Below, in pieces: positions 1-64,000 of a stretch of DNA of 64,000 bases. The stretch lies in contig JAICWE010000001.1 of assembly GCA_025934955.1 (NCBI GenBank), positions 1 through 64,000 on the forward strand, read 5' to 3'. The position numbers were made by a program, and so were the translations under genes. Under the pieces are notes generated by a model that did no database searches, was not told where the DNA came from, and saw nothing but the letters and a program-made list of their open reading frames with translations. Source of the stretch: Gemmatimonadales bacterium. GTDB lineage: Bacteria; Gemmatimonadota; Gemmatimonadetes; Gemmatimonadales; GWC2-71-9. Each line of letters begins with the position of its first letter. Within the stretch, counting starts at the first letter, position 1.

Positions 1-2
1 AG

Positions 3-701
3 GCGCAGCTCGGGCAGGACGGCGTGGTACACGCGGCCGGCCTCGCCGGCGAGCTGTTCAGCAAGGCGGAGCGTGACACACTGGTGCGCGACGGCGACCT
101 TCAGACCGCAACCGCGCGGGTGGCCTCCGCCAAGTCGGCCGACGATCCGCGGGTGCTTGCCGCGCTGGATTCGTTCGCGCGCTGGGGAACGATGTTCGAG
201 CCAACGCTGGATGCGACCCGGCGCAGCGTCGCGCACTATGACAGCAAGACGGCGCACCACATGGGCATTCAGGAAGGCTACGTACGGGCGGCCGCCGCGT
301 TCGGGCTCGAGGTGACGCGCGAGGCGATCGCGCACGGCGTGCGGATCAGCGCCGGCACCGACCACGTCGCCTACGGACCGGCGAGCGACCGCGCGTCGTT
401 GCTGGCCGAGCTGTCACTGCTGGTGGACTCGGTGGGGCTGTCGCCGGAGCAGGCGCTCATCGCCGCGACGCGCGACGCCGCACGCGCCATCGGTGGTGAG
501 GCGGCGGCGCGGAGCGGGACGATCGAGCCCGGACACTACGCCGACTTCGTACTCCTGGCCCGGAGCCCGCTCGAGAACATCCGGAATCTCGACGGCGTGC
601 AATGGGTGATGCTGGGCGGGAAGCTGCTGCACCCGTGGTCGCTGCGAAGCGGGATCGCCCTCGCACCGACCCGCGGGCAGCGGGAGTACGGAACGCGCTA
701 G
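3..701 (+). CDS. Amidohydrolase family protein, C-terminal part (5' end outside window)
   Basis: The reading frame is open from the first bases, so the N-terminal part lies outside the window. The visible ~232 residues carry the late features of metal-dependent amidohydrolases: a GTDH segment, where the Asp sits at the usual late metal or catalytic position, then an ALIAATRDAARAIG helix and the terminal GTIEPGHYADFVLL strand where the chain re-enters the small beta-sandwich domain. Substrate cannot be inferred from this fragment; imidazolonepropionase-like or prolidase-like secreted enzymes share this C-terminus. It converges on the rhodanese gene, and the two stop codons overlap within one CTAG at 698-701. 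Confidence 0.8.
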   Translation, partial: AQLGQDGVVHAAGLAGELFSKAERDTLVRDGDLQTATARVASAKSADDPRVLAALDSFARWGTMFEPTLDATRRSVAHYDSKTAHHMGIQEGYVRAAAAFGLEVTREAIAHGVRISAGTDHVAYGPASDRASLLAELSLLVDSVGLSPEQALIAATRDAARAIGGEAAARSGTIEPGHYADFVLLARSPLENIRNLDGVQWVMLGGKLLHPWSLRSGIALAPTRGQREYGTR

Positions 702-1594
702 CCGCCGCTTTCGATCGGCAGCTCCGCCCGCTCCGCCCACTCGCTCCAGGAGCCGGTGTAGATCCGCACCCGCGGATACGCCAGCAGGTAGCGGAGCGCA
801 AAGAAGACGTGGGTCGCCTCGGTGGTGCTGTTGCAGTAGAGAATCAGGTCCTTGTCGGGGGTAATCCCCTGCCGCACGTAGCTCGCCCGCAGCGAGTCGA
901 GCGGCTTCCAGACGTGGCCGAACCCTTCCTGCTCCAGGTCGTCGGACCAGTAGTGATTGATGGCGCCGGGTATGTGTCCCCGGCGCATCTGGGCGCCGGC
1001 CGCGCCGGAGTACTGCTCCGGCGACCGGGCGTCCACCAGCGTCACTCCCCTGGAACGCACATCCGCGATCGTTGCGGCCGCCGGACGGAAGCGGCGCGCC
1101 GCCCAGCCGGTGGCCGCGGGAAACCGCGGATACGTCTGCGCCAGCGGCCGCTGCTCCAGCTGCCATTTGAAGTAGCCGCCATCCAGCAGGTACACATTGG
1201 CATCACCGAAGCTCGCCAGCAGCCACGCAAGGAACGTCGCGTCGATGTCGTGGGTCTCGCCGGCGCTGTAGATGACCACCGGCCGGTCCGGCGCGATTCC
1301 CAGCTGCGAAAAGAGCCGCCGGTATTGCTGCTCGTCGAGCAGCTGCACCGGAATGCCGCCGCGCGACGCGCGCAGCGTCTCGGTGTTCACGTACACCGCG
1401 CTCGGCAGGTGGCTCGTGAGGTACGTGAAGACGTCGGTGCGGATGTCCACGACCCGCACCGGCCCCCGCGCGAGCCACGCCGCGAGCGAGTCGGTGGATA
1501 TGAGGCGCGGAAAGGCGTGGGGCGCGGGCGGGCGCGGCGCCGGCGCGGCAGAGGCGAAGACACCCGCGAGAACTGCCGCGGCCGCACCGATCAT
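698..1594 (-). CDS. Exported two-domain rhodanese-like sulfurtransferase
   Basis: Encodes 298 residues with an N-terminal signal peptide (MIGAAAAVLAGVFASA) and two rhodanese domains. The first (about 30-150) has a Ser where the catalytic Cys would be (VVIYSAGETHD). The second (about 165-295) keeps an active-site loop with Cys, LILYCNSTTEATH. This inactive-plus-active arrangement is normal for thiosulfate or mercaptopyruvate sulfurtransferases, which move sulfane sulfur to a thiol or cyanide acceptor. The ATG at 1594 is chosen because it overlaps the stop of the upstream metallohydrolase gene (ATGA) and begins a clean signal peptide; the longer reading frame adds 24 unlikely residues. It is the last gene of a soxY-soxZ-metallohydrolase set, which suggests periplasmic sulfur chemistry. 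Confidence 0.8.
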   Translation of the reverse strand: MIGAAAAVLAGVFASAAPAPRPPAPHAFPRLISTDSLAAWLARGPVRVVDIRTDVFTYLTSHLPSAVYVNTETLRASRGGIPVQLLDEQQYRRLFSQLGIAPDRPVVIYSAGETHDIDATFLAWLLASFGDANVYLLDGGYFKWQLEQRPLAQTYPRFPAATGWAARRFRPAAATIADVRSRGVTLVDARSPEQYSGAAGAQMRRGHIPGAINHYWSDDLEQEGFGHVWKPLDSLRASYVRQGITPDKDLILYCNSTTEATHVFFALRYLLAYPRVRIYTGSWSEWAERAELPIESGG

Positions 1595-2619
1595 CGCCGA
1601 GCTCCCGCGCTGTCGGTCGAATCGTCGAGTCCCATGACCGCTTTCTCCATCTCGAGGTACACCCACACGGCGTTGCGCCGGAGTCGGCTGTGCAGCGAGA
1701 CCGGCCGGGTCTCGTCCGCCGGCGGCAGGCCGGCCATCGCCTTCCGCATGCCGCCGCCCTGCTCCACCGCCGCCCGCATGTCCCGTCGCAACGCCGTCAC
1801 GTAGCGGCGGGTGGTGTCCACCAGGACCGCCGGGTCGGGTGGCAGTCGTCCGTGACCCGGCACCGCGATCCGTGGATGCAGCGAATCTATCACGTCCAGC
1901 GCGTGCAGCAGCGCGCCGGAGTTGCCGTCCACCATCATCGTGACGCCGTCCTCGATCAGGATGTCGCCCGCGAACAGCACCCGTTCGGCGGGCAGCCAGA
2001 TGATCAGGTCGCCCGGCGTATGCGCGGCCCCGGGATGGGTGATGACCAGCGTGCGCCCCCCGAGGCGGAGCGTGTCGGTGCCAGTGACCGCGACCGAGGG
2101 CGTGTCGGCGAACTGAAAGCCGAGCATCGCGGGCAGGCCGACGACGCGAACCCAGTCGGCCAGCAGCGCGTCATCGCCACCCTCGGAGGCAAGCGTGCGG
2201 AGATCGGGATGCGCGATCACCCTGGCGCCGGCGCGGCGGAACACGATGGCGCCGAAGGTGTGGTCGGGGTGATGGTGGGTCAGGACCAGCCAGCGGATCG
2301 GCGCGTGGGAGACGGTGCGGATGCTCCGGAGCAGCCGCTCGCCGTCCGCGGGGCTCGCGAGCGCGTCGATGACGACGACGCCGTCCGAGGTGACGATGAA
2401 TCCGGCGTTAGGCCGGCCCTCCGAGCCGCGGCCGGTGTCGCCCGGCACGAGGTAGACGCCCGGAGCGAGGCGGCGAATCGGAAACGGAGCCGCGGGCGAC
2501 GGAGGTGCCGCGCTCAGCGCTCCGATGCCCAGCGCGAGCGCGGCGAGGCGGAGGGTCAGGTGGTGGTGAAGGCGATGTCGGCGCTCTGCCGATACACGCC
2601 GCCCTTGTTGTCCTTCCAC
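1591..2619 (-). CDS. MBL-fold metallohydrolase, SoxH / quinoprotein-relay type
   Basis: 342 residues from the GTG at 2619. A hydrophobic segment at about 23-44 is a signal peptide or anchor. The metallo-beta-lactamase signature THHHPDH lies near residue 115, followed by HPGAAHTPGD and FAGDILIED, with a late PGHG histidine: the full dinuclear zinc ligand set. Proteins of this type occur beside soxYZ (SoxH) and in quinoprotein relay gene sets; the substrate is not established. The GTG lies 64 bases inside soxZ. A CTG at 2559 that overlaps the soxZ stop is an alternative, so the N-terminus is uncertain. The stop overlaps the rhodanese start. Confidence 0.78.
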   Translation of the reverse strand: MEGQQGRRVSAERRHRLHHHLTLRLAALALGIGALSAAPPSPAAPFPIRRLAPGVYLVPGDTGRGSEGRPNAGFIVTSDGVVVIDALASPADGERLLRSIRTVSHAPIRWLVLTHHHPDHTFGAIVFRRAGARVIAHPDLRTLASEGGDDALLADWVRVVGLPAMLGFQFADTPSVAVTGTDTLRLGGRTLVITHPGAAHTPGDLIIWLPAERVLFAGDILIEDGVTMMVDGNSGALLHALDVIDSLHPRIAVPGHGRLPPDPAVLVDTTRRYVTALRRDMRAAVEQGGGMRKAMAGLPPADETRPVSLHSRLRRNAVWVYLEMEKAVMGLDDSTDSAGARR

Positions 2620-2894
2620 GTGAGCGTCAGAGGCGCCTCGCGGTCGGCCTTGAGCGAGAAGGTGACGAGCGGATCACGGCTGATCCCCGACGTCCACTCG
2701 AACCGGGCGACCTGCTGGTCGCCATACACGATGGTGACCTCGTTGATGAAGTACGCCGGAATCGGATCACCGTCCCTGGTGCGGAAGAAGCCGGTGTCCA
2801 TCGGATGCGAGATGATCGCGCTCACCAGGATCTGCTCCCCGCGGACGATCCGGTCGGGCAACCGGATGCGCGCGTCGCCGGTCACGTCAGGCAT
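2556..2894 (-). CDS. soxZ: Sulfur-oxidation carrier subunit SoxZ
   Basis: 112 residues with the SoxZ immunoglobulin-like fold: an RIRLPDRIVRGEQILVSAII opening, then a HPMDTGFF segment and the C-terminal TLTWKDNKGG strand. SoxZ pairs with SoxY to form the carrier on which sulfur compounds are bound during periplasmic thiosulfate oxidation. The ATG at 2894 shares one base with the soxY stop (TGATG), which fixes the start; the longer upstream reading is discarded. No signal peptide is seen, as expected, since SoxZ is normally exported together with the Tat-signal partner SoxY. Confidence 0.88.
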   Translation of the reverse strand: MPDVTGDARIRLPDRIVRGEQILVSAIISHPMDTGFFRTRDGDPIPAYFINEVTIVYGDQQVARFEWTSGISRDPLVTFSLKADREAPLTLTWKDNKGGVYRQSADIAFTTT

Positions 2895-3397
2895 CAGCCA
2901 CATCCATTCAGGGTGACGTTGACGCGGGTGTACCCGGCCCACACCTCGCCACGGGTGGTCTCGACGATGGCGCGCACCCAGGTGGAGCGCTTCATCTTGA
3001 TTCGCGTGGAGATCGACAGCCGGCCGATGGCGGGCGTCAGGTAGAATCCGGCGACGTGCACGTCGGGATTGTGATCCACGAAGAGGTGTACGCCCTTGAC
3101 GTACTCGTCCGCCGTCATCGGCAGATCGCTCTCGATGATCACCGGCACCACCCGGCCGTCCTCCGCCGCCGCCGGCATGTCGAGCTGGACGTGCCCGGTG
3201 CGAATCTGCCGGTCGCCGAAGCGATCCTTCAACGCCTTCGCGACGATGTCGTTGGGGATTGCCGGCGGGTCGTCGGGACCGATGGCGAGGAGCCGCCCGC
3301 CCGGCGTGAGCACGTCGCGACCGAGCAGGAGGGCGGCGAGGAAGCCGGCGGATCGGGCGACGAACGACCGGCGGGACTGCGGCGAACCCGGGGACAT
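2894..3397 (-). CDS. soxY: Sulfur-oxidation carrier subunit SoxY (Tat signal)
   Basis: 167 residues. A twin-arginine signal (RRSFVARSAGF, residues 9-19) is followed by a hydrophobic stretch. The mature part is SoxY-like and ends in NGCG, which places a Cys next to last on the flexible C-terminal arm where SoxY carries the substrate covalently; classical SoxY ends in GGCGG, so this is a shortened variant. The ATG at 3397 is preceded by GGAGGTGAG at ideal spacing, which decides the start. It leads the soxY-soxZ-MBL-rhodanese group; soxB, soxXA and soxCD are not in the window. Confidence 0.85.
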   Translation of the reverse strand: MSPGSPQSRRSFVARSAGFLAALLLGRDVLTPGGRLLAIGPDDPPAIPNDIVAKALKDRFGDRQIRTGHVQLDMPAAAEDGRVVPVIIESDLPMTADEYVKGVHLFVDHNPDVHVAGFYLTPAIGRLSISTRIKMKRSTWVRAIVETTRGEVWAGYTRVNVTLNGCG

Positions 3398-3602
3398 CTC
3401 ACCTCCAGCGGAGCCCACACCGGTGCAAGCTGCTCCGGTCGTTGCGGAGGGTCAAGGCTGCGTGGCCTGGCGCTTGCACCCGCGCACGCAATCCGCTGCA
3501 CCCCGCCGCGCTTGTGCCAGATTGTCGCGCGACTTAGCTTAAGCCATTCTCCAGCATAGCGATGTGGTGAGTCGTGCTCACCCTCCGGACCATCGAGGCA
3601 CT

Positions 3603-4811
3603 GTGGAAACTCAGATCCTTCAGCAAGTCGCGCTCTTCGAGAAGTGCCGGCAATTCACCAAGGCGCGCGAGGTCCAGGCGGCGGGTCTCTACCCGTACTT
3701 CAAGCCGATCTCCGAATCCGAAGATACGGTCGTCGTCATCGAAGGCCACAAGCGCATCATGCTGGGGTCGAACAACTACCTCGGCCTGACCCATCATCCC
3801 AAGGTGCTGGAGGCGGCGGGCCGCGCGCTGAGCCGCTACGGCTCGGGCTGCACCGGCAGCCGGTTCCTCAACGGCACACTCGATCTGCACGAGCAGCTCG
3901 AGACCGCGCTGGCCCAGGTCCTCGGCAAGGAGGCGTGCCTCGTCTTCTCCACCGGGTACTCGGCCAATCTGGGGCTGATTTCCGGTCTCGTCGGCCGGGG
4001 CGAAGTCGTGTACCTGGACAAGCTGGACCACGCGTCCATCGTGGACGGTGCCAAGATGTCCTATGGTGAGACCGAACGGTTCTCCCACGGCGACCTGGCC
4101 AGCCTCGAGCGGAAGATCGAACGGAACGGCGGCGCGAGCCGCGGTGCCATGATCGTGGTGGACGGCGTGTACTCCATGGAAGGTGACATCGCCGACATCC
4201 CCAGCCTCGTTCGTGTGGCGCGGCGGCACGGCGCCGCGCTGGCGGTGGACGACGCCCACTCGCTCGGCGTGCTCGGTCCCAACGGCGACGGCACCGCCGC
4301 ACACTTCGCGATGATCGACGAAGTCGACATCATCGGCGGCACCTTCTCCAAGTCGCTCGCCTCGATCGGCGGCTTCGTCGCCGGGTCGGACAGCATCATC
4401 CACTACCTGCGCCACCACAGCCGGCCGCTCATCTTCACGGCGGCGCTGCCGCCGGCCAATACCGCGGGCGTGCTCGCCGCGCTCGAGGTGCTGCAGCGCG
4501 AGCCGGAGCGGCGCGAGCACCTCTGGGCCAACACCCGCCGCCTGCACGAGGGCTTCCGCCGGCTCGGCTTCGACATCGGTCCCACCGAAACGCCGATCGT
4601 GCCGGTGCTGATCGGGCCGTTGGAGAAGACCTTCCTGTTCTGGCGGAAGATGTTCGACGCCGGCGTCTTCACCAATCCGGTCGCGCCGCCGGCGGTGCCG
4701 CCGTCGCAGTGCCGGCTCCGCACCAGCGTCATGGCGACGCACACCTTCGATCAGATCGACTTCGCGCTCGAGGCGTTCGGGAAGGTCGGACGGGAGCTGG
4801 GGGTCATCTGA
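3603..4811 (+). CDS. spt: Serine palmitoyltransferase (alpha-oxoamine synthase family)
   Basis: 402 residues of a fold-type I PLP enzyme that condenses an amino acid with an acyl thioester. In this family and context the predicted product is 3-ketosphinganine from serine and palmitoyl-CoA or -ACP. Seen in the sequence: the LGSNNYLGL opening, His143 (DKLDHASI) stacking on PLP, DDAHSLG, and the PLP lysine Lys250 in GTFSKS. The late VMATHTFDQID is typical of the family. The GTG at 3603 is preferred because GAGG lies 4 bases upstream; GTG codons at 3564 and 3567 lack one. A KBL or 8-amino-7-oxononanoate synthase would be the alternatives, but the next two genes match ceramide synthesis partners. 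Confidence 0.85.
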   Translation: METQILQQVALFEKCRQFTKAREVQAAGLYPYFKPISESEDTVVVIEGHKRIMLGSNNYLGLTHHPKVLEAAGRALSRYGSGCTGSRFLNGTLDLHEQLETALAQVLGKEACLVFSTGYSANLGLISGLVGRGEVVYLDKLDHASIVDGAKMSYGETERFSHGDLASLERKIERNGGASRGAMIVVDGVYSMEGDIADIPSLVRVARRHGAALAVDDAHSLGVLGPNGDGTAAHFAMIDEVDIIGGTFSKSLASIGGFVAGSDSIIHYLRHHSRPLIFTAALPPANTAGVLAALEVLQREPERREHLWANTRRLHEGFRRLGFDIGPTETPIVPVLIGPLEKTFLFWRKMFDAGVFTNPVAPPAVPPSQCRLRTSVMATHTFDQIDFALEAFGKVGRELGVI

Positions 4812-4816
4812 CCGCT

Positions 4817-5944
4817 GTGGCGCAGGTCCGCCCGGCGCGGAGCCGCGGCGATCTCGAGCAATTCGTCGACCTGCCCTACCGACTGCACGCGCGGGACCCG
4901 CTCTGGGTCCCGCCGTTGCGTCGGGACGTGGAGACGCTGCTCTCGCGCAGCAAGAATCCCTTCTTCGAGCACGCGGACGCGGAGTACTTCATCGCCGAGC
5001 GAGCTGGCGACGTCGTCGGACGCATCGCCGCGATCCACAACCGACTGCATAACACCACGCACCACGACCGGGTCGGATTTTTCGGCTTCCTCGAGTGCGT
5101 CGATGACCAGTCCACGGCCGACGCGCTGTTCGCCGCCGCCGGCGAGTGGCTGCGCGGTCGCGGTCTCGACACGATGCGCGGCCCCGCGTCGTTCTCGGTG
5201 AACGACGAATGCGGGTTGCTGGTGGACGGCTTCGGCACGCCGCCCACGCTGATGATGCCGCACAACCCGCCCTACTACGTGACGCTGATCGAGCGCGCCG
5301 GCTTCGCCAAGGCGAAGGACCTGCTGGTCTACCAGGGCGGCCATCCCGAGCACTACGTGCCGGTGCCGGAGCGGCTCGCGCGCGGCACCGAGCTGATCCG
5401 GCAGCGGCAGGGCATCACGCTTCGCGGCCTCGACATGAAGGACTTCGCGGCCGAGGTCGAGCGGATCAAGACGATCTACAACGCGGCGTGGGAGCTGAAC
5501 TGGGGCTTCGTGCCGATGACGGATCACGAGATCGACCACCTGGCGGAGCAGTTCAAGCCGGTGGTGATCCCCGAGCTCGTTCCCTTCGCGGAGAAGGACG
5601 GCAGGGTGATCGCGTTCGGGCTGGCGCTGCCCGACCTCAACGTGGCGTTCCGCGGCAACAGCAGGGGACGGATGTTTCCCGCGATCCTCAAGGTGCTGTG
5701 GCTGCTCAAGGCGAAGAAGCTCAAGCGCGCCCGCATCGTGCTGCTCGGCATCCTGCCGGAGTACCGTGGCAAGGGCATTGACGCGATGCTCTACCACTGG
5801 ATCTGGACCAGGAGCGGCGAGCGGGGCATTTACTGGGGCGAGGCCGGCTGGATTCTCGAGGACAATCCCGCGATGAACGCGGGGCTCGAGAAGATGACCT
5901 TCACCGTCTACAAGACCTACCGCCTCTACGACCGCGCCCTGTGA
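4817..5944 (+). CDS. bcerS: Bacterial ceramide synthase-like GNAT acyltransferase
   Basis: 375 residues. The C-terminal half has a GNAT fold with acyl-CoA loop ILPEYRGKGI at 312-321, and the N-terminal half has the conserved RDPLWVPPLRRD and NDECGLLVDGF segments of large GNAT-like acyltransferases. Caulobacter ceramide synthase (bCerS) is a GNAT-type enzyme that N-acylates 3-ketosphinganine; the gene's place between spt and a CerR-like reductase supports that role, by inference. GTG 4817 is chosen because it lies 5 bases after the spt stop; an upstream in-frame ATG would overlap spt by about 100 bases. No membrane segment is evident, so peripheral membrane action is likely. Confidence 0.75.
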   Translation: MAQVRPARSRGDLEQFVDLPYRLHARDPLWVPPLRRDVETLLSRSKNPFFEHADAEYFIAERAGDVVGRIAAIHNRLHNTTHHDRVGFFGFLECVDDQSTADALFAAAGEWLRGRGLDTMRGPASFSVNDECGLLVDGFGTPPTLMMPHNPPYYVTLIERAGFAKAKDLLVYQGGHPEHYVPVPERLARGTELIRQRQGITLRGLDMKDFAAEVERIKTIYNAAWELNWGFVPMTDHEIDHLAEQFKPVVIPELVPFAEKDGRVIAFGLALPDLNVAFRGNSRGRMFPAILKVLWLLKAKKLKRARIVLLGILPEYRGKGIDAMLYHWIWTRSGERGIYWGEAGWILEDNPAMNAGLEKMTFTVYKTYRLYDRAL

Positions 5945-5980
5945 TGGCGCGCTGCGCCCGGTGACGCCGCAACGCGCCCG

Positions 5981-6949
5981 ATGAGGGCGATGCTCACCGG
6001 GGGGACCGGCTTCGTCGGGAGTCACCTCGCCGACGCGCTTCGACGCCGCGGCGATGACGTCACCGCGCTGGTCCGCTCTCCCGCCAAGGCCAAGGAGCTC
6101 GCCCGGCTCGGCGTGCGCATCGTGCCGGGCGGCCTCGACGACGGCGCGGCGCTCCGCGCCGCGGCCGACGGTCAGGACATCGTGTACCACGTGGCCGGGA
6201 TCGTGGCCGCGCGGAACGAGGCCGAGTTTCTCCGCGCCAATCGCGATGGCACCGAGCGCGTGCTGCGCGCGGCGGAGACGGCCGGCGCGGGCCGGTTCGT
6301 GCTCGTGTCGTCCATGGCAGCCGCGGGGCCGGCCGCGCGGGGGCGGCCGCTCGCGGGAGACGAGCCGCCACGACCCGTCACCGCATACGGCCGGAGCAAG
6401 CTCGCCGGCGAAGCGCTGGTGCGCGGGGGCGCGATCCCGTGGAGCATCATTCGGCCGCCGATGGTGTACGGCCCGCGCGATCGCGAGGTGCTCAAGGTCT
6501 TTCAGCTCGCGCGACGCGGCGTCGCACCGGTGTTCGGCGACGGGAGCCAGGAGCTGAGCGCGGTACACGCGGCGGACCTCGCGGCGGCGCTGATCGCGGC
6601 CGGCAGCGCCCCGGATGCGGCAGGCCGGATCTACTACGCCTGTCATCCGGAGATCTTCACGAGTGCCGCGTTCGTGCACGCGGTAGCCGACGCGCTCGGC
6701 CGGCGGGTGCGAACCATCCCGATTCCGCCGGTCATCGGTCGCGCGATGCTCACGCTCACCGGCAGCGCCGCGCAGCTCGCCGGGCGGGCAACCATTCTCC
6801 CGGCCGACAAGGCGCACGAATTCTTCCAGCCGGCGTGGACCGGCGACCCGCGTCCGCTCAGCCGCGACACCGGCTGGGCGGCAGCGCTCGACCTGACACG
6901 CGGCCTTGCCGACACCGCGGCGTGGTATCAGCGGAACGGCTGGCTGTAG
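5981..6949 (+). CDS. cerR: Extended SDR reductase, ceramide reductase (CerR)-like
   Basis: 322 residues of an NAD(P)-dependent epimerase/dehydratase-type SDR. The nucleotide motif TGGTGFVG is at 6-13. The catalytic triad region shows Ser110/111 in LVSSMA and Tyr136-x3-Lys140 in YGRSK. PPMVYGPRD follows, where extended SDRs bind substrate. In the Caulobacter pathway a protein of this family reduces the 3-keto group after acylation to give ceramide. The gene sits directly after the bCerS-like gene, with 36 bases between, and before a PAP2 gene. NAD-dependent sugar epimerase or 3-beta-hydroxysteroid dehydrogenase activity cannot be excluded from sequence alone. Confidence 0.72.
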   Translation: MRAMLTGGTGFVGSHLADALRRRGDDVTALVRSPAKAKELARLGVRIVPGGLDDGAALRAAADGQDIVYHVAGIVAARNEAEFLRANRDGTERVLRAAETAGAGRFVLVSSMAAAGPAARGRPLAGDEPPRPVTAYGRSKLAGEALVRGGAIPWSIIRPPMVYGPRDREVLKVFQLARRGVAPVFGDGSQELSAVHAADLAAALIAAGSAPDAAGRIYYACHPEIFTSAAFVHAVADALGRRVRTIPIPPVIGRAMLTLTGSAAQLAGRATILPADKAHEFFQPAWTGDPRPLSRDTGWAAALDLTRGLADTAAWYQRNGWL

Positions 6950-6954
6950 CCGGC

Positions 6955-7827
6955 GTGCGCACACCGGCGGCGGCGCTCCGGCCGATCGATCGCGTCATCC
7001 TCGGCTACCTGCTCGTGGCGTCGGTCGTGGTGATCGCACGGTTGCACCGCCAGCCGGGCGGCTGGTGGCTGCTCGGCGCCCATGGGCTCATCGTGGTGCT
7101 GATCGCGATCCTGGTGTACGCGCCGCTCGGCCGCGCGGGACGCGCGCTGCGCGAGGTCTATCCGCTGGTGCTGCTCGTCGCGCTGTACAGCGCGCTCGAC
7201 GTACTCAACCGCGGCGGCGCGGCTCAGGTGCACGATGCCGTGGTGCAGCGGTGGGAGTTCGCGCTCTTCGGCGGCCAGCCGAGCCGCGAGTGGTGGATGG
7301 CCGAGCCGAGCCGGTTCTGGTCGCTGGTGCTGCACGGCGCCTATCTCTCCTACTATTTCATCGTGGCGGTGCCGGCAGTCTACTTCGCGAGCCGCCGCGC
7401 GCTGCCCGCGCTGCGCGGCTACATCTTCGCGGTCATCCTCGCGTTCTTCACCTGCTATCTGTTCTTCATCTTCTTTCCGGTGGCCGGACCGTACTACGCA
7501 TTTCCCCGCCCGACCGGGCCGTTCGTCGACAACGTGACCGCGCGGCTGGTCTACGCGACGCTCGCCGTCGGCAGCTCGTACGGCGCGGCGTTCCCGTCAT
7601 CGCACGTCGCGGCGAGCGTGGCGGCGGCGGGCGCGTCGCTGTGGGGATCGCGCCGGCTCGGGACGATCCTGCTGGTCCCGACGGTGCTGCTGATCGTCTC
7701 GGTGGTGTACTGCCAGATGCACTACGCGGTGGACGCGATCGCGGGGCTCGCCGTCGGGCTGGCCGCGCTCGGGCTCACGGCGGCCGCGCGGCGACGGGGC
7801 CTCGCGGGCGCCGCGCCGCGGGGGTAA
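6955..7827 (+). CDS. PAP2 superfamily membrane protein, Aur1/IPC-synthase-like
   Basis: 290 residues with about six membrane segments. The catalytic half has FPSSH (His217) and MHYAVD (His256, Asp260), the His/His/Asp triad of Aur1 and sphingomyelin-synthase type lipid phosphotransferases; I do not see the KxxxxxxRP motif of classical phosphatases. GTG 6955 follows the cerR stop by 5 bases and gives a start just before the first membrane helix. Being last in a ceramide synthesis set, it may transfer a phospho-headgroup to ceramide, for instance phosphoinositol. That role is inference; a lipid phosphatase (undecaprenyl- or phosphatidic acid phosphatase) is the alternative. Confidence 0.78.
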   Translation: MRTPAAALRPIDRVILGYLLVASVVVIARLHRQPGGWWLLGAHGLIVVLIAILVYAPLGRAGRALREVYPLVLLVALYSALDVLNRGGAAQVHDAVVQRWEFALFGGQPSREWWMAEPSRFWSLVLHGAYLSYYFIVAVPAVYFASRRALPALRGYIFAVILAFFTCYLFFIFFPVAGPYYAFPRPTGPFVDNVTARLVYATLAVGSSYGAAFPSSHVAASVAAAGASLWGSRRLGTILLVPTVLLIVSVVYCQMHYAVDAIAGLAVGLAALGLTAAARRRGLAGAAPRG

Positions 7828-7831
7828 ACGT

Positions 7832-7864
7832 GGCGCGGGGGCTTCCGATGGAAGCCCCCGCGCC
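7832..7864. terminator. Bidirectional hairpin between PAP2 and cupredoxin genes
   Basis: A perfect 15-bp inverted repeat (7832-7846 with 7850-7864, GGCGCGGGGGCTTCC and its complement) with a 3-base GAT loop. It lies between the convergent PAP2 and cupredoxin genes, 4 bases after the PAP2 stop. No run of T follows on either side, so Rho-independent termination is likely but not certain. Confidence 0.75.
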
Positions 7865-7884
7865 GGCTACCGCCACAGCGCTGC

Positions 7885-8373
7885 CTACTGAACCGTGATC
7901 TTGCCCTTCATGCCGAGGGCCTGGTGCGGCAGGCAGTAGAAGTGGTAATCGCCCTTCGGCGCACTCGCCGCGAACGTCACGGTGTAGGTGGCGTTCGGCT
8001 CCGTGAGGAGCGGCGACGCGAGCGGACCCATCGGATCCGGCATGTTGATGGCGCTCTGCGCGCCCGAGGGGATGCTGTCGGGATAGAACTGGACGTTGTG
8101 CGGACCGCCGCTCACATCATGGAAGACGACCTGGTCGCCCGCCTTGATGGTGATGTCGGAGGGGTCGTACTTGTACGTCGTGCCGACGAGCTCCATGTTC
8201 ACATCGTGCTTCGCGCCGCCCGTCGCGGGCGCCGCGGCACCACCACCGGCCGGCGCAGCCGCCGCGGCAGCGGAGGTATCGGCCGGCTGCGCCGCCCCGC
8301 CCGCCTTCTTCTCGCCACCACCACACGCCGCCAGGACGAGGGCCAGCCCCGCCACCATGCTCGTCACGCGCAT
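7885..8373 (-). CDS. Cupredoxin (plastocyanin/azurin-type) lipoprotein
   Basis: 162 residues. A lipoprotein signal ends at LAAC (Cys17), then an Ala/Gly/Pro-rich linker runs to about residue 55. The blue-copper domain carries the four expected ligands: His92 (PHN), Cys147 (FYC), His150 (LPH) and Met155 (GMKG). It should be a membrane-tethered periplasmic one-electron carrier. ATG 8373 begins the signal peptide and has GGAGG upstream, so the longer reading is rejected. The nearby alternative complex III is a plausible electron donor, but no link is shown by the sequence. Confidence 0.9.
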   Translation of the reverse strand: MRVTSMVAGLALVLAACGGGEKKAGGAAQPADTSAAAAAAPAGGGAAAPATGGAKHDVNMELVGTTYKYDPSDITIKAGDQVVFHDVSGGPHNVQFYPDSIPSGAQSAINMPDPMGPLASPLLTEPNATYTVTFAASAPKGDYHFYCLPHQALGMKGKITVQ

Positions 8374-8527
8374 TGCCGCTCTGCCTCCAGTCAGGTGATC
8401 TCTCGCCCGTGCGCACACGGGACCTCCCCGCCGCCGGGCCACCCCTGTGGGTCCCCATGCGGTCGCCAAGTATATATTCAGCCCTTCCCAGCCGGTAGCT
8501 CGCGTTGCCACCACGGTTTCCATTTCG

Positions 8528-9307
8528 ATGAGTGCTCCCCCGTCTTGCCGAAGCATGGGCTCGCATTGCCGTGCGCTGCACGTCACCCTGCGCATCGGCG
8601 CGCTGGAGGAGGGCCGCACCTCGCTCGACCACGAGGCGACGTGGCTCCTCGGGCACACGGAGCACGTCAGCTTCGGCGAGCTGTGGGACGATGAGGGCGA
8701 CCTCTACGTTGACGCCGTGATCCACGTCTCCTGCCGCTTTCTGGCGGACGGACCGGCAGGCGCGAGCTGTCGGGCCCACGGCTTCCGCGGCCCCGCGCGG
8801 GCCAGCCGCCAGCCGCCCCAGCCCCGCCAGCTCGGCCGCAACCGGTTCGTGGTCGTCGACCGCATGCGGCGGGCGACCCGGGTGCTCCCGCCGGCTCCGC
8901 CGGCGGCTCCGGCGCGACGCGCGCTCCCGGTGCTCGCGGCCGGCGCCACGAACAACCCGTGCGCGACCGCGCGGTGCACCACCGCGGACCACGCGCGCGG
9001 CGCCGCCTGTTGCCGCGATCTCCAGGTCGAGATCATGTGCACCCGGCTCGAGGAATGGCTCGAGGCGCTGGTGCGCACCCGCCGTTCGCCCTATCTCTGC
9101 AAGGTGGTTCGCGAGGGCGACTTCTCCATCGAGGCGGAGATCATCTCCGCATGCGGCTACCTCGAGGCCGGCGGCGTCAACTGCACGCTGCACGGCCGCC
9201 GCCGAGCCGACGGCCGTCCCGCAAAACCCGACCTCTGTTCCGACTGGCCGCCCAAGCGGCAGGAGCTGCACCCGGGCTGTGTCTTTGCCCGGCCCCGCCG
9301 GCGGTAG
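8528..9307 (+). CDS. Cys-rich protein of unknown function with internal duplication
   Basis: 259 residues, 14 of them Cys, and no recognised family. The two halves resemble each other: HCRALHV in the first matches CCRDLQV in the second, and DLYVDAVIHVSCRFL...CRAHGF matches DFSIEAEIISACGYL...CTLHGR. A basic, Pro/Ala-rich linker of about 60 residues joins them. Paired Cys and His residues suggest two metal sites or disulfide-bonded domains. There is no clear signal peptide. ATG 8528 is chosen as the first start giving the repeat; 155 bases upstream diverge from the cupredoxin gene. Function is unknown. Confidence 0.6.
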   Translation: MSAPPSCRSMGSHCRALHVTLRIGALEEGRTSLDHEATWLLGHTEHVSFGELWDDEGDLYVDAVIHVSCRFLADGPAGASCRAHGFRGPARASRQPPQPRQLGRNRFVVVDRMRRATRVLPPAPPAAPARRALPVLAAGATNNPCATARCTTADHARGAACCRDLQVEIMCTRLEEWLEALVRTRRSPYLCKVVREGDFSIEAEIISACGYLEAGGVNCTLHGRRRADGRPAKPDLCSDWPPKRQELHPGCVFARPRRR

Positions 9308-9412
9308 GCGGAGCTGTCTCGTCCCCTCCCGTGCAAGTAGCTTTCGCTGCGGCGTCACCCCGCCGGTCAACCGACAGACCCGCAGGATGGCTCGCCCGCA
9401 GGAGACCAGCCC

Positions 9413-9931
9413 GTGAACGATGAGGTCGAGCAGCTCTACCAGAACACCTACGCGGCCGTGGTGCGGTTCCTCTACCGAAAGGTGTGGGACGCAGATCGCG
9501 CCGAGGACCTGGCCCAGGAGGTCTTCGTGCGGGCGCTGTCGCACCGGCCGGAGAAGCCGCGCGCGTGGGTGTTCGCCGTCGCGGCCAACCTGGCGCGGGA
9601 CGAGGCCCGGGCGGCGGTACGGCGGAAGAAGCACCTGACGTTGCTCACGGGTGACCCGATGAGCCAACCGGGAACGGAGCCCGCGGTCGATCAGCAGATG
9701 GAGCACGACGAGCGTATGGCGGCGGTACAGCGCGCGCTCGCCGGGCTGACGCCGCGGGACCGCGAGGTCCTGCTGTTGTGGGATGCCGGCCTCAGTTATC
9801 CCGAGATCGCGGCGCAGACCGGCCTCGCGGTCGGCGCGATCGGCACCACCCTCGCCCGGGCGCGCAAGCGGCTGGTCGAGTCACACGACCGACAGGAGCA
9901 CGAGACCGAGGGCCATGCGGCACATTCCTGA
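9413..9931 (+). CDS. RNA polymerase sigma factor, ECF family
   Basis: 172 residues with only sigma regions 2 and 4. Region 2 contains DRAEDLAQEVFVRAL, the core-binding and -10 reading helix. Region 4 has LTPRDREVLLLWDAGLSYPEIAAQ, a helix-turn-helix for the -35 element. Start is GTG 9413. The next gene starts inside its 3' end and encodes a zinc-finger anti-sigma factor, the usual pairing that keeps an ECF sigma silent until a signal at the membrane releases it. Target promoters are not identifiable here. Confidence 0.92.
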   Translation: MNDEVEQLYQNTYAAVVRFLYRKVWDADRAEDLAQEVFVRALSHRPEKPRAWVFAVAANLARDEARAAVRRKKHLTLLTGDPMSQPGTEPAVDQQMEHDERMAAVQRALAGLTPRDREVLLLWDAGLSYPEIAAQTGLAVGAIGTTLARARKRLVESHDRQEHETEGHAAHS

Positions 9932-10958
9932 AGAGGAACTGCACGCCTATCTCGATCAGGCGCTGAGCCGGTCGCAGTGCGTCGAGATCGAGAGCCATCT
10001 GGCTTCCTGTCCGGCGTGCAGCGGGATGCGCGACGGCATCGCCGCGCTCCGCGATCGCACGACCGCACTGCTCTCCCGCCTCGCCCCCCCGCGCCGCGTC
10101 GCCCCCGCCTTCCCCAGCATCGCCGAGCGCGCCGAGCTCGTCATCCACCGCCGGCGCGATCGGATCCGCGCCGCGGCGTGGGCCGCGAGCGTGGCGGCGG
10201 CCCTCGGCGTCGGCTTTGGTGCAAGCTGGCTGTTGAACGGCACGGCGCATCCGGCCGTCGCGACGGGACCCACCCGCCCCGCGCCGGTCGCGGCACCGGC
10301 GCAGCAGCAATTGCGGCAATCGGAGCAGCCGCTACCCTCGCCGCTCGCGATCCGCACGCCGGAGCCGGTGGCCGGGACGTCCGCGCCGGCCGAGAGCGGG
10401 CGCGAGGACCCGGCTGCGTCCGCCGGTGAGCGCCATGCGCGCCGGACGGCGCGCGGTGCACGCGAGACGGCGCCGGCCGTTGCGCCCGGCCCGCAGGTAC
10501 GCGACGCCGAGGTGTCCACCCAGACGCTGGGTCAGGCTGGCAGCTCGCCGGAGCTTGCCGGGCTGTGGCGGACGCTCTCGTGGGATCGCGCGCGGAGTGA
10601 GAGCGGCGAGGAGCCGGCCCGCATCGACGGACTGCCGGTGATGCAGGTGCAGGTGCAGCAGGGCCGGGCCGACTCGAAGCCGATCATGGTGGTGGCGCAG
10701 CAGCTCAAGTCGGGCGACGTGATCCGTACCATCGAAGGCCCGGTCGCGGATGTGTCCGAACTGCTGGCGCACCGCGGTCCGCCGGCGCCGGCGCCCGCCT
10801 CGCAGACGCCGCAGGTGGCCAGCAACGGCAACTCGGCCGACGGCATGATGGCGATGCAGCGCGGCGACCGGATGCTCGCCGTCACCGGCCCGCTGCCGAA
10901 CGATTCGCTCAGGGCCATGATCCGGCGGCTCAACGCGGAGCTCCGCACCGGCCGCTAG
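9915..10958 (+). CDS. Anti-sigma factor with N-terminal zinc finger and one membrane span
   Basis: 347 residues. Residues 1-40 have the anti-sigma zinc-finger motif His28-x3-Cys32-x2-Cys35. A single membrane helix lies at about 83-103 (AAWAASVAAALGVGFGASWL), then a Pro/Ala-rich linker and a periplasmic C-terminal domain of about 180 residues that I do not recognise. It should sequester the ECF sigma encoded just upstream; its ATG lies 17 bases inside that gene, so the two are translationally coupled. The long ectodomain is the likely sensor. It converges with actF, 4 bases apart. Confidence 0.82.
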   Translation: MRHIPEEELHAYLDQALSRSQCVEIESHLASCPACSGMRDGIAALRDRTTALLSRLAPPRRVAPAFPSIAERAELVIHRRRDRIRAAAWAASVAAALGVGFGASWLLNGTAHPAVATGPTRPAPVAAPAQQQLRQSEQPLPSPLAIRTPEPVAGTSAPAESGREDPAASAGERHARRTARGARETAPAVAPGPQVRDAEVSTQTLGQAGSSPELAGLWRTLSWDRARSESGEEPARIDGLPVMQVQVQQGRADSKPIMVVAQQLKSGDVIRTIEGPVADVSELLAHRGPPAPAPASQTPQVASNGNSADGMMAMQRGDRMLAVTGPLPNDSLRAMIRRLNAELRTGR

Positions 10959-10962
10959 CGGA

Positions 10963-12336
10963 TCAGCGCGGGCCCTTTCGCCGCTCCAGGTCGGTCTCGT
11001 GCACGTAGTCCTTGTCGGTATCCTCGAAGTCGAAGACCTCGACGCCATGGTGGCTCAGCTCGCGGCCCAGCGTGATCTCGGCGAGCCGCGGCGACACCAT
11101 CGGGAAGCTCCGCGCAAAGAGTCCGTAGGTCAGCAGGAACAAGCCCAGGAAGAGAAGCGTGGGACCGATTTCCGGAATGCCGACGACGGGGCCGGGCATC
11201 GGCGTCACCGATGGCAGCACGAGCATGTACCGCTCGAGCCACATGGACACGAGACTGATGGTGGCAAAGAGTCCGAGGGTGAAGCGGTTCTTCTTCGGTG
11301 CCACGCCGAGCAGGCCGATGAACGGAATGACGAAGACGCCGATGAACACCGCCGACCCGATCGGAAGCCACGGCCCCCAGAGGCGGGCAAAGACGAAGCC
11401 GGTCTCCTCCGGCATGTTGCCGTACCAGATCACCAGGAACTGCGCCCACATGAGATAGGCCCAGAACACGGTGAAGCCGAAGTGCAGCTTGCCGAGGTCG
11501 TGCCGCTGCTTCGGCGAGATGAGATCACGGATGCCGAGCTGCGCGCCGCCGACGATCATCAGCAGCGCGAGCCAGCTGTGGGCGTTGAGGAAGGCGCCCA
11601 TGAAGAACCAGCCGCCGAGCAGGTTGGAGTACCAGTGCGGCTGGAGCGCCATGATGCAGTCGAAGGCGACGAGCGTCATCACCGCCGCGTAGAGCACCAC
11701 GTATTGCGGCCCCGACTTCCGCACTTCGCGCTCGACCCACTCCAGCCGGCCCTCGGAGCCGTCGTATCCCGCCGTCAGCCGCTCGAACCGGCGCCGGCGC
11801 GATCCGGTGACGGCATCGCGCGCGGCGAACATGTCGGGGATCATGTCGACCCGCACCAGCCGCGCGCCGAGCCAGGCGAGCAGCAGGAGAGCGATGAAGA
11901 TCCGGGCGAACATGAAGCCGTGCGAGAGCCAGAGCTGCTTGCCCGGCGACAGCGTCTCGAGCTGCGCCTGCATCGGGCCGAAGATGGCGTGGTAGCCGGC
12001 GGTGAAGATCAGCACCGTCCCGATCAGCGCCACGATGAAGAAGCTCCACGCCGCCTCGGCGAAGCGGACAACCAGGCCGGACCAGCGCGCGTTGGTCACC
12101 TTCATCACCGCCGCGAAGGCGACGAGACCGGCGGAGAGACTGGTGAAGTAGAGCCAGTTGACGTGAAAGAGCTGCCACGCCCGGACGCCGCCGTCGGCCG
12201 AGCCGAGCGCGCGGAGAAAGAGGATCAGCCCGAGCACCGCGAGGCCGCCGCCGACGCCAAGGAACAGATCGTAGCGTCCGGCCACCGAGGCGGCCACGAG
12301 GCGGCGGCGGAGACCGCGAGGATTGATGTCGGCCAT
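10963..12336 (-). CDS. actF: Alternative complex III subunit ActF
   Basis: 457 residues with about ten membrane segments, of the NrfD/ActC-ActF type quinol-interacting family. It is the last gene of actABCDEF and paralogous to actC in the same operon. Recognisable segments include WLSHGFMFAR and LGKLHFGFTVFWAYLMWAQF. In alternative complex III the membrane subunits ActC and ActF form the quinol side, passing electrons from menaquinol or quinol to the iron-sulfur and heme subunits. ATG 12336 shares its first base with the stop of actE, showing coupling. Confidence 0.9.
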   Translation of the reverse strand: MADINPRGLRRRLVAASVAGRYDLFLGVGGGLAVLGLILFLRALGSADGGVRAWQLFHVNWLYFTSLSAGLVAFAAVMKVTNARWSGLVVRFAEAAWSFFIVALIGTVLIFTAGYHAIFGPMQAQLETLSPGKQLWLSHGFMFARIFIALLLLAWLGARLVRVDMIPDMFAARDAVTGSRRRRFERLTAGYDGSEGRLEWVEREVRKSGPQYVVLYAAVMTLVAFDCIMALQPHWYSNLLGGWFFMGAFLNAHSWLALLMIVGGAQLGIRDLISPKQRHDLGKLHFGFTVFWAYLMWAQFLVIWYGNMPEETGFVFARLWGPWLPIGSAVFIGVFVIPFIGLLGVAPKKNRFTLGLFATISLVSMWLERYMLVLPSVTPMPGPVVGIPEIGPTLLFLGLFLLTYGLFARSFPMVSPRLAEITLGRELSHHGVEVFDFEDTDKDYVHETDLERRKGPR

Positions 12337-13034
12337 TACTTCCTTCCTCCCGGCGCGGGCGCGGGTGCCGCCGCCGAAGCCGGCGGCGCGGGCGGCGCGG
12401 CCTCCGCCTGGAGCTTCCGTACGTAGTCCACCACCGCCCAGCGATCCATCGGATCATGGACCTTGTCGCCGTAGCGGGGCATGACGCCGCGGCCGTAGCG
12501 GATAATCGAGTAGATGTAGCCGTCGCTGAAGGCGCGGGCCCGGTCGGTGACGAGCGGCGGCGCGCCGATCTTGGGCGACACCGGCCCGTTGGCCATGCCG
12601 GTGGGACCGTGGCAGACGGCGCAATACGTATGGAACAGCGTGTCGCCGCGGGCCTCGACGGTGGCCGGGATCTGCGGCGTCATGGGACCGTCACGCCGCG
12701 CCTGCTCCGGAATCGGCGTCGCGCCGGGCTTGGTGAGGTTGACCAGGCGGTCCGCCGTCGTCGTCTTGCCCGTCGCCCACTCGGCGGACCAGTCGGCCTC
12801 GCCGCCGGTAATCGGAACCGTGCCGTCCGGCGTATTGCGCGGGATGTCGGCGCGGGAGTAGGGGTGTACCGATTTCTGGTAGATCATGTGGTCGAACCAC
12901 GGGATCGCGTGCATCAGGTCGTCGGGCGACCACAGATCGTTGTAGTACCAGTCGCAGCCGGCCAGCAGCGCCAGCGCGGCCGCGGCGAGCGCGGTCCGCA
13001 GCGTCAGCGCGGGGATCCGCTTACGGCGCCGCAT
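12336..13034 (-). CDS. actE: Alternative complex III subunit ActE, monoheme cytochrome c lipoprotein
   Basis: 232 residues. A lipoprotein signal ends at LAGC (LLAGCDWYYND), followed by a cytochrome c domain with one heme-binding CAVCH near residue 142 and an axial Met candidate in GVMPRYGD. ActE is the lipid-anchored monoheme cytochrome that hands electrons from the complex to a soluble or oxidase-bound acceptor. The C-terminus is a Pro/Ala-rich tail. ATG 13034 overlaps the end of actD and is preferred over a start six codons upstream because it places the basic n-region correctly. Confidence 0.88.
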   Translation of the reverse strand: MRRRKRIPALTLRTALAAAALALLAGCDWYYNDLWSPDDLMHAIPWFDHMIYQKSVHPYSRADIPRNTPDGTVPITGGEADWSAEWATGKTTTADRLVNLTKPGATPIPEQARRDGPMTPQIPATVEARGDTLFHTYCAVCHGPTGMANGPVSPKIGAPPLVTDRARAFSDGYIYSIIRYGRGVMPRYGDKVHDPMDRWAVVDYVRKLQAEAAPPAPPASAAAPAPAPGGRK

Positions 13035-13557
13035 GCCGCACCTCCACCGCACCGGCGTTCCGCAGCATGAGCTCGAGCGCGCCGCTCTGGGCGCGATCGG
13101 CGGGGACGAAGACGCCGATGCGATCGTCGGAGAAGCGGCCGTCGTAGATCACGCCGCGCCGGCCGAGCCCGACGGAGAGCACCGCGACGCCGAACAGCGT
13201 CACCAGCGCACTGGTCAGCACCGTCAGCTCGAACATGATCACGACGAACGCCGGCATGGCGACGATCGCCTTGCCGCCGACCAGCACCGGCCAGTCGCGG
13301 TTCATCCAGATCTGCATGCAGGTCGCCGCGGTGAGCCCGACGATGCCGCCGACCAGCGTGAACAGCCGCACCGGACTCACCTTCGCCTCCAGCGCCTCTT
13401 CGATCGAGTGATTCGGGTGCGCCACGTAGACCGTGAGCTTCCGGTGCCCCTTGCCGCGGAGCGCCTTGATCGCATCCACCGCGGCGTCGATGTGCTCGAA
13501 TGACGCGAGCACGCCGGGCACCGTCGCCGGTTTGCGGAACGGATTGGGGAGCGCCAT
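13021..13557 (-). CDS. actD: Alternative complex III subunit ActD
   Basis: 178 residues: a small N-terminal soluble domain that begins VPGVLASFEHIDAAVDAIK, then two membrane helices (about 66-84 and 97-125) and a short C-terminal tail. This is the DUF3341 architecture of ActD. Its exact role within alternative complex III is unclear; it is a membrane subunit lacking cofactors. ATG 13557 overlaps the actC stop as TGATG. Confidence 0.88.
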   Translation of the reverse strand: MALPNPFRKPATVPGVLASFEHIDAAVDAIKALRGKGHRKLTVYVAHPNHSIEEALEAKVSPVRLFTLVGGIVGLTAATCMQIWMNRDWPVLVGGKAIVAMPAFVVIMFELTVLTSALVTLFGVAVLSVGLGRRGVIYDGRFSDDRIGVFVPADRAQSGALELMLRNAGAVEVRHAAP

Positions 13558-14921
13558 CAGTGGCCTCCGTGCGCGTCGGGATGCAGCCGCGGCATCGGAA
13601 TCATCTCCTTGACTTCCTGGATCGCCACGATGGGGAAGCTCCGCGCGAAGAGGAGGAACCACATCCCGAACCAGCCGAACGAGCCGGCGAGGATGCCCCA
13701 GTCGGACCAGGTCGGGTTCAGCACGCCCCACGCCCACGGCACGTAGTCGTTGGAGAGCGAGGAGACGATGATGACCCAGCGCTCGAACCACATCCCGATG
13801 TTGATGAAGATCGAGATGACGAACAGCGACGTCAGGTTGGTGCGGATCTTCCGGAACCAGAGCAGCTGCGACACCAGCGCATTGCAGGTGATCATGGTCC
13901 AGCCCGACCACCACTGCGCGCCGAACGGCCGCAGGAAGAACGTCGTCTGCTCGAAGGTGTTGCCGCTGTACCAGGAGACGAAGTACTCCATCGAGTAGGA
14001 GTAGAACAGGATCGAGCCGGTCAGCAGCGTCAGCTTGGAGAGGTTGTCGAAGTGATAGTCGGTGATCATGTGCTCGAGCCGCAGGTGCTTCCGGAGCGGA
14101 ATGAGCAGCGTGAACACCATGCCGACGCCGGAGTAGATGGCGCCGGCCACAAAGTACGGAGCGAAGATCGTTCCGTGCCAGCCCGGGATGATCGAGCTGG
14201 CGAAGTCCCACGACACCACCGAGTGCACCGAGAGGACCAGCGGCGTCGCCAGCGCGGCGAGATAGAGGTACGCGCGCGAGTAGTGCCGCCACTGGTTGTC
14301 GGTGCCCTGCCATCCCATGCTGAGCTGGCCGTAGATGAAGCGGCGCCAGCCGGTGACCTTGTCGCGCACCGCGGCGACGTCGGGAATCAGGCCGAAGATC
14401 AGGAACGTCGTCGACACCGTGAGGTAGGTGGAGATGGCGAACACGTCCCACAGGAGCGGCGACTTGAAATTGGGCCAGAGGTAGCGCTGGTTCGGGTAGG
14501 GCAGCAGCCAGTAGAAGATCCACTGCCGGCCGATGTGGATGATCGGGAAGAGGCCGGCGGTCATGACGGCGAAGACCGTCATCGCCTCGGTGACGCGATA
14601 CACCGCCGTGCGCCACGGCGACCGGAACAGGAAGAGGATCGCCGAGATCAGCGTTCCCGCGTGGCCGATGCCGACCCAGAACACGAACGTCGTGATGTAC
14701 ACCGACCACATCACCGGCGGATTGTAGCCCGAGTGGCCGAGGCCGTCCTTGATGATGATGGTGAAGGTGACGATGCCGATGAGGAGCAGGAAGACCGCGC
14801 CGAACACGGCGAGGTAGTAGCTCCGCGGCGGCGTCTCCAGCGTGCGCACGATGTCGCGGGTGACTTCCGCGTGGGTCTGCGTCATCACCGGCTCGATCTT
14901 CGACCGAAGGACAGTCGCCAT
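13557..14921 (-). CDS. actC: Alternative complex III subunit ActC (NrfD/PsrC family)
   Basis: 454 residues with about ten membrane helices, of the NrfD/PsrC polysulfide-reductase membrane family. Conserved stretches include GIGHAGTLISAILFL, FPIIHIGRQW and RPYM-like RPFGAQWWSGW. ActC is thought to hold the quinol oxidation site and to sit under the iron-sulfur subunit ActB. It starts 3 bases after the actB stop. ActC and ActF in this operon are paralogues, as in other alternative complex III operons. Confidence 0.92.
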   Translation of the reverse strand: MATVLRSKIEPVMTQTHAEVTRDIVRTLETPPRSYYLAVFGAVFLLLIGIVTFTIIIKDGLGHSGYNPPVMWSVYITTFVFWVGIGHAGTLISAILFLFRSPWRTAVYRVTEAMTVFAVMTAGLFPIIHIGRQWIFYWLLPYPNQRYLWPNFKSPLLWDVFAISTYLTVSTTFLIFGLIPDVAAVRDKVTGWRRFIYGQLSMGWQGTDNQWRHYSRAYLYLAALATPLVLSVHSVVSWDFASSIIPGWHGTIFAPYFVAGAIYSGVGMVFTLLIPLRKHLRLEHMITDYHFDNLSKLTLLTGSILFYSYSMEYFVSWYSGNTFEQTTFFLRPFGAQWWSGWTMITCNALVSQLLWFRKIRTNLTSLFVISIFINIGMWFERWVIIVSSLSNDYVPWAWGVLNPTWSDWGILAGSFGWFGMWFLLFARSFPIVAIQEVKEMIPMPRLHPDAHGGH

Positions 14922-14924
14922 CCC

Positions 14925-17921
<2,997 letters not shown>

Positions 17922-17948
17922 CTCTCCGGGGAGATCGCGAGCTTCACG

Positions 17949-18542
17949 TCAGTAGTGGCAGGCCGAGCAGTCGCGGGTCACCTTGCGCTCGAGGTGGCAG
18001 TTGATGCACCACCCCATGTTGTTCACGTTGTTCACCTTGTACACCTGCGGCATGCGCGCGATGTCCCCGTGACAGGTGGCGCAGGCCACCGGGCCCATCG
18101 CCTTGATGTGCTGACTGTGGGGGAAATGCACGTGCCGCGCGAGGTAGTGGACGCGGGTCCACTCGATCGGCTTCTTGTCGGCCCATGCCTGGCGGACCTT
18201 CTTGATCTCGGCCTTGTTGGCGCTGTCGCTGCCGCCGATGACGAGATGACAACCCATGCAGGTCTGCATCGAGGGGATGCCGGGCTCGTTGGAGACGGCG
18301 ACGGAGTAATGGCAGTACTGGCACTGGATCTTGTAGGCGCCGGCGTGGAGATCGTGCCGGAAGAAGACCGGCTGGCGCGGACCCTTGAGCTTGGCGGAGT
18401 CGCCTTTGGCGATGACCGGGGCGGCGATGGAATCGGCGGTGCGTGCCGGGGCCTGCTGCGCGCGGGCCGGCGTACCGGCAACGAACGCGGCGACGATGGC
18501 GACCGTCGCCGCGCGAGCCACGCTGACAAACAGCTTTCGCAT
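17949..18542 (-). CDS. actA: Alternative complex III subunit ActA, pentaheme cytochrome c
   Basis: 197 residues with an N-terminal signal or anchor helix (about 6-28) and exactly five CxxCH heme sites: Cys74-His78, Cys95-His99, Cys154-His158, Cys179-His183 and Cys192-His196. This fits ActA, the pentaheme subunit that receives electrons from ActB. It is the first gene of actABCDEF. A candidate promoter lies about 63 bases upstream of the ATG at 18542. Confidence 0.93.
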   Translation of the reverse strand: MRKLFVSVARAATVAIVAAFVAGTPARAQQAPARTADSIAAPVIAKGDSAKLKGPRQPVFFRHDLHAGAYKIQCQYCHYSVAVSNEPGIPSMQTCMGCHLVIGGSDSANKAEIKKVRQAWADKKPIEWTRVHYLARHVHFPHSQHIKAMGPVACATCHGDIARMPQVYKVNNVNNMGWCINCHLERKVTRDCSACHY

Positions 18543-18611
18543 TATCGCTAGACCACCGCTGAGAGAGTCCGTTGGACGATCGAACGAACCTACGGCGCGT
18601 GCGGGCGCCGA

Positions 18612-18639
18612 AACATAGTCAGCACTCGACTTTCATCAA
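18612..18639 (-). promoter_or_regulatory. Candidate sigma70-type promoter of actABCDEF
   Basis: On the minus strand TTGATG (18639-18634) and TATGTT (18617-18612) are separated by 16 bases, in an unusually AT-rich stretch before actA. Predicted transcription start near 18605 gives a leader of about 63 bases. Confidence 0.55.
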
Positions 18640-18678
18640 CTGGCACAACATGCTAGCAATCCGACAACTTCATTCGGA

Positions 18679-19440
18679 TTACTGCAGGTCGCGAGCGCGT
18701 GCCCGGCGCTCCAGAAACCGCACGACTTCGATGCCCATGGCGCGAAGGAGGGACGCCTCGCGGCCGTCGAGGTCGGCGCGGAAGAGGACCTCGCGGAGCG
18801 AGCGCATGACGTGCTCCGGGTGGCGGGTCTTGAAGAAGTCGATGGCGTCGAGCGCGCGCTCCCAGTCGGCGAAGATCGCCTCGAGCTGGGCGCCGGTGGC
18901 GGGGTCGGCGACGTTGCGCGGCGGTTTGATGGGAACGGCGTCCCCGCCCCGCGCGACCCACACCTCGTACAGCATGATCCCGACCGCCTGGGCCAGGTTG
19001 AGCGAGCTGTGGGTGGGAGTGGTGCTGATGGTGACGAGGGTGCCGCAGCGGTCGAGCTCGTCGTTGGTGAGCCCGCTGTCCTCGCGGCCCGCCACCACCG
19101 CGACCGGTCCCGCACCGCGCTCGGCCCAGGCCGCGACCTCGGCCGCGGCGGCGCGGGGGCGGAGCGTACGGCGCTTGGCGGCGCGCTCCCGCCCGGTGAG
19201 CACGGCGCTGTGGACGCAGTCGGCGAGCGCCGACTCGAGTGACGGGTGGACTTCGATGCCGGCGACGAAGTCCGCGGTGTTGTGGGCGATGCCCTCGATC
19301 CGCCACCGGTCCAGCTCGATCTCGGGGCTCACCACCCGCATCCGCGCGACGCCGAAGTTGCAGGCGAGCCGGACACAGCTCGCGACGTTGACCAGGTCCT
19401 GCGGCGCGACGAGTACGAGGATGAGTGCCGAACCGCTCAA
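18679..19440 (-). CDS. trmJ: tRNA/rRNA methyltransferase, TrmJ-type (SPOUT family)
   Basis: 253 residues. The SPOUT knot motifs are visible: LVAPQDLVNVASCVRLACNFG at the start, VAGREDSGLTNDEL in the middle, and STTPTHSSLNLAQAVGI near residue 145, the AdoMet-binding knot. This matches TrmJ, which 2'-O-methylates the tRNA wobble-side residue 32; other SpoU proteins are possible. The C-terminal part has charged helices typical of TrmJ. The start overlaps the stop of the upstream PilT-like gene (ATGA). Confidence 0.8.
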   Translation of the reverse strand: MSGSALILVLVAPQDLVNVASCVRLACNFGVARMRVVSPEIELDRWRIEGIAHNTADFVAGIEVHPSLESALADCVHSAVLTGRERAAKRRTLRPRAAAAEVAAWAERGAGPVAVVAGREDSGLTNDELDRCGTLVTISTTPTHSSLNLAQAVGIMLYEVWVARGGDAVPIKPPRNVADPATGAQLEAIFADWERALDAIDFFKTRHPEHVMRSLREVLFRADLDGREASLLRAMGIEVVRFLERRARARDLQ

Positions 19441-20933
19441 GCGCTCTCGCCCAGCCAGCTCGTGTCGTGCCGCTTGGCCTTGAGCGAGGCGACGAAGCCG
19501 GATTTCTCCACCGCCTTCATGTACGCTTCGCGCGGCTCGACCAGCTTCTGGTCCACCAGCTCCATCAAGGCATCATTGAGCGTCACCATGCCGCCCTTGC
19601 GGTTGGTCTGCATGATGGACGGGATCTGGAACGTCTTGCCTTCGCGGATCAGGTTGGTGATCGCGGGAATCGAGAGCAGGATCTCCCGGGCCGCGACCCG
19701 GCCGCCGCCGATCTTCCGCACCAGCGTCTGCGCCACCACACCCTTGAGCGACTCGGCGAGCATCACCCGGATCTGCGCCTGCCGGTCGGCCGGGAACTGA
19801 TCGATGATGCGGTCGATGGTGCCGGCCGCCGTGGTGGTGTGGAGCGTGCCGAAGACGAGGTGCCCCGTCTCCGCCGTCTCGATGGCGATGGACACCGTCT
19901 CGAGGTCGCGCATCTCGCCGACCAGGATGACGTCGGGATCCTCGCGCAGCGCGGCGCGGAGCGCCTGCTTGAAGCCGCGGGTGTGCCGGCCCACCTCGCG
20001 CTGGGTCACCACGCACTTCTTTCCCTGGTGCACGAACTCGATCGGGTCCTCGATGGTGAGGATGTGATCGGAGCGGGTGCGGTTCACCAGGTCCACCATC
20101 GCCGCGAGCGTGGTGGACTTCCCGGAGCCGGTGGGGCCGGTGACGACGACCAGTCCCTTGCTCAGGTGGCAGAGCGCCTGCACCTCGCGGCTCAACCCGA
20201 GCTCGTCGGTGGTCGGCAGCTTCGAGGCGATCACGCGGGTGACGAGCAGCGGCCCGTGCCGGTCGCGGCCGGCGTTGCAGCGGAACCGGGCGAGGCCGGC
20301 GATCTCGTAGGCCCAATCGGCATCGCCGCTCTCCCGATACTCGGTCGCTTCGCGAGGCTCCATGATGCTGTCGATCATGTCGCCGAGGCGCTCCGCCGTG
20401 TAGGCGGGGCCGTCGTGCCGGACCAGCTCGCCGTGGCGGCGGAAGACAGCGGGCTCGCCGGCGCGAAGGTGCAGATCGCTGGCAGCGCTCTCGACCAGCA
20501 CGCGCAGCAGCTCCTCGACATCCGTCCGGGCCTGCGCCCGGCGCTCCGCCGCCGCCGGCGACTCGGTGACCGTCGCGGTGGCCGCGGCGGTGGCGGCGCG
20601 CACGCCGTCGGAAGCGGCGGCGCCGTTCCCGGTGCCTGCCGGGCGCACCGTGGCGACCAGGCCGCCGGCACCCGACGCCAGCTCCACGTCCACTGCGCCC
20701 GATGGCGACGCATAGGGGAAGCTGAGCTGCGCCCGCGGCGTGACGTCGCCGGCCAGGGGCGCCGGCGCGATCTCGCGCACCAGCGCCACGATCTGCGCGT
20801 CGCTCAGCGCTTCCTTGGTGAGCGGGCGGTTGCCGCCCTGCGCGACCAACGCCGCGACGGTGCCGGCGCCGAGCCGCAGCGCGTCGGCCCGCTGCTCGTG
20901 CAGGATCTGGATGAAGCGGTCGAGTCGGGCCAC
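19437..20933 (-). CDS. pilT: PilT-like type IV pilus retraction ATPase with extra N-terminal domain
   Basis: 498 residues against about 345 for ordinary PilT. From residue 138 it is a standard PilT: SDLHLRAGEPAVFRRHGEL, Walker A GPTGSGKST (266-274), Asp-box ILTIEDPIEF, Walker B VILVGEMRD (335-343) and His-box GHLVFGTLHT (357-366). Residues 1-100 look like a diverged copy of the PilT N-terminal domain (ADALRLGAGTVAALVAQGG). An Ala/Thr-rich linker joins them. It should power pilus retraction, though no pilin genes are in the window. It lies between a small unknown gene and trmJ. Confidence 0.85.
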   Translation of the reverse strand: MARLDRFIQILHEQRADALRLGAGTVAALVAQGGNRPLTKEALSDAQIVALVREIAPAPLAGDVTPRAQLSFPYASPSGAVDVELASGAGGLVATVRPAGTGNGAAASDGVRAATAAATATVTESPAAAERRAQARTDVEELLRVLVESAASDLHLRAGEPAVFRRHGELVRHDGPAYTAERLGDMIDSIMEPREATEYRESGDADWAYEIAGLARFRCNAGRDRHGPLLVTRVIASKLPTTDELGLSREVQALCHLSKGLVVVTGPTGSGKSTTLAAMVDLVNRTRSDHILTIEDPIEFVHQGKKCVVTQREVGRHTRGFKQALRAALREDPDVILVGEMRDLETVSIAIETAETGHLVFGTLHTTTAAGTIDRIIDQFPADRQAQIRVMLAESLKGVVAQTLVRKIGGGRVAAREILLSIPAITNLIREGKTFQIPSIMQTNRKGGMVTLNDALMELVDQKLVEPREAYMKAVEKSGFVASLKAKRHDTSWLGESA

Positions 20934-20947
20934 GGGTCGCTCGGCTC

Positions 20948-21418
20948 TCAGTCGAGGGGATGCACCAGCCGCACGTGCGCGCGGTTGATGTAGCAGGTGA
21001 CGTCGTCGGTCAGGATCATGAAAAAGCGGTCCGAACTGTTGAGGTAATCCAGGAGGCGGCCGCGCGTCGGCGGCAGCTCGACGCTGGTCCAGCCCCGCAC
21101 CTCATGGCGACCCGCCAGCTCGACCCGGAGCTCCACCCGCAGCTCGAAGCGCTTGGCCGCGCTGGCCCGCTCGGGATCGGCGAGCAGCATGCCGGGCGGG
21201 CAGTTCACCTGCACCACCTGCGCCTTGGAGACGAACACGACGCCGCCGTCCTGCGTGAGCGGGACGAAGCCGTCGGCCCGGTTCAACAGCTCGAGCGGCG
21301 TCTCCCGCCCCTCGTGCAGCGCGGCCTGCGGTTGGAGATGGAGATCGCCCTCGACGCTGCTGCCGTCCAGCAGCAGCAGCTCCGCCGCGACCCGCTCGGT
21401 GACCGCCCAGTCGCTCAC
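20948..21418 (-). CDS. Small conserved-looking protein of unknown function next to pilT
   Basis: 156 residues, soluble, beta-rich in appearance, with no signal peptide. The C-terminal third ends in a patterned segment, LLDYLNSSDRFFMIL followed by CYINRAHVRLVHPLD, that looks like a small sensor or PilZ-size domain, but I cannot assign a family. GTG 21418 is chosen because it begins 13 bases after the GNAT gene stop; upstream in-frame starts would run into that gene. Fourteen bases separate it from pilT, so a role in pilus control is possible but unproven. Confidence 0.65.
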   Translation of the reverse strand: MSDWAVTERVAAELLLLDGSSVEGDLHLQPQAALHEGRETPLELLNRADGFVPLTQDGGVVFVSKAQVVQVNCPPGMLLADPERASAAKRFELRVELRVELAGRHEVRGWTSVELPPTRGRLLDYLNSSDRFFMILTDDVTCYINRAHVRLVHPLD

Positions 21419-21431
21419 GCACCGCTCCGGT

Positions 21432-21926
21432 TCAGGTGACCCCTGCCCCGCCGGCGACCGCGGCGAGGGCCGCGCCGTCGAGCCGACAGCTCTGCCAGTC
21501 GTCCAGCGCTTCCGCACCCATCCTGTGATAGAAATCGGTCGCCGGCGTATTCCACTTGAGCACCTGCCACTCCATCCGCCCGCACCCGCGGCACCGCGCC
21601 TCCGCGGCGACCGCACGGAACAGCGCGCCGCCCGCACCGCGGCGGCGGGCGGACGAGAGGACGAAGAGATCCTCGAGAAAGAGCGTCGGGCGCGCAAGGA
21701 ACGTGGAGTAGGTCTCGAAGAATACGGCGTAGCCCGCCGGCGCGCCGTCCACCAGTGCGAGCAGACAGTCGAACCGCGGCCGCACGCCGAACGCGTCGGC
21801 CAGGAGCCGCTCGCGGGCGCCGGCATCGGGCCGCGCCAGCCGCTCGTAGTCGGCGAGGCCGTCCACCAGATCGAGCAGCGCCGGGCCATCGGCGGCGGTC
21901 GCGCGACGAAGCGCGACGCGGTTCAC
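21432..21926 (-). CDS. GNAT family N-acetyltransferase
   Basis: 164 residues covering one GNAT domain. The acetyl-CoA binding segment is LEDLFVLSSARRRGAGGALF (about 90-109), with the Arg-Arg-x-Gly-x-Gly loop, and the C-terminal EWQVLKWNTPATDFYHRMGA helix is typical of diamine or general small-molecule acetyltransferases. The acceptor is unknown. GTG 21926 overlaps the stop of the dehydrogenase gene upstream as GTGA, so the two are coupled. Confidence 0.8.
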   Translation of the reverse strand: MNRVALRRATAADGPALLDLVDGLADYERLARPDAGARERLLADAFGVRPRFDCLLALVDGAPAGYAVFFETYSTFLARPTLFLEDLFVLSSARRRGAGGALFRAVAAEARCRGCGRMEWQVLKWNTPATDFYHRMGAEALDDWQSCRLDGAALAAVAGGAGVT

Positions 21927-22822
21927 CCGCGGAGCTCCACGCCGGCCTGTCGCTCGATCAGCTTGATCGCCTCGAGGTAGTCGGCCCGCTCGCCCAGCGC
22001 GGCGCGAGCGGCGTGCATCAGCGCGCCGGTCTGCTCCAGCAGCGGCCCGTCGACGCCGGTCTCGTGCAGCAGGCCGGTCGCGATGCCGACGTCCTTGTCG
22101 AGCAGCGCGAGCCGGAAGGTGTTGGGCCATTGCCCCGTCAGCACCCGCTCGGGCACCAGCACCTCGCTCACGAAGGAGCGGCCGCTCGAGCTGTTGAGTG
22201 CTTCGATCGCCTTCCGCGGCGCGACGCCGGCCTTGGCCAGCGCGGCGACGCCCTCACCCACGGCGATGATGTTGAGCGCGAGCAGCGCGTTGTTCACCGC
22301 CTTCATCGCGTCGCCCGCGCCGATCGGACCGAGGTGCTCGATGCGCTGGCCGAACGCGTCGAGCACCGGCCGCGCCCGCGCGAACACCGCGTCGCTCGCG
22401 CCTACCATCACCGTGAGCTTCGCCGCCTCGGCGCCGTTGGTGCCACCGCTCACCGGCGCGTCGGCGAAGTCCACGCCCTTCGCCGCAAGCCGCTCGGCGA
22501 TGCGGCGTGACGTGGCGGGGTCGCCCGAGGTGCAGTCGAGCAGCAGCGCCCCGCGGGTGAAACCGGCGAGCAGGCCGTCGGTCCCGTCGAGCAGACTCGC
22601 GACGTCGGCGGAGGTGGAGAGGCAGGTGACGACGACGTCGCTCGCGGCGGCGAGCTCGCGCGGCGTGGCGACCGCAGTCGCCTTCTCGGCGCGGGCAAAC
22701 TCCTGGGCGACCGACGCGGTGCGGTTCCATACGGTGAGTCCGCCGCGGCGTGCGAGATGGACCGCCATCGGGCGACCGATGGCACCGAGTCCGGCGAAGC
22801 CGATTCGGGCTGTGGCAGGCAT
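21923..22822 (-). CDS. NAD(P)-dependent beta-hydroxyacid dehydrogenase (HIBADH family)
   Basis: 299 residues. A Rossmann motif GFAGLGAIGRPMA opens the protein, DAPVSGGTNGAEAAKL is the substrate-binding DxPVSGG signature, and a Lys in MKAVNNALL is the catalytic lysine. Family members reduce or oxidise 3-hydroxyisobutyrate, tartronate semialdehyde or succinic semialdehyde. ATG 22822 is preferred to a TTG at 22846. A TATCTT box ends 6 bases before this ATG, so the message may be leaderless. Confidence 0.85.
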   Translation of the reverse strand: MPATARIGFAGLGAIGRPMAVHLARRGGLTVWNRTASVAQEFARAEKATAVATPRELAAASDVVVTCLSTSADVASLLDGTDGLLAGFTRGALLLDCTSGDPATSRRIAERLAAKGVDFADAPVSGGTNGAEAAKLTVMVGASDAVFARARPVLDAFGQRIEHLGPIGAGDAMKAVNNALLALNIIAVGEGVAALAKAGVAPRKAIEALNSSSGRSFVSEVLVPERVLTGQWPNTFRLALLDKDVGIATGLLHETGVDGPLLEQTGALMHAARAALGERADYLEAIKLIERQAGVELRG

Positions 22823-22828
22823 GGGAAC

Positions 22829-22834
22829 AAGATA
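22829..22834 (-). promoter_or_regulatory. Leaderless-type -10 box before HIBADH-family gene
   Basis: TATCTT ends exactly 6 bases before the ATG at 22822, which would place the transcription start on the start codon. No Shine-Dalgarno sequence is visible upstream of the ATG. Confidence 0.45.
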
Positions 22835-22848
22835 GCAGGTGGGCAAAG

Positions 22849-22885
22849 GGAACGGCCCCGGGGCGCGGGGCTCCGGGGCCGTTCC
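22849..22885 (-). terminator. Terminator hairpin after EXORDIUM-like gene
   Basis: Perfect 13-bp inverted repeat, GGAACGGCCCCGG at 22849-22861 and its complement at 22873-22885, loop of 11. It follows the minus-strand lipoprotein gene and precedes the HIBADH promoter. The T-run on the minus side is weak (CCCTTTGCC). Confidence 0.7.
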
Positions 22886-22921
22886 GACCAGCGCGCCCGG
22901 ACGAGCCGGGCGGAAGTTGCG

Positions 22922-23824
22922 CTAGTGCCCGTCGAGGCAGCCCTTCTGGCCGCTGCGGTTCGGGTAGCCAGTGCCGGTGTCGAACGCCTTGTTCGACCAC
23001 TCGCCCTGCACCTTCCACCTGGTGCCGTTGCTGAACGTCACCGAGGCGACGTTGAACGTCCAAGCGCACTTGTCACCGTTCTCCGCGCCCTGGCGATCGT
23101 ACCAGCCGCCCTGCACGTCGGGATCTGTGCGCGCCTCGGAGAGCTCGTGCGCCGCCACGTTGGCGAGCGCAGCGAGACCCTGGCTGTGGCCGGTCGTGTT
23201 GTCCACCGGATCGCAGCCGGCATCGCCGTCGAGCTTCCAGAAAAAGGCGAACTGCACGCCGACGCCGTTGCAGGTGCCGTGGCTGTGCCAGGCGCAGTAG
23301 CCGGCGTTGCCGCGCGGAAGGTCGGTGTACACCGAGTAGTAGCCGTTCGCGACGGGGTTCGTGATCACCTTGCAGACTTCGGCGAGGATCGCACCCGTAT
23401 TGCCGCCGCCGGACGCCGCAGTCGCGTCAATGATGTGACTGCCGGCCGTCACCGTATTTCCGACCGTTCCATTGGTGCCGGTGTACTCATCACTGGTCTT
23501 GGCGTAATTGCTGCCGCTGTAGCCCCCCATGAAGGCGTCGAGGCCGGTGATCTTATCACCGCTGTAATTCGCCCACGACGTGCCCCAGAAAATGTTCTGG
23601 CTCACCACCGACGTCATGATCGGCCCGTTATGCCAGATCATGTCCGCCGACCCGGGCTTCCGCCCCGCCTGGCCCTTGGCGTAGAACACGTGAGTGCGGG
23701 GACCGGTTGCGAGTTCGGTCCGGTCTTCGGCGATGCTCTGCGTCGGACTGGTCGGCTGCTGCGAGTTGTCACTACAGGCGGCCGCCAGCGACAGAGCGGC
23801 CACGATGGTCCAGCGTGCGCGCAC
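22922..23824 (-). CDS. EXORDIUM/Phi-1-like secreted lipoprotein
   Basis: 300 residues. A lipoprotein signal ends at LAAAC near residue 17. The mature part resembles the EXORDIUM (phosphate-induced protein 1) family known from plants and some bacteria: IWHNGPIMTSVVSQNIFWG, then GNAGYCAWHSHGTCNGVGVQ and AAHELSEARTDPDVQGGWYD, with several Cys. The HELSEA stretch looks metalloprotease-like but no catalytic role is known for the family. GTG 23824 is chosen because GGAGG lies just upstream and a normal signal peptide follows; the ATG at 23857 has no ribosome site. Function unknown, probably cell surface. Confidence 0.6.
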   Translation of the reverse strand: MRARWTIVAALSLAAACSDNSQQPTSPTQSIAEDRTELATGPRTHVFYAKGQAGRKPGSADMIWHNGPIMTSVVSQNIFWGTSWANYSGDKITGLDAFMGGYSGSNYAKTSDEYTGTNGTVGNTVTAGSHIIDATAASGGGNTGAILAEVCKVITNPVANGYYSVYTDLPRGNAGYCAWHSHGTCNGVGVQFAFFWKLDGDAGCDPVDNTTGHSQGLAALANVAAHELSEARTDPDVQGGWYDRQGAENGDKCAWTFNVASVTFSNGTRWKVQGEWSNKAFDTGTGYPNRSGQKGCLDGH

Positions 23825-23942
23825 GGAGACCTCCGCAGAGGAAGCGAACGACTTCATTTGTAGGGGAACGCGTGGACCAATGCATCACTGCGTGCGCGCG
23901 ACCGCCCGACCAGGCCTGGACATCCCGCGCGTGTGGGCGGCC

Positions 23943-23972
23943 TATAATTGGAAGCGGTACGATGGCTGTCAA
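23943..23972 (-). promoter_or_regulatory. Candidate promoter of EXORDIUM-like gene
   Basis: Consensus TTGACA at 23972-23967 on the minus strand, with an AT-rich ATTATA block at 23948-23943, spacer 18. A perfect TATAAT also reads on the plus strand at 23943-23948, but its best -35 is poor and no plus-strand gene follows closely. Confidence 0.45.
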
Positions 23973-24015
23973 GCACGAGGGGTGACCGCCGGCGGTGCAG
24001 GCGGTTGCAGCGACC

Positions 24016-24840
24016 TCAGCGCGATGTCGGGGAATCGGGCGGCGCACCGGGCCCGGACCGACCGATACTCGCGAGCTGCCGGCCGATGATCTGGTCGAAG
24101 GTGCTGACCGGATAGGCGCCCTCCAGCGGCACGCCGTTGATCAGGAGACCGGGCGTACCGGTGAAGCCGAAGCGGCGGAACTCGTCCAGGTCCGCGTCAA
24201 CGGTCGCCCGGACGGCGGGCCCGTGCGCGTCTGCCACCGCCCGCGGCGCGTCGGCGCCAACCGCCTTCGCCGCAGTCTCGAGGTACGCGTCGCCCTCGCG
24301 GGTCAGCCGCTCCTGATTGGCGTACAGCTCGTCGTAGTACCGGAACGCCAGCATCGGCTGCTGCCGCGCGATGGCCTCGTACATCAGGGCGGCCGCCATC
24401 GCGTGGGGATGGATGTCGAGCGGGCTCTGCTTCACCAGCAGGCGCACCCGGTCGCCGTACTTCTGCATCACCTCGCGCAGCACGTCGCGCTCGCGGCGGC
24501 AGTAGGGACACTCGAAGTCGGTGTACTCCACGATCGTGATCGGCGCCGCCGGATTGCCCAGCACCGCGCGGTGCTCGATCACCGGCGTCAACGGATGCGC
24601 AAACCCGGCCTCGATCCGCTCGTCCGCGGCCTTCCGCTGCTGCTCCTCCGCCGCCGCCTGCGTCTGCCCCGCCGCGGCGTTCACCGCCGCCATGAATACG
24701 TCGGGATGCGCGCGGATCGCCGCGGCGAGCACCTCGGGATGCCGCTCCAGCGTCCGCTGGAGCTGCTCCGCCGCGGGCGCGCGGGAGCAGGCACCGGCGG
24801 CGGCGGCGAGCAGCACGATCAATGGGATGTGTCGGGTCAC
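24016..24840 (-). CDS. DsbA-family thioredoxin-fold lipoprotein
   Basis: 274 residues. Lipoprotein signal with Cys18 (AGAC), a helical region rich in Ala/Glu to about residue 90, then a thioredoxin-fold DsbA/DsbG-type domain with active site Cys111-Pro-Tyr-Cys114 and a late cis-Pro loop (TGTPGLLI). It should act as a periplasmic disulfide oxidoreductase attached to a membrane. GTG 24840 begins the signal sequence. Ninety bases separate it from the divergent DNA polymerase IV gene. Confidence 0.87.
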   Translation of the reverse strand: MTRHIPLIVLLAAAAGACSRAPAAEQLQRTLERHPEVLAAAIRAHPDVFMAAVNAAAGQTQAAAEEQQRKAADERIEAGFAHPLTPVIEHRAVLGNPAAPITIVEYTDFECPYCRRERDVLREVMQKYGDRVRLLVKQSPLDIHPHAMAAALMYEAIARQQPMLAFRYYDELYANQERLTREGDAYLETAAKAVGADAPRAVADAHGPAVRATVDADLDEFRRFGFTGTPGLLINGVPLEGAYPVSTFDQIIGRQLASIGRSGPGAPPDSPTSR

Positions 24841-24930
24841 AGCGAGTAGGCTACATGCCGGGACCCGGCGCGGCAATGCCGGACGCCCGGCAGCTCGCCC
24901 CGCCGCTTCGACCGGCGCTACCATTCGTCC

Positions 24931-26121
24931 ATGTCCGCCCGGCTCATGCACGTCGATCTTGACGCCTTCTTCGTCGAGGTGTGCCGCCAGCGCAATCCGG
25001 AGCTGCGCGACGTCGAGCTGCTCGTGGTCGGCGGGCGGCGCGAGGGACGCGGCGTGGTGCAGTCGGCGTCCTACGGTGCCCGGCGCTACGGCGTGCATGC
25101 GGGGATGCCGATCGGCGAGGCGGTGCGGCTCTGCCCCGCCGCCACCTTCTTCCGCGGCGAGTTCATCCACTATCGCGAGGCGTCGCGCGCGGTGCAGGCG
25201 GTGCTCGAGCGCCACGCGCCGGTCGTCGTCATGGCGTCGCTCGACGAGGCGTACCTCGACTTCGGCGGGACCGAGGGGCTCTGGCCGGTCTCGCTCCTTC
25301 CCGTCGCCGAGACGATCCGCGACGACGTGCAGCGCACCAGCGGGCTCGACTGCAGCATCGGGATCGGCCCCAACCGGATGATCGCGAAGCTCGCCTCCGA
25401 CGCGGCCAAGCCGCGCGGCCTGATGGAGGTGCGTGCCGGTTGGGAGGAAGGGTTTCTCGCGGGGCTGCCGCTCAAGGCGCTGCCCGGCGTCGGTCCGAAG
25501 ACCGCGGCGCGCTGGGCCGAGCTCGGCTTGAGCGACGTGCACCAGGTGCAGGCGATGAGCGTCGAGGCGCTCGCCCGGCTCATCGGCGACGACGACGCCC
25601 GCGCGCTCAAGCTCCGCGCGCACGGCCACGGCGGCACGACGCTGAGCCGCGATCGGCTGCCCCGCTCCGTCAGCCGGGAGACGACGCTCTCGCGCGACCT
25701 GCGCGACCCGGCCGAACTCGACCGCATCCTCGCGCTCCTCACCGCGCGCGTCGCCGGCCAGCTGCGCGACGAGGGACTCGTCGCCCGCACCGTCGCGCTC
25801 AAGCTTCGGCACGATGACTTCCACACCGTCACCCGCCGTCACACCCTGCCCGACGCCACCGACCTCGACGCCGAGCTGCTCAGCGCCGCCCGAGCGCTCT
25901 TCCGCAACGCGTTCGACGACGTGCGCCGGCGCGACCGCGGCGTGCGGCTCATCGGCATCGCCGCCACCAACCTCGGCCTGTCGGCCGAGCCCGATCTGTT
26001 CGAGCCGCCGGCGCGCACCAGGCTCCGCCGGCTCACGAGCGCGGTGGACGAGGTGCGCGCCAGGTTCGGCTTCGACGCGATGAAGCCGGCGCAGCTCGTC
26101 CGCCCGCGGAAGCCCGAGTGA
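24931..26121 (+). CDS. dinB: DNA polymerase IV (Y-family)
   Basis: 396 residues. The palm motif MHVDLDAFFVEV and the second catalytic motif SLDEAYLDFGG provide the three metal-binding carboxylates; GIGPNRMIAKLASDAAKP and a LPGVGPKTAARW helix-hairpin-helix thumb follow, and a little-finger domain ends at about residue 365. It performs error-prone bypass of damaged DNA. There is no clear LexA box upstream, and no recA or imuB neighbour. Its stop overlaps the GTG of the next gene. Confidence 0.93.
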   Translation: MSARLMHVDLDAFFVEVCRQRNPELRDVELLVVGGRREGRGVVQSASYGARRYGVHAGMPIGEAVRLCPAATFFRGEFIHYREASRAVQAVLERHAPVVVMASLDEAYLDFGGTEGLWPVSLLPVAETIRDDVQRTSGLDCSIGIGPNRMIAKLASDAAKPRGLMEVRAGWEEGFLAGLPLKALPGVGPKTAARWAELGLSDVHQVQAMSVEALARLIGDDDARALKLRAHGHGGTTLSRDRLPRSVSRETTLSRDLRDPAELDRILALLTARVAGQLRDEGLVARTVALKLRHDDFHTVTRRHTLPDATDLDAELLSAARALFRNAFDDVRRRDRGVRLIGIAATNLGLSAEPDLFEPPARTRLRRLTSAVDEVRARFGFDAMKPAQLVRPRKPE

Positions 26122-27164
26122 ACGCCGAATCGGTGGACTGCCTCGTGCTGGGCGCCGGGCCCGCGGGGCTCCGCGCGGCGCAGGTGCTCGCCGAAGCGGG
26201 CCGCGAGGTCATGGTGCTGGAGAAGAAGGCGACGGTCGGCCCCAAGACCTGCGCCGGCGGCCTCACGGCGAAGAGCGTCTCCGAGCTGGTGCCGCTCGGC
26301 CTTCCGCTCGAGGCGACGTTCGCGAGTGTCGGCCACGTGCGCTTCGGCGGCGAGCCGTGCACCGCGCTCGATGCCGAGCTGGCCCTCGTGCGCACCATCT
26401 CGCGGGCGGCGCTCGGCCGGATGCAGGCCGATTGGGCGAGGGCGGCTGGCGCGGAGATCCGGATCGGCACGACGGCGCGCGGCGTGGACACCGATCGTCA
26501 CGAGGTGAGCACCGGGGGCGGTGCCATCCGCTATCACCACCTGATCGGCGCCGACGGCAGCGACTCCGCGGTGCGCCGCGCGCTCGGTCTGCCGTCGCCA
26601 CGCGGCTGCATTGCAGCCGAGTTCAACGTGCCGGGCGTGCGACTCGCGCCGCTGCGCATCGAGTGCGACGAGCCGGCGCTGGCCAACGGCTACTTCTGGG
26701 TGTTCCCTCACGCCGACTACACCTCGATCGGCGCAGCGGCGCTGAAGGACGTGATTCCGCCGCGCCGGCTCCGGCCCTACATCGCGGGTCGGGCCGAGGC
26801 GCTCGGCGCGGCGGTGGACGGTGTGCCGTTCGAGGCGGCGACGCTCGAGGTGGAGTACCATGGCCTGCACTTTCCCGGCGGCGTGCACCTCGCCGGCGAC
26901 GCGGCGGGCGTGGCTTCGTCGCTCACGGCGGAGGGGATTTACGCGGCGCTGGTGACGGGCGAGGAGGTCGCGCGGAGCATCGTCGAGCGGGACTACCCGG
27001 CGCCCAAGACGCGACGATGGCTCCGGGTGAAAGCGCGGCACGACCGCCTGATGCGGCGGCTCCGCGCACGATGGGCGCGGACCCTCACCATCGGCGCGCT
27101 GTCCGCGCTGGTGCGGGTGCCGCCGGCGCGGCGGCCGCTGGCGCGATGGTTCGTGGACGGCTGA
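26118..27164 (+). CDS. Geranylgeranyl reductase family flavoprotein
   Basis: 348 residues. FAD-binding GAGPAGLRAAQVLAEAG is at 11-27, the conserved KKATVGPKTCAGGLT segment is typical of geranylgeranyl reductases, and GDAAGVASSLTAEGIYAAL (about 263-281) is the second FAD contact. Such enzymes saturate isoprenoid chains, for instance of menaquinone, carotenoid or chlorophyll side chains; which substrate applies here is unknown. A C-terminal basic helix region may bind membrane. GTG 26118 overlaps the dinB stop (GTGA). Confidence 0.82.
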   Translation: MNAESVDCLVLGAGPAGLRAAQVLAEAGREVMVLEKKATVGPKTCAGGLTAKSVSELVPLGLPLEATFASVGHVRFGGEPCTALDAELALVRTISRAALGRMQADWARAAGAEIRIGTTARGVDTDRHEVSTGGGAIRYHHLIGADGSDSAVRRALGLPSPRGCIAAEFNVPGVRLAPLRIECDEPALANGYFWVFPHADYTSIGAAALKDVIPPRRLRPYIAGRAEALGAAVDGVPFEAATLEVEYHGLHFPGGVHLAGDAAGVASSLTAEGIYAALVTGEEVARSIVERDYPAPKTRRWLRVKARHDRLMRRLRARWARTLTIGALSALVRVPPARRPLARWFVDG

Positions 27165-27176
27165 GCGCAACGGCGC

Positions 27177-27845
27177 TCAGCGCAAGTCGGGCGGATTGAA
27201 CCGGAGGCGGATGGTTCCGTCGGGCGCGGTGACCTGCGGGCCGAGGCCGGGGAACATGGCGCGCCGACCCGCCGAGTCGCGCACCTCCACGGTGCTGTTG
27301 CGCCAGAGCCGCCAGTAACCCACCGGCACCCGCACCGCGCCGGCCGGGAGCACGCAGCAGTCGCGTGCGCCTTCCAGGCCGGCATTCACCCGCACCTTCA
27401 GCGCGACACCGGCGGCGTTGGTCAGGACCGGCGCGAAGTACACCGTATCGCCCACCACCGGCCGTGCCTGCTGCTGGATGCGCCCGTCAGGCTCGCGCAA
27501 CGTGAAAGCGCCGTGGAGCCGCTCACCGAGCGGCGCGCCGGTCGTCAGCGAGGGGGGAACGCTCGCCCATTCGCCGACGACGGTGGCGCCGCGGGAGAGG
27601 CTGACGGTGACGGTGGCGCCTGGCGGGACGGTGAGCGCCGCATCGCCGTTGACCGCGAGGCGCACCGGCTGGGTGAGCGAGTTGGTGAACACGAGTCGCG
27701 GCCGGCTCAACGCGAAGAATGCCGCGCCGGCGAGCGCAAGCAACAGGGCGAGCGCGATCCAGGGCGCGAGACTCGGGCCGCCACGGCGCGCGCTCACCAC
27801 CGGCCGCGGCGCGGCCGGGCCGGGCGCGGGTGCCGGCGCCGTCAC
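27177..27845 (-). CDS. Membrane-anchored paralogue of the upstream kinase ectodomain
   Basis: 222 residues. A Pro/Ala-rich cytoplasmic N-terminus, one membrane helix (about 27-47) and a periplasmic domain. That domain aligns with the C-terminal half of the neighbouring Ser/Thr kinase: LVFTNSLTQPVRLAVNG matches LVVTNGLVEPVRLAIGR, DTVYFAPVLTNAAG matches DQTYFAPLVRNGSS, and ARDCCVLPAGAVRVPVGYW matches PCDCAIAPGDSDGHLGYY. There is no kinase domain. It begins 7 bases after the kinase stop, so the two are co-expressed and may bind the same ligand or each other. Confidence 0.72.
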   Translation of the reverse strand: MTAPAPAPGPAAPRPVVSARRGGPSLAPWIALALLLALAGAAFFALSRPRLVFTNSLTQPVRLAVNGDAALTVPPGATVTVSLSRGATVVGEWASVPPSLTTGAPLGERLHGAFTLREPDGRIQQQARPVVGDTVYFAPVLTNAAGVALKVRVNAGLEGARDCCVLPAGAVRVPVGYWRLWRNSTVEVRDSAGRRAMFPGLGPQVTAPDGTIRLRFNPPDLR

Positions 27846-27852
27846 GTGGGGC

Positions 27853-29889
27853 TCAGGGCCGGTTGGGGAAGATGCCGCGCAGCGGGTCCCGCGGCGGCTC
27901 GGGCTGCTTGGGCGCCGGCTTGGCGGCCTTGTGCGCCGGCGCGTGCTGGACCGACTCGGCCGGCGCGGGTGCAGCCGCCTCGGCGTCGGCGCCCTGGTCC
28001 CGAACCATGCCGGTCTCGGCGCGCGGCGGCAGCGGGCTCGGGTGCAGGACGCGGACGCCTAACGTTTCGGTCGGGGCGGTCGCCCGCACCGGTGCGCGCC
28101 GGTCCGCCACGGTGAAGCTGGCGGCGGAGACGTCGAGCGGCACGACGCCGCTCCCCGCCGCGAGCCTGGTGCCGACATCATCGAACACGGCGGACAGCCC
28201 CGAGTCGTCGGTGACCCGAACGCTGGCGTCGGCGGCGAGCGGGTAGTAGCCGAGGTGGCCGTCGCTGTCGCCGGGCGCGATGGCGCAGTCGCAGGGCGGC
28301 ACACCTTGGCCCTCGATGACGAGCCGCACCAGGGATGAGCTGCCGTTCCGGACCAGCGGCGCGAAGTAGGTCTGATCGTTGGCCCACGGCTCGATGCTGC
28401 GGCGCAGCTCGCCGCGTGGCGCGGCGGCGTCGATGGCGCCGCCGAACAGCGCGCCGAGCTCGGTGCCGTCCGCCGAGCGCGGTCGCACCAGCATCCACTC
28501 CGCGTGCAGCGAGTCGGGCGAGCCGAGCGACACGTGCAGCGAGTCGCCCGGCCCGATCCGGTAGACCTGACGCCCGATGGCGAGCCGCACCGGCTCCACC
28601 AATCCATTGGTCACGACCAGCGATGCCTGCGGCCGGAGCGCCCAGGCAAAGCCGAACGCCGCGGCGGCGAGCGCAGCGGCCGCGCCGGCGATCGCGAGCC
28701 AGCGGCGGCCATGGCGCGACCGCGGGCGGGCGGGTGCCGCCGGCGCCGGCGTGATCTCGTCAGAGGCGAGCTTCGCGGTGGTCGCGTCGCTGCTGACGGT
28801 GGGCGTGAGCGTCGCGGCGTCGAGCAGGATGGGCGACGGCGTCACCGGTGTCACCGGGCCGGGATGCGGAGTCGCCGCGGCGGCGGCGGCGAGGACGGCG
28901 ATGGCGCCGGAGACGTTGCCGCCGCCCGGCTGCATCGGCCGCAGAGCTTCCAGCATCGCCGCCGCCGACGGGTAGCGCTCCGCCGGCTGCTTGGCCATGG
29001 CGCGCAGCACCACGGCGGTGAGCGCCGGCGGGATCCGCGCGTCGGCGATGCTCGGCACCGGCTCGGTCAGGTGCTTGCTCACGATTTCCTGGGAGCTGGC
29101 GCCGTCGAACGGCGGCGCACCAGTGAGCATCTGATAGAGCATCGCGCCCATGGCGTAGATGTCGGTACGCGCATCCACGTTGCGGTGGCCGAGCGCCTGC
29201 TCCGGACTCATGTAGAGCGGCGTGCCGACGACGAAGCCGTCCTGGGTGTGCGACGCCGCGCCGTCGAGTGACTTGGCGATGCCGAAGTCCACGATCATCG
29301 GCCGGCCGCTGCCGGCCTCGATCATGATGTTGTCGGGCTTGATGTCGCGATGCACCAGTCCGTGCCGGTGCGCGTGCTCCAGGGCATCGAGGATCGGCAG
29401 CGCGAGCGCCACCGCGCGCTCCGCGGGCAGCGGACCCTCGGCCCGCAGCAGGCGCGAGAGCGACGTCCCCTCGACGAAGGGCATGACGTAGAAGACCAGG
29501 CCCTCGCCTTCGCCGACAAAGTGGATCGGCACGGTGTGCGGATGGCTGAGCCGCGCGATCGCGCGGGCCTCCTGCTTGAATCGCGCGAGCATCCCGGCGG
29601 TCCACGCGACGTCGGGCCGCAGCACCTTCACCGCGAGCCGGCGCTGGAGCTCGGTGTCGCGCACCTCGTACACCTCGGCGAACCCGCCGCTCCCCAGCAG
29701 CCCCACGACCTCGTACTGCGCGCCGAGCGCGCGCACCAGCCGGCGCGGCACGTCGACGCCGCCGGAGCGGGCGCCGGTGAGCGGATCCTCACTGATGATG
29801 AACGTGAGGCTCTGCGGCCCGCACTTCGGACAGCGGGGGCTGTCCTCCGGGAGGGTGGACTGACAGTTCGAGCAGACCAGCAACGTCAC
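27853..29889 (-). CDS. Receptor-type serine/threonine protein kinase (PknB family)
   Basis: 678 residues. An N-terminal zinc ribbon (Cys6, Cys9, Cys20, Cys23) precedes the kinase domain: Gly-loop LLGSGGFAEVYEV, Lys88, catalytic HRDIKPDN with Asp182, DFG at 201-203 and an SPEQ activation segment. After a Pro/Thr linker comes one membrane helix (about 397-418) and a periplasmic domain of about 170 residues, then a low-complexity tail. It should sense an outside signal and phosphorylate cytoplasmic proteins. GTG 29889 has AGGAG upstream and begins the zinc ribbon directly. The next gene is a free copy of its ectodomain. Confidence 0.9.
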   Translation of the reverse strand: MTLLVCSNCQSTLPEDSPRCPKCGPQSLTFIISEDPLTGARSGGVDVPRRLVRALGAQYEVVGLLGSGGFAEVYEVRDTELQRRLAVKVLRPDVAWTAGMLARFKQEARAIARLSHPHTVPIHFVGEGEGLVFYVMPFVEGTSLSRLLRAEGPLPAERAVALALPILDALEHAHRHGLVHRDIKPDNIMIEAGSGRPMIVDFGIAKSLDGAASHTQDGFVVGTPLYMSPEQALGHRNVDARTDIYAMGAMLYQMLTGAPPFDGASSQEIVSKHLTEPVPSIADARIPPALTAVVLRAMAKQPAERYPSAAAMLEALRPMQPGGGNVSGAIAVLAAAAAATPHPGPVTPVTPSPILLDAATLTPTVSSDATTAKLASDEITPAPAAPARPRSRHGRRWLAIAGAAAALAAAAFGFAWALRPQASLVVTNGLVEPVRLAIGRQVYRIGPGDSLHVSLGSPDSLHAEWMLVRPRSADGTELGALFGGAIDAAAPRGELRRSIEPWANDQTYFAPLVRNGSSSLVRLVIEGQGVPPCDCAIAPGDSDGHLGYYPLAADASVRVTDDSGLSAVFDDVGTRLAAGSGVVPLDVSAASFTVADRRAPVRATAPTETLGVRVLHPSPLPPRAETGMVRDQGADAEAAAPAPAESVQHAPAHKAAKPAPKQPEPPRDPLRGIFPNRP

Positions 29890-29985
29890 GAAGGCTCCTG
29901 AGGGATCTGCGGGCGACTCGCCGCGGTCACCGGAACCTCGCAGCCGGGCCGGGCATGTCAAGGTTACCCGGCCCGGAGGACGCGG

Positions 29986-31194
29986 TCAGAACAGATAGGA
30001 TGCGCCGAGCCCGAGCGAGAGCTGCTCCCGGGCGCCGGCGAAGACCGGCAGGTTGGAGCGGTCGTAGCGGAGCTCGGGCCGGAGGAGCGCGCTGCCCCAC
30101 ACCTTGATGTTGAAGGTGACGGTGCCGCTGCCGAACCGGTGGCGCAGGTCGGTCTGCGTGCCGGTGAACGCGGCGGTGGAGCGGGCGCCGTCCTTGTCGT
30201 CCACGTAGTCGCCGCGCAGCGCGATGTTGAGCACCGGCAGCGCGTCGAAGGTGAGCCACGCGCCATACCCCGTCCAGCGCGCCTTGCCGCCGTCCACCCG
30301 CGCGCCCTGCTCCTCGCCCCAGTCGAACTGGCCCATGACGTTGACTCGTCCGCCCAGCTTGCGGGTGACCATCGCCTCGGCGCCGCGGCGCTGGTTCGCG
30401 TCGTTTCCCGGCTGCTCGGGGCCGGTGAAGCCGAGCACGGCGATCGAGGTCGCGGCGTCCGGCGCGAGACCGACGCGGCCCATGAACGACTTGTGGGTGT
30501 TGACGTCGCTCACCTGGTCCCAGCCATTGAACACCGCGGCTTCCGCATCCAGCAGCCCGTTTGGCTTGAAATCCACGCGCAGGCCGGTGTTGGTGAAGTT
30601 CTCGACGTAGATGAACTGGTTTCCCTCCGACAGGTTGGGGTTCTGGAAGGCCTCCAGCACCTCGATGCCCATCAGCGTCGCGATCTTGCCGGCCTTGAAC
30701 TGGACGTAGTCGCCCGAGCGGCCGAGCGGCAGGTTCAACGTGGCGAAGCCCTGGAGCAGATCGCCGTGGGTGCCGAGATCGAGGCCGGTGGACTTCACCA
30801 CCGCGGCGTCCTGCCCGACGATTCCGGCGGCGTGCACCCCGGCGGTCACCCGCCTCGGATCCACCGGCACGTCCACGATCAGCTCGGCGGCATTCAGCGA
30901 GAATTGGTTCTGAAAGCGGTCGTACAGCCGCCCCACCACCGCGTTGCCGGCACCGTGGGTCGAGTAGGTGTACGACGCCGTCACGGCACCGCTGACGAGC
31001 GCGCGCGGACGCGCGGGCGGCGTGGGCCGGGCGGGCGGCGGCGTGCTGTCGCCAAGTCCGGCTGCATCGGCGCGCGGCGCCGCCGTATCCGGCGCGGCGG
31101 CGACGGCGGCGGCTTGGCCGACGAGCGGTGCGGGAGTGCCCAGCAGGAGCAGCGCCAGGAGTCTCTTCTCTCGCGTGCTCCGTCGTCGTGGCAT
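29986..31194 (-). CDS. Outer-membrane beta-barrel porin-like protein
   Basis: 402 residues with a signal peptide (KRLLALLLLGTPAPLVGQ), a Pro/Ala-rich spacer to about residue 60, then repeated amphipathic strands ending in a C-terminal Phe (GLGASYLF), the usual outer-membrane barrel signal. Segments such as DYVQFKAGKIATLMGIEVLE resemble the putative beta-barrel porin-2 (BBP2) family. It probably forms a channel; the substrate is unknown. ATG 31194 is preceded by AGGAG. The 400 bases upstream have no gene. Confidence 0.78.
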   Translation of the reverse strand: MPRRRSTREKRLLALLLLGTPAPLVGQAAAVAAAPDTAAPRADAAGLGDSTPPPARPTPPARPRALVSGAVTASYTYSTHGAGNAVVGRLYDRFQNQFSLNAAELIVDVPVDPRRVTAGVHAAGIVGQDAAVVKSTGLDLGTHGDLLQGFATLNLPLGRSGDYVQFKAGKIATLMGIEVLEAFQNPNLSEGNQFIYVENFTNTGLRVDFKPNGLLDAEAAVFNGWDQVSDVNTHKSFMGRVGLAPDAATSIAVLGFTGPEQPGNDANQRRGAEAMVTRKLGGRVNVMGQFDWGEEQGARVDGGKARWTGYGAWLTFDALPVLNIALRGDYVDDKDGARSTAAFTGTQTDLRHRFGSGTVTFNIKVWGSALLRPELRYDRSNLPVFAGAREQLSLGLGASYLF

Positions 31195-31595
31195 TCCGGT
31201 CTCCTCTCGGTGGGATGGTGTGCCGTGACATGCAAACGCCCCCGGTGAGGCGCGGGGGCGGTGAACGCGGAGTCGAGCGCTGCACGGCCGGACCTCGCCT
31301 AGGGGGCGGGGGAGCGGTTTCGGCGGAGGTGGCGGCGGTGAGCGGGCATGGGCCACGATACCGGTGCGGGCCCGGCGAGTCAATAGCCTGAGGGCAGACT
31401 TGTCACGCTTGCGTTACGACAAATGCACCAGACTGCCACCATGGACGCTGATACGGACGCAGTTTGGCACTTATGACCACCAATATATGCAAAACTTGCA
31501 GCATCCGATTGACACCGGCCAGAGCCAGCCCGCGCCGGCGGATGTGCAAGCGGCCGGCCTTCTTATATTGGGCTCGTCTCTTTCCTTCCACGGCC
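31195..31595. other. 401-base gene-free region between porin and ilvD
   Basis: No convincing gene is seen. It holds an 8-bp hairpin in the porin leader (CGCCCCCG at 31237-31244 with 31253-31260). From about 31400 it is AT-rich for this genome, with a 13-base dyad TGCAAAACTTGCA at 31488-31500, a TTGACA at 31509 and a TATATT at 31564-31569 upstream of ilvD. The dyad could be a regulator site. TATATT, 26 bases before the ilvD ATG, is the best -10 candidate; no matching -35 is clear. Confidence 0.5.
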
Positions 31596-33272
31596 ATGTC
31601 AGAGATCCGGCGCAGCCGCGCCATCACCGAAGGCGTGCAGCGCGCGCCGAACCGGGCCATGCTGCGGGCGGTCGGCTTCGGCGACGCGGACTTCGCGAAG
31701 CCGATCGTCGGCGTCGCGAGCGCGTACAGCACGGTCACGCCGTGCAACGCCGGCCTCGACCGCCTGGCCCGCGCCGCGGAAGCCGCGCTCCGCGACGCCG
31801 GCACCATGCCGCAGCTCTTCGGTACCATCACCGTGAGCGACGGCATCGCGATGGGTACCGAGGGGATGAAATACTCCCTCGTCTCCCGCGAGGTCATCGC
31901 CGACTCCATCGAGACCGTGTGCGGCGCGCAGAGCATGGACGGCGTGCTCGCGGTCGGCGGGTGCGACAAGAACATGCCCGGCGCGATGATCGCCATCGCG
32001 CGGATGAACATTCCGGCGATCTTCGTCTACGGCGGCACCATCAAGCCGGGCCACCTGGACGGCCGCGACCTCACGGTCGTGAGCGTCTTCGAGGCGGTGG
32101 GCGAGCACGCCGCGGGGAAGCTCAGCGACGGCGCGCTCGCCGCGGTCGAGCGGAACGCGTGCCCCGGCGCCGGCTCCTGCGGCGGCATGTTCACCGCCAA
32201 CACGATGTCGTCGGTGTTCGAGGCAATGGGGATGAGTCTGCCCGGCTCCTCCACCATGGCCGCGGAGGACGCCGAGAAGGAGCGGAGCGCCGCGGACTCG
32301 GGCGCCGCGCTGGCGCGCGCCATCCGGACGGGGCTCCGGCCGCGCGACATCCTCACCCGCCACGCGCTCGAGAACGGCATCGCCGTCACCATGGCGTTAG
32401 GCGGGTCCACCAACGCCGTGCTGCACCTGCTGGCGATCGCGCACGCCGCCGGCGTGCCCCTGGCGCTCGACGATTTCGAGGCGATCCGCGCCCGCGTGCC
32501 GGTCATCTGCGATCTCAAGCCATCGGGCCGCTACGTCGCCACCGACCTCCACCGCGCCGGCGGCGTGCCGCAGGTGCTCAAACTCCTGCTCGAGCGGGGG
32601 CTCATCCACGGCGACGCGCGTACCATCACCGGTCGCTCCCTCGCCGGGAATCTCGCCGACGTGCCCCCGGTCCCGCGCGCCGATCAGGACGTCATCCGCC
32701 CGTTCGATCGCCCGCTTTACCCCAGCGGACATCTCGCCGTGCTTCGCGGCAACCTCGCCGAAGACGGGGCGGTGGCGAAGATCAGCGGCGTGAAGACGCC
32801 CCGCATGTCGGGGCCGGCGCGGGTGTTCGAGTCGGAGGAGGCATGTCTGGACGCCGTGCTCGCCGGCCGCATCACGCCGGGCGACGTGCTGGTGATCCGG
32901 AACGAAGGCCCGGTGGGCGGCCCGGGCATGCGCGAGATGCTGGCGCCGACCTCGGCGATCATCGGCGCGGGGCTGGGAAACGCGGTCGGACTGATCACCG
33001 ACGGCCGCTTCTCCGGCGGGACCTATGGCATGGTGGTCGGCCACGTGGCGCCCGAGGCGGCGGTCGGCGGCGCCATCGCCCTGGTGCGCGAAGGGGACAC
33101 GATCACGATCGACGCCGACCGGCGGCTGCTCCAACTCGAGGTGCCCGACGATGAGCTGGCCCGCCGTCGCGCGGCGTGGCGGCCGCCGGAGCCACGCTAC
33201 ACGCGGGGCGTGCTCCACAAGTACGCGCGGCTGGTCTCGAGCGCGAGCACCGGGGCCGTGACCGACCGGTGA
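31596..33272 (+). CDS. ilvD: Dihydroxy-acid dehydratase
   Basis: 558 residues. Cluster-binding Cys residues appear in [25 protein letters not shown] and [17 protein letters not shown], with the family motif [15 protein letters not shown] and the C-terminal [15 protein letters not shown]. It dehydrates dihydroxyisovalerate and dihydroxymethylvalerate to the keto acids of valine and isoleucine. ATG 31596 begins the conserved SEIRRSRAI start; earlier in-frame codons are not family-like. It is separate from, and convergent with, the large leu/ilv operon 2.4 kb away, and supplies the one step that operon lacks. Confidence 0.95.
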
Positions 33273-33279
33273 GCGCCTG

Positions 33280-34716
33280 GTGAGCGACGCCACGGCCCGC
33301 GATGCGGCGACCGCCGCGTCGGCCGCGGAAGCGAAGCGGGGCCTCCGCTGCGCGATGGGGCTGCGCGACGTGGTGCTCTTCTACGTCGTCGCCGTCACCG
33401 GGCCGCGCTGGATCGCGGTCGCCGCCGCGGCCGGGCCCAGCTCGCTCGTCGTGTGGCTCATCGCCGGACTCACCTTCTTCATTCCGCTCGCCTTCACCGT
33501 CATCGAGCTCTCCTCCCGCTACCCGGAGGAAGGTGGCATCTACGTCTGGAGCAAGCGCGCCTTCGGCGACTTCTCCGGCTTCATGACGGGCTGGATGTAC
33601 TGGACCAGCAACCTGGTGTACTTCCCCGGCCTGCTCTACTTCGCCGCCGGCAACGCGCTCTTCATCGGCGGCCCCGGATGGCAGTCGCTCTCCGGCTCGG
33701 GGACGTACTTCATCGTCGCGTCGCTCGCGATGCTCGTGCTCGCGTTCGGGCTCAACCTCGTCGGACTCGACATCGGCAAGTGGCTCCAGAACGCCGGCGC
33801 GTTCGGCACCTGGATTCCGGTGGCGATCCTGGTCGCGCTGGGCGGCTACGCCTGGCTCCGCTACGGCGCCGCCACCCCGATCACGACGCACACCCTCACG
33901 CCCAGCTTCGCGGTGAAGGACCTGGTGTTCTGGTCCACGCTCGCGTTCGGCTTCGGCGGACTGGAGTCGGCGTCGCTCATGAGCGAGGAGATCGAGGATG
34001 CGCGCCGCACCGTGCCGCGCGCCATTCTGATCGCCGGCATCATGATCGCCGCGATCTACATCCTCGGCACGGTCGCCATCCTGCTCGCCCTGCCGTCGGG
34101 CGAAGCCAGCGGATTGCAGGGCATCATGCAGGCGGTCCAGCACACCGCGGCACGGGCGGGCCTGCCCGGCATCTCGCCCATCGTCGCCGCGCTGATCACC
34201 ATCGGCAGCATCGGCGGTGTCGGGGCGTGGGCCGCCTCGACCGCTCGGCTGCCCTTCGTGGCCGGCATCGACCGCTACTTGCCGCCGGCGTTCGGCCGGC
34301 TGCATCCGACGTGGCGCACGCCGTACGTCGCGATGCTGGTACAGGCGGTGATCGCGGCGGCGTTCGCGGTGCTGGGCCAGGCGGGCGCGACGGTGAAGAA
34401 CGCCTACGAGTTCCTGGTCAGCATGGGGGTCATCTCGTTCTTCATCCCGTATCTGTTCATGTTCGCATCGCTGATCCGGGTGCAGAGCGTGCCCGCGCCG
34501 GCCGGCGCGCAGCGGGTGCCCGGCGGGCCGGCGGTCGCGCGGCTGCTCGGCGCCCTGGGCTTCTTCGTCACGGCGGCGTCCATCATCCTCTCGTTCATCC
34601 CCGCCTCCGACGATCCGCACCCCGTCGTGACGGTGGTAAAGATCGCCGTCGCCACGGCGCTCGTGCTGGGGGTCGGGGCCCTGCTCTACGCCCGGGGTGC
34701 CCGCCGCCAGGCCTGA
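33280..34716 (+). CDS. APC-family amino acid permease
   Basis: 478 residues with twelve predicted membrane helices. The substrate-binding region of helix 1 reads FYVVAVTGPRWIAVAAAAGP, followed by SSRYPEEGGIYVW in helix 2-3, a conserved APC motif, and GFGGLESASLMSEEIEDARR in helix 6. The substrate is probably an amino acid, and the gene begins 7 bases after ilvD, so a branched-chain amino acid is a reasonable guess but not demonstrated. Start GTG 33280. Confidence 0.87.
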   Translation: MSDATARDAATAASAAEAKRGLRCAMGLRDVVLFYVVAVTGPRWIAVAAAAGPSSLVVWLIAGLTFFIPLAFTVIELSSRYPEEGGIYVWSKRAFGDFSGFMTGWMYWTSNLVYFPGLLYFAAGNALFIGGPGWQSLSGSGTYFIVASLAMLVLAFGLNLVGLDIGKWLQNAGAFGTWIPVAILVALGGYAWLRYGAATPITTHTLTPSFAVKDLVFWSTLAFGFGGLESASLMSEEIEDARRTVPRAILIAGIMIAAIYILGTVAILLALPSGEASGLQGIMQAVQHTAARAGLPGISPIVAALITIGSIGGVGAWAASTARLPFVAGIDRYLPPAFGRLHPTWRTPYVAMLVQAVIAAAFAVLGQAGATVKNAYEFLVSMGVISFFIPYLFMFASLIRVQSVPAPAGAQRVPGGPAVARLLGALGFFVTAASIILSFIPASDDPHPVVTVVKIAVATALVLGVGALLYARGARRQA

Positions 34717-34798
34717 CCCCCCTCTGGACGATCGCCGGGTTTGGTGGTACATCCCACGGTCAACTCGTCGCATCACGCCACATCAGCCGGACAGAACG

Positions 34799-35704
34799 AT
34801 GTTGCTCTCCTTCCTTCAGACGCTCGCCACGGCAGCCGTGGCCGCGGCCGGCGGCTGGGCCGCCCACGCGTTCGCATCCCGCCGCGTCCGGGCCGCGCGG
34901 CTCCAGGCGGAACAGCTCCGCGCCAACGCTCACACGCGCGCGGTCGACCAGGCGCGCGAGCGTGAGGAGGCGAGCACCGAGCGGGTGCGGCGGCTGCTGC
35001 TGGAGGCGCAGAGTCGGGGTGCGGCGCATGACACGCTACGGCAGGAGCACGCGCTCGTCGCCGAGCAGCTCGACGCCGCGCACGCCGAGATGATCGAGGC
35101 GGCGGCGCGAACCGCGGCGCTCGAGGCGGAGCTGGCCGCGGCGCACCACGAGCTGAGCGAGACCGAAGGCGCCCTGACCCTGGCGCTCGCCCGCACCGGT
35201 GAGCTGGAGGGGCTTCCAGCCGCGCTCCGGCAGCGCGACGGACGCATCAAGGAGCTGGAGCGGCTGCTCGCGGAGCGGCATGGAGAGATGGACGCGGAGC
35301 GGCAACGGGCGCGGCACCGCGAGTCGGAGCTCAAGCGGCTGCGCGACCAATTGCGCGAGCACGGCGTGGAGTCCCGGGTGACCCGGATCGAGCGGCGGCG
35401 GGCGCGCCACGCGGCGCGCCCGGCGGAGCCGGCGCGCGCGCCCAGGCCCGTGGCACCGGCACAGACCGACGATCTCAAGCTGATCGCCGGCATCGGCCCG
35501 GTGCTGCAGCGGGTGCTCAACCGGCTCGGCGTGCGGCGCTATCAGCAGATTGCCGAGTGGACCGATGCCGACGTGGAGCGGCTCTCCGCGCATGCGATCG
35601 AGCTGCGGGGCCGCATTCAGCGCGAGCGCTGGGCGGCCGCGGCGCAGGAGCAGCACCGGCGCAAGTACGGCGCGGCGGCACCGGAGAGCGCGAGCCGGCG
35701 CTAG
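34799..35704 (+). CDS. Coiled-coil protein with C-terminal helix-hairpin-helix
   Basis: 301 residues. An N-terminal hydrophobic segment (about 2-22) may anchor it. Residues 30-210 are heptad-patterned and rich in Ala/Glu/Arg, a long coiled coil. The C-terminus has DDLKLIAGIGPVLQRVLNRL followed by GVRRYQQIAEWTDADVERLS, a helix-hairpin-helix like that appended to some NADH dehydrogenase E subunits and L21-like proteins. The role is unknown; DNA or RNA binding by the hairpin motif is possible. ATG 34799 begins the membrane-like segment. Confidence 0.68.
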   Translation: MLLSFLQTLATAAVAAAGGWAAHAFASRRVRAARLQAEQLRANAHTRAVDQAREREEASTERVRRLLLEAQSRGAAHDTLRQEHALVAEQLDAAHAEMIEAAARTAALEAELAAAHHELSETEGALTLALARTGELEGLPAALRQRDGRIKELERLLAERHGEMDAERQRARHRESELKRLRDQLREHGVESRVTRIERRRARHAARPAEPARAPRPVAPAQTDDLKLIAGIGPVLQRVLNRLGVRRYQQIAEWTDADVERLSAHAIELRGRIQRERWAAAAQEQHRRKYGAAAPESASRR

Positions 35705-35722
35705 CCGGCGGCACTGCGGCGC

Positions 35723-36817
35723 CTAACGCGCCGTGGAAATCGCCGCGCCGGACGCCGCGACCGCGCTCGCCACCCGTGCGCCGAATTCCCCCGTGCCGAC
35801 GGCCCGCTCACCCGGCGCCGCGGTGTCGCGGGTGCGGAGGCCCGCCGCGATGACCTGCGCCACCGCCGCCTCGATCAGCCGCGCTCCCTCGTCCGATCCG
35901 ACCGCGTAGCGCAGCAGCATCGCCGCCGAGAGAATGGCGCCGACCGGGTTGGCCGCGTCGCGCCCGGCGATCCCGGGGGCCGAGCCGTGGATCGGCTCGA
36001 AGAGGCCCCGGCCCGCACCGAGGGATGCCGACGGCAGGAGCCCGATCGAGCCGGCGAGCACCGCGGCCTCGTCGGAGAGGATGTCGCCGAACAGGTTCTC
36101 GGTCAGCAGCACATCGAGCGACGCGGGATCGCTGATGAGCCGCATCGCCGCGGAGTCCACCAGCTGGTGCTCCAGCCGCACGTCCGGGTAGTCGCGGGCC
36201 ACCTCGCTCACCACCTCGCGCCAGAGCACCGACACCTCCAGCACGTTGGCCTTGTCGACCGAGGTCACCACGCCCCGCCGCCGTCCCGCTGCGGCGAAGG
36301 CGACGCGAGCGACGCGCTCGATCTCCTCGCGCTCGTAGGTGAGCGTGTTCACCGCGCGATTGCCATAGCGGCCGCGCGGCTCGCCGTAGTAGAGGCCGCC
36401 GGTCAACTCCCGCACCACGAGCAGGTCCACGTCCCGCAGCCGCTCGGCCCGGAGCGGCGATGCGTGCGCCAGCGCCGGGATCGCGCTCACCGGCCGGAGG
36501 TTGGCGAAGACGCCGAGCGCCTGACGCAAGGCGAGAAGACCGGTCTCGGGCCGGCGCGCACGCGGCGCCGCGTCGAGCGAGGGATCGCCGACCGCGCCGA
36601 GCAGCACGGCATCGGCCCGAAGGCAGGCGGCGCGGGTCACCTCCGGGAACGGCTCGCCGGCGGCACGCACCGCCGCGGCGCCAAACGGGAACTGCTCGAG
36701 CCGAAGCGCGATGCCTGACGTCGCGGCGGCCGCTTCCAGCACCCGCTCCGCGGCGGCGATCACCTCGGGGCCGACGCCGTCGCCGGGCAGAACCGCGACC
36801 TCATAACGGCGCGTCAC
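35723..36817 (-). CDS. leuB: 3-isopropylmalate dehydrogenase
   Basis: 364 residues. The start VAVLPGDGVGPEVIAAAERVL, the substrate arginine in VRELTGGLYYGEPRG, VDKANVLEVSVLWREVV and LLTENLFGDILSDEAAVLAGSIG are the standard LeuB sites, and EPIHGSAPGIAGRDAANPVG is the NAD loop. It oxidises 3-isopropylmalate to 2-ketoisocaproate in leucine synthesis. It is the last gene of leuA-ilvBNC-leuCDB. GTG 36817 overlaps the leuD stop (GTGA), which fixes the start. Confidence 0.95.
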   Translation of the reverse strand: MTRRYEVAVLPGDGVGPEVIAAAERVLEAAAATSGIALRLEQFPFGAAAVRAAGEPFPEVTRAACLRADAVLLGAVGDPSLDAAPRARRPETGLLALRQALGVFANLRPVSAIPALAHASPLRAERLRDVDLLVVRELTGGLYYGEPRGRYGNRAVNTLTYEREEIERVARVAFAAAGRRRGVVTSVDKANVLEVSVLWREVVSEVARDYPDVRLEHQLVDSAAMRLISDPASLDVLLTENLFGDILSDEAAVLAGSIGLLPSASLGAGRGLFEPIHGSAPGIAGRDAANPVGAILSAAMLLRYAVGSDEGARLIEAAVAQVIAAGLRTRDTAAPGERAVGTGEFGARVASAVAASGAAISTAR

Positions 36818-37422
36818 CCGGCGCGCCCCCAGCGAAGCGAAGCGGTGCGCCGCTCGTACGCCGCGATGCGCAGCTCCTCCTGCAGCGTGACGCCGATCTC
36901 GTCGAGTCCGGCCAGCAGCATCTCGCGCCGGTAGTGGTCGAGCGGGAAGTCGCGCTCGAAGCCGGTGCGGTCGAGCACGCGCTGGGTGACGAGGTCGATC
37001 GTGAGGCGCCACGCCGGCTTCTCGGCGCGGCGGGCCAGCTCGGCTACATCCGCGGCCCGCAGCTTCACCGGCAGCAGCCCGTTCTGGCAGCAGTTGGCGA
37101 AGAAGATGTCGGCGAACGAGGGCGCAATGATGGCGCGGAAGCCGAATTCAACGAGTGCCCATGGCGCGTGCTCCCGCGACGAGCCGCAGCCGAAATTCGC
37201 GCCGGCGAGGAGAATGCTCGCGCCCGCGGCGCCCGGCCGGTTCAGTTCGAAGTCGGGGTCGGCCGACCCGTCGGGCCGGCGGCGCCAGTCGTGGAACAGG
37301 AAGTCGCCGAAGCCGGTCCGCTCGATCCGCTTGAGGAACTGCTTCGGGATGATCTGATCGGTGTCCACGTTGTCGCGCAGGAGTGCCACGGCGCGGCCGG
37401 TGTGCACGGTGAACGGCTGCAT
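36814..37422 (-). CDS. leuD: 3-isopropylmalate dehydratase small subunit
   Basis: 202 residues of the swivelling aconitase domain: VDTDQIIPKQFLKRIER and GCGSSREHAPWAL, both LeuD signatures. It forms a complex with LeuC and isomerises 2- to 3-isopropylmalate. ATG 37422 overlaps the leuC stop as TGATG, and the gene stop overlaps leuB, so translation of the three is linked. Confidence 0.95.
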   Translation of the reverse strand: MQPFTVHTGRAVALLRDNVDTDQIIPKQFLKRIERTGFGDFLFHDWRRRPDGSADPDFELNRPGAAGASILLAGANFGCGSSREHAPWALVEFGFRAIIAPSFADIFFANCCQNGLLPVKLRAADVAELARRAEKPAWRLTIDLVTQRVLDRTGFERDFPLDHYRREMLLAGLDEIGVTLQEELRIAAYERRTASLRWGRAG

Positions 37423-38828
37423 CAGTCGGCCCCCAGCGTACGGACGTCAACGAGATGCCCGGTCACGGCGGCGGCGGCGGCCATCGCGGGGCTCATGAGA
37501 TGGGTACGACCGCCGCGGCCCTGGCGTCCCTCGAAGTTCCGATTGGAGGTGGCGGCGCAGCGCTCGCCGGGGCCGAGTACATCGTCGTTCATGCCGAGGC
37601 ACATGGAGCAGCCGCTGTTGCGCCACTCGAAGCCGGCGGCCTGGAAGACGCGGTCGAGTCCCTCGGCCTCCGCCGCCGCGCGCACCCGCTGCGAGCCGGG
37701 CACGACCATCGCGCGCACCGTGCGCGCCACCGTGCGCCCGCGCACCACCGCCGCCGCGCTCCTCAGATCCTCCAGCCGCGCGTTGGTGCAGCTCCCGATG
37801 AACACGCGGTCCATGGGAATTCCCTCGAGCGGCGTGTTGGGCTCGAGTCCCATGTACTGGAGCGCGCGGGTCGCGGCGGCACGATCCTCCTGCGGCAGCA
37901 CGGCCGGATCGGGCACGCGGCCGGTGATCTCGCCGACCATGCCCGGGTTGGTGCCCCAGGTGACCTGCGGCGCCACCGTCGCCGCGTCCAGCTCCACGAC
38001 GTGATCGTACTGCGCGCCGGCGTCGGAGGCGAGCGCGCGCCACCGTCCGACCGCGCGGTCCCATTCGGCGCTGTGCGGCGCACGCGGGCGGCCGCGCAGA
38101 TAGGCGAAGGTCGTCTCGTCCGGCGCCACCATCCCGGCGCGCGCGCCGGCCTCGATGGACATGTTGCACACCGTCATCCGCCCTTCGATCGAGAGCGCGC
38201 GGATCGCCGCACCGGTGTACTCGATGACATGGCCCGCCGCCCCGCCGGTCCCGATCCGGCCGATGACCGCGAGGATCAGGTCCTTGGCTGAAACGCCGGC
38301 GCCCGGCATGCCATGGAAGCGCACCTCCATCGTGTGGGGCCGCGACTGCACCAGACACTGCGTCGCGAGCACGTGCTCGACCTCGCTCGTGCCGATGCCG
38401 AAGGCGAGCGCGCCGAACGCACCGTGGGTCGAGGTGTGCGAGTCGCCGCAGACGATCAGCATCCCCGGCTGGGTGAGCCCCTGCTCCGGGCCGATCACGT
38501 GGACGATGCCCTGGTCGAGCGAGTCGAGATCGTGCAACTCGACGCCGTAGCCACGCGCATTGGCCCGCAGCGCCTCCACCTGACGGGCCGCGACCGGATC
38601 GGCGATCGGCAGCGAGCGGTCGCCGGTCGGGACATTGTGATCCACCGTGGCGAAGGTGAGGTCGGGCCGGCGGAGCCGGCGCCCGGCGAGCCGAAGCCCC
38701 TCGAACGCCTGCGGCGAGGTGACCTCGTGCACCAGGTGCAGGTCCACGTAGAGCAGCGCGGGCGCGCCGCGCGCCTCGCGCACCACGTGCGCGTCCCACA
38801 CCTTGGCGAAGAGCGTGCGCGGTGCCAT
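37422..38828 (-). CDS. leuC: 3-isopropylmalate dehydratase large subunit
   Basis: 468 residues of the aconitase family. Cluster ligands occur in [14 protein letters not shown] and [10 protein letters not shown], and [20 protein letters not shown] is the substrate region. Partner of LeuD. It begins 10 bases after the ilvC stop, in the middle of the leuA-ilvBNC-leuCDB operon. Confidence 0.95.
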
Positions 38829-38838
38829 CAGCGGCCGC

Positions 38839-39899
<1,061 letters not shown>

Positions 39900-39903
<4 letters not shown>

Positions 39904-40397
39904 GCCGTTGCCTCCCTCTGACGTTCCAGGGCGGCGCGGCCACTCCGCGCCACCTCGATGATCCCGAACGACTCGAGCGCCCGAAGGCCCGAGCCCACGA
40001 ACGCTTCCTCGCCCGCCAGCTCGACGATGACCGCCTCGGCCGACTCGTCGATCAGCGCCGCGCGATAGAGCTGCAGCGTGTCGAGCAGCTCGCCCAGCCG
40101 CTCGCCGGGAGGCCGGAGCCGCGCGAGCACCAGCTCGCGGGCCACGCCGCGATCCGCGGCAAAGGTGGTGGCCGCCTGCACGCCGACGACTTTCTGAAAG
40201 AGCATCGCGATCCGCTCCGCATCATCCCGGTCGGTCTGCACCACGAGCTGCAGCTGCGTCGAGCCATCGGCCGGGCCGGGTCCCAGCGCGAGGCTCCGAA
40301 TGGACACGTTGCGCCGGCGCAGCAGCCCGACGGCGCGGGTCAGCGTGAACGGCCGGTCGTCGTCGTACACGACCGACAGCACCTGCGCCCCGCTCAT
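39900..40397 (-). CDS. ilvN: Acetolactate synthase regulatory subunit
   Basis: 165 residues. An N-terminal ACT domain ([20 protein letters not shown] onwards) is followed by the C-terminal small-subunit domain. It binds valine in homologues and controls IlvB. Compared with common IlvN, the ACT glycine-rich turn is [10 protein letters not shown] rather than ENEPGVL, so valine sensitivity should not be assumed. It lies 40 bases downstream of ilvB and overlaps ilvC. Confidence 0.87.
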
Positions 40398-40437
40398 GCG
40401 CGGCGCGTCTCGCGGCGGCGACGCGTGCCCGCGCGGC

Positions 40438-42144
40438 TCATGCGAGCGCCAGCGCCGCGCGCTGGTCGGGGATGGATTCGCTGAGCGACGCCCCCGGCGG
40501 CACGATGGGGTAGACGTTCGCCTCCTGCTCGATGACGAACTCGATCAGCGCCGGGCCGGGCGCGTCGAGCGCGGCCCGCACGGCCCCGGCGATCTCCTCG
40601 CCCCGCTCCACCCGCCAGCCGGCGATGCCGTATGCCTCGGCGAGCCTGACGAAGTTGGGCGACCAGATCGGCGTCGCGGAGTAACGGCGGCCGTGGAAGA
40701 GCTGCTGCCACTGCCGCACCATGCCGAGATAGCCGTTGTTGAACACCGCGAGCTTGATGGGAATCCCCTCCTGCACCATCGTCGCGATCTCCTGCAGGTT
40801 CATCTGGAAGCCGCCGTCGCCCGAGATCGCCCACACCGGCGTGCCGGGCCGCGCGAAGTGCACTCCCATGGCGGCCGGCACCGCGAAGCCCATGGTGCCG
40901 AGACCGCCGGAGGAGAAGTGCGAGTTGGGGTGGGTGTAGGGATACAGCTTCGCCACCCACATCTGGTGCTGGCCCACGTCGGAGACGATCGACGCGTCGG
41001 GCCCGCTCGCCTCGCGGATCGCGCGGAGGATGCGGTCCGGCGCGACGCCGTCGCGATACTGCTCCTCGCGCTCGCGACGCAGCGCCGCGATCTCGTCGCG
41101 CCACGCGCGGCACTCGCGCGGCGGCACCCGGCCGAGCAGCGCGCAGAGCAGCTGCTTGGCGTCGCCCGCCAGTGCGACCTCCGTCGGCACGTTCTTGCCG
41201 ATCTCGGTCGGGTCCACGTCGATGTGGATGATGCGGGCCTGCCGGGCGAAGCCGCCGACGTTGCCGGTGACGCGGTCATCGAAGCGGAGGCCGACGCCGA
41301 GGATCACGTCGGCCTGCTGGATGGCGCGGTTGACGTGCACCTCGCCGTGCATGCCGGGCATGCCGAGGTGCAGCGCGTGGCCATCGGGGAAGGCGCTGAT
41401 GCCAAGCAGCGTCGTGATCACCGGAATGCCGGTGCGCTCGGCGAAGGCGCGCAGCTCCGGGCACGCATCGGCGAGGATGACGCCGTGACCCGCCATGATC
41501 AGCGGGCGCTCGGCGCGGGCCAGCAGCTCGGCCGCGGCGTGCAGCGCCTGCTCGGTGATTGGCGCGCCCGCTCGCGTTCCGCTCGCGGCGTCGCGAGCGG
41601 AATCATTCTCCCCCTCGCCCGCGCGCCACTCCGCCCTGGCCGTCTGCACGTCCTTCGGGATGTCCACCAGCACCGGCCCCGGCCGCCCCTCCTGCGCGAT
41701 GTGAAACGCCTCGCGGACGGTTTCGGCGAGATCCTGGACGTCGTGGACCATCACGCTGTGCTTGGTGATCGGCAGCGTAATGCCGACGACGTCGGTCTCC
41801 TGGAATGCGTCCCGTCCGATCATCGCGCGCGCCACCTGGCCGGTGATCGCCACCACCGGCGAGTTGTCCATCTGCGCGGTGGCGAGGCCGGTGACCAGGT
41901 TGGTGGCGCCCGGGCCGGAGGTGGCGACGCAAACGCCGGCGCGTCCGGTCGCGCGCGCGTAGCCGTCGGCGGCGTGCGCCGCGGCCTGCTCGTGCCGCAC
42001 CAGGATGTGCCGCAGCGAGGGGTACTCGGGGAGCGCGTGGTAGAACGGCATGATGGCGCCACCGGGATACCCGAACAGCACCCGCACGCCCTGCTCCTCC
42101 AGCGCGCGGCAGAGGATCTGCGCGCCGGTCAACATCTCGGCCAT
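40438..42144 (-). CDS. ilvB: Acetolactate synthase catalytic subunit
   Basis: 568 residues of a thiamine-diphosphate enzyme. The catalytic Glu lies in LVRHEQAAAHAADGYARATG, the FAD domain is in the middle, and the ThDP-magnesium motif GDGGFQMNLQEIATMVQEG with VFNNGYLGMVRQW is near residue 440-490. It condenses pyruvate with pyruvate or 2-ketobutyrate. ATG 42144 forms TGATG with the leuA stop; a start four codons earlier is possible but unlikely. Confidence 0.95.
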   Translation of the reverse strand: MAEMLTGAQILCRALEEQGVRVLFGYPGGAIMPFYHALPEYPSLRHILVRHEQAAAHAADGYARATGRAGVCVATSGPGATNLVTGLATAQMDNSPVVAITGQVARAMIGRDAFQETDVVGITLPITKHSVMVHDVQDLAETVREAFHIAQEGRPGPVLVDIPKDVQTARAEWRAGEGENDSARDAASGTRAGAPITEQALHAAAELLARAERPLIMAGHGVILADACPELRAFAERTGIPVITTLLGISAFPDGHALHLGMPGMHGEVHVNRAIQQADVILGVGLRFDDRVTGNVGGFARQARIIHIDVDPTEIGKNVPTEVALAGDAKQLLCALLGRVPPRECRAWRDEIAALRREREEQYRDGVAPDRILRAIREASGPDASIVSDVGQHQMWVAKLYPYTHPNSHFSSGGLGTMGFAVPAAMGVHFARPGTPVWAISGDGGFQMNLQEIATMVQEGIPIKLAVFNNGYLGMVRQWQQLFHGRRYSATPIWSPNFVRLAEAYGIAGWRVERGEEIAGAVRAALDAPGPALIEFVIEQEANVYPIVPPGASLSESIPDQRAALALA

Positions 42145-43697
42145 CACACGCCCCACAGGTAGATGTCGTTCAACGAGCTCGCCTCGAGGTGATCGGCGTG
42201 GTGCAGCTTGTTGAGCGCGTTCACCAGCGCCCGCGCGCTGGCCTCGACGATGTCGGTGCTGGCGCTGTGGGCGGAGAACGTCTTGCCGTCGATCCGCACC
42301 TGGAGGAACACCTGGCCGACGCTGTCGCGGCCCGGCGTCACCGAGCGGAGCGAGAGACTCTCGACGTCCACCGGCCGGCCCACGATCTCCGCCACCGCGT
42401 TGAACGCCGCCGCGATCGGCCCGTCACCGCGTCCCGTCGCGGTCCGGTCACCGGGCCACGGTCCCGTCATCCGCGCCTCGGCGGTGGCGCTGCCGCTGCC
42501 GCAGCTCACCGTCAGCTCGCTGAACGCGTACGTCTCCGGCGCGTCCTGGAAGCTGTCGTGCAGCAGCGTCAGCAGGTCCTCGTCCAGCACGGTCCGCTTC
42601 CGCTCGGCGAGCGAAATGAAATCGGCGTAGAGGACGTCGAGCTGCTGATCGTCCAGTTCATAGCCCAGTTCGCGATAGCGCCGCGCCAGGCCGTGCCGGC
42701 CGGAGTGCCTGCCGAGCACCAGGCTCGAGCGCGCGATGCCGACGGTTTCGGGTTGGATGATCTCGTACGTCTCGCCCCGCTGCAGCATGCCATGCTGGTG
42801 GATGCCGGCCTCGTGGGCGAAGGCGTTGCGACCGACCACCGCCTTGTTCGGCTGGGGGAAGCTGCCGGTGAGGTGGGAGAGGAGCTGGCTGGTACGGTAC
42901 AGCTCGCGCGACTCGATGCGGCAGCGGAAGCCCAGCGCCTGCGGCCGCACCCGGCCGGCCATGACGATCTCTTCCAGGGCCGCATTGCCCGCCCGCTCGC
43001 CGATGCCGTTGATCGTGCACTCGACCTGACCGGCACCCGCTTCGATGGCGGCGAGACTGTTGGCGACCGCGAGGCCGAGGTCGTCATGGCAGTGTGCGCT
43101 GAGGACCACGCCGGCGGCGCCGGGCACGCGCTCCCGCACCGCGCGGAACATCGCGGCGTACTCCTGCGGCGTCGCGTACCCGACGGTGTCGGGGAGATTG
43201 ACCGTCGTGGCGCCGGCCGCGATCGCGGTCTCCACGACGCGACTGAGAAAATCGAGATCGGTACGGCTCGCATCCTCCGCGCTGAACTCGACGTCGTCGG
43301 TGAAGCGGCGGGCGCGCCGTACGCCGTCGCGCACCAGCTCGAGCGCGGCGTCACGGGTGATGCGGAGCTTCTCGCGCAGGTGCAGATCCGAGGTTGCGGC
43401 AAAGACGTGGATCCGGCCGCGTGCGGCGCCCCGGAGCGCGTCGGCCGCCAGATCGATGTCGCGCTCGCGGCAGCGGGCCAGCGCCGCGATCACCGTCCCG
43501 CGGATCTCGGCGGCGATGGCGCCGACCGCACGAAAGTCGCCCTCGGACGCCGCCGGGAAGCCCACCTCCATCACGTCCACGCGCAGCGTCTCGAGCTGCC
43601 GCGCCAGGCGCAGCTTCTCCTCCGGGGCGAGACTGTTGCCCGGCGACTGTTCGCCGTCGCGCAGCGTGGTGTCGAAGATCAGGACGTCCCGGCTCAT
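42144..43697 (-). CDS. leuA: 2-isopropylmalate synthase
   Basis: 517 residues. IFDTTLRDGEQSPGNSL is the entry motif with the metal Asp, HCHDDLGLAVANSLAA holds the metal His, and the C-terminal LeuA dimer domain, which binds leucine as feedback inhibitor in homologues, follows from about residue 380. It is the first enzyme of leucine synthesis and the first structural gene of the operon. ATG 43697 has AGGAG upstream. The 260 bases before it hold a Leu-rich leader peptide and a terminator, so this gene is expected to be controlled by attenuation. Confidence 0.95.
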   Translation of the reverse strand: MSRDVLIFDTTLRDGEQSPGNSLAPEEKLRLARQLETLRVDVMEVGFPAASEGDFRAVGAIAAEIRGTVIAALARCRERDIDLAADALRGAARGRIHVFAATSDLHLREKLRITRDAALELVRDGVRRARRFTDDVEFSAEDASRTDLDFLSRVVETAIAAGATTVNLPDTVGYATPQEYAAMFRAVRERVPGAAGVVLSAHCHDDLGLAVANSLAAIEAGAGQVECTINGIGERAGNAALEEIVMAGRVRPQALGFRCRIESRELYRTSQLLSHLTGSFPQPNKAVVGRNAFAHEAGIHQHGMLQRGETYEIIQPETVGIARSSLVLGRHSGRHGLARRYRELGYELDDQQLDVLYADFISLAERKRTVLDEDLLTLLHDSFQDAPETYAFSELTVSCGSGSATAEARMTGPWPGDRTATGRGDGPIAAAFNAVAEIVGRPVDVESLSLRSVTPGRDSVGQVFLQVRIDGKTFSAHSASTDIVEASARALVNALNKLHHADHLEASSLNDIYLWGV

Positions 43698-43750
43698 CTG
43701 CGGTGCTCCTTGCGCCTCTGCGCCGTGCCTCTGCATGGGTCGAAAAGCAA

Positions 43751-43782
43751 AGGCGCCGCGGACCGATCGGTCCGCGGCGCCT
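43751..43782 (-). terminator. Attenuator terminator upstream of leuA
   Basis: A perfect 32-base palindrome with GATC at its centre: a 14-bp stem (43782-43769 with 43764-43751) when the four central bases are a loop. On the minus strand it is followed directly by TTTGCTTTTC, giving an intrinsic terminator 54 bases before the leuA ATG. An 8-base segment inside the leader ORF, CCGCGGCG at 43832-43825, complements CGCCGCGG at 43779-43772 in its first arm, so an antiterminator can form instead. Confidence 0.88.
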
Positions 43783-43807
43783 GGGAACTGCTGACGAGTG
43801 CTGCTCT

Positions 43808-43903
43808 CTATGCTCGCCCTGGCACGCCGCGGAACCCCTGCCGCCCGATAAGAAGGACGACGAGGAGATTGGTAAGCGCGAGCGCGAGGAGAACGAGCGT
43901 CAT
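43808..43903 (-). CDS. Leader peptide of the leu/ilv operon (attenuation)
   Basis: A 31-codon ORF from ATG 43903 to TAG 43810-43808, too short for ordinary gene calling. Residues 1-19 read MTLVLLALALTNLLVVLLI: nine Leu, three Val and one Ile. The rest is GRQGFRGVPGRA. This composition is the hallmark of branched-chain amino acid attenuator peptides. It lies 54 bases after the predicted transcription start and 25 bases before a terminator palindrome. When leucine, valine or isoleucine is short, a ribosome stalled on the Leu/Val run would leave 43836-43825 free to pair with the terminator arm. No clear ribosome site precedes the ATG. A tiny membrane peptide is the alternative reading, less likely given the terminator. 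Confidence 0.8.
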   Translation of the reverse strand: MTLVLLALALTNLLVVLLIGRQGFRGVPGRA

Positions 43904-43963
43904 GATCGGGTGTCGGTCCGGCCAGTTGGTGATGAAGACTTATGCAACCGATGCTGGTTCCGC

Positions 43964-43992
43964 AGGATAGGCCGCAGTGCGCGCCGTGTCAA
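43964..43992 (-). promoter_or_regulatory. Promoter of leuA-ilvBNC-leuCDB
   Basis: On the minus strand TTGACA (43992-43987), exactly 17 bases, then TATCCT (43969-43964): a near-consensus sigma70 promoter. Predicted start near 43957. It stands back to back with the gltB promoter. Confidence 0.8.
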
Positions 43993-44022
43993 GAGTGGGC
44001 CGTGCCGATCCCGACTCTTGAC
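43988..44022. repeat. 9-bp inverted repeat spanning both -35 boxes of leuA and gltB promoters
   Basis: GTCAAGAGT at 43988-43996 and its exact complement ACTCTTGAC at 44014-44022, with 17 bases between. Each arm contains the -35 element of one promoter preceded by CTC. It may be a shared regulator site or simply symmetry of the two promoters. Confidence 0.6.
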
Positions 44023-44046
44023 GCATGCAGATTTCCGCATAATAAT
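44018..44046 (+). promoter_or_regulatory. Promoter of gltB leader
   Basis: TTGACG (44018-44023), 17 bases, then AATAAT (44041-44046) on the plus strand; TAATAA one base earlier is an equivalent -10. Predicted start near 44053, only a few bases before a short ORF beginning at 44056. Confidence 0.7.
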
Positions 44047-44055
44047 GCGTTCGCC

Positions 44056-44142
44056 ATGCCGAATGTGACGCGACCGACCTGCCCGAATACCAAGCTTCTC
44101 AAGAAGCTTATCGTCGCCCGCCCCACGGGAGCGACCGGGTAG
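44056..44142 (+). CDS. Possible leader peptide upstream of gltB
   Basis: A 28-codon ORF, ATG 44056 to TAG 44140-44142. It reads MPNVTRPTCPNTKLLKKLIV and then ARPTGATG. It begins about 3 bases after the predicted transcription start, so it would be nearly leaderless, and ends 26 bases before a terminator hairpin. The middle encodes Lys-Leu-Leu-Lys-Lys-Leu-Ile-Val across an 18-base dyad (AAGCTTCT-CA-AGAAGCTT, 44092-44109). It has no Glu or Gln codons, so any sensing is not of the obvious amino acids. It may be a regulatory leader, or a chance ORF. Confidence 0.42.
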   Translation: MPNVTRPTCPNTKLLKKLIVARPTGATG

Positions 44143-44168
44143 CAGCGCGCGCAGTGCAGGCGGCACCC

Positions 44169-44204
44169 GGGCCCGCTCCCCTGAACGGAGCGGGCCCTTT
44201 CGTT
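44169..44204 (+). terminator. Terminator-like hairpin in the gltB leader
   Basis: GGGCCCGCTCC (44169-44179) and GGAGCGGGCCC (44187-44197) form an 11-bp perfect stem with a 7-base loop, followed by TTTCGTT. It lies 58 bases before the gltB ATG on the coding strand, so it can only limit gltB transcription. CGCTCCC in its first arm (44174-44180) can pair instead with GGGAGCG at 44127-44133 inside the short leader ORF. Confidence 0.72.
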
Positions 44205-44261
44205 GGCCCACCGCCGACCTCTCCGGCCGGCCGGGCCAACCCGACAACCGATGGAGGCACC

Positions 44262-48833
<4,572 letters not shown>

Positions 48834-48852
48834 CCCCGCCGCTCCCCGGCGC

Positions 48853-48887
48853 GGCACTCGGCTCCGCCGCGCCTCCGAGCGAGTGCC
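48853..48887. terminator. Hairpin between convergent gltB and DUF2382 genes
   Basis: GGCACTCG at 48853-48860 pairs with CGAGTGCC at 48880-48887, and inner CGG/CCG extends it. It lies between the convergent stops, 20 bases after gltB. There is no T-run, so this is a moderate call. Confidence 0.45.
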
Positions 48888-48908
48888 GACGGAGGATCGA
48901 ATGCCGTC

Positions 48909-49988
48909 CTACCGCATCGCTACCCGCCGCTCGGGGCCGGCGTAGCTGGCGTCGTGGCGATAGCGCCGCTCGTTGCCGCGCCACGGCTCGGCCGGCTCCT
49001 CGGCGGCGAGATCGCCGCGGTCATCTGCCATCCGCGCGTGCGCGTCGCCCTCGTTCTCCACTCGCGCCTCCTCGTGCTTCACCTCGTCGGTCACGTGCCG
49101 CGTGTCCTGCACGGTCCGCTTGCCGAGCGTGACCTCCTCGCGCACCACGGGCGTCTTCTCGACGCGCACCTTCTCCTCCATGATCGGCACCCGGATCTCC
49201 TCGCGATCGGCCAGTTCGCCTTTGGCCGGCACATCACCCGAGACCGAATGCCGCTCGATGACGACTTCCTCGCGTGACACCGGCACGTCGATGGATCGCT
49301 GCTCGGTGACGACCTCCTTGCGGACCCGCACCTCGCCGGCCTGCACCTGCTCCTTTCGCACGCGGAGCTGCTCCTCGCGAAGCTGGAGGCGCTGGGCCTG
49401 CAGCGAGCGCGGCCGCTCGTCCGCGGTCGTCGCGGTCGCCGTCTTCCGCCGCTCGATGTCCTCCGTCGGGCCGAGATCGGCGCCGGCGTCGTCGAGGATC
49501 CGATACGCCTCGCCGGCACGGGTGCCGCCGTTCACCGTCACCAGGACCCGTCCCTCGCGTACGCCACGGTCGAAATGCCGCGCCTCCGGCTCGGAGACGC
49601 CGAGTCCCATGAGCGCCCCGATTATCCCGCCCGCCGCCGCGCCGACACCGATGCCGACCAGCGTCGAGCCGAGCCAGCCGGCGACGATGATCGGCCCGAC
49701 GCCCGGCACGAAGAGCGAACCGAGCAGCCCGACCAGGCCGCCGATGATGCCACCGCTTACCGCGCCGCGCGCCGCCTTCTCGCCCACCGGCGAGGTGCCG
49801 GTGTCCGTCCGCTCCGTCAGATCGCGCTGCTCCTCGGTGTCGCGCATGGCGACGCCGATCTGATCGTTGTCGAACCCCGCGTCCTTGAGCGCCTCGATTG
49901 CCCGCTCGGCGCGCCGGGTGTCGGGGAAGAGGCCCACGACCGTGCTGGCCGTGCCGGTCGCGTTTTCGCCCTGTTGATTGATTGCCAT
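48909..49988 (-). CDS. Stress-type protein: YflT-like N-terminus and DUF2382 (YsnF/AvaK) C-terminus
   Basis: 359 residues. Residues 15-55 (VVGLFPDTRRAERAIEALKDAG) resemble the general stress protein 17M/YflT fold. A glycine-rich hydrophobic pair (about 75-130) follows, then a charged C-terminal half with three similar repeats of the DUF2382 type: ELREEQLRV-like LQLREEQLRVRKEQVQAGEV, IDVPVSREEVVIERHSV and IRVPIMEEKVRVEKTPVV. Proteins of this kind are associated with desiccation and general stress, but their chemistry is unknown. The tail ends in ERRVAMR. Confidence 0.8.
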   Translation of the reverse strand: MAINQQGENATGTASTVVGLFPDTRRAERAIEALKDAGFDNDQIGVAMRDTEEQRDLTERTDTGTSPVGEKAARGAVSGGIIGGLVGLLGSLFVPGVGPIIVAGWLGSTLVGIGVGAAAGGIIGALMGLGVSEPEARHFDRGVREGRVLVTVNGGTRAGEAYRILDDAGADLGPTEDIERRKTATATTADERPRSLQAQRLQLREEQLRVRKEQVQAGEVRVRKEVVTEQRSIDVPVSREEVVIERHSVSGDVPAKGELADREEIRVPIMEEKVRVEKTPVVREEVTLGKRTVQDTRHVTDEVKHEEARVENEGDAHARMADDRGDLAAEEPAEPWRGNERRYRHDASYAGPERRVAMR

Positions 49989-50204
49989 TGTACCACTCCG
50001 GATTGCTCGCCGCCCGTGTGACCAGATGCACTGCCGACTGCTGTCACTGGACGATTCGGCGGCGTGAGACTGCAGGCAGGCGCGCGACCGGTCCGGCCGC
50101 GCACAACGGACCGCGAAGCTAGAGCGCGGTGCGCTGCGATGTGGTGACGGGACTCACAGCTTCGCGAGCAAGTGGCGGATCGGCGCGACGCGACGGCTGC
50201 GGGA

Positions 50205-51131
50205 TCAGCGTGCGGCGGGGATGATCATGTCGCGCACAAGTTCGAGGTGCCGCGCCGCGCGATCAGGCGGCGTCCCCGGGTCCGCGGCGATCGCGACGAC
50301 GAGATCGAGATCGGGCACGGCGACGACATACTGGCCGCCGAGGCCGGTCATCCAGTAGCCCGGGTGTCCGTGGAGATCACCGGCGTGCCAGGAGTAACCC
50401 TGCTCAGCCGCGTCCTTTGCCCATCCGGCGGGTAGCACCGCGCGACCGTTCCAGCAGCCGTCACGCAGGTACAGGTAACCGATCCGCGCGAGATCGCGCG
50501 CGGCGAGCCGGAGCCCGAAGCCGGGCGACACCTCGCCGGCGCTGTCCGCCGGCCAGGTCCAGCGTCCGTCACGGATGCCGATGGGCGTGAAGAGCCGGTC
50601 GACCGCGATCTGCCGCGTGCTGCGACGCATGCTGCGTGAGAGCGCGATCGCGAGGAGCTGGGGTGCCACCGGACTCGCGGACGCCAGCAGCTCCCGCAGC
50701 GTGATGGTGCGCGCCGGGTCGCTGCTGTCGGCAAAGGCGTTGGGCGGCAGCACCGCGGCGAGCGGAAGGTCGGCGCTGGCGATCGCCCCGCTCGCCACAG
50801 CGGCCCCCACGACGGTCGTGAGCACCGCGCGGGTGCCGGTGGCCAGCTCGAACGCCTCCCGCGACCCGTAGCCATGGTAGTATCGCTCGGCCACCAGATA
50901 GCCGTGCCGCACCACCAGCAGCGCGTAGACGCCCGGCAGATCCCGGCCGGCCGTATCCATGGCGCGGTTGAGCGCGTTGCCGTCGGTGTTCTGGGCGAAC
51001 GGGTTGGCCCGCGTCCACTCCTCGCCGGGCCAGACGCCGCCCGCCTCACAGCGCGCGCCCGTCTCCTGCGCCGAGGCGACGGCGGCGGTCAATTGAACAG
51101 CGATGAGCAGAGCGGCCATTCGTGCGGCCAC
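50205..51131 (-). CDS. Serine hydrolase-fold protein (beta-lactamase class C/NylB-like), catalytic motifs lost
   Basis: 308 residues with a signal peptide (LLIAVQLTAAVASAQ). The fold is beta-lactamase class C: FELATGTRAVLTTVVGAAVASG in helix 2, FGLRLAARDLARIGYLYLRDG and the C-terminal PGYWMTGLGGQYVVAVPDLD. Where the family has the nucleophile motif SxxK, this protein has TxxR (TGTR). The segment between TLRELLAS and APQLLAIAL is about 60 residues shorter than in active relatives and lacks the YxN/YxS motif. It is probably not an active hydrolase. GTG 51131 has GAGG upstream; an ATG at 51119 is the alternative. Confidence 0.75.
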   Translation of the reverse strand: MAARMAALLIAVQLTAAVASAQETGARCEAGGVWPGEEWTRANPFAQNTDGNALNRAMDTAGRDLPGVYALLVVRHGYLVAERYYHGYGSREAFELATGTRAVLTTVVGAAVASGAIASADLPLAAVLPPNAFADSSDPARTITLRELLASASPVAPQLLAIALSRSMRRSTRQIAVDRLFTPIGIRDGRWTWPADSAGEVSPGFGLRLAARDLARIGYLYLRDGCWNGRAVLPAGWAKDAAEQGYSWHAGDLHGHPGYWMTGLGGQYVVAVPDLDLVVAIAADPGTPPDRAARHLELVRDMIIPAAR

Positions 51132-51254
51132 GCGGACCTCGCGATGAGCGGATAGGCTACGTGCCAGCGGGAGACGAGCGGTGGTTGCGATTCGGCACGT
51201 CCGCTCGGCGGGTCGGTGAGCCGGGCTCTTGACGCCGCGTCACGTAATATGAAA

Positions 51255-51274
51255 CTTGCTTGCTGACAAGCAAG
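51255..51274. promoter_or_regulatory. 20-bp palindrome, probable TetR operator
   Basis: CTTGCTTG-CTGA-CAAGCAAG, an 8-bp perfect inverted repeat with a 4-base spacer, 24 bases before the TetR ATG and just after a TAATAT box (51245-51250). Position and symmetry fit autorepression by the TetR protein. Confidence 0.65.
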
Positions 51275-51298
51275 CCGGTCCCGCCGCACCGAGGTCGA

Positions 51299-51961
51299 AT
51301 GACCCAGCCGATCGAAAGGGAGCGTAACGCCGCCCGCACCCGCGAGACGATCCTGGACGCCGCCGAGCGGCTGTTCGCGGAGCGGGGCTTTGAGGCGACG
51401 AGTCTCCAGCAAGTCGGCGCATCGGCCGGCGTCTCCCGTGGCGCGCCCGGCTACTTCTTCCGTTCCAAGGCCGCGCTCTACCAGGCCGTGCTCGACCGCT
51501 GCGTCGCCGAAGTTCGCGACGCGGTACGCGGCGGCCGGGCCCGCGCGCTCGCCAGCGGTGAGCGCGCCGAGGTGATTCTCGCCGGCGCGGTCGCGGAGTA
51601 CTTCGACTTCCTCGCCGCGCGGCCCAACTTCCTGCGCCTGGTCGAGCGCGAGGCGCTCCGCAGCGGTCCGCCGCGCGACGGCGCCGCGTTCGGAACCGCC
51701 GGCCAGGAGGCGCTCGCCGCCATCGCCGAGGAGCTCGGCGTGGACGCGCGCTCCGACGACACGGCGCAGCTCCTTCTCAGCATCGTCGCCCTCTGCTGGT
51801 TTCCGTTCGTGCATGCCCGCACCGTCGCCCCGGCCATCGGCGTGCAACTCGATGCCGCCGCCGATCTCGAGCGCCGCAAGCGGCACGTGGTCGAGCTGGT
51901 ACTGCACGGCCTCCGGGCGAACGCCGCCGCTCCTCTCCTCGAGGCTACGACCCATGACTGA
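51299..51961 (+). CDS. TetR family transcriptional regulator
   Basis: 220 residues. The helix-turn-helix is ERLFAERGFEATSLQQVGAS followed by GVSRGAPGYFFRSKAALYQA (about 25-65), the TetR DNA-binding signature. The C-terminal ligand domain is helical and typical of regulators of fatty-acid or hydrocarbon genes. ATG 51299 has GAGG upstream. Its stop lies inside the start of the acyl-CoA dehydrogenase gene, which is therefore likely its target, together with its own promoter through the palindrome at 51255. Confidence 0.9.
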   Translation: MTQPIERERNAARTRETILDAAERLFAERGFEATSLQQVGASAGVSRGAPGYFFRSKAALYQAVLDRCVAEVRDAVRGGRARALASGERAEVILAGAVAEYFDFLAARPNFLRLVEREALRSGPPRDGAAFGTAGQEALAAIAEELGVDARSDDTAQLLLSIVALCWFPFVHARTVAPAIGVQLDAAADLERRKRHVVELVLHGLRANAAAPLLEATTHD

Positions 51962-53840
51962 CGTGCTGACGCCCACGGGCGCATCGAACGCGGGCGCGCC
52001 GAAGCCCAACACGCCGCTCGCCACCGAGCAGGAGGCCCGCGAGGTCGCCGAGGCGGCGCGAGAGAAGGAATGGACGTCGCCCAGTTTCGTGCGAGAGTTG
52101 TTCGCGGGCCGTCTCCGGCTCGACCTGGTGCATCCCTTCCCCGAGCTCGACGCCGCGGAGGTCGAGCGCGCGCGGCCGTTCATGGAGCGGCTCGAGCGCT
52201 TCCTGCGTGATGAAGTGGACGGCGACCGCATCGACCGCGAGGGGAAGATTCCGCCCGAGGTGATCGACGGCCTCCGCCGCCTCGGCGCGTTCGGCATCAA
52301 GATCCCGGCGGAGTACGGCGGTCTGGGCCTGAGCCAGACGAGCTATACCCATGCGATCGGACTCGTCACCAGCCACGATGGGAGCCTCACCGCGCTGCTC
52401 AGCGCCGCGCAGTCCATCGGCGTGCCGCAGCCGCTCAAGCTCTTCGGCACGCCGGAGCAGAAACAGCGGTACCTGCCCCGGCTGGCCCGGGGCGCCATCT
52501 CCGCCTTCGCGCTCACCGAGACCAACGTCGGGTCCGACCCCGCCGCGCTCTCCACCCACGCCGAGCTCTCGGCCGACGCCACCCACTGGATCCTCAACGG
52601 TGAGAAGCTCTGGTGCACCAATGGCACCGTCGCCGAGCTGATGGTGGTGATGGCGCGGACCGGGCCGAAGAAGATCACCGCGTTCATCGTCGAGGCCGAC
52701 TGGCCCGGTGTCGAGGTGGTGCAGCGGCTCGACTTCATGGGCCTCAAAGGGATCGAGAACGGCATCATCCGCTTCACCGACGTGCGGGTGCCGGCGGAAA
52801 ACGTGCTCTGGGGTGAGGGCAAAGGCCTGAAGCTCGCGCTCATCACGCTCAACACCGGGCGGCTGACACTGCCGGCGTCCGCCGCCGCGTGCGCCAAGCG
52901 CTGCCTCGAGATCGCGCGCCGCTGGAGCGGCGAGCGGGTGCAGTGGGGCCAGCCGATCGGCAGGCACGACGCCGTCGCCCAGAAGCTCGGCCGCATGGCC
53001 GCCGACACTTTCGGGATGGAGGCGGTGAGCGACCTCGCCTCCCGGATGGCGGATCGCGGCGGCACCGACATCCGGCTCGAGGCCGCGATGGCCAAGATGT
53101 GGAACACCGAGATGGGCTGGCGCATCGTGGACGACACGCTCCAGATCCGCGGCGGTCGCGGCTACGAGACGGCGGACAGTCTCCGGAGCCGCGGCGAGCG
53201 CCCCGATCCGGTCGAGCGGATGATGCGCGACTTCCGCATCAACCTGATCTTCGAGGGCTCGAGCGAAATCATGCGGCTGTTCATCGCGCGCGAGGCGGTG
53301 GACACGCACCTGAGTCTCGCCGGCGATCTCATCGACCCGAGGGCGCCGCGCGCCGCGAAGCTGCGCGCCTTTGCCCGATCCGCCGCGTTCTACTCCCGCT
53401 GGTATCCGAAGCTCTGGCTCGGCCTCGACCGGCTGCCGCTCCATGGCGAGTTCGGCATACTCGCTCCCCATCTCCGTTTCGTGAGCCGGTCGGCTCGGCG
53501 GCTGGCGCGGACGCTGTTCCACTGCATGGTGCGCTTCGGTTCGAAGCTCGAACGTCGCCAGGCGGTGCTGGGGCGCCTGGTGGAGATCGGCGCCGAGCTG
53601 CTGGCGATCACCGCCGCGTGCAGCCGTGCCACTGCGATGGTGAAGGCGGACCCGGCGAACCAGGGCCCGCTTCAGCTCGCCGATCTCTTCAGCCGCCACG
53701 CGCGCCGGCGGGTGGAGGAGCGCCTCGCCGCCGTGTTCGACAACGAGGACGTCGCGACCTACCGCGTGGCGCAGCAGGTCCTGGCCGACGGGCACACCTG
53801 GCTCGAGCGCGGCATCGTACGGTACGAGCAGGCGGACTGA
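51954..53840 (+). CDS. Long acyl-CoA dehydrogenase, VLCAD-like
   Basis: 628 residues, longer than the 380 of short-chain enzymes. The FAD-binding segments FALTETNVGSDPAAL and IRFTDVRVPAENVLW, the ILNGEKLWCTNG strand and the base-containing IFEGSSEIMRLFIA (about 440) are present, and a 160-residue helical C-terminal domain like that of human VLCAD follows. It should perform the first oxidation of long-chain acyl-CoA. A conserved N-terminal region precedes the catalytic fold. It overlaps the TetR gene by 8 bases. Confidence 0.9.
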   Translation: MTDVLTPTGASNAGAPKPNTPLATEQEAREVAEAAREKEWTSPSFVRELFAGRLRLDLVHPFPELDAAEVERARPFMERLERFLRDEVDGDRIDREGKIPPEVIDGLRRLGAFGIKIPAEYGGLGLSQTSYTHAIGLVTSHDGSLTALLSAAQSIGVPQPLKLFGTPEQKQRYLPRLARGAISAFALTETNVGSDPAALSTHAELSADATHWILNGEKLWCTNGTVAELMVVMARTGPKKITAFIVEADWPGVEVVQRLDFMGLKGIENGIIRFTDVRVPAENVLWGEGKGLKLALITLNTGRLTLPASAAACAKRCLEIARRWSGERVQWGQPIGRHDAVAQKLGRMAADTFGMEAVSDLASRMADRGGTDIRLEAAMAKMWNTEMGWRIVDDTLQIRGGRGYETADSLRSRGERPDPVERMMRDFRINLIFEGSSEIMRLFIAREAVDTHLSLAGDLIDPRAPRAAKLRAFARSAAFYSRWYPKLWLGLDRLPLHGEFGILAPHLRFVSRSARRLARTLFHCMVRFGSKLERRQAVLGRLVEIGAELLAITAACSRATAMVKADPANQGPLQLADLFSRHARRRVEERLAAVFDNEDVATYRVAQQVLADGHTWLERGIVRYEQAD

Positions 53841-53876
53841 CCCCGCGGCGCCTTTACCGCGTCCGCGCCGCGGCGC

Positions 53877-53882
53877 TATCTT
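53877..53882 (+). promoter_or_regulatory. Leaderless-type -10 box before queF
   Basis: TATCTT ends 6 bases before the queF ATG at 53889. TTTACC at 53853 is a possible weak -35. No Shine-Dalgarno sequence lies before the ATG. Confidence 0.45.
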
Positions 53883-53888
53883 GGGTCC

Positions 53889-54278
53889 ATGGCTATCGCT
53901 GAAGGCAGAACCGTCTCCTTCACCGGCCCCGAGGCGATCGACGCCGAGGTGCTGGAGACATTCCCCTACTCCGGCCCCGATCAGGAGATCGTGACGGAGA
54001 CGCGGGAGTTCAGCGCCGTCTGCCCCTATAGCGGCCTGCCCGACTACGCGACGCTCACGGTCAAGTACGTTCCGGCGGATCGCTGCATCGAGCTCAAGAG
54101 CCTCAAGTACTACGTCACGAGCTTCCGGAACGTCGGCATCTTCCAGGAGCACGCGACCGCGCGCATCGCCGACGACCTGTATCGGGCGCTCGAGCCCAAG
54201 CGACTGGAGATAAGCACCGTGTACAACGTGCGTGGGGGATTCCTCACGACGTGCACGGTGCAGCTTCCGGGTCGCTGA
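53889..54278 (+). CDS. queF: 7-cyano-7-deazaguanine reductase (queuosine synthesis)
   Basis: 129 residues, the short single-domain QueF. Catalytic Cys45 sits in FSAVCPYSGLPDYATL with Asp52, and the NADPH/substrate motif ELKSLKYYVTSFRNVGIFQE is complete. It reduces preQ0 to preQ1. queC and queE lie 8.4 kb further on; queD is not in the window. Confidence 0.95.
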   Translation: MAIAEGRTVSFTGPEAIDAEVLETFPYSGPDQEIVTETREFSAVCPYSGLPDYATLTVKYVPADRCIELKSLKYYVTSFRNVGIFQEHATARIADDLYRALEPKRLEISTVYNVRGGFLTTCTVQLPGR

Positions 54279-54354
54279 AGCCGGCGCCCTGCCGCGACGG
54301 CGGCAGCGACGCTACGCGACGCTGGTGCGGCGCTGCAGCTGACGCACCACGACG

Positions 54355-54379
54355 AGCCCCGGCCTCATCGGCCGGGGCT
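54355..54379. terminator. Bidirectional terminator between queF and M28 peptidase
   Basis: AGCCCCGGCC (54355-54364) and GGCCGGGGCT (54370-54379) form a perfect 10-bp stem with loop TCATC, followed on the plus strand by TCGTGTT. It lies between two convergent genes. Confidence 0.75.
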
Positions 54380-54398
54380 TCGTGTTCGGAGGCAGTTG

Positions 54399-55934
54399 TC
54401 AGCGCGCCGCGAGTCCGGATGACGGCCTGAGCGGCACCGTCGGCGGCACCGCCTTCTTCGGCCCGCGCGGGAGCAGCGCGTCGAGGTTCGCGAGCTCGAA
54501 GGCCGTCACCGCCATCACCGCCGAGGCCTGCTGCAGATCGGCCGCGACGGCGTGGTCGTAGGTGTCCACCTGCGAGTGATGGGTATGATTGTAGCCCCGC
54601 GACTCCTGATCGTAGTTGAAGCCGGGGACGCCGTACGGCAGGAACGAGAGGTGGTCGGTGCCGCCCTTGTTGGCGTCGCGCACCTTGGTCGCGCCCAGGG
54701 ACGACACCGGCGCGAGGAGATCGGTCCACAGCTTCGCGAACTCGGGCCGGCCCTGCAGCGCCTGGCCGGTGATCATGCCGGTGCCGTTGTCGAGCACCAT
54801 GACCGCCTGAATGCTGTCGGCCTCGGCCGCGCGCTGCGCCGCGTATGCCTTGGAGCCGAGCAGTCCCTCTTCCTCGCCGCTGAAGAGGACGAACCGGATC
54901 GTCCGCTTCGGCTTGAGGCCGGACTGCGCGACGATGCGCGCCGCCTCCAGCACCGCCATGGCGCCGGCGCCGTTGTCGGTGGTTCCGGTGCCGAGATCCC
55001 AGCTGTCGAGGTGCCCGCCCAGGATCACCACCTCGCCCGGCTCTTCACTCCCGCGGATCTCGGCGACGGTGTTGTACTGCTCGACCGGCCTGGTGCCCAG
55101 CGTGTTCTCCACCCGGCCGCTCACCCGCGGCGTCACGCCCTGCGCGAGGATCCGCGCGAGCATCGCGTAATCCTCGTGCGCGATCACCAGGTTGGGCAGC
55201 GGCGACACGCCGTTCGGCGAGCCGCTCATCGTCATCAGCCCCTCCTCCTTGCCGCCGTCGGTGAGCAGGCCCAGCGCACCCGCCGCCTTGAGCCGGAACG
55301 CGCGGTCGTAGTTGAATTGCTGCAACTCCTTCAGCAGCTGCCCGGTGGTGTCGTCCCGGATCTTCTGGAACAGCGCCACCTGCTGCTGCCGCGCCGCCTG
55401 TACCGCCGCGGAGTCCGCGGCGGTCATCGCGGGGCCGTCGGGATTCCAGATTCGCGCCGGCTCGTTCAGCATCACCCACGCGCCCTTCACCTTCGGCAGA
55501 TTGGCGGCGAGGCTGTCCTGGCCGCCGTTGATCCGCACCACCGCGCCGGTGACGGTCTTCCCGCCGGTGCCCGCGGTCCACGCCCAGCTGTGCGCGACCA
55601 TCTCGCGGGTGAACGGCATCTGCAGCATGAGCGTCGCCGGCCCGCGGCTCCAGGTGACGCCGAACGGATACGCCTCGAGGTGCGTCTGGAGCCCATAGCT
55701 CTTGAAGCGCTCGGCGGTCCAGTCGTTGGCGCGGCGCATCGCGGCCGAGCCCGACAGTCGCGGACCGATGATGTCGGAGAGGTGCTCGAGGTTCGGCATC
55801 ACCTCGGAGTGGTGCATCGCCTGGTCGATGAGCGCGCCGGCGCCGGCGGTGTCCACCGTCTGCGCGGAGAGTGGAACGGCCGCGCCCGCCAGCACCAGCG
55901 CGGGCAGGAGTGCCAGGAGCGGAAGTCGTCGCAT
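54399..55934 (-). CDS. Secreted M28-family metallopeptidase
   Basis: 511 residues with a signal peptide ending near SAQ. A protease-associated domain inserts at about 150-280. The M28 zinc ligands appear in order: GGHLDSWDLGTGTTDNGAG (His and Asp), FSGEEEGLLGS (catalytic Glu pair), MVLDNGTGM (Asp) and HHSQVDTYDH (His near 455). It is likely a periplasmic or outer-membrane-released aminopeptidase or carboxypeptidase. ATG 55934 diverges from gltA with 90 bases between. Confidence 0.9.
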   Translation of the reverse strand: MRRLPLLALLPALVLAGAAVPLSAQTVDTAGAGALIDQAMHHSEVMPNLEHLSDIIGPRLSGSAAMRRANDWTAERFKSYGLQTHLEAYPFGVTWSRGPATLMLQMPFTREMVAHSWAWTAGTGGKTVTGAVVRINGGQDSLAANLPKVKGAWVMLNEPARIWNPDGPAMTAADSAAVQAARQQQVALFQKIRDDTTGQLLKELQQFNYDRAFRLKAAGALGLLTDGGKEEGLMTMSGSPNGVSPLPNLVIAHEDYAMLARILAQGVTPRVSGRVENTLGTRPVEQYNTVAEIRGSEEPGEVVILGGHLDSWDLGTGTTDNGAGAMAVLEAARIVAQSGLKPKRTIRFVLFSGEEEGLLGSKAYAAQRAAEADSIQAVMVLDNGTGMITGQALQGRPEFAKLWTDLLAPVSSLGATKVRDANKGGTDHLSFLPYGVPGFNYDQESRGYNHTHHSQVDTYDHAVAADLQQASAVMAVTAFELANLDALLPRGPKKAVPPTVPLRPSSGLAAR

Positions 55935-56024
55935 GCGGGGATCACCTGGAGAATGGGAAACGATCGCGACTATGTTTGCAGCGGACCGTGAAATCTACCG
56001 CCGCTTCGAGGACGAGGAACCGCC

Positions 56025-57308
56025 GTGTCGAAGGATACCCTGAGCGTCACCGACAATCGCACCGGCAGGAGCTACGAGCTGCCGGTCTCCGAGGGCACCA
56101 TCCGGGCGATGGACCTCCGGCAGATCAAGACCTCCGACGACGACTTCGGGCTGATGACGTACGATCCGGCGTTCATGAACACCGCATCGTGCCGCAGCGC
56201 GATCACCTTCATCGACGGCGAGCGCGGCATTCTCCGCTACCGCGGCTACCCGATCGAGCAGCTGGCCGAGCGCGCGTCGTTCCTCGAGGTGAGCTACCTG
56301 CTGATCCACGGCGAGCTGCCGACGCGGGAGGAGCTCGACCGGTGGATCGAGGAGGTGCGCTACCATACCTACGTCCACACCAACATCACCAAGTTCCTCG
56401 AGGGCTTCCGCTACGACGCCCATCCGATGGGCATGCTGCTCGGAGCCGTGGGCGCGCTCTCCACGTTCTACCCCGACGCGAAGCACATCCACGATCCCGC
56501 CAACCGGCACCTCCAGATGGTGCGGCTCCTGGCCAAGCTGCCGACCATCGCCGCGTTCGCCTTCCGGCACTCGCGCGGGCTCCCGTTCGTCTTTCCCGAC
56601 AACGGGCTCGACTACATCGGCAACTACGTCAACATGACGTTCAGCATCGGCGGGCGGCACCAGCCGAACAAGGTGCTGCAGCGCGCACTCGAGATCCTGC
56701 TCATCCTCCACGCCGACCACGAGCAGAACTGCTCCACCAGCGCGGTGCGCTCGGTCGGCAGCAGCCACGTGGATCCGTTCTCGGCGGTGAGCGCGGGGAT
56801 CGCGGCGCTGTACGGTCCGCTGCATGGCGGCGCCAACGAGGCGGTGCTGCTGATGCTGGACGAGATCGGCGAGAAGAAGAACATCCCGGCGTTCATCGAG
56901 ACGGTCAAGCAGGGCTCCGATCGCCTCATGGGCTTCGGCCACCGGGTGTACAAGTCGTACGATCCGCGGGCCACGCTGGTGAAGAAGGTGGCGTATGAGG
57001 TGTTCGAGCAGACCGGGCTCAATCCCAAGCTCGAGATCGCGCTGGAGCTGGAGCGGATCGCGCTGGAGGACGAGTACTTCATCAAGCGGAAGCTCTACCC
57101 CAACGTGGACTTCTACTCCGGGCTCATCTATCAGGCGATGGGCTATCCGACCGACTACTTCACCGTGCTCTTCGCGATCGGCCGCACGCCCGGGTGGCTG
57201 GCGCAGTGGCAGGAGATGCTGCTCGACAAGGATCAGAAGATCTCCCGGCCGCGGCAGATCTACATCGGCGAGGGGAAGCGGGAGTTCGTGCCGATCGAGC
57301 GGCGCTAG
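56025..57308 (+). CDS. gltA: Citrate synthase
   Basis: 427 residues. Active-site His in SSHVDPFSAVSAGIAALYGP and FGHRVYKSYDPRA, and Asp in YPNVDFYSG. The HGGANEAVLLML helix is also conserved. The N-terminal domain (VTDNRTGRSYELPV) is typical of the longer type II, NADH-regulated enzymes of Gram-negative bacteria. GTG 56025 has GAGGAAC upstream; a TATGTT box at 55972 is a weak promoter candidate. The stop overlaps the speA stop in CTAG. Confidence 0.95.
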   Translation: MSKDTLSVTDNRTGRSYELPVSEGTIRAMDLRQIKTSDDDFGLMTYDPAFMNTASCRSAITFIDGERGILRYRGYPIEQLAERASFLEVSYLLIHGELPTREELDRWIEEVRYHTYVHTNITKFLEGFRYDAHPMGMLLGAVGALSTFYPDAKHIHDPANRHLQMVRLLAKLPTIAAFAFRHSRGLPFVFPDNGLDYIGNYVNMTFSIGGRHQPNKVLQRALEILLILHADHEQNCSTSAVRSVGSSHVDPFSAVSAGIAALYGPLHGGANEAVLLMLDEIGEKKNIPAFIETVKQGSDRLMGFGHRVYKSYDPRATLVKKVAYEVFEQTGLNPKLEIALELERIALEDEYFIKRKLYPNVDFYSGLIYQAMGYPTDYFTVLFAIGRTPGWLAQWQEMLLDKDQKISRPRQIYIGEGKREFVPIERR

Positions 57309-59317
57309 CCCGGGACGTCCTCGCCTTCGAGGTAGGTGTAACCCTCGAGCCCCGCCACGAAGTCCGCGATGAAGCTGTTGGCCTCGTAGCGGGTGAGCCC
57401 CTTCGCCGCGCTCACCTTCCGGCGGAACGTCGCCAGCAGGTCGGAGGCGTGGAACTGCACGTAATTGAGCACCTCGGTGACGGTATCGCCATGCACCAGG
57501 TCGGTGATCTCGTAGCCGCCGTCGGTGAGCCGCACGTGCACCGCGTTGGTGTCGCCGAAGAGATTGTGCAGGTCGCCCAGGATCTCCTGATACGCGCCCG
57601 TGAGGAAAATGCCGAGCACGTACGGCTCGGACGGACGGATCGGGTGCAGCTCGAGCGACGGCTTCCCCTTGCGCCCGCCGGCGAAGCGATCGATCACGCC
57701 GTCGGAGTCGCAGGTCATGTCCTGCAGCGTGCCCCGCCGGGTGGGCGGCTCGTTGAGCCGGTGGATCGGCATGATGGGAAAGAGCTGGTCGATCGCCCAG
57801 TTGTCCGGCAGCGACTGGAACACCGAGAAGTTGCAGAAGTAGCGGTCCACCAGCGCCGCCTCGACGTGCGCCGTGATCTCGGGGAACGCCGTCTTGTCGT
57901 CGCCGATCGCCTGCTGCAGCGCATGCAGCGTCGCGAGGTAGAGCTGCTCGGCGTCGGCCTTGTCGCGCAGCGAGAAGACGCCGCTCGCGAAGTACTCCTG
58001 GGTGCGCTCCTTGGCGAACACGGCGTCGTGGAATACCTCCTCCACCCGATCGTGGCTCAGCTGCTCCAGGTTCTCCGCCATCTCCACCAGCAGCGGGTGC
58101 GGCTCATCGCCCAGTTTGGGCGGCGCCGGCTCGATCTGCGACTCGACGTCCACCACGTTGATCAGCAGCAGTGAGTGGTGCGCCGTGAGCGCGCGGCCCG
58201 ACTCCGAGATGATGTGCGGCATCGGGAGCCCCTCGGTCCGGCAGACGGTACCGAGGGTGTACACCACGTCGTTGGCGTACTCCCGCATGGTGTAGTTCAT
58301 GCTCGCCGGCCGGGTCGAACGCGAGCCGTCGTAGTCCACGCCGAGCCCGCCGCCCACGTCCACGTGGCTGAGCGTGAAGCCCATGCGGTTGAGCTCGGTG
58401 TAGTAGCGTCCCACCTCTTCCAGCGCGGCCTTGATGTAGCGGATGTCGGTGATCTGGCTGCCCAGGTGGAAGTGCACCAGCTTGAGGATGTCCTTGCGGC
58501 CCAGCCGCTCCAGCCGGTCGAGCAGGCGCATCAGCTCCACCGCGCCGAGCCCGAACTTCGAGTTCTCCCCGCCGCTCTTGGCCCACTTCCCCGAGCCCTC
58601 GGTCGCGAGCTTGATCCGCACTCCCGCCGTCGGCACGACGCCCATCTCGTCGGCCACCTGCAGCAGCACGTCCAGCTCGTTCGATTGCTCCAGCACCAGC
58701 ATCACCGTGTGGCCCAGCTTCTGGGCCATCAGGGCGAGCCGCATGAACTCCTCGTCCTTGTAGCCGTTGCAGACGATGAGATGGTTGGTGCTCTCGTTGA
58801 GCCCGAGCACCGCCTGGAGCTCCGGCTTGCTGCCGCACTCGAGCCCGACGCCGTACGGCGTGCCGAACTCGACGATCTCCTGCACCACGTGCCGCTGCTG
58901 GTTCACCTTGATCGGGTACACCGTCGTGTAGCGGTTCTCGTAGCCGAACTCGGTGATCGCCTGCTCGAACACCGTCGCGAGCGCGCCGATGCGGCTCTTG
59001 AGGATGTCGGAGAAGCGGAGCAGGAGCGGCATGGTGACGCCCTGCGCGTGGAGGTCCGTCGCGAGGGTGAAGAGGTCGAGACCCCGCTTCGGATTCCCGT
59101 CCGGGTGCACGGTGACGTGACCCTCGGAGTTCACCCGGAAGAAGCCGGCACTCCAGCCGCTCATGGCATAGAGCTTCTCGGCGTCCTTGACCGTCCAGGC
59201 GGGTGTGGCGGGAGGCGCTGGGGAGACGGTGGCGGTGGCGATCGTCGTGCTCCGGGAAAGGGTCGTGGCGCGTATAGTAACGCCGTTGCGAACGTGGCAC
59301 GAGTTGAGGTGCCGCAT
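57305..59317 (-). CDS. speA: Biosynthetic arginine decarboxylase
   Basis: 670 residues, normal for SpeA. The PLP lysine is in TTVYPIKVNQQRHVV, HFHLGSQITDIRYIK is the PLP-phosphate site, and SESGRALTAHHSLLLINV lies in the C-terminal barrel. It turns arginine to agmatine for polyamine synthesis. ATG 59317 is used because no ATG or GTG lies between it and the conserved start (WTVKDAEKLYAMSGW); the first 40 residues are low complexity, so the exact start is uncertain. Confidence 0.93.
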   Translation of the reverse strand: MRHLNSCHVRNGVTIRATTLSRSTTIATATVSPAPPATPAWTVKDAEKLYAMSGWSAGFFRVNSEGHVTVHPDGNPKRGLDLFTLATDLHAQGVTMPLLLRFSDILKSRIGALATVFEQAITEFGYENRYTTVYPIKVNQQRHVVQEIVEFGTPYGVGLECGSKPELQAVLGLNESTNHLIVCNGYKDEEFMRLALMAQKLGHTVMLVLEQSNELDVLLQVADEMGVVPTAGVRIKLATEGSGKWAKSGGENSKFGLGAVELMRLLDRLERLGRKDILKLVHFHLGSQITDIRYIKAALEEVGRYYTELNRMGFTLSHVDVGGGLGVDYDGSRSTRPASMNYTMREYANDVVYTLGTVCRTEGLPMPHIISESGRALTAHHSLLLINVVDVESQIEPAPPKLGDEPHPLLVEMAENLEQLSHDRVEEVFHDAVFAKERTQEYFASGVFSLRDKADAEQLYLATLHALQQAIGDDKTAFPEITAHVEAALVDRYFCNFSVFQSLPDNWAIDQLFPIMPIHRLNEPPTRRGTLQDMTCDSDGVIDRFAGGRKGKPSLELHPIRPSEPYVLGIFLTGAYQEILGDLHNLFGDTNAVHVRLTDGGYEITDLVHGDTVTEVLNYVQFHASDLLATFRRKVSAAKGLTRYEANSFIADFVAGLEGYTYLEGEDVPG

Positions 59318-59492
59318 CGCTTGCCGTCGCGGCGCCGCCACAGCCGCCCGGTGCGCTCGAACCCAAGTGACTGGCTGCCCGAGGTTTGTAGAAGCTTGCG
59401 CGACGCACCGAACGCCTTCACCCTCGGCACGAGAGTCGCTCCCCGGCTCCGCCGCACGTCTGGCCACTACACCGCCCTGTCCGGAGGATCCG

Positions 59493-60152
59493 ATGATCGC
59501 TCCCAGTCTGATATCGGTGCGCCGCTTCGCGCCGCCCGTCCGCAACCGCGTCTCGCTCGCGCTCGCCGGCGCGTGGGAGGCGCTGGCGGAAGCCCACCGC
59601 GAACACGCCGTTCGCTTCGTCCGAACCCTGCGTGCCCGGCTCGGCGCGGAGGACGCGCTCCAGCGTTACTTCCGCGAGGTCGCCGTGCCGGCGCTGATGC
59701 AGGAGACCGTGCGCGCCCGCGCCCTGATCGACCTCGCCGCAGATACCGTGGCGGACCACGCCCCGGTGGAAGCGTTCAGCTCGCTCCGCCCCGACCACCT
59801 CGTGGAATCGCTCCGCCGGCGGGCGCAGTACATCGAGACGGTCAACCTCGCCGTGCGGCTCGCCGCCGCGGTGGCGGACGAGGCGGTCACCGCGACGCAC
59901 CTCAACAACGCGCTGCACGTCACCGAGGTGCTCGACGGCACGCTGCTGCTGGACGAAGCGCTCGCCTTCTACATCCGCGCGTTCGATCTTCCGTCGGTGC
60001 AGGCGCAGGTCGTCTTCCAGCGCGCGCTCGCGGAGCTCGCCGGCCGCCAGCTCGCGGCCGAGCTCGCCGCGGCACCGCCGGTCGACGCGCCGCGGCCGGT
60101 GCTCACCACCGCGCGTGGCGGTCCCGCCTTCGGTCTCCGCGCGATCGGCTGA
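59493..60152 (+). CDS. Helical protein of unknown function
   Basis: 219 residues, almost all predicted helix, with no signal peptide or membrane span. ALMQETVRARALIDLAADTV and TVNLAVRLAAAVADEAVTAT are typical stretches. I do not recognise a family. ATG 59493 has a strong GGAGG site 5 bases upstream. The gene diverges from speA by 175 bases and is followed by the M50 protease gene 66 bases on. Confidence 0.65.
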   Translation: MIAPSLISVRRFAPPVRNRVSLALAGAWEALAEAHREHAVRFVRTLRARLGAEDALQRYFREVAVPALMQETVRARALIDLAADTVADHAPVEAFSSLRPDHLVESLRRRAQYIETVNLAVRLAAAVADEAVTATHLNNALHVTEVLDGTLLLDEALAFYIRAFDLPSVQAQVVFQRALAELAGRQLAAELAAAPPVDAPRPVLTTARGGPAFGLRAIG

Positions 60153-60207
60153 ACCAGTCGCGCGAGGCGCGGCGCAGTTGCGCCGCGCCGCCCGGCGCGG
60201 GCCACAG

Positions 60208-60213
60208 TATCTT
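60208..60213 (+). promoter_or_regulatory. Leaderless-type -10 box before the M50 protease
   Basis: TATCTT ends 5 bases before the ATG at 60219. A GAGG overlaps the gap but sits only one base from the ATG, too close to act as a ribosome site. Confidence 0.4.
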
Positions 60214-60218
60214 GAGGC

Positions 60219-61310
60219 ATGCGCTGGGCATACCGCATCGGGCGGATCGCGGGTACCGACATCAAGGTCCACGTCACCTTCCTTCTCCTGGTGGCGTGGT
60301 TCGCGTGGGTCGCCTACAACGGCGGCGGCACCGCCGCGGCCATCGTCGCCACCGGCTTCCTGCTCGCGCTGTTCGCCTGCGTGCTCCTCCACGAATTCGG
60401 CCACATCCTGATGGCGCGCCGCTTCGGCGTGCTGACGCCCGACGTGATCCTGCTGCCGATCGGCGGCGTCGCGCGGCTCCAGCGCCTCCCTGAGGAGCCG
60501 AAGCAGGAGTTTCTGATCGCCGTGGCGGGGCCGCTCGTCACGCTGGCGCTGGCGGTCATCTTCGGCGTGGCGAGCTATCTCGCGGGCGCGGACCCACTGC
60601 CGGCGATCCGCAGCGGCATGCGCACCGGCGACAGCATCCTGGCCCAGCTCTGCGCGCTGAACGTCTGGCTGCTGCTCTTCAACCTGATCCCTGCGTTCCC
60701 CATGGACGGCGGCCGCGTGCTCCGCTCCGCGCTCGCGAGCCGGATGCCGCTGCCGCGCGCGACCCGCTTCGCCGCCCGTATCGGACAGGCGCTCGCGTTC
60801 CTCATGGCGGTGTACGGCTTCCAGGCGCACCAGTACCTGCTGGTGCTGATCGCGCTCTTCGTCATGCTCGGCGCCGGGAGCGAGCTGGCCTCGGTCACCG
60901 CGCGCTTTGCCGGACGCGGCGTGCAGGTGGCGCAGATGATGGTCACCGACTTCCGCACCATCATCATCCACGCGACGCTGGCGCAGGCCGCCGAGCTGCT
61001 GCTCTCGACCGAGCAGCGCGAGTTTCCCGTGGTGGACAACCTCGGCCGGGTCGAGGGGATGCTGACACGCGACGGACTGGTGCGCGGCCTCAGCGAGCGC
61101 GGCCCCAATGCCATCGTCGCCGAGGCGATGGTGCCGCACGCTCCTGCCGTGCCGCCGACCCTCGACTTCGAGCACGCGCTCGGCGCTCTCCGCGCCAGCG
61201 GGCTGCCCGCGCTGCCGGTGGTAGATGCATCCGGCGCCCTCGTGGGGCTCCTCACCGCCGACAACATCGCCGATCTGCTGCTGGTGAAGCGGGCGCGGGG
61301 CGAGGCGTAG
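60219..61310 (+). CDS. M50-family membrane metalloprotease with two CBS domains
   Basis: 363 residues. HEFGH at 58-62 and NLIPAFPMDGGRVLRS near 150-165 are the two zinc-binding motifs of site-2-protease-type enzymes, in about six membrane helices. From residue 235 there are two CBS domains (ITVDFRTIII-type TDFRTIIIHATLAQAAELL, and ALPVVDASGALVGLLTADNI), which may bind adenosine nucleotides. Function: intramembrane cleavage of an unknown membrane protein, possibly an anti-sigma factor. Confidence 0.87.
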   Translation: MRWAYRIGRIAGTDIKVHVTFLLLVAWFAWVAYNGGGTAAAIVATGFLLALFACVLLHEFGHILMARRFGVLTPDVILLPIGGVARLQRLPEEPKQEFLIAVAGPLVTLALAVIFGVASYLAGADPLPAIRSGMRTGDSILAQLCALNVWLLLFNLIPAFPMDGGRVLRSALASRMPLPRATRFAARIGQALAFLMAVYGFQAHQYLLVLIALFVMLGAGSELASVTARFAGRGVQVAQMMVTDFRTIIIHATLAQAAELLLSTEQREFPVVDNLGRVEGMLTRDGLVRGLSERGPNAIVAEAMVPHAPAVPPTLDFEHALGALRASGLPALPVVDASGALVGLLTADNIADLLLVKRARGEA

Positions 61311-61315
61311 CGCCC

Positions 61316-62239
61316 GTGGCGCGGGTCGCGATCACCGGCGCATCCGGATTTCTCGGCGCGGCGCTCGTCCCGGCGCTCGCGGCGCGCGGCCACCGCGTGC
61401 TTCGGCTGGTCCGCCGCGCGCCGGTGCCGGGCGAAGCGCACTGGGATCCGATGCGATCCGAGCTGGACCCGCACGTGCTCGAGGGCGTGAACGCGGTCGT
61501 ACATCTGGCGGGCGAGAGCCTCGCGGCCGGGCGCTGGACCCGCGCGCGGAAGCACCGCATCCTGGACTCGCGGGTGCGCGGCACGCGGCTCCTGGCCGAG
61601 ACGCTCGCGCGGATGTCGCCGCGGCCGGCGGTGCTGGTGTCGATGTCCGCCGTCGGCATCTACGGTACTCGGGGTGATGAGCTGCTGGACGAGACCAGTG
61701 CGCCGGGCGACGACTTCCTGGCGACGGTCTGCATCGAGTGGGAGCGCGCCGCCGACCCGGCGGCGGACGCCGGCATGCGAGTGGTGCACCCGCGGCTCGG
61801 CCCCGTCCTCGCGTTGCGCGGCGGCGCGCTGGAGAAGATGCTGCCGGCGTTCCGGCTCGGCGTCGCGGGACCGCTTGGCGGCGGGCGGCAATGGATGAGC
61901 TGGATTGCGTTGGACGACGCGCTCGCGGCACTCACCGCCGCGGTCGAGTCGAACACGCTGGCCGGCCCGGTCAATGTCGTCGCGCCGAACCCGGTCACCA
62001 ACGCCGAGTTCACCCGCACCCTGGCCCATCTGCTCCACCGTCCGGCGCTGCTGCCGGTTCCCGCTATCGCGCTGCGACTCGCGTTCGGCAAGCTGGCCGA
62101 CGCGGCCCTGCTCGCGAGCCAGCGGGTGCGTCCCGCCGCGCTCGAGCGCGCCGGGTTTGGCTTCGCGCACCCCGAGCTCGGCGAGGCCCTTCAGGCCGCA
62201 TTCACGGCCGGGTCCGCGACCGCCATCGCGACGGCATAA
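61316..62239 (+). CDS. TIGR01777-type epimerase (SDR39U1/YfcH-like)
   Basis: 307 residues of an atypical extended SDR. The nucleotide motif is ITGASGFLGAALV, VHLAGESLAAGRWTRARK is the family signature near residue 62-79, and HPRLGPVLALRGGALEKMLP follows. The family substrate is unknown. GTG 61316 begins 6 bases after the protease gene, so the two probably form an operon. Confidence 0.85.
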   Translation: MARVAITGASGFLGAALVPALAARGHRVLRLVRRAPVPGEAHWDPMRSELDPHVLEGVNAVVHLAGESLAAGRWTRARKHRILDSRVRGTRLLAETLARMSPRPAVLVSMSAVGIYGTRGDELLDETSAPGDDFLATVCIEWERAADPAADAGMRVVHPRLGPVLALRGGALEKMLPAFRLGVAGPLGGGRQWMSWIALDDALAALTAAVESNTLAGPVNVVAPNPVTNAEFTRTLAHLLHRPALLPVPAIALRLAFGKLADAALLASQRVRPAALERAGFGFAHPELGEALQAAFTAGSATAIATA

Positions 62240-62266
62240 CGGAGTAGCGATGCCGCGTCGCCGGTC

Positions 62267-62272
62267 TACTTT
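62267..62272 (+). promoter_or_regulatory. Leaderless-type -10 box before queC
   Basis: TACTTT ends 6 bases before the GTG at 62279, with no ribosome-binding site in between. Confidence 0.4.
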
Positions 62273-62278
62273 ACGGGC

Positions 62279-62989
62279 GTGAACGCGCCCGCGGTCGTCC
62301 TTCTCTCCGGTGGCATGGACTCCGCCACTACACTCGCCGTCGCCCGCCGCGACGGCTTCGCCTGTCACGCGCTGTCGTTCCGCTACGGCCAGCGCCATGC
62401 CGTGGAGCTCGACGCCGCGCGGCAGGTGGCCGCCGCGCTCGGCGCGGTGAACCACGTGGTGCTCGACGTCGACCTCCGCGCCTTCGGCGGCAGCGCGCTT
62501 ACCGCCGATCACGCCGTGCCGAAGGACCGGCCGCTCGATGCCATGGGCGACGAGGTGCCGATCACCTACGTGCCCGCCCGCAACACGATCTTCCTGTCGT
62601 TTGCGCTCGCGTGGGCCGAGACGCTTGGCGCATACGATCTGTTCATCGGGGCCAATGCGCTCGACTACTCCGGCTACCCCGACTGTCGCCCCGAATACCT
62701 CGAGGCGTTCGACCGCCTGGCGAACCTCGCGACCAAAGCCGGCGTCGAGGCGACGGCGCGCGGCAGCCGGGCGTTCCGGGTGCACGCGCCGCTGCTGCGG
62801 CTGACCAAGGCGGAAATCGTGCGCCTCGGCGGCGAGCTCGGCGTCGATTACGGGCTCACGCGGAGCTGCTACGACCCCGCGCCCGACGGTGCCGCGTGCG
62901 GCCGCTGCGATGCGTGCCGGCTTCGGCTCAAGGGCTTCCGCGAGGCCGGGCTCGCCGATCCGGCACCGTACCACGCGGGTGTCGCCTGA
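62279..62989 (+). CDS. queC: 7-cyano-7-deazaguanine synthase
   Basis: 236 residues. The ATP-pyrophosphatase loop [19 protein letters not shown] is at 8-26, and the zinc site has four Cys near the end ([18 protein letters not shown]). It makes preQ0 from carboxydeazaguanine, ATP and ammonia for queuosine. GTG 62279. Its stop overlaps the queE ATG (TGATG). Confidence 0.95.
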
Positions 62990-63639
62990 TGGCGTACGCG
63001 GTGAAGGAGCTGTTCTACACGCTTCAGGGCGAGGGCGCGCAGACCGGCCGGCCGGCGGTGTTCTGCCGCTTCGCCGGCTGCAATCTGTGGACGGGACGCG
63101 AACAGGACAGGAGCGCGGCGGTCTGCAGCTTCTGCGACACCGACTTCATCGGCACCGACGGACCCGGCGGCGGCAAGTTCGCCACCGCCGACGCGCTCGC
63201 CGATGCGGTGCTCGCTGCGTGGCCCGCCGGCAAGGCCGGCCGCCCCTACGTCGTCTGCACCGGCGGCGAGCCGCTGTTGCAGCTGGATCCGCCGGCGGTG
63301 GACGCGCTGCACGCCCGCGGCTTCGAGATCGCGGTGGAAACCAACGGGACGCAGGAGCCGCCGCCGGGCCTCGACTGGATCTGCGTGAGCCCGAAGGCCG
63401 GCGCGCCGCTGGTACTCACGCGCGGCGACGAGCTCAAGCTGGTCTATCCGCAGCGCGAGGCCGAGGCGCAGCCGGCGCGCTTCGAGTCGCTCCCGTTCCG
63501 GAACTTCTTTCTGCAGCCGATGGCCGTCGCCGACCCCGAGGCGCGCGAGGCGAACACCCGTGCCGCGCTCGCGTACTGCCTGGCGCATCCGCGGTGGCGG
63601 CTCAGCCTGCAGACGCATAAGCTTCTCGGCATCCCGTAG
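62989..63639 (+). CDS. queE: 7-carboxy-7-deazaguanine synthase, radical SAM
   Basis: 216 residues. The cluster motif is C-x14-C-x2-C (Cys after RFAG, then VCSFCDTDF), the QueE variant of radical SAM. TGGEPLLQ binds SAM, and ELFYTLQGEGAQTGRPAVF is the N-terminal signature. It forms the deazapurine ring that QueC uses next; the two genes overlap by one base. Confidence 0.95.
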   Translation: MAYAVKELFYTLQGEGAQTGRPAVFCRFAGCNLWTGREQDRSAAVCSFCDTDFIGTDGPGGGKFATADALADAVLAAWPAGKAGRPYVVCTGGEPLLQLDPPAVDALHARGFEIAVETNGTQEPPPGLDWICVSPKAGAPLVLTRGDELKLVYPQREAEAQPARFESLPFRNFFLQPMAVADPEAREANTRAALAYCLAHPRWRLSLQTHKLLGIP

Positions 63640-63646
63640 CCAACCC

Positions 63647-64000
63647 ATGCACGGTTACTCCGACCGCATCAGCCACGCACTCTCCTTCGCGGCCAAGCAC
63701 CATGGCGTCCACGCTCCGGCATCGGGCGGCGTGGCGCACCTGGCGCATCCGTCCAGCGTCGCGATCATCCTCGCGCGATACGGGGTGGAGCACCTGACGA
63801 TCGTCGCCGGCATCCTGCACCACGTTCTGGAGGATGCGCCACCGCCGCGCCGGAGCGAGTTGGAGGACAAGATCGGCGAGAAGTTCGGCCCCGTGGTGCT
63901 CGCGATCGCGCGGGACGCGGCGGAGCCGAAGTACGACGACCGTGGTGCCGAGCGCGTCTGGCGCGTCTCTAAGCGGGAATACATCACGCAATTGGCCGCG
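63647..64000 (+). CDS. HD-domain protein, RelA/SpoT hydrolase-like (3' end outside window)
   Basis: 118 residues are visible before the window ends. HPSSVAIIL and GILHHVLEDAPPP correspond to the His and HDxxED regions of SpoT-type HD hydrolases, with a later EKFGPVVLAIARD helix. In place of the HD pair it has HH (His-His-x2-Glu-Asp). It may be an orphan (p)ppGpp hydrolase or a diverged HD protein; the missing end prevents a decision on a synthetase domain. It starts 7 bases after queE. Confidence 0.7.
   Translation, partial: MHGYSDRISHALSFAAKHHGVHAPASGGVAHLAHPSSVAIILARYGVEHLTIVAGILHHVLEDAPPPRRSELEDKIGEKFGPVVLAIARDAAEPKYDDRGAERVWRVSKREYITQLAA

Follow-up and report, generated by a model that had tools for sequence, protein, structure and literature searches.

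A kinase-less ectodomain protein encoded next to a transmembrane Ser/Thr receptor kinase in Gemmatimonadota: a possible split receptor

Kinase-less receptor partners and the gene pair

Receptor partners devoid of a kinase domain are a central theme in plant and animal receptor biology. At the S locus of Brassica, SLG is a kinase-less homologue of the ectodomain of SRK; the two genes are closely linked, and SLG is inferred to have originated from a receptor kinase that was duplicated (PMC3616866). Plant RLPs combine a kinase-type ectodomain with a single helix and a short, kinase-free cytoplasmic tail; it has been suggested that they arose by losing the kinase domain and that they depend on a kinase partner (PMC9603095). 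No description of a kinase-less partner of a bacterial transmembrane Ser/Thr kinase was found in the literature searched, which was non-exhaustive and left subscription journals mostly outside.

The window analysed here, a stretch of 64,000 nucleotides from a Gemmatimonadales bacterium of a soil lineage, carries two adjoining genes on the minus strand; the draft genome amounts to 3.05 Mb at 88% completeness. The first (27853..29889, GTG start, stop included) encodes a receptor Ser/Thr kinase of 678 aa (Pfam Pkinase, 3e-44), referred to below as the paired kinase. The second, 7 bases downstream (27177..27845, GTG start, stop included), encodes a kinase-less protein of 222 aa, referred to as the solo. 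The conserved marker of the locus is a convergent dinB gene (24931..26121, plus strand; DNA polymerase IV-like), which lies outside the system and is separated from the solo by one extra gene in the window.

The paired kinase begins with a zinc-ribbon-like N-terminus (aa 6-24, 29818..29874), matched weakly and below cut-off by Pfam Zn_Ribbon_1 (E 0.003), with a Cys pattern also present in relatives. The kinase domain (aa 59-305, 28975..29715; Pfam Pkinase) is followed by a membrane helix placed at the hydropathy maximum (about aa 398-416, 28642..28698), an extracytoplasmic domain (28114..28617) that trees and motif counts point to as a diverged copy, and a proline/alanine-rich C-terminal tail of 86 aa (27856..28113) found in paired kinases, which ends with the motif DPLRGIFPNRP (27856-27888). 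Having intact catalytic motifs, one membrane helix, and an extracytoplasmic domain, this protein is a Hanks-type receptor Ser/Thr kinase. Its best NCBIfam similarity, via the kinase domain, is to the PknB/PrkC type, with which it shares a cytoplasmic Hanks-type kinase, a single helix, and an extracytoplasmic sensor domain. It differs from the PASTA kinases of that type by the absence of PASTA repeats in Pfam searches (the NCBIfam PASTA-kinase score is 316.8, against a curated cut-off of 450 bits), by an all-beta ectodomain without Pfam match, and by the addition of a kinase-less paralogue.

The solo consists of a cytoplasmic tail of 28 aa, one membrane helix (about aa 29-47, 27705..27761; hydropathy maximum), and an extracytoplasmic domain (27183..27692) that the trees and motif counts assign to the ancestral type. 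It has no kinase domain and no Pfam match, and is thus not itself a Hanks-type receptor kinase. Several solos of relatives have almost no cytoplasmic tail, so that the solo can act only via its helix and ectodomain; the cytoplasmic adaptor role proposed in an earlier note on this DNA is therefore unlikely.

Being homologous to a kinase ectodomain, lacking a kinase domain, and being linked to a kinase gene, the solo resembles a kinase-less receptor partner in these respects, and SLG/SRK and RLP/RLK are the closest analogues of the pair. The likeness to SLG/SRK concerns the layout and the inferred origin, but SRK and SLG carry a plant S domain and SLG is secreted, whereas the solo is bacterial, anchored in the membrane, and built on a domain unrelated to the S domain; moreover, in the bacterial pair it is the kinase-less copy that kept the conserved motifs. 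With RLPs, the solo shares the architecture of ectodomain, helix, and short tail. The domains and lineages are nevertheless unrelated, the cytoplasmic part is N-terminal in the bacterial proteins, and the partnership is putative here. Since no Pfam match to ectodomains of plant RLPs or SLG (LRR, S domain, and others) was obtained, the solo is an analogue and not a member of these families.

Relationship and predicted fold of the two ectodomains

The domain of the solo (aa 48-222) can be aligned to that of the kinase (from aa 419) over nearly its full length, with 31% identity over 164 aa in BLASTP (E 1e-22). The alignment score of 209 compares with a mean of 33 +/- 5.6 and a maximum of 65 in 2000 shuffles (z 31.7), and this score together with the E-value rules out chance similarity. 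Profile-profile comparison of the paired-kinase and solo ectodomain clades gave a probability of 100 (E 4e-43). These three approaches bear out the earlier observation that the gene after the receptor kinase encodes a membrane helix and a domain resembling the kinase ectodomain, and the motifs quoted at that time are all present and in register between the two ectodomains. The two are the sole copies of the domain found in the window genome. At 27354-27359, the otherwise conserved CxC is a CC in the window solo, which is one residue shorter there than the other aligned solos.

The AlphaFold2 model of the solo ectodomain, built from 63 sequences, is almost all beta with a pLDDT of 96.5, and the corresponding region of the kinase model reaches about 95. 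Both models have the same strand order, and the two ectodomains are thus predicted to share one fold; different folds had been named as the outcome that would speak against the relationship. Beyond the kinase ectodomain, a low-confidence linker is followed by a new rise of pLDDT at the terminal motif (82 and 72), which hints that this motif docks onto the kinase ectodomain.

By sequence, no relative of the ectodomain was found in Pfam, NCBIfam, or PDB. MiAMP1 was considered as an identity for the domain and dropped, its best E-value being 0.0023 with 4 of 63 members matched, too weak for use. Foldseek returned partial matches alone, with low TM-scores, to Ig-like proteins including the PepT2 extracellular domain, pilus chaperones, and the VAB of Vps13; among the Foldseek matches listed, the best query-normalised TM-score for the solo was 0.42. 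From the models and these matches, we infer that the ectodomain is probably a tandem Ig-like domain. An invariant Asn is present in each half of the ectodomain, and the repeats of Vps13 VAB each carry an invariant asparagine and bind short PxP motifs (PMC10053439). The likeness to VAB, which is among the Foldseek matches of both models, is a fold analogy alone: query-normalised TM-scores are 0.20-0.42, no sequence relation is detectable, and Vps13 is a eukaryotic intracellular protein. A two-module internal repeat received a probability of 33%, and a clear internal duplication was set aside on account of this weak support.

Distribution and history of the pair

The domain was found in 68 of the 102 Gemmatimonadota genomes of the family search. 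Most carriers have a single receptor kinase with no sequence beyond the domain, and pairs made of a kinase followed by a solo on the same strand occur in 12 genomes from five genera, at one locus beside dinB; the layout is unusual, as first suspected. The paired genomes are G000 (g1), G012, G043, G123, G124, G125, and G127 (g13), G013 (g14), G020 and G046 (g21), and G031 (g32), the twelfth pair being that of G126 (g13), where a contig edge leaves just the end of the kinase tail ahead of the solo. Seven of the 12 belong to g13 and are therefore not independent events. The convergent dinB follows the solo in paired and in solo-only loci, and the single kinases of G007, G032, and G052 are also near dinB.

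From kinase stop to solo start, the distance is at most 15 nt, or the genes overlap, at 8 of the 10 junctions read. It does not exceed 7 nt in the window, G124, G126, G013 (a TGATG overlap), and G031, is about 15 nt in G125, and is wider in G012 (>30 nt) and G123 (>100 nt). In g21, the last 8 nt of the kinase gene are shared with the solo frame (L090 8780-8900, plus strand; L072 8570-8690, minus strand), and this frame has no ATG, GTG, or TTG ahead of the membrane helix; judging from the frame, this solo is possibly started by an ATC or made by frameshift fusion.

Three elements separate the groups of ectodomains. The NAG-type element is present in all 16 solo-type proteins and 30 of 31 single kinases and in none of the 12 paired kinases, and the NSTV-type element in 16/16, 27/31, and 0/12, respectively. 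Conversely, the tail motif is found in all 12 paired kinases, but in none of the 31 single kinases and none of the 16 solo-type proteins. The motifs were picked after viewing the alignment and the proteins are relatives, so that these counts describe groups and are neither a blind test nor a tally of independent events. As aligned, they show the ectodomain of the paired kinase as the diverged one and the solo as the ancestral type.

In the trees, the ectodomains of the paired kinases form one clade (support 98/87; 92/76 with more rows), as do their kinase domains (support 99). Apart from that of G008, the solos group at 90/88, nested among the ectodomains of single kinases; the genera branch in the same way in the solo subtree as in that of the paired kinases. 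The best tree does not unite solos and paired kinases in one clade; forcing such a clade costs 15 log-likelihood units and is not rejected (p-AU 0.10), so that the node of the duplication is uncertain. A recent copying of the neighbouring kinase's ectodomain was discarded, the solo being closer to single kinases of other genera. The earlier reading of the solo is thus retained for a separate ectodomain membrane protein, plausibly a co-receptor, whereas the trees and motifs speak against a simple copy of the ectodomain of this kinase.

From its place in the trees and in the locus, the solo is best read as what remains of a second, complete receptor kinase, which arose by tandem duplication, lay downstream, and lost its kinase domain. 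In G008, a paired-type kinase is followed by a second kinase that runs off the contig, and another contig of this genome opens with the coding sequence of a helix and a solo-type ectodomain, followed by dinB. No exact overlap between these two contig ends was found. G008 appears, from this gene order, to hold two full kinases in tandem, the expected intermediate, with the contig gap inside. Alternatively, the solo could have been born by direct duplication of the segment encoding ectodomain and helix, its function then being any of those considered below. The two-kinase locus of G008 is broken by a contig gap, and no unbroken tandem of two full kinases was seen in the genomes searched, both of which leave room for this route. 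In G008, however, the gene order is precisely what a second full kinase in the position of the solo would give, and the solos fall among the single-kinase ectodomains, which makes a segmental origin distinctly improbable. The proposed order, with whole-gene duplication first and loss of the kinase domain second, is supported.

Over six genome pairs, dN/dS (NG86) was 0.12-0.32 for the solo and 0.10-0.43 for the paired-kinase ectodomain, the larger values being rough with dS near 1. By these ratios the solo is under purifying selection, and together with motif retention they rule out a pseudogene. The homology of the two ectodomains, their shared predicted fold, the single origin of the paired kinases, the inheritance of the pair at one locus, and the purifying selection on the solo are all well supported.

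In G003, G060, and G128, no kinase separates an intact solo from its upstream neighbour (porin, AmtB, or GlnA), and no further copy of the ectodomain was found in these genomes. Compared with the window kinase, their best-matching kinases have 47-49% identity, whereas true counterparts have 68-70%. These genomes are drafts (97, 93, and 85% complete, respectively), but the absence of the kinase is evident from gene order at the locus itself.

Away from this locus, the ectodomain occurs without a kinase in two further forms. In L103 (7149-8594) and L112-L116, the ectodomain ends predicted lipoproteins, mostly after repeats that by eye resemble Big_2 domains. In L111 (5715-6623), L117 (7783-8781), and L074 (7877-9217), from three genera, it follows a zinc ribbon and a helix without a kinase domain. 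Judging from these architectures, there may have been more than one origin of kinase-less forms.

A contig scan with the solo sequence alone gave no matches; with alignment A4 as query, matches were obtained, and the named relatives were nearly all Gemmatimonadales or Gemmatimonadota MAGs. A weak relative of the domain lies on a 3.6-kb contig filed as Bryobacteraceae (Acidobacteriota; L170 1016-1423), reflecting either real spread or misbinning. Plasmid spread of the pair was dismissed, as there was no plasmid match.

Possible roles of the solo and the paired kinase

The tight gene spacing, the pairing conserved across five genera, and the complementary retention of sensor motifs in the solo and of kinase and tail in its partner lead to the reading of the pair as a split receptor, in which the solo would sense and the kinase would signal. 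From sequence comparison, this reading has close to an even chance. On this view, the gene of a complete transmembrane Ser/Thr receptor kinase would have been duplicated in tandem, and the kinase domain of the downstream copy would then have been lost. The solo would have kept the ancestral ligand-facing surface and become the sensing subunit, with the kinase as catalytic output. The kinase ectodomain, released from sensing, could have turned into a partner-binding or self-regulating module, and the tail motif of the kinase might dock on an ectodomain, its own or that of the solo. Made from closely coupled genes, both proteins would sit side by side in the membrane, where ligand binding by the solo could alter the pairing and activity of the kinase. 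In a more specific version, which is unlikely, the kinase ectodomain would be a coupling module, and its tethered tail motif would stay bound to one of the pair's ectodomains until ligand binding by the ancestral-type, kinase-less sensing subunit displaces it.

The main rival is that the solo is a membrane-anchored binder of the ancestral ligand, an envelope component or a signal, with a role of its own, and that the kinase is a relic of the duplication rather than a partner. As such a binder would allow, the solo is retained in three genomes that lack the kinase, and the domain occurs free of a kinase in the predicted lipoproteins and zinc-ribbon-plus-helix proteins. Order, strand, and tight spacing are nevertheless kept across five genera, and solo and kinase ectodomain distances correlate (r 0.90) beyond the neighbouring dinB (partial r 0.66 once dinB is removed). 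This correlation fits an interaction of solo and kinase without being proof of it, as residual phylogeny could explain it. An independent binder is, on balance, somewhat doubtful. The solo-only genomes do indicate that the solo is not strictly dependent on this kinase; there, it could work with another of many kinases, or alone. Kinase-domain matches numbered 16-104 per genome in the seven genomes searched. In G012, the 104 matches (E <= 1e-20) in 4.6 Mb represent a strong Ser/Thr kinase expansion.

Finally, the solo could damp signalling, either by forming unproductive heterodimers with the kinase or by taking its ligand. Kinase-less receptor copies can act in this way, coupled genes would fix the ratio of solo to kinase, and overexpression of the PknB PASTA ectodomain disturbs mycobacterial growth (PMC4632501). 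On the other hand, the most conserved motifs have diverged between the two ectodomains, so that a shared ligand is doubtful, and the solo persists without the paired kinase; an inhibitor or decoy is accordingly quite unlikely. The same divergence, with the solo of ancestral type, weakens the initial proposal of a common ligand, and a decoy or co-receptor dedicated to this kinase, as proposed in the same note, cannot be the whole story when three genomes keep the solo without it.

If the split-receptor reading is true, the pair would be a natural case in which sensing and signalling were separated after duplication. Single-kinase, apparent tandem-kinase, paired, and solo-only states all exist in living relatives, which makes the steps testable. 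The pair also brings to light an ectodomain family absent from Pfam that is used by the receptor kinases and predicted lipoproteins of Gemmatimonadota.
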